A stretch of 31,409 nucleotides of DNA, taken from the IMG/VR virus record IMGVR_UViG_3300032246_000221, positions 1-31,409 of that record; one strand, written 5' to 3'. A model generated the notes under the pieces. The model was not told the origin of the DNA. It did not search any database and was given only the letters and a program-made list of their open reading frames with translations. Both the position numbers and the translations under genes were made by a program. Below are positions 1-31,409 of this stretch, piece by piece (within the stretch, counting starts at the first letter, position 1; each line of letters opens with the position of its first letter). Source of the stretch: a virus.

Positions 1-123
1 ACTCCAAAACCAACTGACTTGTTTCATTTGAACCACTCAGGACGCAAATTTTTTAATTGCCAGATTCGACCTTGGGGGATTGCTTTCCATTGAGAAACCG
101 CCCCTCGGCTGATGCCCAAAATC
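1..123. repeat. Left copy of the 123-bp terminal direct repeat
   Basis: The first 123 bases are identical to the last 123 (31287-31409). The repeat lies inside the cro-like gene and the start of the 54-aa gene. The right copy breaks the cro-like gene, so the likeliest reading is overlap at the ends of a circularly assembled genome. This fits the circular permutation expected of a P22-like headful packager. A genuine short terminal redundancy cannot be excluded from sequence alone. Confidence 0.95.
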
Positions 124-176
124 CTAGCCAGCTCACTCTGTGACCCTGCCAATTTGATTGCTTGTTGTTTTTCCAT
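24..176 (-). CDS. Cro-like helix-turn-helix regulator (50 aa)
   Basis: The ORF encodes a 50-aa protein starting MEKQQAIKLAGSQSELARIL. A compact helix-turn-helix follows: SQSELARILGIS as helix 2 and turn, and RGAVSQWK as the recognition helix. The short C-terminal tail ends in RPEWFK. Size, the AVSQWK signature and position fit lambdoid Cro proteins, which bind small operators and repress divergent early promoters. It is the first gene of the leftward transcription unit and overlaps the next gene (31149-31313 across the map junction) by an ATGA. An inverted repeat lies just upstream at 185-202. No CI-type partner was found, so it may act alone as an early-gene switch. The HTH is clear; the Cro name is by similarity and context. 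Confidence 0.85.
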   Translation of the reverse strand: MEKQQAIKLAGSQSELARILGISRGAVSQWKAIPQGRIWQLKNLRPEWFK

Positions 177-184
177 TTGTTTAG

Positions 185-202
185 TTTACTATACTTTGTA
201 AA
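185..202. promoter_or_regulatory. Candidate Cro operator overlapping a leftward -10
   Basis: TTTAC (185-189) and GTAAA (198-202) form an inverted repeat with an 8-bp spacer, 9 bp upstream of the cro-like start codon. On the minus strand TATAGT (188-193) lies inside it and resembles a -10 box. No good -35 is seen at the normal spacing. The arrangement suggests autoregulation; it is inferred from position and symmetry. Confidence 0.45.
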
Positions 203-247
203 AAAGCAACATTAGGGAAAGCACCTAGAAAATAACTGTCATTGGGC

Positions 248-276
248 TTGCAATTTTTGTTTAGCTGGCTTAACAT
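248..276 (+). promoter_or_regulatory. Candidate rightward early promoter
   Basis: TTGCAA (248-253) and TAACAT (271-276) are separated by exactly 17 bp, each matching four of six positions of the sigma-70 -35 and -10 boxes. The first rightward gene starts at 322 behind a strong ribosome site, AAGGAG (309-314). This would drive the early operon running to about 3701. Confidence 0.5.
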
Positions 277-321
277 TCACCCATGCCCTGAACTTCTCGG
301 GGTCTTTTAAGGAGTATCAAG

Positions 322-468
322 ATGAAACATACTTATGTTGTTAAGTACAACACTCTCAGCGATCAAGAAACTTGGGATGCCATTGAATTCACCAGCATTA
401 GCAAGGCACTTGGCTTTGTGTCTTTGTTCGTGAAGCGTGGTTCCATTTGCAAAATCTTCATGAAATAA
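322..468 (+). CDS. Small early protein, unknown function (48 aa)
   Basis: This is the first gene of the rightward operon. It encodes MKHTYVVKYNTLSDQETWDA followed by a segment rich in Ile, Ser and Phe and a basic end (FVKRGSICKIFMK). The start has a strong Shine-Dalgarno AAGGAG nine bases upstream of the ATG, and the next gene follows after 12 bp, so it looks expressed. No domain is recognised. As first gene after the early promoter it is a plausible host-takeover factor, but that is position-based inference. Confidence 0.65.
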   Translation: MKHTYVVKYNTLSDQETWDAIEFTSISKALGFVSLFVKRGSICKIFMK

Positions 469-480
469 GAGGAAAACATC

Positions 481-642
481 ATGAAAAACGCAACAGAAGA
501 GATGCGGGAATTAAGAATTGCGGCACAGCGTTATGAGTGGAACAACGAATTTGCAAAAGCTGGCTTGATACGTCAGTTGTACGTTGAGCTTTATCGCCGC
601 TTCAATGGCTTGCCTGTTGGCGAGTATTGGAATCTTTCCTAA
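481..642 (+). CDS. Small early protein, unknown function (53 aa)
   Basis: The ORF begins MKNATEEMRELRIAAQRYEW and is predicted mostly helical, charged and rich in aromatic residues, ending GEYWNLS. It is preceded by GAGGAAAACATC, a ribosome-site cassette that recurs before the ERF gene and two late genes. It lies 12 bp after the preceding gene and 2 bp before the next. No family is recognised. It looks like a soluble, small, helical early protein. Confidence 0.6.
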   Translation: MKNATEEMRELRIAAQRYEWNNEFAKAGLIRQLYVELYRRFNGLPVGEYWNLS

Positions 643-644
643 CC

Positions 645-761
645 ATGTACGACCTCGACTACCAAGAATGGCGGTGGGGGCAAATCCTCACCCGCCAATC
701 AGATTACAACCCCGACAACCAACCAGAGGATGAAGATGAAACACCCCAGAACGATGAATGA
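645..761 (+). CDS. Small acidic early protein (38 aa)
   Basis: A 38-codon ORF encodes MYDLDYQEWRWGQILTRQSD followed by an acidic tail (QPEDEDETPQNDE). It starts 2 bp after the previous stop and overlaps the following gene by 26 bp. No Shine-Dalgarno is clear, so translation would depend on coupling. The acidic tail could mimic DNA or bind a protein, but nothing shows this directly. Real-gene status rests on tight packing. Confidence 0.45.
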   Translation: MYDLDYQEWRWGQILTRQSDYNPDNQPEDEDETPQNDE

Positions 762-903
762 AGCATTCCACAACACCGTGGAATACGGCGCAGCCATAGA
801 AATCCACGTTGCCCACATTTCCACCACCGACAAGATCATCATGGCGCTTGCTGTGTGTGCCCTAGTGGTGCTTGCCCTTGACCTGTTTATTTGGAGAGCA
901 TGA
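736..903 (+). CDS. Small single-span membrane protein (55 aa)
   Basis: The ORF encodes a soluble N-terminal part (MKHPRTMNEAFHN...) and a hydrophobic segment near residues 35-52 (IIMALAVCALVVLALDLFIW) ending in RA. This suggests one membrane helix at the C-terminus. The chosen ATG at 736 has AGAGGA five bases upstream; in-frame ATGs at 730 and 754 are alternatives, the latter without a ribosome site. It overlaps the preceding ORF by 26 bp and is separated by 1 bp from the next. Function is unknown. Small early phage membrane proteins sometimes alter superinfection or host envelope functions, which is only a possibility here. Confidence 0.6.
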   Translation: MKHPRTMNEAFHNTVEYGAAIEIHVAHISTTDKIIMALAVCALVVLALDLFIWRA

Positions 904-904
904 C

Positions 905-1102
905 ATGAACGCTAACGAAATCATTGAATCAATCAAAACCATTGCTGACCGCCAGTATGAAGGCGAACCAGCACAGAATCGTTTGGCCTATCACGTTGGC
1001 TTGCTTGAGTCCCATTTGCGGGGCTACATCCAAACCACAGAGATTGCCCAGGAATATGTCAAAGAACTAGAAATGAAACTGATTGCAAAGGAATCGGAAT
1101 GA
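905..1102 (+). CDS. Small helical protein, unknown function (65 aa)
   Basis: The product begins MNANEIIESIKTIADRQYEG and looks wholly helical, with regular charged and hydrophobic residues up to its end KELEMKLIAKESE. The ATG at 905 was chosen because GGAG lies just upstream, at the end of the membrane-protein gene. An in-frame extension to 872 would run back into that gene. It overlaps the lipoprotein gene by ATGA, which indicates translational coupling. Similar short helical proteins accompany recombination genes in other phages, but no function is assigned. Confidence 0.7.
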   Translation: MNANEIIESIKTIADRQYEGEPAQNRLAYHVGLLESHLRGYIQTTEIAQEYVKELEMKLIAKESE

Positions 1103-1371
1103 AGATGATCACCTACTCACTTTTGTGCTGGATGGCCTGGGTCACGGCTGGTTGCTCTAGCTTGCCAGGGTCAACCCCCCAAGCGCCCAATCAAGACCTA
1201 ATCGTGGACAAACAAGTCCAACCGATGGGCAGGAATGAAGTTATTGACGCTGTGCGCCAGTGCGAATCCTCTGGCCTCCGCGCGATCCCGCTATACGCAA
1301 AACGCAAGATCAATGGCTACACAGTAGAGACTGTGGTGGAAGTCACTTGTGGCCCGAAATACGCTTATTAA
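1099..1371 (+). CDS. Small lipoprotein (90 aa)
   Basis: The N-terminus has a short basic start (MKMITY), a hydrophobic stretch with two Trp residues, and a lipobox VTAGC with Cys19. This is followed by a Ser/Pro-rich linker, as in bacterial lipoproteins processed by signal peptidase II. The mature domain (about residues 35-90) contains two Cys (residues 55 and 84) that could form a disulfide. The gene overlaps the upstream ORF by ATGA and precedes the ERF gene by 9 bp, so it is expressed early, unlike a late Rz1-type spanin. Role unknown; superinfection exclusion at the envelope is an inference from timing and location. Confidence 0.8.
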   Translation: MKMITYSLLCWMAWVTAGCSSLPGSTPQAPNQDLIVDKQVQPMGRNEVIDAVRQCESSGLRAIPLYAKRKINGYTVETVVEVTCGPKYAY

Positions 1372-1380
1372 GGAAACATC

Positions 1381-1974
1381 ATGGAAACATCAATCGGAAA
1401 ACAAATAGCCGCCGCCTTTGTCAAAGCACAGAAGGCGTTTGGGCCAGCTTTAAAGACCTCTACAAACCCGCATTTTCGTAGCAAGTACGCTGACCTTTCC
1501 AACTGCATTGAGGCCGTCATTGGGGCTTTAAACGACAACGGCATAGGCTTGATCCAACGAACCTATGACTGTCCAACTGGCGTAATGGTTGAGACAATCT
1601 TTGTCCACGAATCTGGGGAAGTTATGGAATGCGGGTTGCTTCATGTACCAGCCGCCAAACAAGACCCCCAGGGCTATGGCAGTGCCTTGACCTACGCTCG
1701 GAGATACAGCCTTTTGGCAGCCACTGGCCTTGCCCCAGAAGATGATGACGGCAATGCTGGTTCACGCCGCACAGAAACGCCACAGATTAACGCTGGAATG
1801 ATGGCAGACCATATCGCGGCAATCGATGCCAGCGCCAATAAAGAGGAATTGCAAACCGCCTACAAAGCCGCCTACGATGCTTGCAAGGGCGACCAGACTT
1901 GGATTGCCAAGGTAATCAAAGCCAAAGCAGACCGCATTGCTAAAGCAAAAAAGGAGAAAGAAAATGGAAACTGA
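1381..1974 (+). CDS. erf: ERF-family single-strand annealing recombinase (197 aa)
   Basis: ERF-family proteins bind single-stranded DNA and anneal complementary strands; in P22, Erf circularises incoming DNA and aids recombination. The sequence shows the family signature: an N-terminal segment with KAFGPALKTSTNPHFRSKYA near residues 19-38, then DPQGYGSALTYARRYSLLAA and ATGLAPEDDDGNAG near residues 95-130. A charged helical C-terminal tail follows. The length is close to P22 Erf (about 204 aa). AAGGAAACATC precedes the ATG. The 3' end overlaps the nuclease gene by 11 bp, and an SSB-like protein follows, so these form a recombination module. Confidence 0.93.
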   Translation: METSIGKQIAAAFVKAQKAFGPALKTSTNPHFRSKYADLSNCIEAVIGALNDNGIGLIQRTYDCPTGVMVETIFVHESGEVMECGLLHVPAAKQDPQGYGSALTYARRYSLLAATGLAPEDDDGNAGSRRTETPQINAGMMADHIAAIDASANKEELQTAYKAAYDACKGDQTWIAKVIKAKADRIAKAKKEKENGN

Positions 1975-2593
1975 AATTATCCAAGGTTCAACCGAATGGT
2001 TTTACCAACGTCTGGGCAAAGTCACCGCCAGCAGAGTGGCAGACGTAATTGCTAAGACCAAGACAGGTTACAGCACCAGCCGTGATAACTACATGGCCCA
2101 GCTTGTGGTGGAACGCCTGACCTTTACCAAACAAGAGTCCTACACCAACGCCGCCATGCAGTGGGGCACAGACCAAGAACCATTTGCACGGGCGGCGTAT
2201 GAGGCCGCACAGGGCGTAATGGTGGAGGAGGTGGGGTTTGTGCGTCACCCATCAATTGAGTGGGCTGGTGCGTCCCCTGATGGGCTTGTGGGGAACGATG
2301 GATTGGTCGAAATCAAATGCCCAAATACGTCCACCATGATTGAAACGCTGCTATCGCAAAAAGTCCCTGGCAAATACTTTATCCAGATGCAATTTCAGCT
2401 TGCTTGCACAGGGCGCAAGTGGTGTGACTATGTGGCGTTTGACCCTCGAATGCCAGAAAAGGCGCAAATGTTTGTCAAACGGGTTGACCGTGATGACGCA
2501 TATATCGCAGAGATTGAAGCAGAGATTGTCAAATTTCTTGCTGAAGTCAAATCCCAAGTTCAACAACTCAACGCAATCATTGAAAGCAAATAA
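1964..2593 (+). CDS. YqaJ-type phage exonuclease (209 aa)
   Basis: This matches the YqaJ/lambda-exonuclease family, which digests one strand of duplex DNA ends to make the single strands used by annealing proteins. The N-terminus reads IIQGSTEWFYQRLGKVTAS, typical of the family. The PD-(D/E)XK core is visible as ASPDG (Asp106) and VEIKCP (Glu116, Lys118). The ATG at 1964 has AAGGAG eight bases upstream, so the longer frame from 1937 is not needed. It overlaps the erf gene by 11 bp and shares one base with the next gene. Pairing with ERF is like Red exo/beta in role, using different families. Confidence 0.92.
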   Translation: METEIIQGSTEWFYQRLGKVTASRVADVIAKTKTGYSTSRDNYMAQLVVERLTFTKQESYTNAAMQWGTDQEPFARAAYEAAQGVMVEEVGFVRHPSIEWAGASPDGLVGNDGLVEIKCPNTSTMIETLLSQKVPGKYFIQMQFQLACTGRKWCDYVAFDPRMPEKAQMFVKRVDRDDAYIAEIEAEIVKFLAEVKSQVQQLNAIIESK

Positions 2594-2835
2594 TGTCTAA
2601 AGTCAAAAAAGAAATCACCGCCATCGTGGGCCAGTACACCAATGCCCAAGGCCAGCAAAAGAACCGCTATCAGCGGATTGGGTCAATCATTGACACCAGG
2701 AATGGCGAAATGCTCAAACTGGATGTAATCCCTCTAAAGGAAAACGGTTGGGACGGTTGGGCATATCTGAACGACCCGCGCCCCTATGAATCCAAGGGCT
2801 TGCCGGCAGATAACGATGACGATCTGCCGTTTTAA
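2593..2835 (+). CDS. Small protein with SSB-like acidic C-terminal tip (80 aa)
   Basis: The protein begins MSKVKKEITAIVGQYTNAQG and has alternating beta-type sequence up to about residue 60, then a flexible acidic end, DNDDDLPF. That end closely resembles the C-terminal tip of bacterial SSB (DDDIPF), the docking site for many repair and replication proteins. At 80 aa it is shorter than a canonical SSB OB-fold protein (about 110 aa before the tail). Basic residues at the N-terminus could bind DNA. It lies immediately after the exonuclease gene with a one-base overlap. The tip is seen; a single-strand-binding or SSB-mimic role is inferred. Confidence 0.75.
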   Translation: MSKVKKEITAIVGQYTNAQGQQKNRYQRIGSIIDTRNGEMLKLDVIPLKENGWDGWAYLNDPRPYESKGLPADNDDDLPF

Positions 2836-2837
2836 TC

Positions 2838-3137
2838 ATGTTTGATTTCATATTTCCTCGAGTGCGTAAATCTGACCCGCTGACCTCGTTTGTGGCAGCG
2901 GATTCAGCCAAGGAATTGGCTAAAAAACACGGTTCAATCATTGTTCAATGCCTTGTCCAGCATGGGCCATTGGGCAAAGATGGAATCGCCACCCATACGG
3001 GTCTGGATGGCAATCAAGTGGCTCGGCGTTTAAAAGAATTGGAAACGCTGGGTTTGATTGGTTTGACAGGAAAGACAGTTGCATCAAAGTCTAAGCGCCA
3101 GGAAAGGGAATGGCGCGTTTTGGGGGATTTGGCATGA
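2838..3137 (+). CDS. Winged-helix DNA-binding protein (99 aa)
   Basis: Residues about 30-90 read as a winged helix: SIIVQCLVQHGPLGKDGIAT, then HTGLDGNQVARRLKELETLG as a recognition-helix region, then a wing (LIGLTGKTVASKSKRQERE). Such domains occur in MarR-like regulators and in phage proteins that bind DNA near replication or recombination genes. The N-terminal segment (FPRVRKSDPLTSFVAADSAK) resembles a conserved motif of small phage proteins near recombinases. It starts 2 bp after the preceding stop and overlaps the following gene by ATGA. Target and role are unknown. Confidence 0.75.
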   Translation: MFDFIFPRVRKSDPLTSFVAADSAKELAKKHGSIIVQCLVQHGPLGKDGIATHTGLDGNQVARRLKELETLGLIGLTGKTVASKSKRQEREWRVLGDLA

Positions 3138-3460
3138 ATGAAGAAGATGAAGCATTTGAGGAACTCAGTCGTAAACAAGGTTATTGGGGCTTGCAGGGGT
3201 CACGCAAACACCAGATCATGCGGTACGCTGAAAATGTTGAAAGCAAGCAAAACATCACACAAGATGAAATCATTGAGATGGCTAAACAAGCTGGGTTGTT
3301 CACGCACAAAGAAGTTCAGCTAGAAATTGTGGCCTTTGCCAAACTTGTAGCCGCCAAAGAGCGTGAGGCGTGTGCCCAGTTGTGTGAAGAATGGTTAGGC
3401 CCAATAAAAGACAGAGAAATGCACATTGCTAAAGCAATCAGAGCAAGGGGACAAGCATGA
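3134..3460 (+). CDS. Early protein, unknown function (108 aa)
   Basis: The protein begins MNEEDEAFEELSRKQGYWGL and is strongly helical. Residues about 75-105 resemble a segment seen in many small phage proteins (AAKEREACAQLCEEWLGPIK, then AIRARGQA). The ATG at 3134 overlaps the previous stop as ATGA, which is better than an in-frame upstream extension to 3110. The next gene overlaps its stop in the same way. No catalytic motif is visible and the function is unknown. Confidence 0.75.
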   Translation: MNEEDEAFEELSRKQGYWGLQGSRKHQIMRYAENVESKQNITQDEIIEMAKQAGLFTHKEVQLEIVAFAKLVAAKEREACAQLCEEWLGPIKDREMHIAKAIRARGQA

Positions 3461-3609
3461 AAGCACGAACGGTTTTTATTGCCCTAATGACGGGCAAGGG
3501 CTACACGCCCGATGAACTTCATTGGGACGGAAAGAAGTTTACAAACTCTGCTATCACTACCCGATGGAACTATTTTCTAGCAGGTTGGGAAATGCGGGGA
3601 GTTATGTGA
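3457..3609 (+). CDS. Small early protein (50 aa)
   Basis: A 50-codon ORF starts at the ATGA overlap with the preceding gene and encodes MKARTVFIALMTGKGYTPDE, ending FLAGWEMRGVM. It is rich in aromatic residues and compact. GGGG lies six bases before the start, supporting translation. No family is recognised. It is the penultimate gene of the rightward operon. Confidence 0.6.
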   Translation: MKARTVFIALMTGKGYTPDELHWDGKKFTNSAITTRWNYFLAGWEMRGVM

Positions 3610-3701
3610 TCGGATTGTTTTTAATCCTGTGCTTGGGCGCTGCCATCTCCATTGTGGTGGGTTGGCTATTCGTTCAGATACTGCTCTGGATAAAAGAATA
3701 A
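3606..3701 (+). CDS. Possible 31-aa membrane peptide, GTG start
   Basis: A GTG at 3606 overlaps the previous stop as GTGA and is preceded by GGGGAG (3596-3601). The product is almost entirely one membrane helix (VIGLFLILCLGAAISIVVGW) with the short tail LLWIKE. Its 3' end overlaps the convergent endolysin gene by 28 bp, which is unusual for a spacer and supports a real, tightly packed gene. Such a short, non-ATG ORF is still uncertain. Confidence 0.45.
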   Translation: MIGLFLILCLGAAISIVVGWLFVQILLWIKE

Positions 3702-4114
3702 ACCCGTGTCCCTGCTTTATCAATGATTAAAGCCTGTTTGCGGGGTGCGCCAGCATTGGGAATGGATATGTGTGTCCAGCGGTCAAACTCTCGGATAACT
3801 TGATCGTAGCCAATCCCAGAGGCAATGACGGCCTTGACAACTTCATCAGGGGTTAGCCCTGGCACACGAATATCGGCAGCACAACCAATGCGGTGTTGGC
3901 TTGTGTCTTTAGACCCTACCGCATCGTTAACCGCTTTACTGCGGAACGCAGAGTTAACCATGATCGGCTTGCCGCCAAGTACAGTTTTGACTGTTTCAAG
4001 GAATTCAGCCAATCTTTTAAGGTTTGCAAGTTCAGTTTCATTTGGTATGTTCTCTAGTTCTCGATGATCTGTGATCGTCAGTTCTTCCAAGGTGAAATGG
4101 GTTGACAAGTTCAT
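3674..4114 (-). CDS. Endolysin, M15-family peptidase (146 aa)
   Basis: The sequence matches the zinc peptidase M15 group, which includes phage endolysins that cut peptidoglycan cross-links or stems. The zinc-site motif is present as SQHRIGCAADI (residues 72-82; His74 and Asp81 as ligands), with the third ligand His115 in RWTHISI. The N-terminal FTLEELTITDHRELENIPNE is typical of this family. There is no signal peptide, so release would depend on the upstream holin. It is the last gene of the leftward unit and overlaps the holin gene by ATGA. It converges with the early operon, with no clear terminator between. Confidence 0.93.
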   Translation of the reverse strand: MNLSTHFTLEELTITDHRELENIPNETELANLKRLAEFLETVKTVLGGKPIMVNSAFRSKAVNDAVGSKDTSQHRIGCAADIRVPGLTPDEVVKAVIASGIGYDQVIREFDRWTHISIPNAGAPRKQALIIDKAGTRVYSFIQSSI

Positions 4115-4605
4115 TTCAAACCCTTTACAAGTGCATCGGTTTTATCTTTGCTTCCCTTGGATGAACCAAAAAAGAAGTTAAAGAATCCAGTCAAAACTGT
4201 ACCAATCAGCACCCCAATGATGGTGTCCACAATGCGCGTATTTGCATCTGGTATGGAATAAAACGATGCCATAGCAAAAAACACCATTGCAAAGATTGAC
4301 CAAGTGGCGGTAAACAAATAAAGAAAGTTTTTAGCAAACCAAGATTCTTGCTGAAGTGCCACTTCTTGCATATGACGGGCGCTGGCGCGGTCATCGTTTT
4401 CAAGCTGAAATTGCTTTAAGTCAATCTCTGCCAGCTTTAGCGCCGCCTCTGGGTCAGCTTGCAAGGCTTGTGTTACAGCGGCAACAGTATCAGAAACGCC
4501 CAGCTTGCTGGCTATGGCAGACACCGCCATGCCGCCCAATGGCCCAGCAACAATTGTCGCTAGTCCTGGCGCTGCGTTCTTAAGGAGGTTTAGTAAGGTT
4601 TCCAT
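4111..4605 (-). CDS. Holin-like membrane protein (164 aa)
   Basis: The protein resembles the three-helix holin family seen in gene transfer agents and many phages. The hydrophobic segments are at about residues 12-32 (Gly/Ala-rich), 93-116 (FLYLFTATWSIFAMVFFAMA) and 127-147 (DTIIGVLIGTVLTGFFNFFF), with a charged helical linker between the first two and a Lys-rich C-terminus. The ATG at 4605 has AAAGGA upstream; an in-frame TTG at 4626 would be a weaker choice. It overlaps both neighbours. It would permeabilise the inner membrane so that the endolysin next to it reaches the wall. Confidence 0.82.
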   Translation of the reverse strand: METLLNLLKNAAPGLATIVAGPLGGMAVSAIASKLGVSDTVAAVTQALQADPEAALKLAEIDLKQFQLENDDRASARHMQEVALQQESWFAKNFLYLFTATWSIFAMVFFAMASFYSIPDANTRIVDTIIGVLIGTVLTGFFNFFFGSSKGSKDKTDALVKGLK

Positions 4606-4894
4606 CTTTTTTCCTTTCAGCTTCAATTTGCTTTTGGAGTTTTTCAGTCTTTTCCATTTGGGCCTTGGCCTCTCGCTTGACTACCATTGTGTCAACATAC
4701 ATCATTCCAATCACAGGCATGATCAACGCAAATACAATCACAAACAGTATTAGGACAAAAACATACCCAAGCGGCCCCGATGATGAAGACTTATCATCCA
4801 CATTAGGATAATCAGGTAAGCGGCTACGAAAAGAACCAACACCGTTTCCAGTGCTCTGTCCAATATCTGATTTTTTAACCTTTGTCGCCGCCAT
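4580..4894 (-). CDS. Single-span membrane protein with coiled coil (up to 104 aa)
   Basis: The visible parts are a Ser/Gly-rich N-terminal segment, a membrane helix around residues 43-66 (LGYVFVLILFVIVFALIMPV) and a charged helix (VVKREAKAQMEKTEKLQKQI) ending TKPP. Its 5' end lies inside the 3' end of the upstream 189-aa gene in another frame. The true start may be the ATG at 4894, with only a weak ribosome site, or a GTG at 4801, which would leave 73 aa. One helix plus an outside coiled coil recalls an i-spanin (Rz), but no lipoprotein partner is nested in it. The spanin reading is a guess. Confidence 0.6.
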   Translation of the reverse strand: MAATKVKKSDIGQSTGNGVGSFRSRLPDYPNVDDKSSSSGPLGYVFVLILFVIVFALIMPVIGMMYVDTMVVKREAKAQMEKTEKLQKQIEAERKKDGNLTKPP

Positions 4895-5319
4895 TCTGCC
4901 ACCCGTTTTTTGTGCAGTTCCCTTGCATTGTCCTCTGCCTTTTGATCAAGTAACCGCTGATATTCATCAACGATTTCATGCCATAGGTCAGGTTGCCCCA
5001 TATCCCATCGCACCATTCTCTCAAGATCGGAATAAAACTGTTTGGTTTGCCTGAGAAACATCACATTGTCAATGGCTTGGGTGGCTAGATCGTCCTTGAT
5101 TCCTTTGCGTTTGTTTTCTTCCCGTTGAAACTCTGCTTTTTCATGCCCAGATTCTAATTCGGCTTGGCCCTTAAAGAAGTTTGACAGCGCCCCACCGACC
5201 TCGCTCGTGATCTTGGTTAGGTCGTTACCAGTCTTTTTTAAGTCCTGGTAGACAGCGACACAACCCTTGATTCCCTCATAGGCTGATTTGCATAGGGCGA
5301 ACGCTGTGATGGGGTCAAT
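4750..5319 (-). CDS. Lysis-region membrane protein with ATT start (189 aa)
   Basis: An open frame runs from a stop just upstream of 5319 to 4750 with no ATG, GTG, TTG or CTG before codon 84 of this ORF. The first sense region reads (ATT)DPITAFALCKSAYEGIKGC, matching the MDP(I/V)TA start of a family of phage membrane proteins. The ATT at 5319 sits seven bases after AGGA and overlaps the stop of the upstream gene. A shorter start at 5064 would lose the conserved first half. The body is helical and charged, with one membrane helix at about residues 155-177 (VLVLFVAAYLIILMWMISL). Function is unknown; position implies lysis. Confidence 0.7.
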   Translation of the reverse strand: MDPITAFALCKSAYEGIKGCVAVYQDLKKTGNDLTKITSEVGGALSNFFKGQAELESGHEKAEFQREENKRKGIKDDLATQAIDNVMFLRQTKQFYSDLERMVRWDMGQPDLWHEIVDEYQRLLDQKAEDNARELHKKRVAEWRRQRLKNQILDRALETVLVLFVAAYLIILMWMISLHHRGRLGMFLS

Positions 5320-5545
5320 TTGATTTTCCTAACCAGTGGGACACATAACCCATTGCACTAGATATGGCAGAAACCAGCGCCATGCCAGCCCAGAACCCGC
5401 CTCGACCCTGATTAGCAAGGGCCACCAGTTGTTCTAGCTGACCTTCCATCTTGGTCATCTTCTTGTCCATGTCATCAAATCGGCGCTCGTAGTCCTCGAC
5501 CTTTTGCCAAAGAACGCCATATTTAACTAGGTCAATGTCAGACAT
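5315..5545 (-). CDS. XhlA/holin-like coiled-coil membrane protein (76 aa)
   Basis: The N-terminal part (SDIDLVKYGVLWQKVEDYER, then DDMDKKMTKMEGQLEQLVAL) is a coiled coil. It is followed by a membrane helix (GFWAGMALVSAISSAMGYVS) and the short tail HWLGKSN. This layout, one amphipathic helix then one span, is that of small XhlA-like lysis proteins. The ATG at 5545 overlaps the upstream stop as TGATG, so translation is coupled to the ejection-protein gene. It is the first gene of the lysis cassette. The role in lysis is inferred from layout and neighbours. Confidence 0.75.
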   Translation of the reverse strand: MSDIDLVKYGVLWQKVEDYERRFDDMDKKMTKMEGQLEQLVALANQGRGGFWAGMALVSAISSAMGYVSHWLGKSN

Positions 5546-8271
5546 CACTTGTTCAAATCTTCAAGTTTGTTTTTGCCTGTTTGTTTGCCAAGGGCAGATG
5601 CTTTTTCCATTTCTTTTTCCATCTTTTTTATGGCTTTAGCTTCTGCTCTTGCGCCTAATTTTTGTTCAATTTTTTTGCCTACTTCTCTACCAACAATTGT
5701 CCCTGCGGCTGCTGTGGTTGGATTCATATCACTGAGATATCCTGCAACTGTACCTCCCACAGTACCGCCTACGGCTTGTGCGCCTTTTTCAAGCAAACTT
5801 ATGCGTCTAGCTTGCTGTCCAGCGCCTTCATATTTCAGTCCTGGCGTAAATTGCCCAACCAAATTTAATTTGACATAGTTTTGCACTTCATTTGGTGGGA
5901 ATGTTTCTAAAATCTTTTCACCAACAGTTGAAGTCATCATGTTGTTTACAGAATTGGAATTCCATTCGCCAACTTTGCCAGCGCCAGCTTTGTAAACTTC
6001 ACGGGCTAATGCGCCATCCATTTCAGCTACGGCGGCAGCAGCAGCTTGACGCAACTCAGGTGGAACTGGGGGCAATCCTTCTGGCGCACCTCTTACCCGA
6101 CCATTTGCCAAATCATTAAAAGTATCACGAATGTGTCGCCATTCATCTTTTCGTAAATTGTTTAATGTTGACAGCATTTTTTCGGCTGGTATAGCCGCTT
6201 TAACTATGCCATTTTGATCTACTTCACCAAACAATCGTTTAAATCCATTCGATCCTAAAATGGTTTTTTCAACTTGATGCACTTTATCGCCTAGCTTATA
6301 AAGCGCTGGATCAGCGACCGCGGCAATGTCTTTATCAATAGCTTGATTAATTTTGCGAATTGTATTTGCCCTTTCTGGAGTCCATGTTCCAGGTGCATTA
6401 TTACTTTTGCGTACAGCATCGTATGCAGCTACAGAACCAGGCGGCGCTATTTTTCCGTCTGGAAGTTCAAATCCTACAGTTCTTGCTAATTCAAGTTCTT
6501 TTTTTGCCCCATTTAAAAAACTTAAAGTTCCTTCTTTTTCAGCTGTAGCTAATTGTTGGGCGTTATTAAAAAAGTTATCAGTATGTGAAGTGGCAATTTT
6601 GTTGTTACCCATTCTTTGGAAAGCTGAATCAAAAATTTGTTTTTTGGTTTGATTCAAATATCCAGTAAGGCTTGATGATGCCAAATCGTCCCTTGATGTT
6701 CCATGCGCCACATCATTGACGAAATTGCCACGTTGTTCATCATTTGTAAAAGAACGGCTTGCACCCGTAGCGTTTACACGTTCTTCAGCAAATTTAGAAA
6801 GACCCACTTGCTCATTGGCAATTTGTTCTTTTAACTTTAATCCCAGTGGAGAAGGTTCAGCCATGTTTGCCAAACCATGTTCATTGCGTAGTAGATTGTC
6901 GTTTCCTGTGACAACCCCAGGCCGTGGTTTAAGTCCAGGCAATACATCTTGAAAAAGTTGTGACCTCAATTGTTGTTCTGCAACAGGCACATCTTTGGGA
7001 ATTTTTGTAAGTTTAATTTGTGGAAAGGTTGCACCAACTCCAGCGCCACGGGCGGTTTCCTCGCCTGTAATTTTTCCCAAATATGGGTTGTTTTGTACAG
7101 CCGCAGCGCCAGCACTACCTATTGGGGCTTGCTTGGCTTCAAACTGGGCTTGCGCTTGTTCTTTAGTTAGCTGTCCAGGCTTGACAATTTCCAACTCGGC
7201 AGCGGCTTGGCGCAAAGGTTGTGTTACTTTGCCAACAATAGGCGCAACTTCTTTGATTGCTTGTGGCAATGCAAATGAAGCGGTGACCGCCATGTTTTTA
7301 ATGTCTTGCTCGGGAATGCCTGTTTTTTCAGAAATCTGTTTGGCAGTTAAACCCATTTCTTCTGCCAATTTTTTGACTTGCTCAACAACAGGCTCAGTAA
7401 TACCGCCTAATGGTTTCTGATATGTTTCTTTACCAGTAAGGCCAAAAAATTTGCCCAAAGGCTTGTCAATACTTGCGGCGGCGGCTTGGCCTGTTTGCTC
7501 TGCCCGTTCTGGGCTTTGTGCCGTTCTTGCCAATGCTTGAACTGCCGCGCCATACGTTGCTGGAACAACCCCGTAAAGGGTATCAATTGCGCCAGCCACA
7601 CGCTGGGGAATTTCTTGTTTAGTTTCTAACGCACCTTTTAAGAACTTGCCAACCAATTGGCGAACGCCCCCAGGCTCTTGCGCTTGGTCTATTGCTTGTC
7701 TAACAGCAAAACGTGCGCCACCAGGGGCATGGGGGTTAACGGCATCGTAATAACCTTCTTGCTGGGATACAGGGGCCGCTTGCGGGGCAACAGGGGCGGC
7801 TTTTGCTGCAACGGGTGTAGCAGTAGATTGTCCCAGTATCAAAGACCCTAAATCATCCTCTGGCGCTGCTTGCGGGGCTGCTTGTGAGGTAGGTTGCGTG
7901 GTTTTTGGCGCTGGGCCTTTTAAAACCTTGTTTACATATTCGGTGGGGTCTTTGGTAACAAATCCACCATACGCCGCCAATGCTTTTTCAATGCTACCTT
8001 TATCTTTTACCAATTGCTCAAGGTAAGTTTTTGCCGCTTGGCGTGATTCAGCTTCATTGAATGGATTAAATTCAATGCCTTTTTTGTGCATTGTTTGCAC
8101 TTGTTCTGGCATAAATTGATATGCCCCCATTGCCTTGCTTTCTTTGTTCAAAGCAAATCGATCACCACCGCTTTCAACTTGTCGCAAACGATTAAGCAAA
8201 TCATCAGTAACAATTGATGCGGATTTGGTTTCGGGCGCTTTGCCTAAAATGAGTGAACCAAGATCATCCAT
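5545..8271 (-). CDS. Large ejection protein with transglycosylase domain (908 aa)
   Basis: Residues about 24-105 form a lytic transglycosylase (SLT-type) domain, with catalytic Glu33 in RQVESGGD and the conserved AYQFMP at 50-55. P22 gp16 occupies this slot among the injected proteins; a wall-cutting domain would help DNA cross the cell wall. The rest is an Ala/Pro/Gln-rich linker (about 115-190) and a long, mostly helical body. Gly/Ala-rich hydrophobic patches occur near the end (GGTVGGTVAGYLSDMNPTTA). DDLGSLILG occurs twice, at residues 2-10 and 139-147, on each side of the enzyme domain. The gene overlaps the previous one as TAATG. Confidence 0.85.
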   Translation of the reverse strand: MDDLGSLILGKAPETKSASIVTDDLLNRLRQVESGGDRFALNKESKAMGAYQFMPEQVQTMHKKGIEFNPFNEAESRQAAKTYLEQLVKDKGSIEKALAAYGGFVTKDPTEYVNKVLKGPAPKTTQPTSQAAPQAAPEDDLGSLILGQSTATPVAAKAAPVAPQAAPVSQQEGYYDAVNPHAPGGARFAVRQAIDQAQEPGGVRQLVGKFLKGALETKQEIPQRVAGAIDTLYGVVPATYGAAVQALARTAQSPERAEQTGQAAAASIDKPLGKFFGLTGKETYQKPLGGITEPVVEQVKKLAEEMGLTAKQISEKTGIPEQDIKNMAVTASFALPQAIKEVAPIVGKVTQPLRQAAAELEIVKPGQLTKEQAQAQFEAKQAPIGSAGAAAVQNNPYLGKITGEETARGAGVGATFPQIKLTKIPKDVPVAEQQLRSQLFQDVLPGLKPRPGVVTGNDNLLRNEHGLANMAEPSPLGLKLKEQIANEQVGLSKFAEERVNATGASRSFTNDEQRGNFVNDVAHGTSRDDLASSSLTGYLNQTKKQIFDSAFQRMGNNKIATSHTDNFFNNAQQLATAEKEGTLSFLNGAKKELELARTVGFELPDGKIAPPGSVAAYDAVRKSNNAPGTWTPERANTIRKINQAIDKDIAAVADPALYKLGDKVHQVEKTILGSNGFKRLFGEVDQNGIVKAAIPAEKMLSTLNNLRKDEWRHIRDTFNDLANGRVRGAPEGLPPVPPELRQAAAAAVAEMDGALAREVYKAGAGKVGEWNSNSVNNMMTSTVGEKILETFPPNEVQNYVKLNLVGQFTPGLKYEGAGQQARRISLLEKGAQAVGGTVGGTVAGYLSDMNPTTAAAGTIVGREVGKKIEQKLGARAEAKAIKKMEKEMEKASALGKQTGKNKLEDLNK

Positions 8272-9788
8272 TACTTATCCTTTTTGACTTTGGTCAAACC
8301 CGTTTTGGACAAACTTAAAATGTTTTCATACATATCAAAAAACTCTTTGCGTTTTGCTGGGTCGTTGCCTAACAAAGCATCAATTTGATCTTTACGTTTT
8401 TGAGGGTCTGAAATGGCTTTGTAAATATTCATTGCTTCAAAAATTTTGGTGTCAGCATTAGCATTCCAGGCTTGTTGATAAGCCTTCATGTTGTTGTCAC
8501 CATGAGATTGAGCAAATATTTGTGCGCCTTTGGCTTGTAAATCCAAATTTGTTTGGTCAGCTTGAACCCTGCGAGCAATGCCCACTAATTTTTCTGGTGG
8601 CATTTTGATAGTGCCATTAGCCACTTGTGCCATATCCAAACCAGAAACTGTATTGCCAGCGCCACCCATAGCCGTAGCATTGGACAAAGCCATTCTTGCA
8701 AGGTCTTTAGCCAACATATCGTATTCGGCGCTGTTTACTGCCATGCGAATTTTTCTGCCAATTTGCCCAGCAAAACCACCACCTTTTTCAATGCTATACA
8801 AATCTTCATTCAAAAGATTTGCTTGCTTAATTACTTCCTCAACATTTCGTTTTCCTTGTGGCAATTCACCTTGTCCTGCAATTAAGCGGTCACGATATGT
8901 TTGCCCAGAAAGTTGATCTTTTGCCTCAGATGGTTCTGGCATATATGGCTGATCTGCCCTGCGTACTGGATAAGGCACACGCATACCTGGGGCAATTTCA
9001 GCGCCAGCACCAACTGGCCCACCAGTTGAAGGCACATTTGCTTGCAGACCGCCAGCCATGCCAATCGTTGCGGTGGGCGGCGTTATGCCAACTCCAGGCG
9101 TGGTTGTGACTGTCTTGCCTTCTGCCGTTGTCGCAATGGTTGGCGCAAGTGAGGTTTGTTGCTGCGTAGGTGACATGATGGCTTGGCTTGCCTTGATCAG
9201 TGCATCAGTAACTGCTGGGCCTTTTTGCATTTGAGAAAAAATAGGCACATAGGCTTTTTCAACCAAGTTTTTCATTTCTGGGTCGTTAGGATTTGTGGCA
9301 AGAAAATTTTGCAATTCTCTATTTACAACTGCGGGGTCATCTACACCAAAACGACCAGCCGCCCCTAAAAACGATGAAATCAACGCCTTTTTATCTTGAG
9401 TTAGATTCTGTTTGGCTTTTAAGCCCTCGGTCTGCGCCGTGCCCAAAGTTGTAAGTTTAGATGAAAATTCTGGAAATGTTTGTGGGAATAAATAGCTTGC
9501 TTCATTCAATTTAGGTATGCTGACATTCCCATTGTCATCTTGCCAATTTTTTGGGTCTTGCAAAAATTTCATTTGCAATAGTCGTTCTTTATTTGCTTGC
9601 TCTGTAACGCCTAATTGAATTTCGCCCGTGCGAGTGGCTTGCTGCTTGGCTTGCAATTCCAACGGGTTGATTTGCTGGGCTTGTTGATAGGCTTGCGCCC
9701 CTCTTGCAATATTTAACATATCGCCAAGGGAAGTTTGAGGCACAGGTTTGACCTCTGTGCCAAGCATGGGAACGGTAAAGTCTGCCAT
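8271..9788 (-). CDS. Ejection protein, gp20-like by position (505 aa)
   Basis: The protein begins MADFTVPMLGTEVKPVPQTS and has a Gln-rich helical first third (QAYQQAQQINPLELQAKQQA). A Thr/Pro/Gly-rich middle spans about residues 210-290, and a long helical end includes MANISNAT-like small-residue stretches. Such low-complexity, helix-forming proteins between gp7- and gp16-like genes correspond to P22 gp20, which is ejected with the DNA. It starts 2 bp after the gp7-like gene and overlaps the next by TAATG. Family assignment rests mainly on gene order. Confidence 0.7.
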   Translation of the reverse strand: MADFTVPMLGTEVKPVPQTSLGDMLNIARGAQAYQQAQQINPLELQAKQQATRTGEIQLGVTEQANKERLLQMKFLQDPKNWQDDNGNVSIPKLNEASYLFPQTFPEFSSKLTTLGTAQTEGLKAKQNLTQDKKALISSFLGAAGRFGVDDPAVVNRELQNFLATNPNDPEMKNLVEKAYVPIFSQMQKGPAVTDALIKASQAIMSPTQQQTSLAPTIATTAEGKTVTTTPGVGITPPTATIGMAGGLQANVPSTGGPVGAGAEIAPGMRVPYPVRRADQPYMPEPSEAKDQLSGQTYRDRLIAGQGELPQGKRNVEEVIKQANLLNEDLYSIEKGGGFAGQIGRKIRMAVNSAEYDMLAKDLARMALSNATAMGGAGNTVSGLDMAQVANGTIKMPPEKLVGIARRVQADQTNLDLQAKGAQIFAQSHGDNNMKAYQQAWNANADTKIFEAMNIYKAISDPQKRKDQIDALLGNDPAKRKEFFDMYENILSLSKTGLTKVKKDK

Positions 9789-9790
9789 GT

Positions 9791-10486
9791 TTATGCCGCC
9801 CCAATTGCGTTGTACTGGTTCATAAAGTTACTACCCGAAACATTAGAACCGCTTGGTCGAATCAAACCAGCCAAAGTTGCGGCGTTGCCAATACCTTGCA
9901 ATCCCCCTGCATAGGCATTTGCAGCCCCGATTTGACCAGCGCCAAGGGCAGATGCGCCCCCAATGCCCAGTTGTCCAATGTTAGCTGCGGTGCTTTGTCC
10001 AAGTGCATTGGTTTGTCCCTGTGCAGTTTGTCCAATTCCTGCCAAAGATGCCAAGCGGTTGTAAATGTTTGTTTGTTGCGTCATGTACTGAGGCAAGCCA
10101 ACATTAGTGGCGTAATCAATAGCAAATTTACGCCTTGCAAGATCAACGTTTGAACCGCCACCACCTACGTTCATGGTTTGCCCAGCAGCGCCCGTTCCTT
10201 GGTTTAAGCCAAACTCAAACCCTGGCATTGCCCGTAAATCTTCCGCTGTCGGCATCTTATTTAACTGCGGCAACATTGTGTTGATTTGAGACAATGCACC
10301 ATAACCAGCTTGGCGGTAAGGTTCTTGCTGGGCGTTCTGAATGTCAAACATTGCCCGTTGTTGAGCAGCAGCATCTTGTGTGGCTTGATATTGCTGATTT
10401 GCCGCTTGTGATGCCGCACTTGCTTGTTTGTTTGCGCCCAAATAACCTAATACGGCTGTCCCAGCCAGCGCCCATCCTAATGGCAT
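9791..10486 (-). CDS. gp7-like DNA ejection protein (231 aa)
   Basis: The sequence is Ala/Gln/Gly-rich. The N-terminus PLGWALAGTAVLGYLGANKQ is a hydrophobic, Gly-containing segment followed by an Ala/Gln helix (ASAASQAANQQYQATQDAAA). Later segments include MPGFEFGLNQGTGAAGQTMN and the Gly/Ala-rich run GASALGAGQIGAANAYAGGL. These features are typical of phage DNA-transfer proteins of the P22 gp7 type. The start follows AAAGGAAACATC and overlaps the cupin gene by 10 bp. It would be packaged in the virion and form part of the conduit across the envelope. Confidence 0.82.
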   Translation of the reverse strand: MPLGWALAGTAVLGYLGANKQASAASQAANQQYQATQDAAAQQRAMFDIQNAQQEPYRQAGYGALSQINTMLPQLNKMPTAEDLRAMPGFEFGLNQGTGAAGQTMNVGGGGSNVDLARRKFAIDYATNVGLPQYMTQQTNIYNRLASLAGIGQTAQGQTNALGQSTAANIGQLGIGGASALGAGQIGAANAYAGGLQGIGNAATLAGLIRPSGSNVSGSNFMNQYNAIGAA

Positions 10487-10839
10487 GATGTTTCCTTTCG
10501 AATCAAAACTTCGTCAACCTTGGCTGCATCAGTTTCATCTGTTGCATGGATGCAAAACCATTCACAATCTTCAAGCGCCTCGATTGTGTGATGGACACCT
10601 GATTTTATTTCTAAACACGCTGGCGCGGTGTATTCTTTTTGGCCTTCATCTGTACGCACAATTACCCGCCCTTTGGCAAGAATGCTCAAATGACTGTAAT
10701 TGTGGGCGTGAGTCCCCGCAATAAACCCCGCTGGGATACGCATCCGCTTGGCATAAAGGCCATCAGAAAAGTGATGTTCAACGCCTAAATCTGCCTCAAA
10801 CTTGCCTTGGTGGGCAGCAAACAAATCAGCATTGTTCAA
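10477..10839 (-). CDS. Cupin-domain protein in the virion module (120 aa)
   Basis: A single small cupin barrel is visible. Motif 1 reads GTHAHNYSHLSILAKG (His44, His46, His50 as metal ligands), and motif 2 is PACLEIKSGVHHTI with His83/84. The length is normal for a one-domain cupin. It lies in a run of overlapping structural genes, between a short tail-type protein and the ejection proteins, roughly where P22 has gene 14. It could be an enzyme, a structural barrel or a sugar binder; the His set suggests that metal binding is retained. The fold is confident, the role unknown. Confidence 0.85.
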   Translation of the reverse strand: MNNADLFAAHQGKFEADLGVEHHFSDGLYAKRMRIPAGFIAGTHAHNYSHLSILAKGRVIVRTDEGQKEYTAPACLEIKSGVHHTIEALEDCEWFCIHATDETDAAKVDEVLIRKETSCH

Positions 10840-11099
10840 AACGTACCCCCTTTGACACCGTTCAAAGCCGTAAAATCAGTGAATTTACCCGCCGCTGGAA
10901 CTGTAAGCCCAATGGTGGAATTGTTGATTGTTACATTGCTGATTGTCCCGCCCGTGATAACGGTGTTTTTTACGTTCAGCGTAATGATGTTGGGATTCAT
11001 CAACCATTGCATCCAAGGAATGCTGGGCCGTCCCGTGGTTTCATCAAGAAATGACGAATACGGGATATTGATGTTACTGTTTGGGATTGCCGTAGCCAT
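10836..11099 (-). CDS. Short tail-type protein, unknown (87 aa)
   Basis: The N-terminus (PYSSFLDETTGRPSIPWMQW) resembles a motif at the head-binding end of several phage tail proteins. The remainder is beta-rich and Thr/Asn/Ile-rich (TLNVKNTVITGGTISNVTIN), as in a short fibre or plug. It occupies the slot of the P22 tail needle (gp26) after the gp10-like gene but is far shorter than gp26 and lacks its long coiled coil. It shares one base with the gp10-like gene and overlaps the cupin gene by ATGA. Calling it a needle replacement is inference. Confidence 0.65.
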   Translation of the reverse strand: MATAIPNSNINIPYSSFLDETTGRPSIPWMQWLMNPNIITLNVKNTVITGGTISNVTINNSTIGLTVPAAGKFTDFTALNGVKGGTF

Positions 11100-12577
11100 C
11101 AGTTATCCCCAGCAGACATTTTGAGTTCGGCAGAAACAATGACCGCTTTCACAGGGTCACTTATCGCCACTTCAAAAATCCTATCCCGTGACCAACCCAA
11201 ACGCCGCCACAATGCACGATTGACATACCCGCCCATTTTTCCGATGCTTACCCAATGCTCGTTTGAAAAAGTAGACCCGCCATCGTTTGACCATCTCAGC
11301 ATAGCTTGGGGGTCTTGGCCCTGCCCAGTATTCAACCCAACCCCTGGCTGAAATTGAATCTGAAACGAATCAAAATACTGGCGTTGTAAGTCTTGGGTCA
11401 GGTGAACGGCTCGGCGCAATCTACGAATTGGATTGCCGTTGTCTGTATATACAGCGTTGTCCAGACTGTATATCTTGCCGTTTTCAAAGTCACCAACAAT
11501 GTTTTTATTGCCAAAAAATGCCGCACAATTTGACCGATGGCGTTTGTAAACCGCTAAATCAGAATCCCAAGATAACCACTTGTGCCAGCTTTTGGTAGAC
11601 AGGTCATAAACCCAAGTAAGGCCATATTCCCCAACGCTGGGGAAGGTGACCACATACATTTCATGGCCTTCAATCTGGTATGAATACGCAATTGCATCGT
11701 TGGTCACCGAATCCACCAAAGACTGTTCAACAGCATGGGTGCTGATTCTGACCCAGGTATAACCTTGCATCATTTCAATGGTTGCCGAACCTCGGGTGTC
11801 TTTTGCCACACAAACAAAAGTCTCGCCCAATCGCGCCAATGAAAACTTGGCATCAATACCTGATTGGCTTGATGTCCCTGGTACACGTTGGAAAGGGAAA
11901 GTCGTAATCCCTGAGATTACATTGCCCACATCTGTCCAGACCTCGGTTGTAATTTCCCCAATCAGATAAACCTGACGCTGGTTCACTATCAAAGTCATCA
12001 ATAGGTCAGATGCGCCATCAGCCGTGCCATACAGGGCTTGGCTTGATATGCTGCGCCCCAAATCGGTACACGCCCAGTTTTGCGTTCCTGGCTCGTTATA
12101 AATGTTGTAGTTGTCAACGTTATCAACTACTGATGCACCCTGCCAAGGGCCATCTGACCCTGGCAACGTAGTGAATGTGTTGGTCGCCACAACCCAGGTA
12201 TATCGATTAGGGCCATCCACAATGTAAGCGGTTAAACCATTAACCGTGTCAATGTTGTCGGATATGGACACTTGCCCCGTGTTGGTGGTCAGCGTACCGA
12301 TCTGAGTGGCAACAAATGCCGTGCTGACTTGATAAACCCGATTCCCTGCCACCGCAATCAGGATGGTTTCGCCTGACATGGTGTGCAATCCTCGCACCTC
12401 TGCCGCTAGAAGTTGAACTTCTTGCACCAATCCAGGCGTGGGGTATAGCGCCACAATGCCCCTGTCCCCAGGCTGTTTAGATGTATCAATCTCAGCATAG
12501 AAATTGATGCACTCCTGGTCACCTTGGTAGATGGATGGCGCAACGTAGGATGTGCCGACAAAACCAAAATCAGGCAT
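11099..12577 (-). CDS. gp10-like packaged DNA stabilization protein (492 aa)
   Basis: The N-terminus (FGFVGTSYVAPSIYQGDQEC, then INFYAEIDTSKQPGDRGIVA) and the following LYPTPGL match the P22 gp10 family. That tail hub sits below the portal and keeps packaged DNA in. The protein is rich in beta-type sequence consistent with a beta-propeller-like fold. Length is close to P22 gp10 (about 472 aa). The gene follows the gp4-like gene with a TAATG overlap, the same 4-10 order as in P22. Confidence 0.9.
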   Translation of the reverse strand: MPDFGFVGTSYVAPSIYQGDQECINFYAEIDTSKQPGDRGIVALYPTPGLVQEVQLLAAEVRGLHTMSGETILIAVAGNRVYQVSTAFVATQIGTLTTNTGQVSISDNIDTVNGLTAYIVDGPNRYTWVVATNTFTTLPGSDGPWQGASVVDNVDNYNIYNEPGTQNWACTDLGRSISSQALYGTADGASDLLMTLIVNQRQVYLIGEITTEVWTDVGNVISGITTFPFQRVPGTSSQSGIDAKFSLARLGETFVCVAKDTRGSATIEMMQGYTWVRISTHAVEQSLVDSVTNDAIAYSYQIEGHEMYVVTFPSVGEYGLTWVYDLSTKSWHKWLSWDSDLAVYKRHRSNCAAFFGNKNIVGDFENGKIYSLDNAVYTDNGNPIRRLRRAVHLTQDLQRQYFDSFQIQFQPGVGLNTGQGQDPQAMLRWSNDGGSTFSNEHWVSIGKMGGYVNRALWRRLGWSRDRIFEVAISDPVKAVIVSAELKMSAGDN

Positions 12578-13551
12578 TATCTGAAGCCCCCGTCCATAAT
12601 AAAGCCAGCATCCTTGGCCCTGCCAACCATCAAGCTGTCAGGGTATCGTGCAATCTGGGGTGGGCGCATATTGGTACGCTTGACCGTGGCTTTACCCTGA
12701 CCCGCATAGGCGTTAATCATGGCAATCTGTGTGGTGTTGACCTTGCCAAACATGGGCAGCAAACGTTCAGCCAAGCACCACCGCAATGCCATGTTGTAGC
12801 CTTGGGGCAGTTGAATGGTGTCGTTTAGCGTTGCAAACTGCCTAAAAATCGTCTGTGTGAACAAGTGCAACTCGCCCTGGGACGGATTGGGATAGACATA
12901 AATTGTCCCCAAAAGTTCGGAGGGCTGATAATAAATCGCTTTTGCCCAAGGGCCGTTTAATTGCTTAATACCGATGGATTCGTATTCTTCAAGGCTCAGA
13001 ATTGACAAAGGATAGTCAAGATACCCACCAGCAATGTTTGAGCCGCCTTGCATCGTGGCAACCCGCACAAAGCCAGATTCAATCGTTAGGGGACGTTCAT
13101 AGTAGGCCGTGATCGTGGTGCTGGCAGCGGTTTGGCTTGGGGTGACGGTATATGTCCCGCCCTCGTTCACATTGCCCCCAGCGCCCGTTGTAAAGCCCAC
13201 AATCCTTGTTCCTGCTGTGATGCCCGTTCCTGATAGCGTCATGCCGATGTTGATGCCGCCAGCGGTCACCGCATTTGCTGGAACGGTCAAAGTTGTGCCA
13301 GCAATAGACCCTGTGAATGTCGCCCCCATTTGACCGCTTGGGCCAATGGTGTACTGAACTTGGTTTTGCGTGGTCTGGAAAATGATCTCTGACCGATAGA
13401 AAACCATCATGTTTTCATTCGACCATTGGGCAATCATGTCGTTGAGCATATCCAGCCCATCTTGCGCTTCGTCTGCCGTTGGCACTTCACCAGCGGCGAC
13501 AGCGCCAATGTCCTTCATGGCTCGGGTGATGATGTCAATCGGCTGGGTCAT
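12577..13551 (-). CDS. gp4-like neck protein with an inserted beta module (324 aa)
   Basis: The first 75 residues ([20 protein letters not shown], then [20 protein letters not shown]) match P22 gp4, the first neck protein to bind the portal. Residues about 77-149 (nucleotides 13105-13323) are a Gly/Thr-rich beta segment, [11 protein letters not shown]...[13 protein letters not shown]...[11 protein letters not shown], a module found in many phage surface proteins and absent from P22 gp4. After it the gp4-like sequence resumes ([13 protein letters not shown]...). This explains a length about twice that of P22 gp4 (166 aa) in part; a longer C-terminus adds the rest. The insert would sit on the neck surface. 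Confidence 0.85.
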
Positions 13552-13554
13552 GGC

Positions 13555-13809
13555 TTATCCTTGTGGCAATTGTGCCGCTTCTTGTGCCGCTTGGTAAGCC
13601 GCAATTACCTCTGGGGTATGTACGGCAGCGCAAATGGCTTGAACCTTGGCATCCTCGGCGCTGTAATCGTCCCCAGGGGCAACGACATGGCGGTGGAATG
13701 TGCCGCTGATCTGTTTGCCATCCTCAATGATGCGAGTGCAAGTGCGAACCTGGACACAACCGTTTTCCACGGTTTCAATTAGGTCAACAACAATTTGTTT
13801 TTCTAACAT
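13555..13809 (-). CDS. Small tail-module protein, unknown (84 aa)
   Basis: The product begins MLEKQIVVDLIETVENGCVQ and continues with TRIIEDGKQISGTFHRHVVA, then a helical end rich in Ala/Gln. It matches a recurrent short phage protein found next to fibre genes; its function is not established. The ATG follows AAAGGAACATC. It lies 10 bp after the tailspike gene and just before the gp4-like gene. A role as a fibre accessory or assembly factor is inferred from location. Confidence 0.65.
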   Translation of the reverse strand: MLEKQIVVDLIETVENGCVQVRTCTRIIEDGKQISGTFHRHVVAPGDDYSAEDAKVQAICAAVHTPEVIAAYQAAQEAAQLPQG

Positions 13810-13819
13810 GATGTTCCTT

Positions 13820-15361
13820 TTAGGTCAAGTTAATAACGTTGGCCTGAGACAAAATTGTCCCCGTTCCAGTATCGGTAACGGCGTTAACAAACGTGCCCCT
13901 AAAATCATTTGGGCAAGCTACACAATTGGTGACGTTTGCACCTTTTACATTTAAGGGAAATGTGGGCGTAGTTGTTGGCGTTCTAACTGTGTTGCCCATA
14001 ACTTTCATATTGGTTGGCGTGTTAGACGATGAATAAGTCACAACAATTGCTGAACCTTGCAAATTAGTGGTCACAAATCCAGACGTATTATTATCAATAA
14101 TTCTGTTGTTCAAAAAATTACCGTAATTATCGTTTAGGGAGTAAATTCCCGCCTCTCGAATAGTGCTCATTACATTGCCTGTAAATTCGCAATCAGTATT
14201 AGACTGCGAAAACAAGCCATTTATTAGTATGTTATCCATTACATTATTTGCAATAACGCAATTATTGCTTTGGTATAGATAAAACCCGCTGTTGTTGGTG
14301 GTTCTAACGCTGTTGTTGGACACAACCACTTTGGTGCAAGCATTGATCGTAATGCCTGACAAAAAGCTAGCATTTGTGGGATGTGTAGCAGCGGCAAGTT
14401 CACCAGTTATTGAATTCCCAATAACAGTTGCTTCCCGATTTAAGTCAACGCTAATACCGCCCCTACGATTAAGATTTATTATTTCGTTATTTGTTATTGA
14501 TAATTTAGCCGTAGTTGTTGATTCCAATGACGCAACCAAAGTGGAACTAACGCTCAGTCCACCTTTGCAATTATCGGATAAAGAATTGTTATCTATGCTT
14601 ACACTTGTAATAACTTCACTGCCGACAGAACCAGCACCGCCATACAAAGAAATTCCACAACCATAATTACTGTAAATGTAATTATTGGCTATGTATATAT
14701 TTGTGGCCAATTGACCAGCTAATGGCTCAATATCAATGCCGCTACAAATTTCAGCATGATCTGGGTTGTAGGTTGCAGATATTTCATTATTAGTGATGGT
14801 TACAAAGTTAGCCGCGCCAACCGCAATCCCGTTGCGTCTTGCACCAGAAATCCGACAATTATTGACTGTTACATTTCTGCAACCCACACTAGCCCCGCCG
14901 CCAGAACCAATAAAAATACATTCACCATTTGAATTGGTAAAAGTAATGTTATCAATAAGAATGTTTTTAGTGTTAACGGTGGCTGCGCTGTTGGTAATGT
15001 CTATAATAATAGCATTTGCGGATGCGTTGTTTACCACATAGCCTTGGATAGTACCGCCGCCATATAACGTGAAATTACTCACCGCATCGATAATAATAAA
15101 ATCGTATGTTGGTGAAGTTGTGACGTTAGTTAGAATTGCGCTAGGCGTAAGACACCATGCCGAATTTGATATCGGCTTGACTGCGGCATTGTTTAACAGA
15201 TATGTCCCTGCGGGCCAAAGAAGAACCTTTCCCGCTGAATCAGCTATGGCAAGCAATACAGCAGCCGTGTCATTTGTTGATCCATCCCCGACAGCGCCAT
15301 AATCTTTCACGTTAATGAAAGGGCCATCAATCATGGAAAAGGTTACTTTAGTAAGTGCCAT
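13820..15361 (-). CDS. Tailspike-like right-handed beta-helix protein (513 aa)
   Basis: The start of the folded part (INVKDYGAVGDGSTNDTAAV, then LLWPAGTYLLNN) is the pectate-lyase-3 type N-terminal cap of phage tailspikes. From about residue 90 on, the sequence shows repeated coils rich in Asn, Ile and Val (NITFTNSNGECIFIGSG, VTINACTKVVVSNNSVRTTN), consistent with a right-handed parallel beta-helix. Such proteins often cleave or bind surface polysaccharide. No catalytic residues can be assigned by eye. The N-terminus is short (about 15 residues), so it lacks a P22-like head-binding domain; attachment may use another fibre protein. Confidence 0.82.
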   Translation of the reverse strand: MALTKVTFSMIDGPFINVKDYGAVGDGSTNDTAAVLLAIADSAGKVLLWPAGTYLLNNAAVKPISNSAWCLTPSAILTNVTTSPTYDFIIIDAVSNFTLYGGGTIQGYVVNNASANAIIIDITNSAATVNTKNILIDNITFTNSNGECIFIGSGGGASVGCRNVTVNNCRISGARRNGIAVGAANFVTITNNEISATYNPDHAEICSGIDIEPLAGQLATNIYIANNYIYSNYGCGISLYGGAGSVGSEVITSVSIDNNSLSDNCKGGLSVSSTLVASLESTTTAKLSITNNEIINLNRRGGISVDLNREATVIGNSITGELAAATHPTNASFLSGITINACTKVVVSNNSVRTTNNSGFYLYQSNNCVIANNVMDNILINGLFSQSNTDCEFTGNVMSTIREAGIYSLNDNYGNFLNNRIIDNNTSGFVTTNLQGSAIVVTYSSSNTPTNMKVMGNTVRTPTTTPTFPLNVKGANVTNCVACPNDFRGTFVNAVTDTGTGTILSQANVINLT

Positions 15362-15370
15362 GTCTTGTCC

Positions 15371-16369
15371 TTAACTGGTGAAATAAAAACCTTGCAATCT
15401 AACATCGCAAACAGGGTCAATTGGAATTCCGATGGCACTTCCACCGCCTACTGGCATTTGTTGAAAATAAATTAGTGTTCCACCAGGGCCAATAATAGAA
15501 CCGCCTATGTAATAAAGTGCAGTCAAAGATAAATTTTGTGCAGTGGTAACAATGTCAGGATAATAAGACGCACCCGCCGCATAAGGCAAACCCGAAATCA
15601 ACGTGTCTCCTGTGCCTGTGTGTGCTGACAAAATGTAGTCTATTAAAAAATAAACTGTATTTCCAATTTTTGTATATTTTCCATTCCTAGTGGTGTAAGT
15701 TCCTGTTCCCGCAGTTGTGCTTCCCGAAACAGTTGGCGTAAACGTACCTTCTTCATAGTCAGCAAACAATTCACTTGTGCCTGTGCCTGGGGTGGCAGAA
15801 AAGTCAATGCCTTTGCCAGATGTGCCAATGACTAAGTTGCCAGTGCTTAACGTTGCATCTCCAACAAATGTGGGCGTGGTAATGCTTGGGCTGGTGCTAA
15901 ACACCAAGTTTGTGGTGGTTGTGCCCGTTGCGCCTGATGCCGAATAACCTGTGATGTTGTTAAATGATGTGATGCTGGCGGTGGATGCGTTTGTGCCGCC
16001 ATTCGCCACAGGCAAAACACCAGAAACGTGAGTTGTAAGACCAATCTTGCCCCAACTTGGCGCAACGCCTACACCTCCCGAAATAAGCGCATTTCCCGTG
16101 GCTACATCAGGAAGTTTTGCAAGGGTGGTGGTGGTGTCGGCATACAGCAAGTCCCCTACTGCATAAGACGTTTGCCCTGTACCGCCAGCCGTAGCTGGTA
16201 CAACTTTCCACCCAATAACTTGAACCGCCGCCGAATTGTCTTTGTAAAACAGTTTTCCATCGGTAATGTTGATCGCCAATTCACCATTGGCAAGATTTGC
16301 CGCCAACGGCACATTGGTTGTTGTGCTGCTGTAATACAGTTGGATGGGGGTAAAACCTGTTTGTGCCAT
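15371..16369 (-). CDS. Tail fibre protein (332 aa)
   Basis: The N-terminus (AQTGFTPIQLYYSSTTTNVP, then LANGELAINITDGKLFYKDN) is a common phage fibre module. The middle is Gly/Thr/Ser-rich with VLPVANGGTNASTAS and similar fibre linkers. The C-terminus contains YEEGTFTPTVSGSTTAGTGT and TRNGKYTKIGNTVYFLIDYI, a receptor-binding-type beta module seen at fibre tips, and ends GFYFTS. The gene lies between the 165-aa fibre base and the tailspike on one strand with small gaps. It is likely trimeric. The receptor is unknown. Confidence 0.82.
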   Translation of the reverse strand: MAQTGFTPIQLYYSSTTTNVPLAANLANGELAINITDGKLFYKDNSAAVQVIGWKVVPATAGGTGQTSYAVGDLLYADTTTTLAKLPDVATGNALISGGVGVAPSWGKIGLTTHVSGVLPVANGGTNASTASITSFNNITGYSASGATGTTTTNLVFSTSPSITTPTFVGDATLSTGNLVIGTSGKGIDFSATPGTGTSELFADYEEGTFTPTVSGSTTAGTGTYTTRNGKYTKIGNTVYFLIDYILSAHTGTGDTLISGLPYAAGASYYPDIVTTAQNLSLTALYYIGGSIIGPGGTLIYFQQMPVGGGSAIGIPIDPVCDVRLQGFYFTS

Positions 16370-16377
16370 GTTTAACC

Positions 16378-16875
16378 TTAATTGAACATGACTTCAATGG
16401 ATGAATTGTAAGGAGGCGCTGTTGAAAACGTCAACGTTGTGCCCGACACGGTATAAGTGTTTTTCTGTTGATATACGCCATTGATATACACAAACGTGAA
16501 GTTTTCACCCAAAGATGCAGAACTCAATGTGAATACAGTTTGCGAACCTGTACCAGTAAAATTCTGAACTTGGAATTCTGCCGCCCCTATGCCGGAAATG
16601 TTGTCATAAGTTGCAATCAGTGTGCTTGCCGCTGTGAAAATTGAAAACTTGTATGGACTAGCAGTTAGCCAAATTTCTCCAGTTGATACACGTCCAGCGG
16701 AATTTAAAACGATTGGATTTGACTGGGCAATATTGCCAGCACTTGTGGTGTAAGTGGCTTGTGGCGTTGTTGTACCCGCCGCGTAGGTGTAAATTAATCC
16801 ACCCGAAAGCACCGTGCCATCGTTATTAAAAAACTGCCATCCAGCGCCGCCAATTGGTGATAAAAATACTGCCAT
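16378..16875 (-). CDS. Fibre base or adaptor with head-binding-like domain (165 aa)
   Basis: The N-terminal 80 residues contain GGAGWQFFNNDGTVLSGGLI and TYAAGTTTPQATYTTSAGNI, then NPIVLNSAGRVS. This resembles the domain at the neck-attached end of many tailspikes. The second half (TVFTLSSASLGENFTFVYIN, then YTVSGTTLTFSTAPP) is a small beta module also found in tail fibres. At 165 aa the protein has attachment and adaptor modules but no spike body. It may therefore be a separate adaptor to which the 332-aa or 513-aa proteins attach. That assembly order is inferred. Confidence 0.78.
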   Translation of the reverse strand: MAVFLSPIGGAGWQFFNNDGTVLSGGLIYTYAAGTTTPQATYTTSAGNIAQSNPIVLNSAGRVSTGEIWLTASPYKFSIFTAASTLIATYDNISGIGAAEFQVQNFTGTGSQTVFTLSSASLGENFTFVYINGVYQQKNTYTVSGTTLTFSTAPPYNSSIEVMFN

Positions 16876-16884
16876 ATTAATTCC

Positions 16885-17160
16885 TCAAATGCTCGGTGTA
16901 AAGACCTGGGGCAACCAGGGGGCGACAACGACCCGTTGGGTTGCCGCAGCTTGTTCATCTAATCGGGCCTCAACCTGTGCGCCAATGTCAGCGGTCACCC
17001 AGCCGATCACAATATCCTCTGTCACATCAGCAAAAGGAACGGTCAGTTTTGGCTCGGCAAACTTCCACCAGCCCTCAGTTTCCACCCCGTTTTTAGCGCA
17101 GAAATACCGTGCGCCTGTGATCAGATCGCCATCGGCTTGGATTTCCAAGATTTTCCACAT
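16885..17160 (-). CDS. Small tail-module protein, unknown (91 aa)
   Basis: The product begins MWKILEIQADGDLITGARYF and contains an aromatic-rich middle (ETEGWWKFAEPKLTVPFADV) and a helical end. It matches a recurrent short protein next to fibre genes in many phages; no biochemical function is known to me. It shares one base with the end of the 686-aa fibre gene and lies 10 bp from the next. Fibre assembly is a possible role. Confidence 0.7.
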   Translation of the reverse strand: MWKILEIQADGDLITGARYFCAKNGVETEGWWKFAEPKLTVPFADVTEDIVIGWVTADIGAQVEARLDEQAAATQRVVVAPWLPQVFTPSI

Positions 17161-19220
17161 CAGAATGTGCCCCCTGTCATGCCGCCCGTGGCGGTTAAAA
17201 CGCCCGTGGATGGATTAAATTTGAGTTTGGTAGATGATACCTTGATTGGCAAATTTCCTGTGGTTGTAGTCACCCAGGATAGATACATTTCTGCCGCTGT
17301 GCTGGTGTCATCAGTAATCGCCACATTCGTTGCGTTTGTTGCGGTTGTCGCTGTCGTTGCCGACCCTGCCGAACCGTCAATATTTACCCCTGTCAGGGAT
17401 TGGGCGCTGCTCGAGCGATTAAGTGCAATGGAGGTAGTTCCAATGTAAAGGCTTGAGTTACCCAATACACCGCTTGGAATTGTCCCCGACAATTGACCCG
17501 CTGGGAGACTTGTTAGGCTTGCCCCTGACCCGCTGAACCCTGTTGCGGTCAGCAATCCCGTGCTTGGATTGAAGTTATATTTTGTGGAACTGACGTAGTT
17601 TGTGGTCAGGTTGCCCGTTGTCTGATTGGCAAACAAAGGGTAACGCACCGCATTGGTGGTGGTGTCATCTGTAACCGTGGCATAAGCGGTGGGGACAACC
17701 CAGCTTGGGGCGCTTGTGCCGTTGCTCTGAAGCACTTTGTTTGCATCCCCCGCAGCAGAGGCCAGGAACGCCGTTGTTCCCGTTGCTGATTGGTAGGGAA
17801 TAGATGCCGCAGCCCCACCCGCCAAGTTGGTTGCTGTGCCCGTGATGTTTATCGCGGCTGTGCCCGTCAAGTTGGTAACCGTGCCGCTAGATGGAGTGCC
17901 CAAAGCCCCGCCATTGACCACAAAAGCCCCAGCAGTGCCTGTGTTCACGCCAAGGGCAGTAACCACCCCAGTTCCTGTTGTGACCGTGCTAGGCGCCACA
18001 CCAGCCCCGCCACCAACCATCAAAGAATTTGCCGCCAACAGCGCAGACGATGCCCAGGCCGTGCCGCTTGTGAAATAAGGTATGCCGCCACTCGTACCCG
18101 CCACAGTCAGCGCCAAAGTGCCGTTTGTGGTGATGGGTGAACCAGCAACCGAAATGATGCCGCCTGTAAATGTCTGAGCAATTGATGTAACCGTGCCAAC
18201 AGTTGGCGTGGCCCAGGACGGGATGCCCGATGCCAAAGTCAATACTTGACCATTTGTGCCAGCACTTAAAAATGCTGTTGCGCCAGAACCGCTTTGATAG
18301 ACAACCGCCCCAACCGTGCCCCCTGCAATATTGGTTGCAGATGTTGCCGTGTCAGCGTTGCCAGATACCGACCCCGTGATGGTGTTAGTCACCGTCAAGT
18401 TGGTCAGTGTTCCCAAACCCGTAATCCCCGAATAACTGCCCGACAATCTGGCGCTGTCAATCGTGCCGCTGGTGATCTGAGTTCCCGCTATGGCGATGCT
18501 GGTGCTTCCCGCCAAAGTCAATTGACCCTGGGCATTGACCGTAAAAGTCCCGACAGATGATGCCGAACCATACGCAGTTGCAGTCACCCCTGTGTTGGTA
18601 ATGCTGAATGTGCTACCTGTCAGGGTTAATCCAGTACCCGCAAAGTAAGACCCAGCCCCAGAAAACTGCGACCAATTAATCGCGGTCACATCAATCGTGC
18701 CGCCTTGGTTGGATGTACACACCCATCCCGTATCTGCTAGGGTTGTGCCTGATTCAATAAACGTAAAAGCAGATGGAACTTCTGCCCATGTATTCATGTC
18801 GGCAGATCGTGCCCAAGTGCCTGATGCCGCCACATAAATGCCGTTGAATTGGCTTAGAGTTTGATTCTTGACCAGAATCCTGTCCCCAGCAGCCAGCGTA
18901 GAAGTCCAATCACCATTGGCCTGGACTGCCAAGCCCGACAGCGTAATGTTTGCCGTGGTTGAGTAAACACAGGATGCTTTGACATCCAAACCCTGCGCCA
19001 CCGAATCCACATAACCTTTATTGGCAATGTCTGTGTCGCCAGTTGGGGTTGTGGTAATTGTCCCAGTTACCGTGCTGATGTTGGTAAATGTGGCGTTTGC
19101 AGGGCCATAGAAAGGCGTTCCAGCAGGGCCAACAAAATACTGAAGGGCAAAGGTAGGCTCGGGCGCAAAAACGCCCTGCACAGGGACAAAATTAGTGGTC
19201 TGGGTGACCGCTGTGGTCAT
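17160..19220 (-). CDS. Large repetitive tail fibre protein (686 aa)
   Basis: Residues about 50-190 contain a fibre module (DTDIANKGYVDSVAQGLDVK, then GDRILVKNQTLSQFNGIYVA). The remainder is Thr/Ser/Gly/Ala-rich beta sequence. Internal repeats are visible: ATNIAGGTVGAVVYQSGSG with a later ATNLAGGAAASIPYQSATG, and NFNPSTGLLTATG with KFNPSTGVLTATG near the C-terminus. No chaperone or tip domain is recognised. It is the first gene after the 88-aa protein, downstream of the terminator. It is likely a long trimeric side fibre. Repetition makes it prone to recombination with other phages. Confidence 0.85.
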   Translation of the reverse strand: MTTAVTQTTNFVPVQGVFAPEPTFALQYFVGPAGTPFYGPANATFTNISTVTGTITTTPTGDTDIANKGYVDSVAQGLDVKASCVYSTTANITLSGLAVQANGDWTSTLAAGDRILVKNQTLSQFNGIYVAASGTWARSADMNTWAEVPSAFTFIESGTTLADTGWVCTSNQGGTIDVTAINWSQFSGAGSYFAGTGLTLTGSTFSITNTGVTATAYGSASSVGTFTVNAQGQLTLAGSTSIAIAGTQITSGTIDSARLSGSYSGITGLGTLTNLTVTNTITGSVSGNADTATSATNIAGGTVGAVVYQSGSGATAFLSAGTNGQVLTLASGIPSWATPTVGTVTSIAQTFTGGIISVAGSPITTNGTLALTVAGTSGGIPYFTSGTAWASSALLAANSLMVGGGAGVAPSTVTTGTGVVTALGVNTGTAGAFVVNGGALGTPSSGTVTNLTGTAAINITGTATNLAGGAAASIPYQSATGTTAFLASAAGDANKVLQSNGTSAPSWVVPTAYATVTDDTTTNAVRYPLFANQTTGNLTTNYVSSTKYNFNPSTGLLTATGFSGSGASLTSLPAGQLSGTIPSGVLGNSSLYIGTTSIALNRSSSAQSLTGVNIDGSAGSATTATTATNATNVAITDDTSTAAEMYLSWVTTTTGNLPIKVSSTKLKFNPSTGVLTATGGMTGGTF

Positions 19221-19223
19221 GGC

Positions 19224-19490
19224 TTACTCGTAGTAAACGGTAATGCTTGCAGTCCCAGAGATTACGACATACAACCCGTTTTCAGTGGTGATGCCATCAT
19301 AAAAAGAATAGTTTGTTGCCGCTGTCATCACAAACGTATCAATGATTTTCATGCCCGTGCCAGTGGTTTGGGTATCGTAAACAGTGACGGTGGGTGAACT
19401 TGTTGCGCTGCTACAAAAAATGCCTTTTAATTTTGCGGCTTGATTTTTGATGTTTGCAGTTGCAGAAATCTGTGCGTAATTGCTTGACAT
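19224..19490 (-). CDS. Small beta-type virion protein (88 aa)
   Basis: The protein is beta-rich, with NYAQISATANIKNQAAKLKG, then SSPTVTVYDTQTTGTGMKII and ending ASITVYYE. Similar small proteins are often next to phage fibre or head genes and may be decorations or fibre plugs. The ATG has AAAGG upstream. It is the first gene after the 19525-19557 terminator, so it would head a tail transcription unit. Function unknown. Confidence 0.65.
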   Translation of the reverse strand: MSSNYAQISATANIKNQAAKLKGIFCSSATSSPTVTVYDTQTTGTGMKIIDTFVMTAATNYSFYDGITTENGLYVVISGTASITVYYE

Positions 19491-19512
19491 AGCTAACCTT
19501 TCAGTTCATCAA

Positions 19513-19518
19513 ATTATA
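19513..19518 (-). promoter_or_regulatory. Candidate -10 box for the tail unit
   Basis: The minus strand reads TATAAT, a perfect -10 box, directly downstream of the terminator and about 25 bp before the ATG of the 88-aa gene. No good -35 is visible at the usual spacing; the position holds pyrimidine-rich sequence. It may be a weak or activator-dependent promoter, or chance. Confidence 0.4.
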
Positions 19519-19524
19519 TGCTTT

Positions 19525-19557
19525 GAAAAAGAAAAAGCCACCCCTTTTGAGGGCGGC
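19525..19557 (-). terminator. Intrinsic terminator after the capsid genes
   Basis: On the minus strand GCCGCCC and GGGTGGC pair over seven bases (one G-U) around the loop TCAAAAG, followed by TTTTTCTTTTT. This is a strong Rho-independent terminator 24 bp after the decoration gene. It would keep the coat/decoration message separate from the tail message, so capsid proteins can be made in excess. Confidence 0.85.
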
Positions 19558-19580
19558 CCTTGCACTTAGTTCATGCCGTT

Positions 19581-20003
19581 TTAAGGCAGGAAGGTCAGGT
19601 CGTAACCGTAAATAAACACATCAGCGGTAGCTGCTGCGCCTTGAACGGTGGTGTTGCGAATGTAAAGAGGTGTACCCGTAACAGCATCGGTGGATGTTGC
19701 TGCTGTCACAACCACTTTAGCAGCGGTAGTGTTGCCCGACAAAGCATAAGTCGATTTGACTGCCGTTCCCGTTGCGCCTGGGCCTGTATAGACTGCCAAA
19801 TAAGCAGTATCCAAGCTGATAGAGGCATTGGTAACAATGATGCTTTGAACGCTGACACGGCCTGACACCAGAATTGGTGCGATGGTGTCGGCAACTAGGT
19901 TGAGGTTAACGCCCTGTGCAGAGGCAATCAAGCGCAAAGCCTGATTGGTTGCCAAATTACTGGGGTGGTTGGTGACAGTGGTAGCTGCGCCTGGATTTGC
20001 CAT
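19581..20003 (-). CDS. Decoration-like capsid protein (140 aa)
   Basis: The protein is small, beta-rich and low in charge: NPGAATTVTNHPSNLATNQA, then ANSIAPILVSGRVSVQS-like strands and YIRNTTVQGAAATADVF at the C-terminal half. It follows the coat gene after 23 bp, has GGAG before its ATG and is closed by a strong terminator. The position and sequence type fit a head decoration or stabilising protein. No sequence family is certain. Confidence 0.65.
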   Translation of the reverse strand: MANPGAATTVTNHPSNLATNQALRLIASAQGVNLNLVADTIAPILVSGRVSVQSIIVTNASISLDTAYLAVYTGPGATGTAVKSTYALSGNTTAAKVVVTAATSTDAVTGTPLYIRNTTVQGAAATADVFIYGYDLTFLP

Positions 20004-20026
20004 GATTTATCTCCAAAAGTTAATGG

Positions 20027-21274
20027 TTAAGCTGCAACGCGGCAAGCCAACTCAGGGTACAAAGGGGCCCAGCCGTACAGCACATCAACGCGAGTCGGAA
20101 TCGAATCGTTATTGATAGTGTACTGACGCACGACACGCAATGACAGGCCCAGTTCTTTGTCGCTTGCACGACCAGCGAACACAACGCCATCAGGCAGTTC
20201 CAAGTCAGCCGTAGCCAAGGTGAATGCGTTTTTGTGCATCACGATGTTTTGGGGAGACACAGTACCTGTTTTGTTGAACGGTGTCACAACAGCGGAAGCA
20301 CTGGTGCTGGTAACGCTCACGTTTTGGAACTGACCGCCAGTGATGACAGCGGGGCTGACGGTCACAGAGGTAGTGCCAGAGGTGGCGACAGTAACGGCAG
20401 CGGTCACAACAAAGTTACGCAGCTTGCCCGAACCGTATGCGCTACGGTTTTGGGGGTTGACAGCGTAAATGTTTGCGATCTGGATGACGTCACCAACTTG
20501 CAAACCAGCGGTAGCGGTGGTGGCGGTCAGTGCAATGGTGGAGGTTTGTGCCCAACCAGTTGACAAAAAGCCAGTGCCCGTTGCGGTATCGCAAGCCAGA
20601 GTCGCGGTGGAATAAGACCCAAACGTTTGATTAACCACGTTTTGATCCATTTTCCAACGCATTCCAGCGCTGTCTTTTCCCATCATGCCTTTTTCGTACT
20701 GTGCAGCAATGATGTCTGAGGGAACAAACAAACCCTTCAAGCTGTCCACAATGGTTGCGCCCGTGAAAGGCTCAACGATACATGAACGGCGACCGTCACG
20801 GGGTGCACCTTCAGCGTCCAAATACGCACCAGCGGTCAAGTAGGTGAGCAAGGAGGTTGGGGGAGTGCCAGCCGTACCAACAATGTTGGCGGTGCTGTTT
20901 TTTGCCATCGTCAGACCGTCAAAGTCCACCTTGTTGGCAATAGCTGCCACAGCGGGTTTCAGCACTCGATCTGAAAATGCGTCCAGCGAAAGTGCCAAAT
21001 CAACTGTCGTAAACTGGGTGTCGACGTGAAACTGAGTACTTAAGGTTACAGGTACGCTGGTTTCATTGAAGTCTTCAACGTTCAAGGCCGGACCTGTCGT
21101 GCCTAGGAACCTTCCAGGTCTGCGGACATTCAGAGTGTTACCGATCTTTGCGCCGCTAACGGCAAATTGATCGTCATAGTTGCGGTCAACCTCGCTGGAG
21201 AAGGTCAACTCGTTTTCCAAGACCATCAACGCTTCGTTGGTGATCATTGAAATAGTCAAAAGATTATTACTCAT
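20027..21274 (-). CDS. P22-type major capsid protein (415 aa)
   Basis: The N-terminus (ISMITNEALMVLENELTFSS, then EVDRNYDDQFAVSGAKIGNT) and LNVRRPGRF match the P22 gene 5 coat family, an HK97 fold with an extra I-domain. Length is near P22 coat (430 aa). A beta-rich Thr/Val stretch around residues 220-330 (IALTATTATAGLQVGDVIQI) corresponds to the I-domain region. It follows scaffold and precedes the decoration gene. The ribosome site (GAAAG) is weaker than those of neighbours, though coat should be abundant. Confidence 0.93.
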   Translation of the reverse strand: MSNNLLTISMITNEALMVLENELTFSSEVDRNYDDQFAVSGAKIGNTLNVRRPGRFLGTTGPALNVEDFNETSVPVTLSTQFHVDTQFTTVDLALSLDAFSDRVLKPAVAAIANKVDFDGLTMAKNSTANIVGTAGTPPTSLLTYLTAGAYLDAEGAPRDGRRSCIVEPFTGATIVDSLKGLFVPSDIIAAQYEKGMMGKDSAGMRWKMDQNVVNQTFGSYSTATLACDTATGTGFLSTGWAQTSTIALTATTATAGLQVGDVIQIANIYAVNPQNRSAYGSGKLRNFVVTAAVTVATSGTTSVTVSPAVITGGQFQNVSVTSTSASAVVTPFNKTGTVSPQNIVMHKNAFTLATADLELPDGVVFAGRASDKELGLSLRVVRQYTINNDSIPTRVDVLYGWAPLYPELACRVAA

Positions 21275-21305
21275 TTTGCATTACTTTCAAAAGAATGATT
21301 GATTG

Positions 21306-22211
21306 TCAGCGGATTCGCCCTGCCATTCGTGCGGCTTTGTAGGCTTGATATGTACCTTCAAATTTACCATCGCTGGTAAGGGGTACATCTCTGCCGTTTG
21401 CCGCCGATCTGATTGGGTTAATCGGCGCTGGCGCTTTACTTTTCCCAACAACAGTCTTAGATGTTGGCTCAGTTTTTTCATACTGGGCCTCTAGCTTTCC
21501 AATGCTTCTTAAAGCCGATGCCACGGTCATGCCTGAGAGTTTCTCTGCAAACTCGGGATTCTCGGCAAGGTGATACAGAATTCGTGGGCCTACATCTGAT
21601 TCAAAGATTGCGTCCCGCACTTCGTTGCTCACAACAACGTCAGCAGAACCAACCATATCGTCAAAATCAGGCATCTCAGACTTGGCAGCTTTAACCCGAT
21701 CAGTCCAGGCACTAATGACCTTTTCCCGTTCGGCTTGCTGTTTCGCCTGTGCGTCCTTCTGCTTTTCCTCGCCTAACCTTTGTTCAACCCGATAGTCTGT
21801 CAACGCCTTGGCGTATTCATACATATCGGAGAAATTCTCTGGCTTGGGTTCACCAGTTGGTTGGGTTTCTGCTTGCGGCTTTGCCCGACCTTCCAATTCC
21901 TTAACTTTGGCCTCTAAAGATTCCCGCGCGTCCCGTTCCCGCTTGGCTTCTTGCCTTGCTTCTTCGCGTTGCTTGGTTATCTTTTCAAACCTCAATTCCA
22001 ACTTTGGATTGCGTTTTCTTTCCTCTGTCGCTGTCGCTTCATCTTCCCCAAGCGGCTCACTCTGGCTTTGCGTTTCTGTCGGCTCTGTGGGAGTTTTCTC
22101 GACCACAGCCTCAACAGGCGCTTTGTCAGCTAAACCCATCCTCTTGGAGTTGAACTCAGCTAAATTTTCACTTGTCACCACACTAGAGGCAACTTTCACT
22201 TCTTCAGACAT
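21306..22211 (-). CDS. Scaffolding protein (301 aa)
   Basis: The protein is highly charged and helical, with long Glu/Lys/Arg/Ala coiled-coil stretches (EKITKQREEARQEAKRERDA, then RESLEAKVKELEGRAKPQAE). It ends in a basic segment (YKAARMAGRIR). Its length matches P22 gp8 (303 aa), and it sits between portal and coat as in P22. The C-terminal basic helix of P22 scaffold binds coat. The N-terminus carries VVTSENLAEFNSKRMG, whose VTSENxxEFN core is repeated in the neighbouring 117-aa gene. GAGG lies upstream of the ATG. Confidence 0.88.
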   Translation of the reverse strand: MSEEVKVASSVVTSENLAEFNSKRMGLADKAPVEAVVEKTPTEPTETQSQSEPLGEDEATATEERKRNPKLELRFEKITKQREEARQEAKRERDARESLEAKVKELEGRAKPQAETQPTGEPKPENFSDMYEYAKALTDYRVEQRLGEEKQKDAQAKQQAEREKVISAWTDRVKAAKSEMPDFDDMVGSADVVVSNEVRDAIFESDVGPRILYHLAENPEFAEKLSGMTVASALRSIGKLEAQYEKTEPTSKTVVGKSKAPAPINPIRSAANGRDVPLTSDGKFEGTYQAYKAARMAGRIR

Positions 22212-22233
22212 TGAGTTTCCTCAAAGAATTTAC

Positions 22234-22250
22234 CCAGTTGACCCAACTGG
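22234..22250. other. Inverted repeat in the scaffold leader
   Basis: CCAGTT (22234-22239) and AACTGG (22245-22250) pair perfectly around GACCC, about 23 bp upstream of the scaffold start codon. There is no T-run, so it is unlikely to be a terminator. P22 scaffold controls its own synthesis after transcription, so a leader hairpin is a reasonable regulatory candidate; this is inference. Confidence 0.4.
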
Positions 22251-22293
22251 TAAGGTTTGGGGCGATATTACCCGAAATCATTGCTTTGTCAAA

Positions 22294-22647
22294 TTAATCG
22301 TGAAAATTTGGATGTTTTGACATTGGGTGATTTTCTGAAATCATTTGTTCACGAATTTTTTTTGCCGTTTCGTCACTAAAACCACCTAAAGAATGTTCAG
22401 GATGTTTTTTATTTAAACCATATGCCACAATATGTGCATGATGTTCTTTTTTTAATCTTGCATAATGGCCTTCTTTATGATGTTCAACATCATAAAAATC
22501 TTGAGTTGGTCTATTTTTTTGGCCAATTAAACCTTTTTTTATTGATGTTTTTTTTACATAATAGGGTTGATTTTCATTACCTATTTGTTTTTTAGATAAT
22601 TCATTTCGATTAAATTCTTCTCTATTTTCACTAGTTACTGTTGGCAT
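22294..22647 (-). CDS. AT-rich His-rich protein sharing a scaffold N-terminal motif (117 aa)
   Basis: The protein begins MPTVTSENREEFNRNELSKK; its VTSENxxEFN core matches the N-terminus of the adjacent scaffold. The rest is unrelated: basic, then a His-rich region (EHHKEGHYARLKKEHHAHIV, later NKKHPEHSLGG) and an end with HPMSKHPNFHD. The His pattern suggests metal binding. The gene is far more AT-rich than its neighbours, roughly 30 percent G+C by eye, with A/T-ending codons. It starts behind AAGGA at the portal stop. The unit looks like a later insertion between portal and scaffold. Possible roles are procapsid cargo or nuclease, both inferred. Confidence 0.75.
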   Translation of the reverse strand: MPTVTSENREEFNRNELSKKQIGNENQPYYVKKTSIKKGLIGQKNRPTQDFYDVEHHKEGHYARLKKEHHAHIVAYGLNKKHPEHSLGGFSDETAKKIREQMISENHPMSKHPNFHD

Positions 22648-22656
22648 TTCAATTCC

Positions 22657-24780
22657 TTATTGCAGTGGTTGAATGAATGGGCTTGCACCCTGGCTAATAT
22701 CCTGGGCGGCAAACTGGGCATATTGGGCTTGTTCGGCATTCAATCGCTCAATCTCGCCCATCAATTGGTTAGGTGACATTCTTGCCAACAGGATTTTGAC
22801 CAGGGCATCAATTTCGGTCTTATTCTGGCTGGTGATGCTGCGGGTATTCTGGTCATTAACCCGAACCTCTGCCATTGTTTCGGTATTATGCGCCTTGGCG
22901 GTCACTTCCATCAGCTTGCGCTTGGTTGCGCCTTCCTCTTTAATCTGGGCCACTTGCGCCCTGTTATTGATCTCAAGGCCAGCAGCTTGCAATTGCTGTT
23001 GCAGTTGCTGAATCATTTGCTCAGACTGCGCCAAACGCATCTGGGCTTCGGGCGGTATATCGGATTTTTCATCAATATTTGCCATCGGGTTCATGGCGGC
23101 AAGGCGGTCAGCGATTACATCTGCGCCTGGGAAGTCCATGTTTCTGAATACCAAATCCCCTGCGATATTGAACAATTCAGCGTTGCCTGTGAGCAATGGC
23201 ATCATGGATTCAACCGCTTGCTGGCGCTTAGTCTGGAATCCTGGCCCTGTGTCCATTACCACATCATATTCACCCACGGTCACATCGTTCAAAACCTCGC
23301 CAATCTCGTTGGCCTCGTTGATCGTGGTCATGTCGGGTTGACCATCCGACCCAATAATCCGCATCACCCGCTGGGTATCGTAAATCTTGGGTATCAAGTC
23401 AAGAATGATGCGCCCAGTTTGAGCAATGGAACGGGTCATATTGTCGTAAAAGTGGAAGTTAGACAGATCAACTTGATTCTGTTGCCCCGCCAATGCTTTA
23501 CCTGAGATATTCCCGCTTGGCAATTGGTTGGGGTCAAGAACGCCTAGCACCATCTGCAAATCGGCAGAAATAGCCCCCGCAGCTTCCATAATCCCTGATG
23601 GTGGCGGCTCGGGTTGCAGTCGCTGGGGCGCTGGCGCTGGTACGCCTTCAATGTCTTTTTGCTTGTATCGCAGCACAGGCATTGACTTGATGTTAGCCAT
23701 TGCCCATTCGTTTTCATGGCCCTCGTCTTGGCCTTCTGCCATCACCCATTTGGCTTTAGGTGCAAGGGCAATGCTCTCGGTCATGCTGGTGCGCCAGAAG
23801 TTATACATCCGCTGGGGGTCTTTGGCAAACCGCACCAGACCGTATTTCTTGCGCTTGTCATCCACAATGACTTGCGCCCCATAGCAAGGCACAACGGGGA
23901 TATATTTACCCGCCCAGGTCTTTTCCTCAAGCACTTCCAATGCGGTCATCTTGGCCCATTTAACGGCCTTGCGGAAGGATTCGCGCTCGTCAACCACAGT
24001 CAACCCTGCGGCCTCAACTCGAGCAAAGAATCCAGCGCTGTCCCCAAATGAAGAAGTGCCATCACTCAGCAAATACAGCTTGGCCCTTTCGCGCTCAATC
24101 CAAAAATACTCAGCAATCCGAATATCCTCTTTGGTCACCCAGGCGGCAGTGTCATCGCCTGTGCTGCGTTGCTGAAAGTTAGCGCCATCATCAGCACCTG
24201 GGTACATTTCCCGAAATATCTTTTTGTCCAAGACGGTGGTGATCAAACAACGCTCGGCATCCGAACCATCTGGCCTGATGCTGTTAGGGTCAAAATAAAC
24301 AGTAAAAGGGTTGTCAATCGCATCAATGTAGATTTCTTGATCAAAAGAATCTTCCCTTACATATTTGTAATTTATGCGCCAGTAGCCCCAGCCCATTCTG
24401 ACGGCGTAGTCAAAGGCGGTGTCATAGGCGGTGTCGGCGCTCGAGTTAACCTCAATATGACGGGTGATGCCCTCAATAACCTGGGCAATTTTGTAATCGG
24501 CAAGGTTATTGACGGGGTGAACCTTGATGCGTGGGCGCTGCTGGCGCTGCTGGTTGGTCACCTGTCGGATGTACGCATCAATCTTATTGATTGTCAGACA
24601 AGGGCGGCTTTCCAAATTGCGCGAGTTTTGAATCTCAACGGGCCATTGGTCACCAGCGGCAAACTTAATGTCGTTTAGCGCCTCGGCCCTGTTTGTGGAG
24701 TCCGAATCATTGACCAAGCGCCAGAACTTAATCGCCTCTGAAATCTTGTCTTTTGCGTTGTCTTCGTCTTGGTATGCCAT
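22657..24780 (-). CDS. Portal protein, P22 type (707 aa)
   Basis: The N-terminal region (AIKFWRLVNDSDSTNRAEAL, then NDIKFAAGDQWP) and the following RPCLTINKIDAYIRQVTNQQ match P22-like portals, with QRPRIKVHPV shortly after. The length is near P22 gp1 (725 aa). A Gln-rich helical C-terminal region (EQMIQQLQQQLQAAGLEINN) and a Gln/Ala tail correspond to the barrel that extends into the head. Twelve copies form the DNA channel at one capsid vertex. AAAGGGG precedes the ATG, and it follows the large terminase after 18 bp. Confidence 0.92.
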   Translation of the reverse strand: MAYQDEDNAKDKISEAIKFWRLVNDSDSTNRAEALNDIKFAAGDQWPVEIQNSRNLESRPCLTINKIDAYIRQVTNQQRQQRPRIKVHPVNNLADYKIAQVIEGITRHIEVNSSADTAYDTAFDYAVRMGWGYWRINYKYVREDSFDQEIYIDAIDNPFTVYFDPNSIRPDGSDAERCLITTVLDKKIFREMYPGADDGANFQQRSTGDDTAAWVTKEDIRIAEYFWIERERAKLYLLSDGTSSFGDSAGFFARVEAAGLTVVDERESFRKAVKWAKMTALEVLEEKTWAGKYIPVVPCYGAQVIVDDKRKKYGLVRFAKDPQRMYNFWRTSMTESIALAPKAKWVMAEGQDEGHENEWAMANIKSMPVLRYKQKDIEGVPAPAPQRLQPEPPPSGIMEAAGAISADLQMVLGVLDPNQLPSGNISGKALAGQQNQVDLSNFHFYDNMTRSIAQTGRIILDLIPKIYDTQRVMRIIGSDGQPDMTTINEANEIGEVLNDVTVGEYDVVMDTGPGFQTKRQQAVESMMPLLTGNAELFNIAGDLVFRNMDFPGADVIADRLAAMNPMANIDEKSDIPPEAQMRLAQSEQMIQQLQQQLQAAGLEINNRAQVAQIKEEGATKRKLMEVTAKAHNTETMAEVRVNDQNTRSITSQNKTEIDALVKILLARMSPNQLMGEIERLNAEQAQYAQFAAQDISQGASPFIQPLQ

Positions 24781-24798
24781 ATAAACCCCTTTGGGCGA

Positions 24799-26070
24799 TT
24801 ATCCCATCCAACTTCCCGCTGTGGCAACCATTTGCTTCTTGCGTTTGGGTGGTTCTTTGATCATGAGAGCAATGTAGCGGAATGCGTCTGCCCCGTGAGA
24901 ATAATGGTCATGCAGAGGGTTTCTGCTGAACTGCCCCGTGTCTGGGTCAACCTCGTACCTGTAATGACGCAAGCAAGCCAACCCATCGGCGGTGTGTTCG
25001 CGGTCAAAATAACAGGTGGGAAATATTGTCCTGGCGGCGTTGATAGAGTCCAGAATAGGCACTCTAGGCAGAATGTTTGTCTTGTATCCTGCCGCCCTCA
25101 CAATGTCATCAATAGACCGCCCAGCCGCTGCCAAGGTCTTGTTTTCAGCGTCATGGGGCAACCAAATGGTATCGTATACATAACCATAGGTCTGCATGGT
25201 TGCCAAGTAATAACTGATGGTTTTCTGGCTGTCCTCAATGTATCGGATAAGCCTTGTCTCCATCCCCACAAACTGCAAAAACCAGATGGCGGTGCTATCC
25301 GACCAACCCAGGTCAAACACAGCATGAACGGGTTTGGTTGCATCGTAGGACACTTTGGTGATGCGCCCATCCTTCTCGGCCTGTTGCATTTCCTTGGCAA
25401 AGATAGCCCCATCCACTGTCTGGCGGCACAAACCTTCCCAAACTTGGTTGTAGGCTTCCTCGTCCCGTGCCTTTAGCGAGTCTTTTTCCAAGCGCAGGGT
25501 TTCGGGAAACCAAGGGTTGTCACTCCAGTTGACCCGCATGGTGATGCAATCCTCTGGGGGGTTTGCCACAAACCGCTGATAAGTCTCGTCTGTTTCCAAC
25601 TCAGGGTTGAATGAAATCCATATCTCTGACCCGCCTTTGCGGATGGTTGGAATCAGGATGTTCCACGATAAACGACTAGTTGTCTGGGCTTCTTCAACCC
25701 AGCAAATATCCACGCCTTCGTAGGATTTGATGTTGCTGACGTTGTTTTTAAGGCCCACAAAGCTGAATTCTGTGCCGTTGCGCCCTCTGATGCTGGCCTG
25801 GGTAATTTCATAGAACCCCAGCAATCCAAGGCTTTCGATCTGGTCACACAGCAGCTTATGAACTGAATCCCTGATGCTGGTTTGAAACTCTCGGGCGCAC
25901 AAGATGCGGATGGGGTTCTTTGCCCCCAGGATAAGCAACGCCCTGGCTATTCCCCAAGACTTTGCCCCACCGCGTCCACCTACCAATACTTTATAGCGGG
26001 ATTTCTGAAACAAGCCTTGCAGCTTTACAGGGAACTCTGCCCTTGCAATGGCTTCTGATACATCACTCAT
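24799..26070 (-). CDS. terL: Terminase large subunit (423 aa)
   Basis: The ATPase part shows Walker A GGRGGAKS (residues 31-38) and a Walker B-like VDICWVEEA (120-128). The C-terminal nuclease part carries FDLGWSDST with Asp253, LPHDAENKT near 310, and HDHYSHGADAFRYIA near 395. These are the acidic residues of the RNaseH-like domain. The family cuts and pumps DNA into the prohead. Its length is normal. It overlaps the small subunit gene by ATGA and is followed by the portal gene. Headful packaging is inferred from the P22-like context. Confidence 0.95.
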   Translation of the reverse strand: MSDVSEAIARAEFPVKLQGLFQKSRYKVLVGGRGGAKSWGIARALLILGAKNPIRILCAREFQTSIRDSVHKLLCDQIESLGLLGFYEITQASIRGRNGTEFSFVGLKNNVSNIKSYEGVDICWVEEAQTTSRLSWNILIPTIRKGGSEIWISFNPELETDETYQRFVANPPEDCITMRVNWSDNPWFPETLRLEKDSLKARDEEAYNQVWEGLCRQTVDGAIFAKEMQQAEKDGRITKVSYDATKPVHAVFDLGWSDSTAIWFLQFVGMETRLIRYIEDSQKTISYYLATMQTYGYVYDTIWLPHDAENKTLAAAGRSIDDIVRAAGYKTNILPRVPILDSINAARTIFPTCYFDREHTADGLACLRHYRYEVDPDTGQFSRNPLHDHYSHGADAFRYIALMIKEPPKRKKQMVATAGSWMG

Positions 26071-26330
26071 TCGGGCTTGATGAATGTGACTTGAATCCCA
26101 CCCAGCAGAGGCGTTCCATCAGCATTCTCAATGGTCGTTGCCTGTATCGCCTTGCCATCCATCCTATCGATGATCTCTTTAATCGCCCAAGGTTCGCCCT
26201 CCTCGGCTTGCCTTACCAACTGCTCGGCAATCCCCCTAAGTCGATGCGGCTCAGTGGTCAAAACAAGGCGCAACTTGTCATAAAACAGTCTGCCCTTTGC
26301 GGCGTTCTGGTTTCCTTGTGGTGCAGCCAT
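26067..26330 (-). CDS. Probable terminase small subunit (87 aa)
   Basis: The protein begins MAAPQGNQNAAKGRLFYDKL and continues with LRGIAEQLVRQAEEGEPWAI and KEIIDRMDGKAIQATTIENA, a small helix-rich family found directly upstream of large terminase genes. It is shorter than P22 gp3 (162 aa), and no HTH can be assigned with confidence. It overlaps terL by ATGA. Recognition of the packaging site is the expected role. The call rests on family resemblance and gene order. Confidence 0.75.
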   Translation of the reverse strand: MAAPQGNQNAAKGRLFYDKLRLVLTTEPHRLRGIAEQLVRQAEEGEPWAIKEIIDRMDGKAIQATTIENADGTPLLGGIQVTFIKPE

Positions 26331-26360
26331 TGATTTAACCTGTAAGTCTTTGTGATTAAA

Positions 26361-26525
26361 TTACTTTTTCTTTTTTGATGGGGCTTTTTTTCCCGCATCT
26401 TTCATGGCTTGGCGCTGTACTGAATAGCCGATAGCCACCGCTTGTTTGGGTGGCTTGCCAGCTTCAATTTCCTTCTTGATGTTGGCTTTAAGCGCCTTGG
26501 GGGTCATTGATGCTATCAGCGGCAT
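26361..26525 (-). CDS. Small basic protein (54 aa)
   Basis: The product begins MPLIASMTPKALKANIKKEI, then EAGKPPKQAVAIGYSVQRQA and a Lys-rich end (KKAPSKKKK). The PxKQAVAI motif marks a common short phage family of unknown function. AAGGAG precedes the ATG at 26525, which was preferred over an upstream in-frame start. The Lys-rich end suggests nucleic acid binding. It overlaps the 58-aa gene by 38 bp. Confidence 0.75.
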   Translation of the reverse strand: MPLIASMTPKALKANIKKEIEAGKPPKQAVAIGYSVQRQAMKDAGKKAPSKKKK

Positions 26526-26664
26526 TTGCCTTCTCCTTGGATAACTCATTCAACCAATAGTGGCAATCTTGAATTGCGCCCGAAAGCTGAATCAAGACTG
26601 CCTCTTGTTGCTTTGCTTGCGCCTGGAGTTCTTCTAGACGCTTGTTTATGACCTCTGGGGTCAT
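26488..26664 (-). CDS. Small coiled-coil protein (58 aa)
   Basis: This ORF encodes MTPEVINKRLEELQAQAKQQ, then EAVLIQLSGAIQDCHYWLNE, a helical protein with regular heptads, ending SINDPQGA. It starts in an ATGA overlap with the stop of the 146-aa gene and its end lies in the next gene. The SGAIQDCxYWL motif is shared by many short phage proteins next to terminase genes. Function unknown. Confidence 0.75.
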   Translation of the reverse strand: MTPEVINKRLEELQAQAKQQEAVLIQLSGAIQDCHYWLNELSKEKANAADSINDPQGA

Positions 26665-27101
26665 GCCTGGGCAACGTGAATGGTTGCAAAATTGATGGTC
26701 AATGCCTCAGACAATGAACCAGTGCTTGCGTTGGTAATGACAATAGTAAATGACCCAGCCGCCACTGCCACCACAGAAACCAAGTAAGTTCCTGCCGTTG
26801 CCGCACCGCTTGCAATAGCAATTACTGGAATGTCATATGCAGAAATGGCGCTGTTTGTCACCACAAAAGCCGCTTCAGCCCCTGCCGCTAATGCTGCATT
26901 GTTGGTCACAATTTGACCCACCGATGAATTGATGGTCACGCCTGTTGACTTGCTAGTCGCTTGGGTCACAGTTGGGGGGGCAGTCGTAAGCGAACCCGTG
27001 TTGTACCCAATCTGGCCTGATGTGGCGGCGGCGTAAACCGTGGATGACCCTTTAAGGTCTTGATCTTGATATGCTGCGCCTATTGCTACTGAGTTACCCA
27101 T
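26661..27101 (-). CDS. Beta-rich virion-type protein (146 aa)
   Basis: The protein is Ala/Thr/Val-rich and almost uncharged after its first 20 residues. A segment TGVTINSSVGQIVTNNAALA is followed by AEAAFVVTNSAISAYDIPVI and GSFTIVITNASTGSLSEALT. This resembles a beta-sandwich family found among phage head or fibre accessory proteins. AAAGGA precedes the ATG. It lies upstream of terminase, away from the other virion genes. A surface protein is likely; its location in the virion is unknown. Confidence 0.65.
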   Translation of the reverse strand: MGNSVAIGAAYQDQDLKGSSTVYAAATSGQIGYNTGSLTTAPPTVTQATSKSTGVTINSSVGQIVTNNAALAAGAEAAFVVTNSAISAYDIPVIAIASGAATAGTYLVSVVAVAAGSFTIVITNASTGSLSEALTINFATIHVAQA

Positions 27102-27113
27102 GATGTGTGTCCT

Positions 27114-27386
27114 TTAACAGTTCCAATTTTTGAGGGATGCTTTAGCCCGTTCCGCTGGGCCTTTGGCGTTTTTGACTACCCCCTCCATCCTAGCGCAAAA
27201 ACTGGCTTTACGCCCAGCATCTGCCTTGGTCTTTGGATTTGGGGCTGGTGGCTTGAGATTTGAATTGTTCTTGGCGTTGTATTCAGCACGGCCTTTAGCG
27301 GTCATTCCCGCACCTTTTTCGGTGGGGTTGTAGGTTTTCCCCTTGCCCGTGGTCTTGTGGGGAATGGGCTTATCGTGCTTTGCCAT
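27114..27386 (-). CDS. Basic small phage protein (90 aa)
   Basis: The protein begins MAKHDKPIPHKTTGKGKTYN and contains GMTAKGRAEYNAKNNSNLKP, then KASFCARMEGVVKNAKGPAE and the end SLKNWNC. This matches a recurrent family with the pattern TAKGRAxYN...NLK...SFxARM...LxxWxC, common in phages and of unknown function. It is very rich in Lys/Arg. No strong ribosome site is seen. DNA or RNA binding is inferred from charge. Confidence 0.75.
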   Translation of the reverse strand: MAKHDKPIPHKTTGKGKTYNPTEKGAGMTAKGRAEYNAKNNSNLKPPAPNPKTKADAGRKASFCARMEGVVKNAKGPAERAKASLKNWNC

Positions 27387-27388
27387 GA

Positions 27389-27556
27389 TTATTTCTTTTT
27401 AGCGGTTTTAGCTGATTGTTTGAATGCCTGGGCAGTCGGCGCACCTTTTGTCCCTGGCGTTCTCATACGCTCTACGGGCTTACCCGCAGCCTTTTCGCGC
27501 TCGATGCGTTCTTGTTTAGCGTGAATGTTGGCATAAAGCCCAGGTTTACTTGCCAT
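27389..27556 (-). CDS. Small basic protein (55 aa)
   Basis: The product begins MASKPGLYANIHAKQERIER and continues with PGTKGAPTAQAFKQSAKTAK plus a KK end. The GLYANIHAK...KGAPTAQAF pattern is common to short phage proteins of unknown role. The ATG at 27556 is preceded by GGAGG, so an earlier in-frame start at 27580 was rejected. Basic residues suggest nucleic acid binding. Confidence 0.75.
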   Translation of the reverse strand: MASKPGLYANIHAKQERIEREKAAGKPVERMRTPGTKGAPTAQAFKQSAKTAKKK

Positions 27557-27558
27557 TT

Positions 27559-27816
27559 TTAAGCCTCCACAACGGCACAAATGTCCGCTTCTTGAATGAT
27601 TTGATAATCCTGCCCATCAATTTTATGGGTGGGCCACTTTAAGTAATCGCCATTCCCATATTTGATGAAGTCGCCAACTTGCACATCCTCAACATCAGAC
27701 CCAATTGCCACAATCGTACCCTCATTAAAGGGTTCTTTGTTGTCGATATAGATTATGTCGGAGATATGCCGCACCTGGGGGCGCACCACCACTCGATCAC
27801 GCAGAGGCTTTAGCAT
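27559..27816 (-). CDS. GroES-like co-chaperonin (85 aa)
   Basis: The N-terminus MLKPLRDRVVVRP is the classic GroES start, and the C-terminus IIQEADICAVVEA is the classic end. The middle gives EGTIVAIGSD and VQVGDFIKYGNGDYLKWPTH, matching the beta-barrel. A mobile-loop segment VRHISDIIYIDNKEPF carries a hydrophobic triplet (IIY) where GroES has IVL, for docking to GroEL. It is shorter than E. coli GroES (97 aa), with a reduced roof. T4 gp31 and related proteins show that phages use their own co-chaperonins for coat folding. It overlaps the upstream gene by 20 bp. Confidence 0.93.
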   Translation of the reverse strand: MLKPLRDRVVVRPQVRHISDIIYIDNKEPFNEGTIVAIGSDVEDVQVGDFIKYGNGDYLKWPTHKIDGQDYQIIQEADICAVVEA

Positions 27817-28048
27817 GGCTTTTCCTCTCGTATTTGCGCTTTGGGGGCGTGATTTGGTCAGTGGTGATGTCGTACACAGGCAAGGCGACTAAATCAACCT
27901 TGACATCCTGAGTTTCAACGATCAGATGCTGACCGCACCAATCTTTTTCGTGCTTGTTCACCTGTTGCGGATTTAACCGACAGATGCCCATGATTTGTTG
28001 TGCGCGGAAATATTTGCAATTTCCGCAATTAGAATCACTCTCAGCCAT
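27797..28048 (-). CDS. Small Cys-rich, probably metal-binding protein (83 aa)
   Basis: Residues 8-41 carry the spaced ligands CxxC (Cys8, Cys11), Cys23, Cys38 and His41, with NCGNCKYFRAQQIMGICRLN visible. This suggests a zinc or iron-sulfur site. The C-terminus is basic (PPKRKYERKSHAKASA). The ATG follows a perfect AAGGAGG, and a conspicuous inverted repeat lies just upstream. It overlaps the GroES gene by 20 bp. Function unknown. Confidence 0.75.
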   Translation of the reverse strand: MAESDSNCGNCKYFRAQQIMGICRLNPQQVNKHEKDWCGQHLIVETQDVKVDLVALPVYDITTDQITPPKRKYERKSHAKASA

Positions 28049-28074
28049 TCAAAACCTCCTTTTTTGTTTGGTCA

Positions 28075-28109
28075 GTAAGCCCTGCCGTCTCGTTCACGGT
28101 GGGGCTTAC
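28075..28109. other. Long inverted repeat between genes
   Basis: GTAAGCCCTGCCGT (28075-28088) and ACGGTGGGGCTTAC (28096-28109) flank a 7-base loop. On a plus-strand RNA all 14 positions pair, two as G-U. On the minus-strand message two central positions become mismatches. No proper T-run follows on either strand. It lies upstream of the Cys-rich gene's strong ribosome site. It could stabilise or process the mRNA, or be a weak terminator. Confidence 0.75.
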
Positions 28110-28113
28110 GCTT

Positions 28114-28329
28114 TTAATCCTGATAGCACTTGCGGTCGTGAGTGTAGCAAACACCACTAGATTTGCCGCCAGTGCATTCATTGCCAGAAGGCATTTTGTT
28201 GCTCATGGCGTTAGGAATGCCTTTTTTAGCCATGCCTTGTTCGCCAGACTTCATGTCAGAGGCAGGGCTGCCCTTCATGGAAACTTGTGCGCCGTAGCCT
28301 TTGGGTTCGTTTTTCATCAGATTTGCCAT
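28114..28329 (-). CDS. Small Met/Lys/Gly-rich protein (71 aa)
   Basis: The protein begins MANLMKNEPKGYGAQVSMKG and runs on through EQGMAKKGIPNAMSNKMPSG. Four Cys-containing segments end it (NECTGGKSSGVCYTHDRKCY), with Cys and His residues that could bind metal. GAGGAAATC precedes the ATG. It looks mostly unfolded apart from the Cys-rich end. No family is recognised with confidence; position near terminase and GroES suggests virion assembly only loosely. Confidence 0.65.
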   Translation of the reverse strand: MANLMKNEPKGYGAQVSMKGSPASDMKSGEQGMAKKGIPNAMSNKMPSGNECTGGKSSGVCYTHDRKCYQD

Positions 28330-28336
28330 GATTTCC

Positions 28337-28702
28337 TCATTTCAAGGTTAAAAGATACAGGGTTGAATTTATCAGATCAGCAATTTCATCAACGATGTTT
28401 TGCAGTTCTGAGTCTTGGGGGATTTCTTCTCTCGCTTCTCGAACAAAGCCTTTAAGCTGGGTCAGATATTCGTGCGGCGTGTCTTTGGGCTGATGCAATT
28501 CATCAGGAAACTTCTTCATCCTGGTGTCGTAGCGCCCTTGGTAACTCTCTGCCAAACTGTCGGCAAGGTCTACGATCTTGGGGTAAAACTTGCCCAATGC
28601 TTTATGAGTACTGTACTCAGTCGTTTGCAAATGTTGGAAGTGCGTGATTGTTCCCGCATGAAACAGCGTGGCGACAAATTCGGCAACTTCTTCGTTTTTC
28701 AT
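28337..28702 (-). CDS. DUF5856-like helical protein (121 aa)
   Basis: The sequence (TLFHAGTITHFQHLQTTEYS, then THKALGKFYPKIVDLADSLA) followed by ESYQGRYDTR matches a phage family described as DUF5856. Its helix and His/Glu/Asp spacing recall the Dps/ferritin-like four-helix fold. The length of 121 aa is normal for that family. The start lies about 15 bp after a strong terminator and has no good ribosome site. The family name is from memory and should be checked. Iron or DNA-protection activity is not shown. Confidence 0.75.
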   Translation of the reverse strand: MKNEEVAEFVATLFHAGTITHFQHLQTTEYSTHKALGKFYPKIVDLADSLAESYQGRYDTRMKKFPDELHQPKDTPHEYLTQLKGFVREAREEIPQDSELQNIVDEIADLINSTLYLLTLK

Positions 28703-28716
28703 GCGCTCACTATATC

Positions 28717-28737
28717 AAAAAAAGGGGGCGAACCCCC
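28717..28737 (-). terminator. GC stem, UUCG-loop terminator
   Basis: On the minus strand GGGGG-TTCG-CCCCC is followed by seven T residues. The UUCG tetraloop is unusually stable, so this is a textbook intrinsic terminator. It lies 28 bp after the HNH-type gene and just before the DUF5856-like gene. Downstream genes would need read-through, antitermination or their own promoter. Confidence 0.88.
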
Positions 28738-28764
28738 AAATGCTGGCAACTGCTACTAACAAGG

Positions 28765-29082
28765 CTAGATTTTCGCATCAGGCAAAGGAATGTCAATAGG
28801 CCAGCAGTCCCGCAGGGCATCAATTGTCCTGTGATGGGCCTTTAGCCACATTTCTTGGCGTTCCTGGCGGTTTAAATCCTTGCCTTGGTCAATGGCGTAA
28901 TGGCATCCAAGGCACAACGCAGCTACCAAATTGTCATCAGCTTTGACCCCTCGGCCTTTACCGCCGCCCCAGTTTGTGTGCGCCGCTTGCACCATATTTC
29001 CACTTCCACAGGCTTGGCAATTAAGGCTTGCCACCAGTTTCAGCAGCTTTTTTGACCTGACGTATGAATGTTTTTCTATCAA
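28765..29082 (-). CDS. HNH-type zinc nuclease-like protein (105 aa)
   Basis: Residues 20-62 show a zinc-type arrangement: CQAC (Cys22, Cys25), AAHTN with His35, then CLGCH (Cys57, Cys60, His61). This fits small HNH/DUF968-like phage proteins. SYVRSKKLLKLVASL precedes it, as in that family. The start is TTG at 29082, with GGAG upstream; no ATG fits without losing the zinc core. It overlaps the zinc-ribbon gene by 62 bp. DNA cleavage or Holliday-junction processing is inferred. Confidence 0.78.
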   Translation of the reverse strand: MIEKHSYVRSKKLLKLVASLNCQACGSGNMVQAAHTNWGGGKGRGVKADDNLVAALCLGCHYAIDQGKDLNRQERQEMWLKAHHRTIDALRDCWPIDIPLPDAKI

Positions 29083-29206
29083 CTATTGTCTCCAATGTGG
29101 AAAACCTGTGCATATTTGCACACTCTAGCCGCCTTCTGCGGGTGTTGCCTGTGGATATTCTGGATTCTTTGACAATTGTCCACGTTCCGCATTCTGGGCA
29201 TTTCAT
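29021..29206 (-). CDS. NrdR-like zinc-ribbon protein (61 aa)
   Basis: The product starts MKCPECGTWTIVKESRISTG, then NTRRRRLECANMHRFSTLET, resembling the zinc ribbon of NrdR, the repressor of ribonucleotide reductase genes. Ligands would be Cys3, Cys6, Cys29 and perhaps His33. The NrdR ATP-cone domain (about 90 residues) is absent. The ATG at 29206 is the ATGA overlap with the upstream gene and the natural N-terminus; an upstream TTG would add 16 residues without support. It may bind DNA as a stand-alone zinc ribbon. Confidence 0.78.
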   Translation of the reverse strand: MKCPECGTWTIVKESRISTGNTRRRRLECANMHRFSTLETIVDRKTFIRQVKKAAETGGKP

Positions 29207-29532
29207 TGGTGCGCCCTGTCTTGCATTCGGTTGGTAGCCTCTTTTGTTCGCCAAATCTCAATGTCTAGCCTTGATGCCTCAATCTCCCAGCGCAGGGTTT
29301 CTTCCTGGGCTATTGCCGCCGCTAGCCCTTTCAGCAAGGTGTGATATTCGGGGTCAGCGTAAGCCTCGCGTTCCTGGGCGTTTGCCGCCTCGTAGCCCAT
29401 TTGCAGGGCATCTTTCATCAAAAGGGCTTTTTTAGACTTGCGGAATTCCTCAAGATATACCCGCTGGGCTTTGGCATCGCCATAGGCTCGGGCTTTGTTG
29501 CGTATGTCTTGGGCTGCTTCTTCTGGTTTCAT
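29203..29532 (-). CDS. Helical phage protein, unknown function (109 aa)
   Basis: The protein begins MKPEEAAQDIRNKARAYGDA and is predicted almost entirely helical, with coiled-coil character in LKGLAAAIAQEETLRWEIEA. It resembles a recurrent phage protein found with VRR-NUC or HNH nucleases. It overlaps both neighbours by ATGA. No catalytic motif is visible. A structural or accessory role in DNA processing is inferred from location only. Confidence 0.75.
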   Translation of the reverse strand: MKPEEAAQDIRNKARAYGDAKAQRVYLEEFRKSKKALLMKDALQMGYEAANAQEREAYADPEYHTLLKGLAAAIAQEETLRWEIEASRLDIEIWRTKEATNRMQDRAHQ

Positions 29533-29795
29533 TTTAAAACTCCGATCATGCGTAAAGCCCCGTCAGGGCCATCAATCCTTGCCAATGTACCTCCGCGCCA
29601 ACTTTCAAAAAAGTCGGCTTGTAGGGGCGTTAAACGCCTTTTGGGGCCATTCTTGACTTCGACTAGGAAGGTGTGCCCCTTGTATCCCACTAAAAGGTCA
29701 ACAGGTAAGCCAATGACCCAGACATAAGCGCCAGCGGCCCTAAGTGCTGAAACAATCTGTTCTTGGTTGGCATCAACCCTGGCGGCGTATCTCAT
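29529..29795 (-). CDS. VRR-NUC-type nuclease (88 aa)
   Basis: The sequence shows a compact PD-(D/E)XK-like core: PVDLLVGYKGHTFLVEVKNG with Asp33, Glu46 and Lys48, and QEQ near residue 11, then LTPLQADFFESWRGG. These match VRR-NUC phage nucleases, which can resolve branched DNA. It is the minimal size of the domain. It overlaps the next gene by ATGA and the upstream gene by 23 bp. Holliday-junction or flap cleavage would help concatemer resolution; that substrate is inferred. Confidence 0.85.
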   Translation of the reverse strand: MRYAARVDANQEQIVSALRAAGAYVWVIGLPVDLLVGYKGHTFLVEVKNGPKRRLTPLQADFFESWRGGTLARIDGPDGALRMIGVLK

Positions 29796-30009
29796 TCATT
29801 TTCTTTCGTAAGTCATCGGCAGCGGCATCACCCCTGCGCTTGGAAATGTCGGCAATCGTGGTTTGCCACCAAACTGATGCCTTGGCTTTGCCCAGTTCCT
29901 TGATTTTCTGCTGGTATCTCAAAATCCATTCCCGCGCTTCCGATTGGCGCATAGTCTCCAGTAAGTTCAAGCGCTCGGTCGATAACGACACGGCTGAAGG
30001 TTTGTCCAT
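29773..30009 (-). CDS. Helical phage protein, unknown function (78 aa)
   Basis: The protein begins MDKPSAVSLSTERLNLLETM and contains EAREWILRYQQKIKELGKAK, then ASVWWQTTIADISKRRGDAA. This strongly conserved-looking pattern recurs in phages of Gram-negative hosts. AAGGTG lies five bases before the ATG. Its 5' half lies inside the 74-aa gene in another frame. No function is known. The WWQ and RR motifs suggest a nucleic-acid or protein contact site. Confidence 0.75.
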   Translation of the reverse strand: MDKPSAVSLSTERLNLLETMRQSEAREWILRYQQKIKELGKAKASVWWQTTIADISKRRGDAAADDLRKKMNEIRRQG

Positions 30010-30052
30010 CTTTCACCTTGTCTAAAAGTTTGTGTGCGTCAAAGTAATTCAT
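29828..30052 (-). CDS. Small phage protein overlapping its neighbour (74 aa)
   Basis: The first 33 residues (MNYFDAHKLLDKVKDGQTFS, then RVVIDRALELTGD) look like a real, helical domain found in other phage genomes. The last 40 residues overlap the 78-aa gene in a different frame and look less natural. GAGGTG lies before the ATG, which overlaps the preceding stop as TGATG. Either both genes are real with an unusually long overlap, or the C-terminal part is a run-on. Function unknown. Confidence 0.6.
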   Translation of the reverse strand: MNYFDAHKLLDKVKDGQTFSRVVIDRALELTGDYAPIGSAGMDFEIPAENQGTGQSQGISLVANHDCRHFQAQG

Positions 30053-30282
30053 CAAAACACCTCGTCATCCATCCAATGTTTCACGGGCTTGGTGCTGGGC
30101 AACAAAGCGGCTATATCCCGCCGTGTGGCTGGTTTTCTGTCTGACCATTGGTGTTCGCTGCACATTGGGCGCTGGCCTTCCATGTGAACTGACCAGCGTT
30201 TTGGGCATCCTGGCACACTGCACATCAGGCGCTGAACCTCATCAATCGGGTCTTTTTTGGTGTCTGGTTTTACAAAGTTCAT
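30052..30282 (-). CDS. Small zinc-binding-like protein (76 aa)
   Basis: Residues 20-45 carry Cys21, Cys26, His33, Cys41 and His44 within MCSVPGCPKRWSVHMEGQRP and MCSEH. This is a likely zinc site. The remainder is basic then acidic, ending KHWMDDEVF. The gene overlaps the replication initiator by ATGA. It could be a DNA-binding helper for replication, but its role is not established. Confidence 0.72.
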   Translation of the reverse strand: MNFVKPDTKKDPIDEVQRLMCSVPGCPKRWSVHMEGQRPMCSEHQWSDRKPATRRDIAALLPSTKPVKHWMDDEVF

Positions 30283-31043
30283 TTTTGGTACTTTCCATCA
30301 ATTATTTTGGCGAAATTGGTTGCATTCACTATCCACACCAGATCAGGTCGCCATGTCCTGTCCTTGGTTTCAAACCCCTGCGCCAGCTTGGTGTCGTTCG
30401 CAATGTAGTTAAAAAACGAATCCCACCATGCCAGTCCATCGGCTTGGCTTGCATACCCCTGTGGGCTAAATACAGACGGTTTAGCGGCTTGCAACCACCT
30501 TTGCCGTAGGTTGGTCTGCCTGACTCCATCCCACACCCGTGGCTGGGCAAGCTGTGGCAAATGCTTTTTGTAAAGATTCAGAATGTCTTGATGGGGGCAA
30601 GTCGGCAACCCTGCCGACAAAGAATCTTTAGATTCTTTATATATATTGGTTAGTGGTTTATGGTTAGTGGTTAGTTGAACGTCTGTTGAACGCCTGTTGA
30701 ACGCCTGTTCATCACCTGTTGAACTGTTGTTCTTCCTGCGTTCAGCAGATGCTCGACCAGCGTTGGATTTTTTCTCAAGGAATGCGCGGTAATCGGCAAT
30801 TTCTTGATCGCATCTTGTGTGATGCCAGCCGCTTTCTGCCAGCCAAAAAAATGAATCCAAAAGCAAATTTATTTCTTCAACAGTTGTGCCAATCTGAAAA
30901 GCCAAAACTTTGGTGTCAGGCTTCAGTGGTTTTTCTGTGTCGTAATACATCCACAAAAGCCGCAAATAGGCCATTGATTGACCATCAGTAAGCCTTGCTG
31001 TGGCCTTGATAAAGTCACCAATGTGGTGCTGGTAATAGTGCAT
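30279..31043 (-). CDS. DUF1376-type replication initiator (254 aa)
   Basis: Residues about 1-95 match the DUF1376 domain (YYQHHIGDFIKATARLTDGQ, then SMAYLRLLWMYYDTEKPLKP), common at the N-terminus of phage replication proteins. A polar linker (about 100-148) follows, and its DNA carries the origin-like repeats at 30601-30728. The C-terminal part (CPHQDILNLYKKHLPQLAQP, later TWRPDLVWIVNATNFAKII) resembles the end of phage helicase-loader or initiator proteins. No helicase gene is visible, so the host DnaB-type helicase is probably recruited. The ATG at 31043 has AAAGG upstream; a GTG at 31064 would add 7 residues. Confidence 0.85.
   Translation of the reverse strand: MHYYQHHIGDFIKATARLTDGQSMAYLRLLWMYYDTEKPLKPDTKVLAFQIGTTVEEINLLLDSFFWLAESGWHHTRCDQEIADYRAFLEKKSNAGRASAERRKNNSSTGDEQAFNRRSTDVQLTTNHKPLTNIYKESKDSLSAGLPTCPHQDILNLYKKHLPQLAQPRVWDGVRQTNLRQRWLQAAKPSVFSPQGYASQADGLAWWDSFFNYIANDTKLAQGFETKDRTWRPDLVWIVNATNFAKIIDGKYQK
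30601..30728. other. Putative replication origin inside the initiator gene
   Basis: Five blocks are visible in order. (1) GTCGGCA-ACCC-TGCCGAC, 30601-30618, perfect. (2) AAAGAATC-TTTA-GATTCTTT, 30619-30638, perfect. (3) TATATATA-type sequence to about 30646. (4) Four tandem 7-bp units of TGGTTAG (one is TGGTTTA), 30647-30674. (5) Five tandem 11-bp units from 30674 to 30728: GTTGAACGYCT three times, then GTTCATCACCT and GTTGAACTGTT. Periods of 7 and 11 are not multiples of three, so coding does not explain them. Lambda places its origin in gene O in the same way. Confidence 0.82.
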
Positions 31044-31148
31044 TTTTTTACCTTTTTCACGCACCTTTGAAAAGAAACGGCGGCAGGGGAAGGTGTAACC
31101 CTTTTCGGTCTGCTCATGACTTCAGACCTAGCCGTGTTTCAAACAATT

Positions 31149-31313
31149 CTAATCCACTTTGGATATTAGAAACAAGTCACCAAAATCATCCATACACATT
31201 ACGCCAACATTGACGTAATGAGTCTTGCCCGTTTGCTCATCGTAGAGCTGCGACCACACATTCTTTTGAAAGTGCAAAGCGCATCGACTCCAAAACCAAC
31301 TGACTTGTTTCAT
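31149..31313 (-). CDS. Small leftward early protein (54 aa)
   Basis: The ORF begins MKQVSWFWSRCALHFQKNVW and ends MDDFGDLFLISKVD. Its ATG lies in the terminal repeat and overlaps the stop of the cro-like gene as ATGA when the map is closed, which supports translation. No domain is recognised. Between its end and the initiator start (31044-31148) I see no convincing gene. Confidence 0.7.
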   Translation of the reverse strand: MKQVSWFWSRCALHFQKNVWSQLYDEQTGKTHYVNVGVMCMDDFGDLFLISKVD

Positions 31314-31409
31314 TTGAACCACTCAGGACGCAAATTTTTTAATTGCCAGATTCGACCTTGGGGGATTGCTTTCCATTGAGAAACCGCCCCTCGGCTGATG
31401 CCCAAAATC
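31287..31409. repeat. Right copy of the terminal repeat
   Basis: This copy is identical to positions 1-123. It holds the start of the 54-aa gene and the 3' part of the cro-like gene, and ends in the middle of the latter. This makes an assembly overlap of a circular molecule more likely than a biological repeat. Confidence 0.95.
31310..31409 (-). pseudogene. Truncated copy of the cro-like gene at the map end
   Basis: The 3' 100 bases of the cro-like gene are present here, ending at the window edge. It is the same gene as 24-176 seen twice because of the terminal repeat, not a decayed duplicate. Confidence 0.9.

Follow-up and report, generated by a model that had tools for sequence, protein, structure and literature searches.

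The gene on the minus strand at positions 4750..5319 of the window (the whole 31,409-nucleotide stretch of viral DNA analysed here) very probably relies on real AUU initiation, which, aided by a good Shine-Dalgarno (SD) sequence and by coupling, would keep a tail-anchored helical protein scarce near the endolysin gene. The ATT start at 5319 is itself strongly supported. As far as sequence can show it, codon 1 provides the only opening of the frame, coding begins there, the start site is conserved, and ATT has been kept against synonymous change. An earlier note on this DNA, made from this one sequence, had proposed that the gene needs an ATT start; the relatives bear this out more widely than one sequence could, with ATT at codon 1 in 85 of 104 distinct sequences, the window counted.

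The start site in the window

The minus-strand frame at 5328-4750 has 192 codons from stop to stop, and 189 codons plus the stop when counted from ATT 5319. It is recognised as a gene by its open frame, by an in-frame bias towards synonymous change and by an AlphaFold2 model. The in-frame stop at 5331-5329 is followed by three codons and then by the ATT (5317..5319, minus strand) and GAC CCC ATC ACA GCG, with no ATG, GTG or TTG between that stop and the ATT. An SD-like AGGA (5327..5330, minus strand) lies seven bases 5' of the ATT, as had been noted earlier, and forms a predicted duplex of -4.2 kcal/mol with a 16S tail that may differ from that of the host. The preceding gene, of 76-77 aa depending on whether it starts at ATG 5545 or GTG 5548, occupies 5315..5545 on the same strand, and its TGA (5317-5315) does share one base with the ATT (5319-5317), in agreement with the overlap described before. 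The first canonical codon in frame is GTG 5064-5062 (codon 86), followed by ATG 5061-5059; the ATG that the earlier note placed at 5064 is therefore this GTG. Its statement that the first 83 codons contain no ATG, GTG, TTG or CTG holds for the first three but not for CTG, which occurs at codon 45 (5187-5185). The window has no tRNA gene, hence none for a phage tRNA that might read AUU.

Conservation of codon 1 among relatives

A first scan found 148 relatives on viral contigs, and the best 80 were analysed; their codon 1 was ATT in 68, ATG in five, GTG in four, and ATC, ATA and GTA in one each. Further scans extended the set to 104 distinct sequences of gene plus upstream region, window included, with ATT in 85, GTG in nine, ATG in five, ATC in two, GTA in two and ATA in one, so that ATG or GTG stands at codon 1 in 14 of the 104. 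These counts are samples, since each scan took its best 80, and one contig is present twice among the relatives (L173, L285). Six short or partial rows, all with ATT, were set aside, leaving 98 rows with ATT in 79. Relatives with ATG at exactly this codon read MDPITAFALCK; the earlier note had likened DPITAF to the MDPITA start of similar phage proteins. A bacterial-genome pattern search for relatives returned 63 matches, none of which was a relative.

A canonical start further upstream in place of ATT was rejected: 88 of the 98 rows lack any ATG, GTG or TTG in the stretch from the upstream in-frame stop to codon 1, and the remaining ten, which were counted against an ATT start, have a TTG, GTG or ATG at no common place. 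In 16 of the 98 rows codon 1 follows the in-frame stop immediately, and in another 16 the stop is one codon further away. The downstream neighbour gene starts with ATG in all 94 matches found on the same contigs, which shows that ATT is not a general habit of these phages. Two members of the nearest outside lineage, about 48% identical to the window protein, also have ATT, each behind an upstream sequence of its own (L252/L330 in one case, L331 in the other).

Other codons at this position form small groups of their own. GTA, which to our knowledge is not a recognised start codon, occurs in two different contigs (L058/L120 and L295), preceded by AGGGG or AGGAG and, at a distance of two codons, by an in-frame TGA. 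ATC is found in L003, L103, L367, L368 and L406, each time behind a 'gggatatgaa' junction, and may be a stable alternative start at such junctions.

Maintenance and origin of the ATT codon

If codon 1 were a plain isoleucine codon it would drift among ATT, ATC and ATA, so the ATT share of isoleucine triplets at codon 1 (79/82, against 110/824 in nine other isoleucine columns) indicates that ATT is kept as a start and not as isoleucine. Because the rows are related, a tree was relied on instead of the tiny Fisher p value. On this tree, built without these isoleucine columns and without L252, synonymous changes number three at codon 1 and 8-16 at the nine other isoleucine codons.

The strongest alternative, which we consider unlikely yet deserving of serious attention, is that ATT is a neutral relic: an ancestral ATG-ATT-GAC (encoding M-I-D-P) would have lost its ATG at the junction and its former second codon would serve adequately as a start, with no selection for a low dose. 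Distant relatives speak for such an origin. Among the 44 matches listed, 35 have ATG followed by an isoleucine codon (25 ATT, six ATC, four ATA) and GAY CCN, and the annotated homologue of Limnohabitans phage DC31 reads ATG ATT GAT. The other distant rows listed have GTG-ATT (one), TTG-ATA (two), ATA-ATA (two) or ATG directly before the aspartate codon (four). The simplest history is probably that ATG was lost and the former second codon ATT turned into the start; as a relic of an ancestral second codon, the odd start would be expected to be an isoleucine codon. However, a strong start could be regained by a single change from ATT to ATG, yet ATT persists in 85 of 104 relatives, synonymous drift at codon 1 is rarer than at the nine other isoleucine codons, and canonical starts come with weaker SDs (see below). 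A relic origin and upkeep by selection are compatible, and both can be true.

The placement of the ATG and GTG rows depends on the tree. In a DNA tree of codons 2-189 all 14 fall outside the 83-row group that contains the ATT rows, beside the very long L252 branch, while in a protein tree rooted on the distant relatives they lie inside ATT at two places, as 12 rows (support 94) and two rows (support 98); both trees come from quick searches, have many weak forks and partly disagree. ATT is likely to be the ancestral state of the clade. In a distant branch, two contigs (L232 at 13783, and L310; also L410 and L411 at 1001) have ATA-ATA-GAT without an in-frame ATG, GTG or TTG upstream, and close kin have TTG-ATA. 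By sequence the protein family would thus contain another near-cognate start, independent of the first.

Upstream junctions and possible translational coupling

The proteins encoded upstream fall into ten groups unlinked by BLAST in 95 of the 98 rows (62 to 476 aa among the examples listed), and the stops of their genes lie at -18 to +10 relative to codon 1 in all three frames. As all ten groups end there, codon 1 marks the left edge of a conserved module. The closeness of these stops suggests coupling or re-initiation. SD duplexes at 56 ATT junctions have a mean of -5.2 kcal/mol (range -8.7 to -2.4) and are stronger than those at canonical junctions (-3.5 kcal/mol for four GTG and -3.0 for one ATG), a contrast drawn from few independent ATG/GTG lineages, with 13 of the 14 canonical rows sharing one upstream gene family. 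The combination of a strong SD with a weak codon, and of a weaker SD with a canonical codon, fits a tuned low yield. A common RNA structure over the start was rejected, seven of eight junctions having z scores of -0.49 to +0.26. The exception is L014 (z -2.73), where a hairpin at 1663-1742 pairs the SD GGGG with a CCCC after the ATT; it was seen in this junction type only. In L252 the counterpart of the window's 77-aa upstream gene (5315-5548) is 85% identical, though identity between the ATT proteins is only 48%, which on sequence grounds looks like mosaic exchange close to the ATT.

Another reading is that ribosomes enter the frame by a programmed +1 frameshift as they finish the upstream gene, which would yield a fusion protein. 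In its favour, the AAT TGA C of the overlap and the AGGA upstream resemble the prfB site. It is nevertheless highly improbable: upstream stops scattered from -18 to +10 over three frames and ten unlinked gene groups exclude a conserved frameshift from a given partner, an in-frame stop lies directly 5' of codon 1 in the 16 rows mentioned above, some relatives have ATG or GTG at codon 1, and no fixed slip site or fixed upstream frame was found among the 98 rows.

Coding signal before the first canonical codon

When the 98 aligned relatives are compared in pairs, synonymous changes make up 77% of the codon differences seen across codons 2-83 in this frame, compared with 7% and 5% in the other two, confirming the earlier impression that the stretch before the first canonical start reads as protein. 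This also bears on whether the product begins inside the frame, at GTG 5064 or ATG 5061, leaving the first 85 codons untranslated. The GTG is the first canonical codon and gives a listed ORF of 104 aa, but such an internal start has very little probability in view of the strong coding signal ahead of it and of an N-terminal helix modelled at pLDDT 80-88. Moreover, the first canonical codon that follows codon 1 in frame shifts among the 98 relatives, being codon 86 (the GTG) in 28, codon 55 in 16, codon 41 in ten and codon 9 in nine, with the rest elsewhere. Finally, a sequencing or assembly error concealing an ATG, which the window alone could not have excluded, is a negligible prospect and is refuted for the family by the first scan (best 80 of 148), whose 68 ATT loci come from 56 metagenome datasets.

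The protein and its gene neighbourhood

The predicted product, fMet-DPITAFALCK..., is helical with a single hydrophobic C-terminal helix. Its AlphaFold2 model (42-row alignment, mean pLDDT 78.7) has helices at residues 3-30, 35-72, 76-106 and 110-180, the last ending in a hydrophobic stretch with many arginines and lysines just before it. These features suggest a cytoplasmic helical bundle anchored by its tail. Searches with the ATT protein gave nothing below 0.09 in Pfam and only a match of unknown function in PHROG (phrog_32327); in the PDB no fold match had an E value below 0.1, helical-bundle matches such as syntaxin lying above it, and in BFVD all four matches with E up to 0.001 were uncharacterized phage proteins. 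As regards a holin, antiholin or spanin, no sequence or fold match to known lysis membrane proteins was found in Pfam, PHROG, BFVD or the PDB.

The window is a fragment of a P22-like phage, in which genes for terminase, a P22-like portal and a P22-like coat protein were found. The ATT gene is followed on the minus strand by a membrane-type gene of 104 aa with an ATG start (4580..4894), then by a 164-aa protein starting at ATG 4605 (4111..4605; PHROG 1544, unknown function, 4.5e-28), which is holin-like by its place and hydrophobic stretches only, and by the endolysin (3674..4114; Pfam Peptidase M15_3, 1.3e-16; phrog_894 endolysin, 3.1e-36). The earlier description of the ATT gene as a lysis-region gene stands by position, but not by function: the M15 peptidase/endolysin gene lies about 640 bases downstream, and in phage DC31 too the gene comes before the endolysin. 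Its place in both suggests that the protein may assist or regulate lysis.

The 3' end of the ATT gene has a long overlap of 145 bases (4894-4750), in another frame, with the 104-aa gene. Synonymous change is unusually low in codons 145-164 of the ATT gene, which lie in this overlap, and is zero at codons 145, 146, 148, 149 and 154, as double coding predicts.

Proposed mechanism and implications

The preferred reading is that of real AUU initiation at a weak start. Ordinary initiator tRNA would read the ATT at 5319-5317, making fMet the first residue. The good SD and the adjacent stop of the preceding gene would bring or keep the ribosome at the ATT, and the weak AUU codon would hold the yield well below the level of an ATG. 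The purpose of this arrangement may be to supply, in a small and constant amount, a tail-anchored helical membrane protein encoded beside the endolysin gene; an excess could be harmful, for example through mistimed lysis, or could interfere with initiation at the overlapping gene downstream. The low dose is expected from precedent, and ATT in most relatives suggests a weak start kept on purpose for a low dose of a membrane protein.

The yield might also drop when initiation factor IF3 is high, a response raised in the earlier note and compatible with the present findings. IF3 discriminates against non-canonical starts, according to PMC5472188 and PMC9410913. In E. coli, as described in PMC2268962, excess IF3 lowers re-initiation, less so with an SD, and blocked growth of M13. 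Since excess IF3 reduces re-initiation in E. coli (PMC2268962), IF3 modulation of the ATT gene is plausible, by analogy with these systems. It is rather doubtful that AUU serves, in a clade of environmental phages, as a brake read by IF3 that would let a lysis-region membrane protein become abundant only when IF3 is short relative to ribosomes. If this were true, lysis control would listen to the initiation machinery of the host, and AUU genes of this kind would make up a class in viruses, passed from junction to junction as a module with AUU as its left edge.

The AUU start is conserved over a large phage group, through protein divergence down to an identity of about 48% and many changes of the upstream gene. 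The relatives offer a natural series at one site (ATT, ATC, ATA, GTA, GTG and ATG, with differing SDs) in which the trade-off between start codon and SD can be tested. Gene callers restricted to ATG, GTG and TTG would cut or lose this conserved phage gene.

Comparison with known systems

A small number of bacterial genes is known to start with AUU, including pcnB, the AUU start of which was reportedly studied by Binns and Masters. A phage gene with an AUU start was not found in the literature by title and abstract opening, a search for which subscription journals were mostly outside scope, so that an older report is possible. In E. coli, infC and pcnB are established cases of AUU initiation (PMC9410913), as is cvfC1 in Staphylococcus aureus (PMC13009471). 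The infC gene, encoding IF3, starts with AUU, AUC or AUA in E. coli and other bacteria and is autoregulated (PMC5472188, PMC9410913, PMC13009471). The phage gene resembles it in its AUU start, in the conservation of a near-cognate start among relatives and in its good SD. However, it is viral, it encodes a protein other than IF3, it gives no ground for claiming a feedback loop, and its start lies at a stop-start junction with many different upstream genes.

In pcnB of E. coli the AUU start limits expression (PMC9410913), and here too AUU would permanently restrain a protein that has no part in initiation, although pcnB is a bacterial gene without a lysis setting. The Staphylococcus aureus genes cvfC1 (AUU) and ccpN (AUA) likewise combine conserved non-canonical starts with a strong SD, giving about 10% of the yield of an AUG reporter (PMC13009471), but the SD is extended in S. 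aureus whereas the phage SDs are of moderate strength and situated at gene junctions. The Streptomyces sigR gene, with a GTC start, is repressed by IF3 (PMC5472188); it is similar in that a rare start codon would set the ratio between neighbouring gene products, and differs in its codon, in encoding a sigma factor and in that the effect of IF3 was measured there. The DC31 protein XLZ15461.1, like phrog_32327, is a member of the same protein family (25.8% identity, E 1e-5) encoded at the same place before the endolysin, but with a canonical ATG ahead of the ATT.

Follow-up and report, generated by a model that had tools for sequence, protein, structure and literature searches.

The locus analysed here raises the question of why a small gene of foreign appearance, lying between the portal and scaffold genes of a virus, should encode a protein that begins like the scaffold next to it. 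The window, i.e. the whole stretch of DNA that was analysed (31,409 nucleotides), is a 31.4-kb IMG/VR virus contig that carries on its minus strand terminase, portal, the tagged gene, scaffold and coat. The scaffold of the window begins MSEEVKVASSVVTSENLAEFNSKRMGLAD and the small protein begins MPTVTSENREEFNRNELSKK, the part common to both being VTSENxxEFN. The features needed for the argument are the following:

22657..24780, minus strand: P22-like portal protein (PF16510, E 4.4e-176)
22653..22658, minus strand: AAGGAA Shine-Dalgarno-like sequence of the putative cargo gene, which overlaps the stop codon of the portal gene (read from sequence)
22294..22647, minus strand: tagged putative cargo gene, 117 aa, coordinates including the stop codon
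22588..22647, minus strand: N-terminal tag MPTVTSENREEFNRNELSKK, residues 1-20, conserved over about 16 unrelated bodies
22297..22587, minus strand: variable body, Lys/His-rich, GC 0.29, of no recognised family
22265..22292, minus strand: sigma-70-like promoter TTGACA-16-TAATAT between the cargo and scaffold genes, also found in relatives with an empty site
22206..22257, minus strand: structured leader of the scaffold mRNA, a covarying hairpin and then a second one with the ribosome-binding site; no Rfam match
21306..22211, minus strand: scaffolding protein, 301 aa, P22 gp8 homologue (phrog_8865, E 4.5e-45)
22125..22181, minus strand: the motif as it occurs in the scaffold, VVTSENLAEFNSKRMGLAD, at residues 11-29, corresponding in position to the P22 N-loop
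20027..21274, minus strand: P22-like coat protein (PF11651, E 1.4e-33)
9791..10486, minus strand: DNA-ejection protein (phrog_598, E 6e-18), candidate partner of the N-loop motif

The composition of the gene is as the sequence-only reading had described it: its GC content is 0.282, compared with about 0.50 in portal and scaffold, and histidine accounts for 11 of the 117 residues (9.4%). The metal-dependent nuclease activity that had been proposed for the protein found no support, as the body of the window has no match in Pfam, PHROGs, NCBIfam or PADLOC and its single-sequence AlphaFold model has a low-confidence fold (pLDDT 51). A tblastn search of phages gave no match to this body, and a search of IMG/VR gave no untagged relative. 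A likeness of the C-terminus to NUMOD3 was confirmed by no library scanned.

The tag is about 20 residues long, with a helix predicted at residues 6-17 in a low-confidence model, and its core, V-T-S-x-N-x-x-E-F-x-x-x-x-M/L, probably forms a capped amphipathic helix. Searching with the window protein, we found three contigs in which the first ~19 residues are alike and the bodies mostly different, at the same site. The degenerate pattern MPTVTSENxxEF, which fixes residues 1-8 and 11-12, was present in 38 IMG/VR contigs, and wherever the flanks are present the tagged ORF lies directly between portal and scaffold (38/38 matches). The looser pattern MxxVTSENxxEF added 10 matches: one is a scaffold, five are unrelated chance matches with VTTEN, and four are further tagged genes, which occupy the slot or directly follow a portal. 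Apart from the 5 VTTEN matches, M..VTSEN..EF was thus confined to 43 IMG/VR contigs (42 cargo genes and 1 scaffold). All finds together amount to 71 loci, mostly metagenomic fragments with related and non-independent sequences, and to 47 distinct tagged proteins (that of the window and 46 others at the same site); the variants VTSKN, VTSAN, VTSQN and VTSDN also occur. A tblastn search with the tag peptide gave no match in the named-phage collection, the tag pattern was absent from a genome collection of 84,980 bacterial and archaeal species, and six-frame scans of six full contigs and of the window gave no ORF with the VTSEN motif besides scaffold and cargo.

The frequency of the tag can be estimated free of selection for the tag only from HMM tests, described below, and from a survey of loci that were gathered by scaffold similarity, independently of the tag. 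This survey comprised 168 distinct portal-scaffold junctions, of which 27 are occupied, and 26 of these 27 occupants begin with the tag M(P/A)(T/L)VTSxNxxEF, 12 slot occupants having been recognised as tagged by eye, as VTS(K/A/Q)N or VTSKT variants. Whether the motif is random in close relatives had been put forward as a refuting check on the original idea; the check did not refute it, and the tag recurs at the same slot. Since the other 141 slots are empty, including that of L005, a relative with a 99%-identical portal, the tagged gene is dispensable for assembly in general. In L005 the scaffold promoter follows just after the portal gene; the tagged gene has been inserted behind the stop codon of the portal and ahead of the promoter of the scaffold. 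Its ATG often overlaps the portal stop (TAATG/TGATG), and the slot usually consists of one ORF with no adjacent immunity gene. The phages that possess the slot are a group of freshwater bacterial viruses, and their probable hosts are Burkholderiales-like bacteria of fresh water, since Paraburkholderia/Burkholderia genomes contain relatives of the portal.

Three other junctions should be mentioned. The sole untagged occupant (L046:4629-4889) encodes a hydrophobic protein of 86 aa, which contains the motif HEMKHWEQY and has no Pfam match. At L110:8804-9056 an apparent extra small ORF lies between a 396-aa GP88-like cargo and the scaffold, and this slot may hold two genes. In a distant P22-like phage (MW202573.1, L126:4169-4666) the portal and scaffold genes are separated by an unrelated untagged gene of 165 aa, and the scaffold of this phage is also without the motif.

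On the scaffold side of the slot, the scaffold gene has its own promoter just 3' of the cargo position (window 22265-22292), and the leader that follows was found as a single copy upstream of the scaffold in 6/6 full relatives searched. In its first hairpin 91% of cells are paired, with a covariation score of 0.60 against 0.18 after shuffling; the second is short, carries the ribosome-binding site beside the AUG and has a mean stem of 3.7, compared with at most 2.8 in shuffles. An Rfam scan of the leader gave no match. The leader may control scaffold translation.

What follows the tag is highly diverse. After removal of the first 22 residues, clustering gave about 16 unrelated body families (16-17, since the grouping of L147 with L096 and L174 is possibly spurious). 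Body identity between families is 0.25, the same as in a shuffled control (0.25), while tag identity is 0.59 over 16 residues. The whole tagged proteins measure 66-396 aa and have a single domain where one is recognised; the bodies are mildly basic, with a mean GC of 0.34 compared with 0.46 in the flanks, and their GC is below that of the portal side in 44/44 cases. A GNAT acetyltransferase (PF13508, above cutoff) was recognised in L195 and GP88 (PF17338, E 5.5e-23) in L110, and three bodies (L121, L274 and L303) resemble ADP-ribosyltransferases (ART-like) by weak matches only (PF18760, E 0.002; PF01885, E 0.006). One family, other than that of the window, gave an AlphaFold model (7 sequences) with pLDDT 78, which without the tag (residues 23-150) matches Osa (4ovb), a ParB/Srx fold, with Z 12.5 and 2.6 A over 123 residues, the next unrelated entry having Z 5.5; this match rests on VIA-align, a Foldseek superposition with an rmsd of 13 A having been set aside. 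An untagged relative of the Osa-like body is contained in a 538-aa head-cluster protein of Nodularia phages (gp023 of phage 2AV2, L294:7248-8861), whose gene adjoins a KTSC-domain gene and precedes a prohead protease.

The family 0 bodies (YKEKLNPHKDYF) had no match in named phages, and PHROG and Pfam scans of the bodies returned no internal-protein family. A homing endonuclease insert was also considered and rejected, as no HNH, GIY-YIG or LAGLIDADG match was found in any scanned body.

Pairs of loci indicate how the slot is filled. In L115 and L104 the tagged gene is 96% identical, against 60% for portal and 72% for scaffold, and the identity breaks at the ATG and at the stop codon; in L098 and L099 it is 99% identical against 80/71 for the flanks, and in L089 and L257 98% against 75%. 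Judging from these comparisons, whole tagged ORFs move between divergent phages. An exchange of the body alone behind a resident tag was rejected, since in the clearest pair, L115/L104, tag and body moved jointly, and whole-ORF transfer was therefore taken as the rule; a few pairs do have tags more divergent than their bodies (L089/L257, p=0.006). Genes for an Erf-like annealing protein and a RecE-like exonuclease also lie in the window (1381-2593, plus strand), and this recombination module could plausibly help cassette exchange.

Across families the tag has a pS of 0.70. With synonymous sites near saturation and V, T, S and N fixed, selection acts on the peptide itself. The bodies are under purifying selection within families (pN/pS 0.15-0.49).

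The scaffolds give the tag a possible meaning. V(V/L/I)TSENxx(E/D)F(N/Y/H)xx(K/R)(L/M)GLA is near-invariant at the scaffold N-terminus and is followed by a variable acidic stretch. TSEN was found in 120/121 distinct scaffolds (119 counted by script, plus VVTSENLAEW of L195 by eye), a figure that leans towards the motif because some of the scaffold search patterns cover it; the scaffold of L121, outside that survey, has ITADN. A more distant scaffold (L298:5206-5655) starts with MVTVTSENLQEF and has the motif at a cargo-like distance from its start, Paraburkholderia/Burkholderia loci have a distant scaffold version with VVTSENLMQ, and a MAG has VLTNENMPEF; in the farthest P22-like scaffolds examined the VTSEN motif is absent.

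An HMM of the scaffold N-terminus, run on the 2,524 ORFs of 7 near-complete genomes, retrieved the scaffolds and then the cargo genes (E 3e-4 to 0.34), the next ORF having E 5; reciprocally, on the same 7 genomes and 2,524 ORFs, an HMM of the tag retrieved the cargo genes and then the scaffolds, ahead of any other ORF. The 16-column profiles of scaffold and tag overlap by 6.9, whereas the highest value reached when columns were shuffled 20,000 times is 5.3. Outside the core the two motifs differ, the scaffold having G-L-A after position 14 and the cargo K-K, and so they may not bind identically; the E at position 4 of the cargo motif may also be K, A, Q or D.

The neighbouring scaffold gene sits between a P22-like portal and a P22-like coat, and its family profile matches P22 gp8 (9kyw_A) with E 7.7e-7 over gp8 residues 58-271. 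As the alignment starts at gp8 residue 58, the motif falls within the segment that corresponds to the P22 N-loop (residues 1-57). This loop is unresolved in the procapsid structure and has been implicated in the incorporation of the ejection protein gp16 and in scaffold release (PMC12005531).

Tag, slot, body diversity, cassette transfer, selection on the peptide, similarity to the scaffold motif and homology to gp8 with its N-loop position are all read from the sequences themselves. The explanation that we favour, and consider reasonably probable, is that the slot holds an interchangeable cargo cassette with a loading tag that mimics the scaffold, and that its product would be packaged and delivered to the next host. 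The cargo would be made late in infection from the portal/scaffold operon. Its first ~20 residues would copy a conserved part of the scaffold N-terminal loop and would dock on a partner inside the prohead that normally binds this loop, most likely the ejection-protein/scaffold core, with the ejection proteins as first candidate, namely that of 9791-10486 and two further candidates close by, at 8271-9788 and 5545-8271. The docked cargo would then be built into the procapsid, stay when the scaffold leaves and pass with the DNA into the next host, and its variable body would there act on host targets or defences.

The suggestion of an assembly or prohead-loading signal carried by a new cargo is thus the one favoured by the comparative data, with one tag, about 16 unrelated bodies, one slot and a tag shared with the scaffold N-loop, while packaging itself is what we infer from them, together with binding to a prohead partner, retention, injection and action on the host. 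Delivery has support by analogy, since GNAT, ParB/Srx and (weakly) ART-like bodies belong to types that occur in injected proteins; ART, GNAT and ParB-like domains have been described as packaged in virions and injected, or predicted to be so (PMC5512222). Against loading stand the one untagged occupant and the fact that most bodies, including that of the window, have no recognised family. The known coat-binding hook of the P22 scaffold is C-terminal, which makes the partner of the N-loop only a candidate, and the implication of the N-loop in scaffold exit would oppose cargo retention. A more general statement, to which we lean with less assurance, is that P22-type phages have a natural cargo-loading code, in which an N-terminal peptide mimicking the scaffold could make any protein a procapsid passenger, and that the slot would be a hotspot of exchangeable effectors destined for injection, the code being independent of the systems of T4 and P1 and involving no proteolytic processing.

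The same implication of the P22 N-loop in scaffold release (PMC12005531) also allows an assembly-control element, in which a small protein would compete for the N-loop partner and modulate the release of the scaffold, the assembly of the head or phages that co-infect the cell, the body being secondary. The position of the gene between portal and scaffold, with a start that often overlaps the portal stop, agrees with this. However, about 16 unrelated bodies under purifying selection, some of them with enzyme folds, are unexpected if only the tag mattered, and the gene is absent from most relatives; we regard assembly control as unlikely, although it deserves to be kept in mind.

We give equally little credence to a moron-like accessory hotspot, whose proteins would act unpackaged in the infected cell and whose N-terminus would serve expression only, through initiation, coupling to the portal or stability. 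AT-rich inserts are typical of morons, and the frequent TAATG/TGATG overlap would suit such coupling, but it is the amino acids that are conserved and not the nucleotides, conserved positions lie as far in as F9 and M/L14 of the motif, past the first codons, and the tag matches the scaffold motif though the scaffold start, leader and upstream residues differ.

The motif might also be a site at which a protease or host factor recognises scaffold and cargo and removes both, akin to the processing site that the sequence-only reading had offered as its other option; an N-terminal motif common to two proteins of the prohead region would be compatible with this. We consider it very improbable, since no prohead protease was found among the head-cluster proteins scanned and a P22-type scaffold leaves the head uncleaved, with no proteolysis (PMC9962691). 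That the likeness arose by chance, or by a recent duplication of part of the scaffold gene, is hardly credible: only about 9/16 positions are common, but the motif recurs with many bodies and scaffolds in 43 contigs, the reciprocal HMMs are specific, the profile overlap exceeds that of shuffles, 26/27 occupants are tagged in a tag-independent survey, and the two copies of the window have different codons at most of the ten motif positions, several of them differing only synonymously.

We therefore return to the interchangeable loaded cargo and compare it with known systems. The sequence-only reading knew of no described system of this kind. This holds for a scaffold-like tag in P22-type phages, as neither tag nor slot was found described in the open-access papers searched, and it does not hold for the principle, since both the internal proteins of T4 and DarB of P1 are targeted to the capsid by a sequence at their N-terminus. 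In P1 DarB about 30 N-terminal residues (the first 30) are enough to bring a reporter into the capsid (PMC9024508); however, DarB is one large cargo for which no set of interchangeable bodies has been described, and P1 has no separate scaffold protein. With P22 the common ground is the scaffold, which is here a gp8 homologue with the motif in the equivalent segment, while VTSEN is absent from the far P22-like scaffolds examined and no tagged cargo has been described for P22. In the loading of P22 VLPs a foreign protein is likewise carried into the particle by part of the scaffold protein, but this system is engineered and relies on the C-terminal coat-binding part, not on an N-terminal motif (PMC9962691).

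Polyvalent proteins also carry ART, GNAT and ParB-like domains and are predicted to be packaged and injected (PMC5512222), but they are large and multidomain, whereas here single small bodies follow a 20-residue tag. With polymorphic toxins the tagged proteins have in common a constant N-terminal trafficking part and a variable C-terminal part, without the adjacent immunity gene.

If the favoured reading is correct, MPTVTSENxxEF beside a P22-like scaffold gives a sequence handle by which phage proteins that are probably injected, most of them without a known family, can be sought in environmental data, and the binding target of the P22-type scaffold N-loop becomes directly testable. The N-terminal tag of roughly 20 residues is also a candidate for loading proteins into P22-like particles. 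The comparison further points to separate origins of capsid-targeting leaders in several types of phage, in this case by copying the scaffold.

The closest parallel is found in T4, where Ip1-3 have only the N-terminal leader in common, which directs packaging, and inhibit different GmrSD enzymes (PMC12373910). Ip1-3 and Alt, the internal proteins with the capsid-targeting sequence (CTS), are unrelated small proteins of a hypervariable, dispensable locus whose versions differ among related phages (PMC12373910, PMC3012670), and the proteins described here are likewise non-homologous and have only a conserved N-terminal leader in common. The differences from T4 are a P22-type head, the lack of a prohead protease among the head-cluster proteins scanned, a tag that resembles the N-terminal motif of the phage's own scaffold and a single slot beside the scaffold gene. 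From this comparison, the best reading is that the tagged cargo set would work like the CTS/internal-protein system of T4, from which it is set apart by head type, by tag and by the lack of a protease among the head-cluster proteins scanned.

Follow-up and report, generated by a model that had tools for sequence, protein, structure and literature searches.

Origins of replication lying inside a gene are already known. In phage lambda, iterons followed by an AT-rich region are located in the middle of gene O, over the flexible linker between the DNA-binding N-terminal domain of the protein and its P-binding C-terminal domain (PMC7466680, PMC6022878). In phage SPP1, oriL lies in gene 38 and associates direct repeats with an AT-rich unwinding element inside the gene of the origin-binding protein, the helicase loader and the helicase being gp39 and gp40, respectively (PMC6316719). 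The RepA_N protein of pSK41 has a winged-helix N-terminal domain, a dispensable linker whose codons hold the origin and a C-terminal domain conserved according to host genus; the N-terminal domain and the origin can be exchanged together, as in pPR9 (PMC5703833). Finally, oriV of RK2 combines TrfA iterons with four 13-mers in the DUE, and the initiator binds one strand of the latter (PMC4081077). As far as titles and abstracts tell, no paper on DUF1376 in the open-licence literature deals with origins.

Here, we analysed a 31,409-nt stretch of viral DNA (hereafter the window; the record is incomplete). The segment 30601-30724 is very likely a phage replication origin situated within the linker of its own initiator gene, a reading for which no binding, melting or replication data exist. 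The features of the locus are as follows.

30279-31043, minus strand: DUF1376 gene, putative initiator (PF07120, E 1.1e-20), likely 254 aa, beginning MHYYQHH...
30726-31022, minus strand: codons of the N-terminal winged-helix-like domain (residues 8-106), proposed to bind the iterons
30618-30725, minus strand: codons of the disordered linker (residues 107-142; AF2 pLDDT <50)
30674-30724, minus strand: 11-bp array of class A, GTTCAACRGRC on the coding strand, proposed iterons (TRF 4.6 copies, score 74)
30647-30675, minus strand: 7-bp array, AACCANN on the coding strand, about four units (TRF 4.1 copies)
30636-30647, no strand: AT-only run TTTATATATATT, adjoining the 7-mers and overlapping the foot of hairpin 1
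30619-30638, minus strand: hairpin 1, AAAGAATC/GATTCTTT, perfect 8-bp stem with a 4-nt loop
30601-30618, minus strand: hairpin 2, GTCGGCA/TGCCGAC, perfect 7-bp stem with a 4-nt loop
30282-30596, minus strand: codons of the C-terminal domain (residues 150-254), O-like, an exchangeable module proposed to recruit a helicase or its loader

On the coding (minus) strand, the 11-mers are thus followed by the 7-mers, the AT run, hairpin 1 and hairpin 2. The 11-bp array obtained the top TRF score and is the strongest tandem repeat of the window at all periods from 5 to 40. Its lag-11 segment score was 26, whereas 60 Markov genomes of equal length did not exceed 12.0; for lag 7, the score was 12.5 and the Markov maximum 11.5. 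When the protein and the codons of the gene were kept fixed, the periodicity remained significant at lag 11 (z 13.6, p 0.003), lag 14 (z 4.4, p 0.003) and lag 7 (z 2.9, p 0.013), 0.003 being the lowest value attainable with 300 permutations. Elsewhere in the 31.4 kb of this incomplete record, neither a second (AACCANN)2 nor another 7- or 11-bp array of this kind was found. The two hairpins abut, and the pair folds as single-stranded DNA with -13.3 kcal/mol, against -2.9 for shuffled sequences (z -6.6). An earlier note, made from the sequence alone, had placed in 30601-30728 two perfect back-to-back hairpins, an AT-rich stretch, four 7-bp tandem units and five 11-bp units. All of these held except the last count, which was slightly generous: three units are good (30674, 30685 and 30696), one is degenerate (30707, GTTCATCACCT) and one is a partial unit of 7 bp (30718, GTTGAAC). 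GC skew was discarded as an origin indicator, since most genes lie on one strand and the skew is confounded by gene orientation.

The PF07120 match of the gene product reached 74.2 bits, compared with a gathering cut-off of 30.1. The reading frame is open from a GTG at 31064, and because the MHYYQ beginning is conserved (M1, H2, Y3, Y4 and Q5 are almost invariant across 82 relatives), we placed the likely start at the ATG at 31043. AlphaFold2, run for the N-terminal domain with an alignment devoid of rows from annotated records, predicted residues 1-108 with a pLDDT of 94.8 and a winged-helix topology. In a Foldseek search of the PDB, this domain mostly retrieved winged-helix regulators, none below E 0.05; the label 'winged helix' therefore rests on the topology of the model. 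Sequence searches of the PDB gave no meaningful match, and a protein search of genome contigs gave no relative. The C-terminal domain alone matched the PHROG families phrog_5810 ('replication initiation protein', E 2.3e-13) and phrog_345 ('replication initiation O-like', E 2.1e-8). The predicted disordered linker coincides with the repeats and hairpin 1, and both flanking domains are well folded in the model. The protein is thus predicted to have the layout of an initiator, with a winged-helix domain and an O-like C-terminal domain joined by a disordered linker whose codons form the repeats. A Pfam scan of the protein found DUF1376 (PF07120) only, and neither Phage_rep_O_N, the lambda O family, nor RepA_N (PF06970). 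PHROGs already labels some DUF1376 families as primosomal protein.

The locus shares with lambda O in-gene iterons and an AT-rich region over a linker, as well as a C-terminal domain related to O-like PHROGs. However, its N-terminal domain is DUF1376 and not that of lambda O, its 11-bp units follow each other at 11-bp spacing instead of forming four 18-bp dyads, and an ordered 7-bp array stands where lambda has a plain AT-rich tract; tandem hairpins are a further difference. As in SPP1, direct repeats and an AT-rich element lie inside the gene of an origin-binding protein (putative in the window), but SPP1 has a Gram-positive host and no DUF1376, and no sequence relation to the window has been established. 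The resemblance to RepA_N concerns the winged-helix N-terminal domain, the origin in the linker and the exchange of both as a unit. The families are nevertheless different (PF06970 versus PF07120), and for pSK41 four Rep boxes and no second 7-bp array are described (PMC5703833). RK2 offers a model for the 7-mers, as it combines double-stranded iterons with a second class of repeats that are AT-rich; however, it possesses DnaA boxes and an unrelated Rep family, and its origin is not described inside the rep gene. In the Rac prophage, the DUF1376 gene ydaU is followed by the ATPase gene ydaV and its C-terminal domain matches an O-like family, whereas its 11-bp units are weak and the 7-mer array is missing. 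These TGTTCAA-type units are found in the ydaU linker of E. coli K-12 (L079, 3620-4477), which might be the site of the Rac origin oriJ.

To characterize the periodicity beyond the window, DUF1376 genes were collected from IMG/VR, phage and E. coli records, and 96 genes with <90% protein identity were kept. Tandem segments were scored at lags 5-24 against a null in which codons changed places only between positions of a gene that encode the same amino acid, so that protein and codon usage remain unchanged. At p≤0.01, lag 7 was significant in 82 of the 96 genes, lag 14 in 76 and lag 21 in 39, whereas lag 11 was significant in 46 and lag 22 in 28; any other lag reached significance in 0-3 genes. 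The null was well calibrated, with 18 of 1440 tests at the other lags at p≤0.01. Retaining one gene per N-domain cluster (60% identity) left lag 7 significant in 23 of 27 genes and lag 11 in 12. Where both arrays are carried, the 11-mers precede the 7-mers in 43 of 44 genes, and in the lone exception (L072) the two array calls overlap within its own 7-mer array. Fourteen of the 96 genes do not reach the threshold at 7 bp, and roughly half have no significant units of 11 bp. These results show that the coding region of the putative initiator contains tandem repeats and that the 7- and 11-bp repetition is kept as DNA and is not a consequence of the protein.

One could argue that the linker peptide itself is selected and that the DNA period merely follows. 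NHKPITN and NQEPITN indeed recur, and peptide and DNA repeats are tied, because a 7-bp repeat yields a 7-residue repeat in any frame. However, the protein-preserving permutation rejects this explanation across the family, the choice of Asn and Ile codons depends on the DNA unit and the linker is predicted to be disordered. A protein-level cause is thus all but excluded. Within the 7-mer arrays, CCA accounts for 99% of the Pro codons (40% in the rest of the genes), ATA for 89% of the Ile codons (27%) and ACC for 77% of the Thr codons (28%). All 147 Asn codons followed by His or Gln are AAC, whereas 69 of the 70 followed by Asn are AAT. Codon choice in the arrays is dictated by the 7-mer DNA unit.

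The AACCANN core of the 7-mer changes little, with AAACANN and AACTANN as variants. The arrays contain 63-70% A+T, compared with 50-58% directly before and after them, and in most relatives the AT-rich element consists of the 7-mer array itself. A general AT-rich tract beyond the 7-mers was ruled out, as A+T drops again right behind the arrays. A G-quadruplex on the complementary strand, where GG runs occur, was also set aside, since units of the AAACANN/AACTANN type in L264 and L285 lose the GG and keep the 7-bp period. Scanning IMG/VR with the bare DNA pattern (AACCANN)5 returned at least 120 loci. Among these 120, 117 lie in open reading frames with a DUF1376 match (116 in sense orientation, 106 non-redundant), including one short antisense match that is not secure (L430, E 0.0007). 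Two of the remaining loci (L384 and L394) are in reading frames cut at the contig end and resemble DUF1376 linkers and C-terminal domains; the third (L429) appears unrelated. The 7-mer thus marks the DUF1376 family. In the literature searched (open-licence only), neither the 7-mer DNA nor its peptide was found in a replication context.

Unlike the 7-mers, the 11-mers switch between classes. Their cores are GTTCAAC in class A (that of the window), GCGAACGC in class B and AACCCA in class C, and a few genes have others; the classes are mutually unrelated in sequence and mostly have 11- or 22-bp spacing. Mapped on the N-domain tree, the iteron class requires 6 changes, against a shuffled mean of 24.7 (0 of 200 shuffles as low), whereas the C-terminal family requires 21. 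Moreover, the window and L019 share 100% identity in the N-terminal domain and 38% in the C-terminal domain, while the window and L022 share 41% and 98%, respectively. From these class changes and pairs, it follows that N-terminal domain and 11-mers travel together and that C-terminal domains are swapped at or after the repeats. In a blastn search with the gene region, only the repeat segment produced the matches to Moraxella phages and Methylophilaceae phage P19250A. The tracking of the N-terminal domain by the 11-mer class fits a reading of the 11-mers by this domain. It is support and not proof, since physical linkage alone would also favour their travelling together.

In six class A relatives (L033, L299, L303, L314, L315 and L317), we noted a second 11/22-bp array, AACGTCCGTTGAAC..., at gene positions about 109-146, i.e. 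within the DUF1376 domain codons and far upstream of the linker arrays; it could represent a further binding cluster. In addition, RNA structure in the first 60 bases and in bases 100-160 of DUF1376 genes exceeds the synonymous null (z -9.2 and -8.2), values that are possibly inflated by relatedness.

Two other functions can be considered for the repeats. According to the first, they are recombination joints for the exchange of C-terminal modules; the C-domains are indeed swapped at or just past the arrays, and Erf and exonuclease genes lie nearby in the relative L009. However, joints require neither an 11-bp phase nor unrelated 11-mers that track the N-terminal domain. Modular initiators of the lambda type would equally lead to exchange at the origin, which may be a by-product. 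We consider this explanation very unlikely. According to the second, the 11-mers are an operator through which the protein represses or roadblocks its own gene, replication starting elsewhere. Autoregulation is conceivable for a winged-helix protein that has a cluster of sites within its gene, and iterons often serve in both replication and autoregulation. However, an operator does not explain why the AT-rich 7-mers are invariant and the order is fixed, it accounts for neither the initiator-type C-terminal domain nor the hairpins, and the window offers no alternative array of either period, within the limits of the incomplete record. An operator alone thus seems unlikely, and an origin remains the preferred reading.

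Concerning the hairpins, a stem of ≥5 bp, mostly with a 3-4 nt loop, follows the 7-mers in 62 of 90 genes, compared with 210 of 551 other windows taken from the same genes. The pooled best stem was 5.34 against 4.20 in the synonymous null (z 11.6, inflated by relatedness), and the per-gene test was weak (11 of 90 genes at p≤0.05). Conservation of the hairpins is thus carried only by the pooled test and by covariation, and an excess of structure is likewise seen in two segments of the N-domain codons. For hairpin 1 and its relatives, four of the eight pairs are altered on both sides with pairing kept, which is only illustrative because the set was chosen for a shared TAAA loop. The hairpins are present in relatives whose C-terminal domain is nearly the same and whose N-terminal domain is just 29-49% identical, and they therefore belong to the downstream C-terminal module. 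They might be RNA elements of the initiator mRNA, acting in attenuation, antitermination or stability, as two abutting hairpins with covarying stems would form in RNA too. However, no match was found in Rfam, a terminator T-run is missing and the repeats are not covered by this explanation. We lean against it.

Several claims of the earlier note can thus be judged. Selection on the DNA held, in view of the protein-preserving null, the differing 11-mers at the same spacing and the codons dictated by the 7-mer. Repeat conservation among relatives with diverged protein, the lack of which was one of the refuting conditions named in the note, was strongly confirmed. An origin within the initiator reading frame is supported by the sequence and the predicted layout, without initiator-binding or copy-number data. 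Three points had to be corrected: the two-class arrangement is not restricted to this gene and is general in DUF1376 genes; the hairpins belong to the downstream module; and the AT-rich stretch, listed separately, is in most relatives the 7-mer array itself.

What is shown thus comprises the repeats at DNA level, their conservation and order across the family, the class following the N-terminal domain and the exchange of C-terminal domains, to which the predicted domain layout can be added. The mechanism is inferred by analogy with lambda O, SPP1 gp38, pSK41 RepA_N and RK2 TrfA; this concerns the binding, the melting and the recruitment, as well as the functions given to the 7-mers and hairpins. 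In the model we propose, the DUF1376 winged-helix domain would bind the 11-bp iterons head to tail, on one DNA face since each unit is one helical turn from the next. The resulting complex would strain and open the adjoining AT-rich 7-mer array, one exposed strand of which would probably be held sequence-specifically by the initiator, like the RK2 13-mers by TrfA. The C-terminal domain would then recruit a helicase loader or the helicase, and the hairpins beside the opening would probably aid replisome loading or priming, or delimit the melted stretch.

Beside the gene, in the lineage of the window, we recognized no gene for a P-like loader. In Moraxella and Acinetobacter relatives, the next gene belongs to phrog_1524, and that of Acinetobacter weakly resembles P-like helicase loaders (phrog_109, E 6.6e-5). 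In L009, divergent genes for a YqaJ/RecE-type exonuclease and an Erf annealing protein lie upstream of the initiator (1266-2639), a neighbourhood that may point to a joint recombination-replication region.

A bolder reading, which could equally prove right or wrong, is that DUF1376 constitutes a large initiator family, of phages and prophages alike, and that the origins of its members use a two-part code, with class-specific 11-mers and a near-universal 7-mer as a melting element read by sequence. The 11-mers would change with the N-terminal domain, while the 7-mer would stay constant across hosts, iteron classes and C-terminal domains; it is conceivable that its single strand is recognized by the initiator itself. 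In the open-licence literature, we found no description of DUF1376 proteins as a family of initiators, of an ordered 11+7 bp design, of a fixed 7-mer combined with switching 11-mers or of the 7-mer as a means of finding origins. As our search was limited to such papers, we make no claim of priority.

With this analysis, a domain of unknown function that occurs in phages of Acinetobacter, Moraxella, Vibrio, Pseudomonas and uncultured freshwater hosts becomes a predicted initiator whose origin can be mapped. The 7-mer should permit origins to be called from the sequence alone in many phage contigs. The family also lends itself to the study of how the recognition sequence of an initiator changes while the melting element stays fixed, and of how phages swap host-interaction modules through an origin.

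Finally, we noted two particularities in annotated phage records. A CRISPR spacer match is annotated in the DUF1376 gene of Vibrio phage 1.183.O, near the linker (L078, 3370-3399). In Moraxella phage Mcat25 (L075), the 7-mers are preceded by one fewer 11-bp GACCGTTCAAC unit than in Mcat21 (L074), and the DUF1376 gene of Mcat25 is annotated as two open reading frames (L075, 3010-3444 and 3509-3826), the frame having seemingly shifted because one iteron was lost.
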